This document shows, in pieces, positions 1-12,569 of a stretch of 12,569 nt of DNA (positions are counted from its first letter, which is position 1; each line of letters opens with the position of its first letter). Below the pieces are notes generated by a model. The model made no database searches. It was not told the origin of the DNA and worked only from the letters and a program-made list of their open reading frames with translations. The stretch covers positions 1-12,569 of the forward strand of contig RZZF01000020.1 in assembly GCA_009929975.1 (NCBI GenBank). The letters are read 5' to 3'. Both the position numbers and the translations under genes were made by a program. Source of the stretch: Clostridia bacterium. Its GTDB lineage: Bacteria > Bacillota > Clostridia > Saccharofermentanales > UBA5734.

Positions 1-1289
1 TAATAAGGCCGGGCCTGCGCAAAGAGGCCCAGTTCCTGATAATTACGTCCGCAGTAGTAGGCCACTCCACCGCGATAATTATCGGGGTCAAGTTCGAAGG
101 CCTTGAGGTAATAAGGCAAAGACGCCTCATAATCAGCCTGGTTGAACAGGACCCGTCCCTGTTCACGGTACAGATCCACCACATCATCGGTGATCGGTGC
201 TAGCGCGTCTTCGACCTCGCGGCGCAGAGTCGCGGCATTCACATCGGATGATGGCAGCGTCAAATCATCCGGCAGATCCTGCAGCAGAGTACGTGCTTCG
301 AGCAGGGCATCCGCCTGTGCTTCCAGGCTGCCGGTCTCATTCCGGGCGGTCTGCAGCCATTCGGCAGCCTCAGCCAGACTGATCTGAGCCGGGTCAGGCG
401 TCGGTGAAGGGGTTGGAGCCGGAGTTGACGTCGGTGCCGGAGTCGCGGTTGGCGGACTGGTTGTCTCGGGCGGTGTTGTCTGAACCGGCACGGTTGTTTC
501 AATCGGATCGGCCGGAACGGATTCATCCGGGAAACGCTGTTGATAATCACTGAGGATCTGCTCAATGTCCGGATCATTCGCCGCCATAGTCTCCAGACGG
601 CTGACGAGCCATTCCAGACGCTGACGGTCCTCCGACTGGTCTGTGTTCCTGAACAGCGGCGGCAGCCAGCGGATCGCGGCAAAAATCAACAGACCGGAGA
701 CGAGAACGATCAGGACGATCGGTACAAGGGTCCGAATCAACTCCACAGGATCACGCGCTTCCTTGACAAAGGTCGCCTGGTCGGAGATCTCACCTTCCTG
801 CAAAACCTTCTGGACTTCCCGATCGCTGGCAAGCCGGACTTTGGCCGGCGGTCTGGATTTTTGCAGCAATGTCGCCGCGTTCAGCGCTGAGCCGACGGGT
901 TCCGGCTGATCATCCGGACGATCGATGTCCACGGGGCCGTCCGCTTTCAGCCGCTCCACTTCTTCCAGACTGGTTTCAGCCAGGTTCTCTGCCCTGGATG
1001 GTAAATGGCCCTGGCTGATCGCCCGGGTCAGATAGCTTGTCGCGTTATCCAGGTTTCCGTCGCGCGCCATTAAAAGTCCGGCAAGCAGTGAAGCCTGTCC
1101 GAATTCAGGATAATCGGCGATCAGACGACGCAGGGAAATCTGAGCGATGTCGTCGCTTCCCTGGTGAATCTGCTGTAGCGATTTATTGTAAAGATAGACG
1201 GCCTTTTCGCGATCGCGCGCACTGAGCAAGGCAGGCACTGCCTCACCTTGTATCGGTTCGATCTGATCAATGATCGCTTGCCAGTTCAC
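1..1289 (-). CDS. TPR-repeat membrane protein with a central transmembrane segment and Pro/Thr linker (partial, C-terminus outside window)
   Basis: An open frame runs from a GTG at 1289 to the window edge, giving 429 complete residues with no stop. The GTG is preceded by AGGAG with 6-base spacing, 10 bases after the folC stop. Residues about 27-95 look like degenerate TPR helices (AVYLYNKSLQQI, then a block around NLDNATSYLTRAI). A single hydrophobic segment lies at about 185-207 (LVPIVLIVLVSGLLIFAAI). It is followed by a charged stretch, a TPAPTSTPAPTPSPTP-type linker at about 274-300, an acidic helical region, and a clear TPR from about 369 (LFNQADYEASLPYYLKAFELDP) that continues off the window. 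There is no N-terminal signal peptide, so helical-repeat regions should lie on both sides of the membrane; which side is outside is not decided by the flanking charges. TPRs mediate protein-protein contacts. The partner is unknown and I recognise no specific family. Confidence 0.85.
   Translation of the reverse strand, partial: MNWQAIIDQIEPIQGEAVPALLSARDREKAVYLYNKSLQQIHQGSDDIAQISLRRLIADYPEFGQASLLAGLLMARDGNLDNATSYLTRAISQGHLPSRAENLAETSLEEVERLKADGPVDIDRPDDQPEPVGSALNAATLLQKSRPPAKVRLASDREVQKVLQEGEISDQATFVKEARDPVELIRTLVPIVLIVLVSGLLIFAAIRWLPPLFRNTDQSEDRQRLEWLVSRLETMAANDPDIEQILSDYQQRFPDESVPADPIETTVPVQTTPPETTSPPTATPAPTSTPAPTPSPTPDPAQISLAEAAEWLQTARNETGSLEAQADALLEARTLLQDLPDDLTLPSSDVNAATLRREVEDALAPITDDVVDLYREQGRVLFNQADYEASLPYYLKAFELDPDNYRGGVAYYCGRNYQELGLFAQARPY
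390..470 (-). repeat. Pro/Thr-rich linker-coding segment of the TPR protein
   Basis: Low-complexity sequence encodes alternating Thr-Pro, Ala-Pro and Ser-Pro at about residues 274-300. Such linkers are typical of extracellular, wall-spanning regions of Clostridia. This is one of three such linkers in the window, with those at 4015-4140 and 5352-5480, and is GC-rich like its surroundings. Confidence 0.7.
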
Positions 1290-1299
1290 AAACGGCTCC

Positions 1300-2712
1300 T
1301 TAACAGTCAAGTTCTGCCCATGCGGCGCGAATCGCGCCCATCAGGTACAAAGATCCAAACGCGCAGACCGGCCACTGATTCTGCTCTGCCAGACGGGACG
1401 CCTGGCGAACCGCGTCTTTCGGGTCTTCAGCAACCTGTACGATATCTTTCATATTATAGCCTGAGCCGCCTGTATTAGGCAATTGCCGCAATTGTTGTTC
1501 AACCGCATCCGCCAGCTGGACAGCCGGCAGCGCACGCGGGTTGTCCGGGGCGGTGCAGATCACAGCCGACACCTGGTAGGCCGCAAAGGGGCTGATAACA
1601 GCAGCCAGCATGTCAACCACATCTTTATCTGCCAGCATGCCTGCAACCAGGATCAGCGGCTGTCCGGGCAACAGGCGGTCGAGTGTCCGGCGCAGTGCCA
1701 GGCAGCTTTGTCCGTTATGGGCACCATCGATCAGAACCGGCGGCTGACTGCGCAGCCGTTCCATCCGGGCCGGCCAGCGGGCCGCCGCGACGCCTATGAC
1801 TGCGGCCTTGCGGTCAGCCAGACCGAGATCAAGACAGCAGCGAACCGCAAGCTGCGCGTTCATCGGCTGGAAGACCGCCAGCATACTGGTTGCCAGTTCC
1901 AGTTTCAGTGATGTGATCTGGAAACGCTGCCCCGACCAGTCATAGTTGAGCGGCAGAATCGTCTCCCAACTGACCAGGTGCAAAGTGGAATTTTCCTGCC
2001 GGCAGCGCGTGGTGATGACCTGAAGCGCGGCAGCCTGATCATCGGCAGACAGATCAAGATCGCGCGGATCGTAAAGATAGACCGGGACACCCGGTTTGAT
2101 GATACCGGCCTTTTCCCCTGCGATGTCCCTGATTGTCGGTCCCAGCCGGTCCATATGGTCAAAGCCGAGTGCCGTGATCAGGCAGGCCAGTGGCTGACTG
2201 ATGATATTCGTTGAGTCGAAGCGGCCGCCAAGACCGGTTTCCAGAACCACAATCTGACAATCCCGATCGTGGAAGTAGCAAAAAGTCATCGCCGTCAGCA
2301 GCTCAAATTCCGTCGGATGCTCCAGTCCCTCGGCGAGCATCTGATCGACACAGCGCTTGATCACTTCCATCAGGCGGGCAAACTCAGCCGGAGCGATTTC
2401 ACCGTGGGTTTCATCAGCCTGCCAGGCTTGCATCCCGGATAGACCATCCAGAACACGGATCCGCTCAGTCAGCCGATTAATATAGGGGGAGGTAAACAAC
2501 CCGGTCCGATAACCGGCAGCCGCCAGGATATTGGCGGTATAAACGCTGACGGATCCTTTGCCGTTGGTCCCGGCCACATGCAGGCAGCGCAGCTGCTCCT
2601 GCGGATTTCCCAACAGGTCCATCAGCCGCTGCATCCGCTGCAGACCGAGCCGGATGCCGAAGCGCAAAGATTCCGACAGATATTGCCGTGCTTCCTGAAA
2701 TGTCATGCTCAT
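1300..2712 (-). CDS. folC: Bifunctional folylpolyglutamate synthase / dihydrofolate synthase
   Basis: This 470-residue cytoplasmic ATP-dependent ligase adds glutamate to dihydropteroate and/or to folate poly-gamma-glutamate chains, which retains folates in the cell. The Mur-ligase fold signatures are all present: P-loop HVAGTNGKGSV at 45-55; the second FolC signature ETGLGGRFDSTNI at 158-170; GFDHMDRLGPTIRDIAGEKAGIIK-type motif at about 183-206; and the C-terminal-domain motif WPARMERL followed by LIDGAHN. The length is slightly above the usual 420-440 residues, partly from a short insert around 89-106. The start ATG overlaps the stop of the GtrA-family gene in an ATGA (4 bases), implying translational coupling; an in-frame ATG two codons later (MSM) is an alternative start. 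The TPR gene follows after 10 bases. Family assignment is secure; whether it has both activities or only the polyglutamylating one cannot be read from sequence. Confidence 0.95.
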   Translation of the reverse strand: MSMTFQEARQYLSESLRFGIRLGLQRMQRLMDLLGNPQEQLRCLHVAGTNGKGSVSVYTANILAAAGYRTGLFTSPYINRLTERIRVLDGLSGMQAWQADETHGEIAPAEFARLMEVIKRCVDQMLAEGLEHPTEFELLTAMTFCYFHDRDCQIVVLETGLGGRFDSTNIISQPLACLITALGFDHMDRLGPTIRDIAGEKAGIIKPGVPVYLYDPRDLDLSADDQAAALQVITTRCRQENSTLHLVSWETILPLNYDWSGQRFQITSLKLELATSMLAVFQPMNAQLAVRCCLDLGLADRKAAVIGVAAARWPARMERLRSQPPVLIDGAHNGQSCLALRRTLDRLLPGQPLILVAGMLADKDVVDMLAAVISPFAAYQVSAVICTAPDNPRALPAVQLADAVEQQLRQLPNTGGSGYNMKDIVQVAEDPKDAVRQASRLAEQNQWPVCAFGSLYLMGAIRAAWAELDC

Positions 2713-3224
2713 TGTGAGCCTCCCATGTCCGGCTCTTTGCGATGCTGCTGAACGAAGACAAAAAACTTGCTGATCAGGTAATTACCAACAATGACGAAGA
2801 TCTGGGAAAGCAGCTTGCTGATCAGCAGCTCCCAGCGCCAGATGTGAATCGTCTGGGTCAGACCGATCACATCGTATAGAAATGCCATCGCGCCATACTC
2901 AAAAACCAAAGAGACAATCACGCGTGACGCGAAAAAGCGAACCATTTCCTGCAAAACCGGCGCGTTGGAGCGAAAGACCAGGAGGCGGTTGGCGACATAG
3001 GCAAACAGGATGGAAGCCGGAATCGCGACCGCGTTCGACATCCACCAGAAGCGATAGCCGACGACGCGGCTGAGCAATGAAAAAACAGCGAGATTGACCA
3101 GCGTCGTCATCCCACCCACGATCAGATACGTGATGACTTCCCGATTGAAAACAAGGCGAAGCCAATGGCTCCATCGCGAAGAATCACCAGGCGCCGGAAA
3201 CTTCGGCTGGATATTGTCCTCCAT
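2709..3224 (-). CDS. GtrA-family multipass membrane protein
   Basis: A 171-residue protein with four predicted membrane helices at about 31-53, 60-82, 95-120 and 133-157. GtrA-family hallmarks are visible: the YLIVGGMTTLVNLAVF-type first helix, ANRLLVF at 78-84 and the terminal NYLISKFFVF at 148-157. GtrA-like proteins are generally thought to help move polyprenyl-phosphate-linked sugars across the membrane for decoration of surface polymers; the substrate here is not predictable. I chose the ATG at 3224. It lies one base after the TGA of the cohesin gene and has a GGGTGG ribosome site that overlaps the end of that gene. A longer reading from 3383 would run backwards through the upstream gene's acidic tail and has a non-GtrA N-terminus. 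The gene is coupled on both sides: a 1-base gap upstream and a 4-base overlap with folC downstream. Confidence 0.9.
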   Translation of the reverse strand: MEDNIQPKFPAPGDSSRWSHWLRLVFNREVITYLIVGGMTTLVNLAVFSLLSRVVGYRFWWMSNAVAIPASILFAYVANRLLVFRSNAPVLQEMVRFFASRVIVSLVFEYGAMAFLYDVIGLTQTIHIWRWELLISKLLSQIFVIVGNYLISKFFVFVQQHRKEPDMGGSQ

Positions 3225-3225
3225 G

Positions 3226-4899
3226 TCAGTCCACCCTTTTGACCGGTGGAATTTTCGGCAATTGATCGAGCAGCGGATCTGACGGGCCCTGATCGTCAGG
3301 TCCCTGATCAAAACCATCAAAGTGGTCATCATCACCATCGTAGGGATCATCATCATGCGGGCCCTGGCGCCGGGCGCGGACAACCAGCCAGATCACCAGT
3401 CCGATCAGCACAATGGAGAGCACCGCCAGAATAATCGCGATTAACATCCAGGGCAGGCGGTCAACCGGTTGTTCCGGCGTTGTGACCGGTGAATCCGTTG
3501 GCTCTGTTACGACGCCGGCATCTGGTGTCGCCAGATCGGTCAGCGGATATGGATTGATCCGGTTGAAGGCATCGTTGTAGACATAGAATCCGACATTACC
3601 GAGCTGATCCATCAGGTAAACCAGATAGACATCACGATCGGCGTCCGGATACAAAGCGGGGTCCTGCTGCCAGGCGGTCAGATCTTCATTGTTATAGATC
3701 AGGTTCTTCTCTATAAAACCTGCCGGGACAGCGGTATCATCCGGCTTCTGCATCCAGATATAACTGCTGACCGGGACGGTCATCGGCAGATACGGATAAA
3801 CCAGCTGATTGGTTTCATCATAGATATGATAGCCTGTGTAGCCCTTCTCGTCCGTCAGATAGAGCATGATCAGTTCGCCGTGTTTTGACTCAAATCCGAC
3901 GACGGTCTGATCGCCGATTGTCACGAGCGTCCGGTAAAATCCTTCCGGTACGATGAATCCAAGCGGCAGATCCATGACAACATAACGTGAGCCGTCCGGC
4001 AGATCGATGGCCGCTGGAGGGACCGGCGTCGGGCTTGGTGTCGGACTTGGTGTCGGCGTTGGTGATGGCGTTGGAGTTGGGGTCGCTTCTGGCGTCGGCG
4101 ACGGGGTTGGTGTCGGTGACGGCGTTGGTGTCGGTGCTGGTTTGATGGCCGTCACTGTATATGTTCGTTTTTCACCATTTTCAGCCGTAACGACTATTTC
4201 AATCTTGGTATTTCCACTGCCGAGAGAAATTGTGCCGCCACCAGCTACACTTGCTTTGTCATCATCTTTTTGAGCTGTTACAGTTAATTTATCTAGATCT
4301 GATGGAACACGCACCTCATAGTTCAATCGTTCTGAAGAAAAGTCTGGACTCAAATTTCCTGCAGATAACGAAATACTGCTGAGTCTATTATTGTCAGAGC
4401 GAACAACCGGAGCTTGAACTGTTATGTTAACCGATGAGCCAAAAGTCATCGACACTTCGTTTAAGTTCATATCTGCAAAGGCTTCTGCTCTCTCAATTTT
4501 AATGTTGCCAGTACCGCTTGTATTCTTCGTTTTGAAATATACACCAACTAAATATGTTTGACCTGATATGGGGATTTCTCCGCCATAACTTGTTATAGTA
4601 ATCAAATTACCGGTTTGTGAAGCCTCAAATGATCCAGTTCCTGCTAGTTGTTCTGATTTTTGATATGTAAATAGGGTATCATCATACGAAACAACAATTG
4701 GACCAAATCCTGACAAGGTAGGTGCTCGATCAACAGCTAGAACGACACGAAAGTCCTGATTTTGTTCAAGTGTTGTGCTTCGAGTTAGTATAACTAATGA
4801 CCCTTCAGAATTACTGGTTGCTTGAGCAGGTGCAACCAAAAAATTAAACAATATGGACATAATAAATACTAATACTACAAGCCTAGATTTATTTATCAT
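3226..4899 (-). CDS. Secreted, membrane-anchored cohesin / cadherin-like protein (putative scaffold for the adjacent dockerin enzyme)
   Basis: A 557-residue surface protein. From the chosen ATG it has a signal peptide ending near APAQA (residue 27). A type I cohesin-like domain follows at about 33-163: VVSYDDTLF matches the family's YDPxxL strand, and ERAEAFADMNLNEVSMTFGSS matches the conserved AFADN...TTF segment. A bacterial cadherin-like beta-sandwich (pfam12733 type) lies at about 169-253, then a PTPTPSPTP linker at about 254-295. Next come two copies of an unnamed module, each VPxGF ... LxYLxDxxGxxGxYxY ... PYP, at about 305-375 and 380-455. A membrane helix at about 483-508 is followed by RARRQG and an Asp-rich tail. 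Known cohesins bind dockerins with high affinity, and the gene immediately upstream (17-base gap) ends in a dockerin. Odd: residues up to the linker are AT-rich DNA and the rest is GC-rich, so the gene looks chimeric. The domain calls are firm; the binding partnership is inferred. Confidence 0.85.
   Translation of the reverse strand: MINKSRLVVLVFIMSILFNFLVAPAQATSNSEGSLVILTRSTTLEQNQDFRVVLAVDRAPTLSGFGPIVVSYDDTLFTYQKSEQLAGTGSFEASQTGNLITITSYGGEIPISGQTYLVGVYFKTKNTSGTGNIKIERAEAFADMNLNEVSMTFGSSVNITVQAPVVRSDNNRLSSISLSAGNLSPDFSSERLNYEVRVPSDLDKLTVTAQKDDDKASVAGGGTISLGSGNTKIEIVVTAENGEKRTYTVTAIKPAPTPTPSPTPTPSPTPEATPTPTPSPTPTPSPTPSPTPVPPAAIDLPDGSRYVVMDLPLGFIVPEGFYRTLVTIGDQTVVGFESKHGELIMLYLTDEKGYTGYHIYDETNQLVYPYLPMTVPVSSYIWMQKPDDTAVPAGFIEKNLIYNNEDLTAWQQDPALYPDADRDVYLVYLMDQLGNVGFYVYNDAFNRINPYPLTDLATPDAGVVTEPTDSPVTTPEQPVDRLPWMLIAIILAVLSIVLIGLVIWLVVRARRQGPHDDDPYDGDDDHFDGFDQGPDDQGPSDPLLDQLPKIPPVKRVD
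4015..4140 (-). repeat. PTPSPTP linker repeat in the cohesin gene, also the composition breakpoint
   Basis: Imperfect short repeats encode about 42 residues of Thr-Pro and Ser-Pro. On the plus strand they read as runs of ggtgtcggcgttgg-type units. The 60 bases at 4081-4140 are 42/60 G+C; the next 60 bases (4141-4200), outside the repeat, are 24/60. The change from GC-rich to AT-rich DNA therefore coincides with the end of this repeat. Confidence 0.8.
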
Positions 4900-4907
4900 C
4901 AGGTATA

Positions 4908-4912
4908 CCCTC
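4908..4912 (-). promoter_or_regulatory. Ribosome binding site that fixes the cohesin gene start
   Basis: GAGGG lies 8 bases upstream of the ATG at 4899. A possible in-frame TTG at 4914 overlaps this site and has no ribosome site of its own, and the ATG start places the signal peptide correctly (MINKSRLVVLVF...). I therefore use 4899 rather than 4914. Confidence 0.65.
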
Positions 4913-4916
4913 AATT

Positions 4917-7256
4917 CTATCTCTTTTGATCTATCGTCATTTTCTGCTGTATATGTCGAAGTGTTAACGTTAGATCTATTGTGTTTACCTTGCCATCACC
5001 ATTGCTGTCAGATGCCGCAATCGATGCATTTGATAATTCCATACGGCCTTGTATATATCGAAGTGCAGCAGTTAGATCAATTGTGTTAATTTTTCCATCA
5101 CCATTTATGTCCCCATATATGATGATTTCATATATCTTTAGTGTTTGTCCGTCTTTCCCAATATTAGCTGTAACTCCAGACCCAACAACATCACTACAGA
5201 TTGATCCATCAGGATTGTGTAAAGTAATGCTATATGTTGGATCACAAGTAAGATTCGCCAATATATTATCAGCTCGATTATTCTCTCCACTGATATCAAT
5301 ACCGGTAATTTTATTCTCTTCGATCAAATAGGTATCACTGACAATTTCAGCAGGAGGAGGGCTGGGTGTTACTGTTGGTACTGGGGTCGGTGACACAGCC
5401 GGTGATGGTGCCACTGTTGGGGTCGGTGACACAGTCGGTGATGGTGTCACTATGGGGGTCGGTGAAACAGTAGGTGATGGAATGATGTTGCTATTGTCGC
5501 GTCGTACAATATTCAATTTATATACACGTTGATTGCCGTTTTCAGAAACAACTTCAATATTGATATTATTATTTCCAACACTTAGGTTGACCGTACGACT
5601 TCTCTGTACGCTCGCCTTATCTGATACTGGCACAACGTCAATAACCGCTGATGTTACATTATTCTCAACGATGAAAGAATATCCGCTCGCCGTATCCGGA
5701 ACAAAGTTAGGAGTAACATCTTTTTGATTTACTTTCATTGACTTAAGCCAATTATTTGGATTGCCGCTATTCAATGGGGCTGGGCAGGGAGATGAAGGCA
5801 TGTTGTTATAGACCGGAATAATAAATAATTTCGATTCGTCAAGCATTTCCATACTGTCATAAGCTTCATGTAAATCTCTTGACTCTTGATATGGAGCTTG
5901 CACATTTGTCATGTACTGATGCCAAAACAACTCACCATCTGAATTATCAACATCGAATTTTTGAGTGTACAGTGTATTTTGTCCTACAATAATATAACTT
6001 GATCCGATATATTTTGCCCCACCAACAATTGATTTGAGACGATCATTCCATGGAATCAGCAGTCGATCATCCGTAGATGTCTGTTCAATTTTTCTCCCTG
6101 GACCAAATTTTGCAAATTGTAAACCGTACATTACTGCTTCAAGTGGACCGGTTGAATCGAAAGCACCAATGTTGTAGAAATTGAAATGTCCATCATAGTC
6201 AGTTGTTATATCATCCTCAGAGTAAGGTATATTTTTGCGAATTAAATAGTTAATCAAATCTTGTGAAAACGTCCCTGTGACTGAGGGAGATGGGGAAAGT
6301 CCTGAGCTGACCTCTAGTTTTGACCTTGATGCAAGATGATATGGACTAACTTCACTCTCTTTTGCTGCTACCATAAAAGCTTCGGAAAACATCATGCTAG
6401 CCGGTTGACCTGATGACTCATTCAAATAGGTAAAAGAAGTATTTGCCATGAATGAATTGTTGAGAATTTTTTCCACGCCTTGTTGGCTATGAACAGACTC
6501 TTCCTCATCATATGACAAAGACTCGAACTGAAAAATTCGTATCGGGCTTAAAAAATTCCTTGGATCCATATAAAACTCAATTGTTGACCGACTAGCAGCA
6601 TACCAGTTGGTATTATGAAAATAAACCCACTTATTTGTAGCCCAATTGTATGCGAACGAGTCAGTAGATCTCCAATTTTCATTGATGCCGTACCATAGCA
6701 AACTACGACCAGCCACATTTTGATTGTTGATAACATTTGACCAATCTAAATTGGTGTGGAGTGCTCTATAAGTCCATTGTGGATATACTTTATTCAATGC
6801 ACGAAGATAAACACGATAACTCTCAGGAAAACCTTGCTCATCCAACGCTAACTCAAATTCTTCGTTTATTCCTTCTGGATATAATTCGACTAGGGCAGAA
6901 TGGATATACCCATCTTTGGGATTTCCAGCCTGATCAAAATAGTTTAGTTTATACCAAATATCACTCGCATAGGTATTGAGATATTCTCCCTTTACAGAAG
7001 CAATAACCTGCACGATATGGCCTCTTGGCAGAGATGTAATGACACTTGAAGTTGTTGAGGGTAGAGCTCGAACATTTGCACTTGTATTGACATTGATCCA
7101 CCCTAATCGATCAAGTTCTGTATCAGCATTAACATAATTATTCGACGAAGAAAAAAAACCGAATTGCAAAAATATGCTAACAAATAGCAAACCAACTAAA
7201 GTAAAAGCAAAAATAGAAAGATATCGCTTTTTCTGTACACAAAAGATTCTTGACAC
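4917..7256 (-). CDS. Secreted SH3b-glucosaminidase with cadherin-like domain and C-terminal type I dockerin
   Basis: A 779-residue secreted peptidoglycan hydrolase, probably an endo-beta-N-acetylglucosaminidase (GH73-like) cleaving the wall glycan. Order of domains: signal peptide/hydrophobic segment at about 13-37, with possible cleavage near VNA at 44; SH3b at about 51-127 (WINVNTSANVRALPSTTSSV); glucosaminidase at about 134-487, with the family motifs DPRNFLSPIRIFQFE, SPYHLASRSKLEVSSG, FNFYNIGAF, GGAKYIGSSYIIVGQNTLY and QKFDV; E314 in SKLE is the likely catalytic acid by family position. A cadherin-like sandwich follows at about 501-585, a PSPTVSPTP linker at about 593-637, a beta-rich pre-dockerin segment at about 640-713, and a dockerin at about 715-775 with two calcium loops (D716-D727, D750-D761). 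The start is a GTG with GGGGGA about 5 bases upstream. The gene is uniformly AT-rich, unlike the paralogous gene upstream. The dockerin implies docking to a cohesin, and the next gene encodes one. Confidence 0.9.
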   Translation of the reverse strand: MSRIFCVQKKRYLSIFAFTLVGLLFVSIFLQFGFFSSSNNYVNADTELDRLGWINVNTSANVRALPSTTSSVITSLPRGHIVQVIASVKGEYLNTYASDIWYKLNYFDQAGNPKDGYIHSALVELYPEGINEEFELALDEQGFPESYRVYLRALNKVYPQWTYRALHTNLDWSNVINNQNVAGRSLLWYGINENWRSTDSFAYNWATNKWVYFHNTNWYAASRSTIEFYMDPRNFLSPIRIFQFESLSYDEEESVHSQQGVEKILNNSFMANTSFTYLNESSGQPASMMFSEAFMVAAKESEVSPYHLASRSKLEVSSGLSPSPSVTGTFSQDLINYLIRKNIPYSEDDITTDYDGHFNFYNIGAFDSTGPLEAVMYGLQFAKFGPGRKIEQTSTDDRLLIPWNDRLKSIVGGAKYIGSSYIIVGQNTLYTQKFDVDNSDGELFWHQYMTNVQAPYQESRDLHEAYDSMEMLDESKLFIIPVYNNMPSSPCPAPLNSGNPNNWLKSMKVNQKDVTPNFVPDTASGYSFIVENNVTSAVIDVVPVSDKASVQRSRTVNLSVGNNNINIEVVSENGNQRVYKLNIVRRDNSNIIPSPTVSPTPIVTPSPTVSPTPTVAPSPAVSPTPVPTVTPSPPPAEIVSDTYLIEENKITGIDISGENNRADNILANLTCDPTYSITLHNPDGSICSDVVGSGVTANIGKDGQTLKIYEIIIYGDINGDGKINTIDLTAALRYIQGRMELSNASIAASDSNGDGKVNTIDLTLTLRHIQQKMTIDQKR
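5383..5480 (-). repeat. 36-base tandem repeat encoding the PSPTVSPTP linker
   Basis: Three successive units begin with ggggtcggtga on the plus strand at 5383, 5419 and 5455, an exact 36-base spacing. The first two are nearly identical and the third decays after about 26 bases. Each unit encodes 12 residues of the PSP-x-VSPTP-xVx pattern, so the linker has grown by in-frame unit duplication. Confidence 0.8.
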
Positions 7257-7286
7257 AGCGATCCCCCATAATTTTATACAGTGAAA

Positions 7287-7315
7287 ATTATACAGAGTTA
7301 TCTTATCACAAAAAC
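7287..7315 (-). promoter_or_regulatory. Possible sigma-A-type promoter for the dockerin enzyme and downstream genes
   Basis: The only sizeable gap in the window, 7257-7377 (121 bases, AT-rich), holds a perfect TATAAT at 7287-7292 on the minus strand, 31 bases before the GTG start. With a 17-base spacer the -35 position reads GTTTTT, a weak match; a better TTGTGA at 7306-7311 is only 13 bases away, too close. The surroundings are AT-rich, so a chance TATAAT is quite possible. I see no convincing terminator hairpin after the upstream gene. Confidence 0.3.
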
Positions 7316-7377
7316 ATAACCATCATATTACAAGCAGTTTATGTGTTAACTTTTCTCTTTCCCTATTCTACTTGACA

Positions 7378-10002
7378 TCAAGGCCATGGCTGGGGCTTGT
7401 CCGGCATGCCCTCAAAGATCGGAATCCGGAAAACAAATGGCTGGTCAAGCAGATCGGTATCCCGATAAGCCTGCCAGGTGCGTCGGCCCTCAGCCCAGGC
7501 CATCTGAATGTTCTGGGCATACTGCCGCGCGAACAGTCCTTGGCTGCCGATCAGATCAAATTTTTGCAGATACAGGGTATCCTGCCCGACCTGAACATAG
7601 CGTTCAGAAATCCACAGCGCGCCGCCGATCATCGCACGCTGCGGTGTATTCCAGGGAATCAGCCAGGCTGCCTCCTGCTCGCTGATCTCACCCTGATCCG
7701 GATTCACCCCGAACATGGCGTAGCGGGCTCCGTTGATCCGGGCTCCGTCGGGCACCTCCGGGTTCGGCGTTGATCCGATATTATAAAAGTTGTAAATGTC
7801 CGGATAGCCGGACAGGCTGCCGGTCGCCAGAGGTGATTCCGCCTGGCGGCCCATCTCCTGGATCACCCTGGCCGCAAGAAAGAACGGGCTGATATCAGCA
7901 CGCCGGCCGGCCAGGACCAGCAGCGGGGCATAATCAATACCCTGGCGATTGCCGCTTTCCATGAACGTGCCGCGCAGCATGGTTTCCACGGCGTCAGTAT
8001 GGTGTACTTCAGATGAAAATGTCATTTTCTCAAACTGGAAAATATTGACAGGATCGAGAAAATTCCGCGGATCAGCGAAGTGGCTGATGACGGGAACCGC
8101 TGCTGCCCGCCAGCTGACACCGTCATAGACGGGACTGCCGGAACGGATCCAGTGGGCCGGACTGTTGCCGGAATCGACCAGACTGCGGTCAGCGGTGGCC
8201 TGAGCCTTGATGAAATCGTTCCAGTCAATCTGAGGTCGGAAGGCTTCAAACTGCCAGGCCGGATACTGCAGATAGGAATACCACAGCCAGTTATGATATC
8301 CGGCCGGAAATTGAACCAGGGTCTGCTGGAACTCACCGTTATGGGGCATGCGCAGAATGGACAGATGATAATGTCCGACGGTTCCGTCGAATCCCGTTAC
8401 CTGAAAGGTGATGTCGTTGACTGACCGGGCCAGCCTCAGCTGATTTTGCTGAACATCGTAATCCCGCTGGCTGGTTGTCTGTGTGATGATCACATCCGCC
8501 GCGCTTCCCTCCATCGCCTGCCAGTCAAAGTCAAGGGTATCAACGGTTTCAGGAACGACCAGGGCGTAACGGTCATCAGTCATTTGAAAGTAGGGCACAA
8601 AATCAACGGTGTCGCCATTGAGATCGCTCAGACTCAGGTGAACCAGACGCCCTGACGGATTCTGCCAGTGATAGGCTTCAGCCGGCTGCCAGCTGCTTTG
8701 TCCGCTCTCATCCGTAATCAGCAATTCATCGTCCCGAACCTCCATCACCGCGACAAACCGGCCCGGCTGGTCCACCGGCTCGGCGACGCCCAGCGCGGGG
8801 AGCAGCGAAAAGGTGCGCGGGCCTGAAGACTGTGACTCAATAGCCGTCGCCCGGACATAAAAAGCGGAACCGGTTTCCTCATCACGCGAAGCGGCTGCTT
8901 CGGCCGGTTCAGGCTGCAGGACTCGTGGCCGGTAGCGCAGGGCCGTCGGCCAGTCAGGATGGCTTTCCGTATCGGCCAGCCCGTTTCGGTAGGCATCAAA
9001 TAATTCAAGACGGATCGGCTGTTCGGCATTGAACAGATTCAGCAGCGCCGCGTCCGCAATCGGTGGCAGGCGGTACCAGCTGGTCGCTTCGGCGGTATCC
9101 GGCAGACGCTCATGGCGGACTTGGGCGGCAGACAGGGGCAGGACAACCGGCACCTCATACGTTTCCAGTGTCTGCCAGTAGCCGCGCCCGTCACCGGTCA
9201 GAACCATGACAGCCAGCTGGTAGTTTCCGGTCGAATGGGCATCGGTATTCCATTCCAGAGTGTGCTGATTGAGCAGACTGGGATCATTCACGGATGGCCG
9301 TCGGCTTATCTGCAGCCGATCATTGGCATACAGGCGCAGACTGGTCTGGCTGCCGGTCAGGCGCAGCTCAAGCTGTACTGGCAGGCGGCCGACAATTTCG
9401 CTGCCAGACACCGGCCGGTTCTCGGCAACATAGACAGTTCGCAAACGGGTCGGCGGGGATGGCAGTGGAATCGATCCGGAATACCCGTTGTCATCCAGCA
9501 GCTGATTGATCAGGGCGATACGACTGCCGGTTTCCTGCAGGCTTGCCTGAGCGGTTTCCTTTGCACTGCTTCCCATATCCTGCTGGCTGAGCAGACCATA
9601 CAGATCCTCAATGAACTGCTCATCACCGCGATTTTGCCGGAGGTAATCCGGTGAGATAAACAGACGAAGCAGAAAATCGGCCGGAGCAAGGCGTCCGGTC
9701 GTCATAAGATCATGCCAGTAAGCCGGCAGGTTTCGACCGGCCAGCAGACCGGCTTCGCTGATCAGATGATCCGCCTGGCCTGCTTCGATTGACGCCTCTG
9801 TGCGAAATCCACCGGCGGCAACCGCTTCCAGCCGGCGTTGCGACCGCCAGCTCAGGCTGAGGGTCAAAATAATACCCAGACAGATGATTCCCAGCAGAAT
9901 CAGTGCCAGAACGCCAGCTTGATAATCCGGATGGCGCGGATCGGAGTCAGCTGCCTCCGGCCGCTTCTGTTCAGAGATATCCTGAAAACGTGGTTCACTC
10001 AT
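7378..10002 (-). CDS. Membrane-anchored N-acetylglucosaminidase with DUF4214-like and cadherin-like domains
   Basis: An 874-residue type II membrane protein. A 29-residue charged N-terminus precedes one helix at about 30-50 (VLALILLGIICLGIILTLSL), so the rest should lie outside. Residues about 75-175 resemble DUF4214 (LPAYWHDLMTTGRLAPADF, then FISPDYLRQNRGDEQFIEDLY). About 185-285 looks like an Ig-type beta domain; about 286-465 is unassigned. A cadherin-like sandwich at about 468-551 ends in GHYHLSILR. The C-terminal glucosaminidase (about 556-874) carries the same ordered motifs as the dockerin enzyme: DPRNFLDPVNIFQFE, SPFFLAARVIQEMG with likely catalytic E716, YNFYNIGS, IPWNTPQRAMIGGALWI and VGQDTLYLQKFD. 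It probably cuts peptidoglycan glycan strands while tethered to the membrane. The start ATG overlaps the yfbR stop in an ATGA and has AGGAG 6 bases upstream. It is GC-rich and has no dockerin. Product family is secure; the DUF4214 and Ig calls are by eye. Confidence 0.88.
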   Translation of the reverse strand: MSEPRFQDISEQKRPEAADSDPRHPDYQAGVLALILLGIICLGIILTLSLSWRSQRRLEAVAAGGFRTEASIEAGQADHLISEAGLLAGRNLPAYWHDLMTTGRLAPADFLLRLFISPDYLRQNRGDEQFIEDLYGLLSQQDMGSSAKETAQASLQETGSRIALINQLLDDNGYSGSIPLPSPPTRLRTVYVAENRPVSGSEIVGRLPVQLELRLTGSQTSLRLYANDRLQISRRPSVNDPSLLNQHTLEWNTDAHSTGNYQLAVMVLTGDGRGYWQTLETYEVPVVLPLSAAQVRHERLPDTAEATSWYRLPPIADAALLNLFNAEQPIRLELFDAYRNGLADTESHPDWPTALRYRPRVLQPEPAEAAASRDEETGSAFYVRATAIESQSSGPRTFSLLPALGVAEPVDQPGRFVAVMEVRDDELLITDESGQSSWQPAEAYHWQNPSGRLVHLSLSDLNGDTVDFVPYFQMTDDRYALVVPETVDTLDFDWQAMEGSAADVIITQTTSQRDYDVQQNQLRLARSVNDITFQVTGFDGTVGHYHLSILRMPHNGEFQQTLVQFPAGYHNWLWYSYLQYPAWQFEAFRPQIDWNDFIKAQATADRSLVDSGNSPAHWIRSGSPVYDGVSWRAAAVPVISHFADPRNFLDPVNIFQFEKMTFSSEVHHTDAVETMLRGTFMESGNRQGIDYAPLLVLAGRRADISPFFLAARVIQEMGRQAESPLATGSLSGYPDIYNFYNIGSTPNPEVPDGARINGARYAMFGVNPDQGEISEQEAAWLIPWNTPQRAMIGGALWISERYVQVGQDTLYLQKFDLIGSQGLFARQYAQNIQMAWAEGRRTWQAYRDTDLLDQPFVFRIPIFEGMPDKPQPWP

Positions 10003-10649
10003 GTCGGCTCCTGTGGCAGAGGCTGATGATTCGAACCGTCTGACTGCAGCTCATCCAGCGACAACCAGTAGGACGGCAGGAAATGATCGACAAAATAGCG
10101 GACTTCAGGCAGTTCGGCCGCCAGTTGTTCCACCAGCGCCTGCGTCGCCGCTTCCGCCTGCAGAAACTCCGTATTGCCGGCTTTCTTTTCCTCGATGCAC
10201 TTGATATAGGCGGTCAGCTTATCCGCCGCTTTGACGAGAAGCGCCGCTTCGCGCAGGCCGGGGTCGCTGAGGTCGGGAGACATGGCGGCAGACCAGGCCG
10301 GCCGCAGCGGTTCAGGCAGCATATTGAGCAGACGCTGGATCGCGACAGATTCCACGGCCTGATAAGCCTCGCGGATACGCGGGTTGAAATACTTGACCGG
10401 TGTCGGCAGATCCCCGGTCAAAATCTCACTGGCATCATGATAAATCGCCAGCAGGAGGACATCGGCATTGTCGACAGCGGGCCGTTCCTCAAAACCGGGC
10501 AGCCGACGTATTTCGGCCAGGGCATGGGCAATCACGGCGACTTGCAGCGAATGCTCCTCAATGTTTTCCGTTTCGGTATTGCGCATCAGACTCCAGCGCC
10601 TGATATAGCGCATGCGATGGATCATCGCGAAAAAATGAGCGGATTCCAT
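9999..10649 (-). CDS. yfbR: 5'-deoxynucleotidase, YfbR-type HD-domain protein
   Basis: A 216-residue cytoplasmic metal-dependent phosphohydrolase. YfbR of E. coli removes phosphate from deoxyribonucleoside 5'-monophosphates, and the resemblance is close along the whole length: N-terminal SHFF/AHFF block, RRWSLMRNTETENIEEHSLQ, YHDASEILTGDLPTPVKYFN, KAADKLTAYIKCIEEKKAGN-type segment and the C-terminal PSYWLSLDE. The HD metal ligands are H33, H71-D72 and D143; R18 and W19, which contact substrate in the E. coli enzyme, are kept, as are E75 and D80. The start ATG has GGGAGG about 5 bases upstream, 14 bases after dgt. The end overlaps the next gene by 4 bases. It probably acts with the neighbouring dNTPase in deoxynucleotide turnover. 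The C-terminal 15 or so residues past the YfbR core are polar and unassigned. Confidence 0.92.
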   Translation of the reverse strand: MESAHFFAMIHRMRYIRRWSLMRNTETENIEEHSLQVAVIAHALAEIRRLPGFEERPAVDNADVLLLAIYHDASEILTGDLPTPVKYFNPRIREAYQAVESVAIQRLLNMLPEPLRPAWSAAMSPDLSDPGLREAALLVKAADKLTAYIKCIEEKKAGNTEFLQAEAATQALVEQLAAELPEVRYFVDHFLPSYWLSLDELQSDGSNHQPLPQEPT

Positions 10650-10663
10650 GCTACCTCCCAGGT

Positions 10664-11803
10664 TTAGAACCAGTAGATGTCTTCAAAGCATTTGCTGGCA
10701 TATGAATCGGACATGCCGGCGATATAGTCGATCACCGGCTGCAGCGCATGATCGGATTCGGGCCAGACACGTTCCTGCAGATAATGCCAGAAAGCGCGGT
10801 AGACCCTGTGATCACTGTTAGCAAGACGTTCAGGATCATGGGTCGCCTGCACCAGGGCGTCAAACAGTCCTTCAATCACATTGCTGACCATTTTTTCATA
10901 GCGGTCGATTTTATCAGAACGATAGATGCGTTCCACATTGTCACGCAGCAGTTCCTCCATGCTTTCACCGCGTTCCTGGCTGAGCATGATCTGGTCCCGC
11001 CCGATGCTGTTTTCAATGATATCGGTGACCAGGGTGTTGATGATCTGTCCATTGGTACGGCCAAGCGATGATTGAATCGCGCGGGGCACATCATCAAATT
11101 CCATCAGTCCGGCCCGGACGGCATCTTCGATATCACGGCCGACATAGGCGACTTTATCGGCGATTCTCACCACACAGCCTTCAAGGGTCACCGGGAATCC
11201 ATGCGTGAGCGCGGTCTGCTCAATGGCATCATCGACCTTGTTCCGGTCCGGGACAAGAAGGAATTCTCCATACGTTTCGCCGCAATGGCTGGCAATGCCG
11301 TCCCGCACCTCGAAAGTCAGATTCAGGCCCGGTCCGCCGGGTCGTGCCGCCAGGCGGTCAACAACGCGCAGGCTGTGCAGCTCGTGCTGGAAACGCAGTC
11401 CGGTTCCGCTCTCTTCCAGGCAGCGGTTCAGGGTGGCCTCACCGCTGTGGCCGAACGGGGTGTGGCCCAGGTCATGTCCCAGGGCAATCGCTTCAATCAG
11501 ATCGGTATTGAGACTGAGGGCACGCCCGATGGTCTTGGCGATGTAATTGACATAGATCACATGTTCCATCCGGGTGCAGATATGATCATTCTGAGGATCA
11601 AAGAATACCTGGGTCTTATGGCGCAGACGCCGGAAATCAAGCGAATAGATAATACGGCCGGTATCGCGTTCATAGACCGTCCGGACATCACAATGCACCT
11701 CGGCCTTCAGGCGGCCCCGGCTGAGACGGCTGTGCATGGCAAAGGGGCTAAGTGCTTCTTCCTGTTTTTCCTTGAGCAGCCGCGGCAAGATTTGATTCGG
11801 CAT
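10664..11803 (-). CDS. dgt: Deoxynucleoside triphosphate triphosphohydrolase (dGTPase family, HD domain)
   Basis: About 379 residues. Family members hydrolyse dGTP or other dNTPs to the deoxynucleoside and tripolyphosphate. Counting from the first ATG at 11806, visible motifs are YERDTGRIIYSLDFRRLRHKTQVF at 45-68, H82 in TRMEHVIYV, the HD motif GHDLGHTPFGHSGE at 110-123 (H111, D112) and RIADKVAYVGRDIED at 214-228 with D217 as the fourth ligand. The length fits the shorter Gram-positive class rather than the 505-residue E. coli Dgt. The usual THTxEV around the first histidine is replaced by EHVIYV, a modest variation. Two consecutive ATGs occur at 11806 and 11803. AGGAG at 11810-11814 is 3 bases from the first and 6 from the second, so I prefer the second. 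The gene lies about 25 bases after the DUF362-type gene and 14 before yfbR. The preferred nucleotide cannot be inferred. Confidence 0.92.
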   Translation of the reverse strand: MPNQILPRLLKEKQEEALSPFAMHSRLSRGRLKAEVHCDVRTVYERDTGRIIYSLDFRRLRHKTQVFFDPQNDHICTRMEHVIYVNYIAKTIGRALSLNTDLIEAIALGHDLGHTPFGHSGEATLNRCLEESGTGLRFQHELHSLRVVDRLAARPGGPGLNLTFEVRDGIASHCGETYGEFLLVPDRNKVDDAIEQTALTHGFPVTLEGCVVRIADKVAYVGRDIEDAVRAGLMEFDDVPRAIQSSLGRTNGQIINTLVTDIIENSIGRDQIMLSQERGESMEELLRDNVERIYRSDKIDRYEKMVSNVIEGLFDALVQATHDPERLANSDHRVYRAFWHYLQERVWPESDHALQPVIDYIAGMSDSYASKCFEDIYWF

Positions 11804-11828
11804 CATCGTCTCCTTTCCAGCGAGTCGG

Positions 11829-12569
11829 TCAGGTTCTGAACCAGCGTCCGATCAGGGTTCGACGCACCGTGATCGCGCCGGCCGGACAGGTTTCCTGGCA
11901 GCAGTAGCAGCGAATGCAGCGGCTGTACTGATAAACCGGGACGGTCCTGGCCTTGATCTGGCGAACGGCTTTCGGATCCAGCGGGCAGACGGTCTCACAA
12001 AGCCCGCAGCGGGTGCAGATGTCCGGATCAATCACCGGACGGCTGAGAACAAACCGCTTGAGCAGCGGTGCCATGCGGGTTGCCCGGCTGAGTGTTGAAT
12101 GTCTAGTTTCGGCCTGCTTGAAACCCTTTACACCGAGTCTATCGGCAATCTCAGGCAGCGGATGCTCGCTGGAAATGATTGAATCGCCCTGCTGCCGGAT
12201 CAACGTGACATGTATCTGATCCGGCCGGCATTCACCAAGGCCGCCGGCTGCCGCGATCCGGATAAACGGCAAGGTCCGGGGATCCAGTCCGATCAGGAGG
12301 GCCGCTGCGGTATCGATCGCGACCAGATCGGTTGACACCAGCAGCCAGCCGGTCTGGCGCGGATGTCCGTTTTTCGGCCCATTGCCTTCCATGGAGATAA
12401 TCGCGTCCATGACCGCGAAACGGGGCCGGACATGACGGTTGATATCCGTCAGCAGCCGGGCGAAATCCTCCAGATTGGGAAACTGAACATGGAGCTTTGC
12501 CTTGGCGATACCGGAAATCACGCCGAACTGATTCTTAAGAACGCCTGTCATACCGGTCAGCGCATGTGT
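11829..12569 (-). CDS. DUF362-type protein with two C-terminal 4Fe-4S clusters (partial, N-terminus outside window)
   Basis: The frame is open to the window edge. An internal ATG at 12551 is not the true start, because the upstream codons continue a family-like sequence (HALTGMTGVLKNQFG, matching the TGxTxxxKNxFG region of DUF362 proteins). About 246 residues are visible. The central part contains VMDAIISMEGNGPKNG and STDLVAIDTAAALLIG, characteristic of DUF362. The C-terminus is a bacterial-type ferredoxin domain with two CxxCxxCxxxCP motifs, CTRCGLCETVCP and CIRCYCCQETCP, which should bind two 4Fe-4S clusters. DUF362 proteins of this form are often annotated as uncharacterised iron-sulfur proteins; a role in electron transfer is likely, the substrate unknown. 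It is followed by dgt after about 25 bases, and probably transcribed with it. Confidence 0.88.
   Translation of the reverse strand, partial: THALTGMTGVLKNQFGVISGIAKAKLHVQFPNLEDFARLLTDINRHVRPRFAVMDAIISMEGNGPKNGHPRQTGWLLVSTDLVAIDTAAALLIGLDPRTLPFIRIAAAGGLGECRPDQIHVTLIRQQGDSIISSEHPLPEIADRLGVKGFKQAETRHSTLSRATRMAPLLKRFVLSRPVIDPDICTRCGLCETVCPLDPKAVRQIKARTVPVYQYSRCIRCYCCQETCPAGAITVRRTLIGRWFRT

Follow-up and report, generated by a model that had tools for sequence, protein, structure and literature searches.

Two adjacent minus-strand genes in the 12,569-nucleotide stretch of DNA analysed here (the window, which is one contig of a 2.18 Mb Clostridia genome in 479 contigs, 86% complete) probably encode a dedicated, calcium-dependent, non-cellulosomal complex of two proteins that remodels the cell's own wall, in which a glucosaminidase ending in a dockerin is tethered at the membrane by a protein bearing a cohesin; binding, calcium dependence, catalysis and place in the cell are the parts that we infer. 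The computed support comprises the domain assignments, the cohesin fold, signals of membrane topology, the recurring adjacency of the genes, a near one-to-one content of the two modules per genome, and a dockerin that is intact, its two faces matching each other. Few protein contacts are known to be tighter than those of cohesin-dockerin pairs, the study of which has centred on the breakdown of plant fibre.

Architecture of the gene pair

The pair belongs to an operon-like run on the minus strand, on which all window features given below are located. The run begins with a protein containing HD and HD_assoc domains (10664..11806; Pfam), presumably dGTPase-like, followed by a YfbR-like 5'-deoxynucleotidase (9999..10649; PF12917, 232.6 bits) and a paralogous glucosaminidase of 874 aa that lacks a dockerin (7378..10002), identified from an HMM match, the tree, and an NCBIfam SagB score of 27 bits that lies under the cut-off. 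The dockerin and cohesin genes come next, which confirms the adjacency described in the original prediction, and are followed by a GtrA/DPMS transmembrane protein (2709..3224; PF04138, 67.4 bits), a Mur-ligase-type protein (1300..2712; Pfam) that we take to be FolC-like, and a last protein that matches TPR profiles, at best slightly under the Pfam cut-off. The open reading frame (ORF) of the membrane-anchored cohesin protein (3226..4914) can be read from TTG 4914; the likelier start is ATG 4899, with GAGGG upstream, 17 bases past the stop of the dockerin gene, and the ATG of GtrA is found one base past the anchor stop. Promoter and terminator scans returned chance level only.

The dockerin-bearing gene (4917..7256; 779 aa) encodes, after an N-terminal hydrophobic segment that hydropathy marks as a signal peptide or an anchor, a bacterial SH3 domain (SH3_3; 6888..7082; Pfam, 40 bits), a SagB/autolysin-type N-acetylglucosaminidase domain (residues ~215-485; 5802..6614) assigned from orthologue profile matches, a Cadherin-like domain (PF12733; 5499..5717; Pfam, 30.7 bits), a pre-dockerin module, and a type I dockerin (4962..5117). 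The dockerin contains two F-hand loops, DINGDGKINTID and DSNGDGKVNTID, with D-N-D-N-D in both calcium loops and NTIDLT in both repeats; it scores 53.2 bits against PF00404 in the genome search, 48.9 bits in the whole protein and 54.1 bits as a module, and passes the curated cut-off of 22.9. For the catalytic part, no Pfam match was obtained, and the enzyme reaches 33.5 bits (E 2.5e-8) against NCBIfam SagB, far under the curated cut-off of 425. A profile of 18 orthologues of the enzyme matches 6u0o (5.8e-21) and 6fxp (8.7e-21), which we take to be SagB structures, autolysin E 4pi7 (1.3e-20), and many solved dockerins; a profile built from six sequences and limited to the catalytic part concurs with the SagB/autolysin match (best 3e-18). 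Since these structures are matched while the SagB score stays under its cut-off, the enzyme is, judged by its sequence, a relative of the SagB/autolysin glucosaminidases and not SagB itself, and it would be expected to cleave the glycan strands of peptidoglycan.

The anchor begins with a cohesin domain (residues ~34-170; 4405..4815), which is recognized by PF00963, by a structure model with a fold match, and by a profile match to solved cohesins. PF00963 gave no match in the whole-genome search, on the full-length anchor, or on residues 28-262 (a 235-residue piece); the reading of these scans as "no cohesin" was overturned by the isolated domain (residues 28-173), which at 27.3 bits passes the curated cut-off of 24.1, by the family profile, and by the structure model of the domain, which takes the cohesin jelly-roll fold. 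A significant cohesin match, the absence of which had been named as a refutation, therefore exists, though on the trimmed domain only, and the domain assignments made originally for both proteins stand. Downstream of the cohesin are a second Cadherin-like domain (PF12733, residues 178-256; 4147..4383; Pfam, 44 bits), a Pro/Thr-rich linker recognized in the sequence (4015..4146), and a domain termed domain X (residues 304-461; 3532..4005), a tandem beta repeat with a unit of ~75 residues that is modelled as all-beta with high confidence. Searches with domain X gave no match in Pfam and none to a PDB fold, and PDB sequences matched it at E 0.86 at best, which does not in itself prove a new fold. 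The protein closes with a transmembrane helix (residues ~488-512; 3379..3453), RARR and a short tail, and hydropathy thereby upholds the single-helix, C-terminal anchor that had been proposed.

The cytoplasmic end of the anchor (window 3226-3260) is conserved among same-family relatives as PP-x-I-K/R-R-I/V-D (alignment A2) and is a possible contact site within the cell. Outside the gene pair studied, P0012, P0016 and P0027 combine cohesin-like and Cadherin-like domains with a hydrophobic segment seen by eye at the C-terminus.

Recurrence of the pair across Clostridia

In the window genome, PF00404 finds one place, on the glucosaminidase; the cohesin family profile, of which the window itself is part, matches one place, the anchor gene, and the whole-anchor profile likewise one place. 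These counts refer to an 86%-complete genome, in which PF00963 alone overlooked even the window cohesin. The crowd of other cohesins that the original prediction set as a possible refutation was not found in this genome, and neither was a multi-cohesin scaffoldin with several dockerin enzymes. Cellulosome membership was rejected for the window genome on the basis of its one dockerin and one cohesin-profile match.

Across the order, PF00404 detects a dockerin in 38 of 58 genomes and exactly one in 30 of these 38. The single dockerin gene adjoins a cohesin in 27 of the 30 genomes, three of these neighbours (G027, G047, G055) being recognized by the iterated HMM alone; two lie at contig ends, and one (G046/L111) adjoins a protein without a cohesin match. 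Taken with the single matches in the window genome, this recurrence bears out the claim of a dedicated pair. The L111 dockerin protein (5523-9325) scores higher against Dockerin_1 (61.8 bits) than any other in the order; domain X is present in its neighbour, but the N-terminal domain of the latter has neither a cohesin nor a Pfam match, and the neighbour is possibly a replaced or diverged receptor.

A glucosaminidase-motif scan of one genome per species, not selected for cohesin, supplied its best 80 loci (more exist), which are labelled mostly Lachnospiraceae, with the rest assigned to Ruminococcus, Pseudoflavonifractor, Eubacterium, Oscillospiraceae and uncultured Clostridia. Among these 80, a cohesin ORF directly follows the dockerin-bearing glucosaminidase in 33 of 40 cases. 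For three of the other seven (Ruminococcus bicirculans L178 and its relatives L161 and L193), a divergent PF00963 cohesin lies within ~0.6 kb. When the window and 40 loci of the order, the latter selected by dockerin or cohesin matches, are added to the best 80, adjacency amounts to 57/67 with a median gap of 19 bases. Duplicate loci (L118, L167, L168) were removed before counting, and near-copies, e.g., L187/L191 and L179/L190 (one of the latter labelled Muribaculaceae, probably mislabelled), were retained; ORFs were chosen by length, which failed in the GC-rich loci L080, L085, L089, L090 and L096, and some were recovered by coordinates. The cohesin HMM was grown over four rounds from 24 PF00963-positive domains, with drift possible; PF00963 confirmed 18/46, 15/23 and 20/28 of its members at E 0.01, and the family profile served as a further check.

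The HMM of domain X gives full two-repeat matches in most dockerin-type anchors and partial matches in most dockerin-less Lachnospiraceae. Domain X was found in 25 of 291 genomes sampled across the class, and 18 of these loci were inspected; outside the order, a dockerin ORF is directly upstream in 12/12 loci (10 glucosaminidases and 2 SpoIID), of which L206 coincides with L155 of the motif set. SpoIID is a peptidoglycan-cutting lytic transglycosylase. The two SpoIID loci, L207 (4616-6745) and L208 (10068-12191), come from one genus, and their SpoIID-SH3_3-dockerin proteins each adjoin two cohesin/domain-X genes. Because SpoIID cuts peptidoglycan, the enzyme appears to have been swapped in this genus with its substrate class unchanged. 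The proposal of a wall hydrolase as the dockerin partner is accordingly supported twice, by the SagB-like profile matches and by SpoIID.

Other proteins occupy the same position at two further loci: a subtilase with List_Bact repeats and a dockerin precedes a truncated cohesin ORF at L082 (4523-6874; G005:C99), and a List_Bact-repeat dockerin protein precedes a cohesin/Cadherin-like protein at L088 (5617-8467), so that wall hydrolases are the commonest dockerin partner of cohesin neighbours here, not the sole one. In family f4 (L100, L102, L104, L107, L110, L112, L116), the cohesin protein is short; domain X is carried by a separate downstream gene in L102, L104, L107 and L110, and the f4 anchor therefore seems split in two. 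The HD protein, the nucleotidase and the Mur-ligase-type protein are recurring neighbours of the pair: many f1 and f3 loci have YfbR-like genes on the upstream side and genes like GtrA and FolC on the downstream side, an arrangement that is also seen in f2 without a dockerin and partly in f4, as judged by eye from ORF starts, the Pfam check of neighbour genes covering the window only.

Dockerin faces and competing explanations

A repeat-parsing pattern handled 57 of 77 dockerins (20 were not parsed), and 54 were retained after duplicates and one unrelated giant ORF had been dropped. In these 54, repeats 1 and 2 agree at positions 10, 11, 14, 17, 18 and 21 at a rate of 78-89% within a protein versus 10-22% between proteins; a clear excess of agreement is found at positions 9, 13 and 20 too, and little or none at positions 2, 4, 6, 8, 16 and 19. 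Positions 10, 11, 17 and 18, which are named as the recognition residues of the dockerin in the available portion of PMC4081043, jointly agree at 0.792 versus 0.159 when shuffled, with 0/2000 shuffles as high. The control positions also beat all shuffles (other positions, 0.519 versus 0.265; calcium ligands, 0.837 versus 0.670), as would be expected of duplicated repeats in related proteins, and the contrast lies in the size of the excess. At the sequence level, such a pattern would be expected of a dockerin with two working binding faces and a code that varies from species to species; the agreement does not identify the cohesin that is bound.

Co-divergence of the recognition sites with the cohesin, corrected for the glucosaminidase, is suggestive at most. 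It reaches 0.108 over 57 pairs (17/500 shuffles as high), with 0.275 for other dockerin positions; over the 39 pairs in which domain X is present as well, the values are 0.346 for the recognition sites and 0.275 for the other positions (0/500 for each), and against domain X they are 0.205 (1/500) and 0.280 (0/500), respectively. The test is weak or unspecific, and over the 57 pairs it does not distinguish the recognition sites from other positions.

These faces bear on an explanation that we regard as rather unlikely, namely that the role of the cohesin is mainly independent of the dockerin: the cohesin would be an envelope beta-sandwich with some other contact to the glucosaminidase (e.g., through the Cadherin-like domains or domain X), and the dockerin would be an optional strengthener in some lineages. 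Such a role would suit the loci at which the dockerin is missing. Of 44 glucosaminidase ORFs without a dockerin, 29 have a cohesin ORF directly after them (the others comprise six that precede a second glucosaminidase, five at contig ends and four with a different neighbour), and of the 50 genomes searched, all 17 without a PF00404 match keep a cohesin ORF beside a dockerin-less glucosaminidase according to the iterated HMM, four of the 17 also by whole-genome PF00963. Moreover, when 23 cohesins from dockerin-less loci are combined in a profile, the match to solved cohesins persists (E 5.8e-8), and 15 of the 23 match PF00963 at E 0.01 or better. Because the cohesin gene persists in this manner, it may have a different ligand in genomes without a PF00404 match, and the interpretation originally put forward is upheld in part: its domains, dedication, hydrolase and anchor find support, and the persistence of the cohesin beside dockerin-less glucosaminidases counts against it. 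Where a dockerin is present, however, the agreement between its faces is strongest at the recognition positions, which vary from species to species, and in f2, a sister family mostly without a dockerin, the profile of dockerin-paired cohesins matched 0/10 genomes. On a glucosaminidase tree of 126 rows, the dockerin requires 7 changes compared with a shuffled mean of 39.5 (0/500 as low); this quick tree has an unsure root and several long branches, and contig ends cut 2 of its 50 dockerin-less rows, but the gathering of those rows in a few clades is best read as a small number of dockerin losses. Family f2 would itself be a natural case of such loss. At its six loci (L198-L203), there is only a dockerin-less glucosaminidase paralogue, set beside a domain-X protein in a similar neighbourhood; three of the six domain-X proteins give a weak cohesin HMM match and three give none, and the segment in the cohesin position is still cohesin-like by eye.

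The dedicated, membrane-tethered complex can also be set against two explanations that involve partners other than the neighbour. It is very improbable that the pair is part of a larger extracellular multi-enzyme complex of the cellulosome or "lyticome" type, directed against polysaccharides or other cells, with the neighbour as one of several partners: dockerin-containing wall hydrolases are linked with cellulosomes in the accessible part of PMC6403190, and dockerin-rich exceptions occur among the 50 genomes searched (60 PF00404 matches in R. albus KH2T6, and 11 and 18 in two others), but the window genome has its one dockerin and one cohesin-profile match, most relatives with a dockerin have exactly one, and the anchor is single-cohesin. 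Hardly credible is an incidental adjacency, in which each module has its partner elsewhere, the dockerin an undetected cohesin and the cohesin another dockerin; the assembly lacks 14% of the genome and divergent cohesins can escape searches, yet the pairing recurs over many Clostridia families, in differing neighbourhoods, and with SpoIID.

Proposed mechanism and relation to known systems

In the tethered complex as proposed, the SH3-glucosaminidase would be secreted with the type I dockerin at its end, and the anchor would present one cohesin on a stalk of Cadherin-like domain, proline linker and domain X over the C-terminal transmembrane helix. The dockerin would clasp the cohesin, so that the enzyme would be kept at the membrane's outer face at a height fixed by the stalk, from which it may cut nascent or inner-layer glycan strands, as SagB held by SpdC. 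Against this reading, the enzyme's own N-terminal hydrophobic segment might anchor it without a partner.

By analogy, SagB-SpdC may be the closest functional parallel, as it likewise joins a glucosaminidase to a membrane partner, and the enzyme profile matches 6fxp and 6u0o, presumably SagB. In Staphylococcus aureus, a membrane protein interacts with the glucosaminidase that frees nascent peptidoglycan from its membrane anchor, as stated in the available text of PMC12272431. There, SpdC is described as integral to the membrane and as a member of the CAAX protease family, whereas the neighbour protein here has a cohesin, domain X and one C-terminal transmembrane helix, and no Pfam match to the CAAX protease family was found in this protein. 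The type I cohesin-dockerin systems of cellulosomes (e.g., 1ohz, 2vn6) differ in other respects: here there is one cohesin, one dockerin, a transmembrane anchor, and a wall hydrolase in place of cellulases, and unlike in cellulosomes, no multi-cohesin scaffoldin was found by profile search of the 86%-complete genome. Similarly, the non-cellulosomal cohesins of Clostridium perfringens (NagJ/GH84C, 2w1n and 2jh2; GH33, 2vo8) are located on glycoside hydrolases according to the entry titles, whereas the window cohesin is on a single-helix anchor beside one enzyme gene.

The novelty that had been claimed is reduced in part by known components. Single-cohesin "nonSLH-anchoring" scaffoldins with a C-terminal transmembrane helix are reported for H. 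luporum, C. cibarium (Coh2) and Lachnoclostridium sp. MSJ-17, and the partners of the first two are called unclear, in the accessible portion of PMC11557425; compared by description, they share the single cohesin and the C-terminal helix with the window anchor, and that portion mentions neither a neighbouring glucosaminidase nor domain X. Dockerin-containing, cellulosome-linked cell-wall hydrolases, for which a "lyticome" was proposed (excerpt of PMC6403190), and a GH73 row within a dockerin/CBM37 table for R. albus (excerpt of PMC4081043) represent the same pairing of dockerin and peptidoglycan hydrolase as the window enzyme; they are described as cellulosome-related, and a dedicated neighbouring cohesin anchor is absent from the excerpted descriptions. 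Loci of R. albus KH2T6 and R. bicirculans among the best 80 motif loci encode relatives of the window enzyme. A description of the pair itself was not found in searches of the open-licence literature, and Peer 2009, on non-cellulosomal cohesins, may already list parts.

A broader and, in our estimation, unlikely proposal is that the cohesin-dockerin module in Clostridia is chiefly a wall-maintenance clasp, class-wide and one-to-one, by which a domain-X anchor retains a SagB-like or SpoIID peptidoglycan hydrolase in a role like that of SagB-SpdC, with cellulosomes as a later, multiplied use. The dockerin codes, which number in the tens and are specific to species, each come with a cohesin neighbour and would supply orthogonal pairs for engineering. 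The pair, if true, could explain transmembrane-anchored single-cohesin proteins with unclear partners and would make the retention of a glucosaminidase at the membrane of gut Clostridia directly testable. Found in many gut and digester Clostridia, the pair suggests that the clasp of the cellulosome also holds the cell's own wall enzyme at the membrane, and, if true, conservation of such a one-to-one pair with a wall hydrolase would mean that the module serves a housekeeping function in many Clostridia of the gut.
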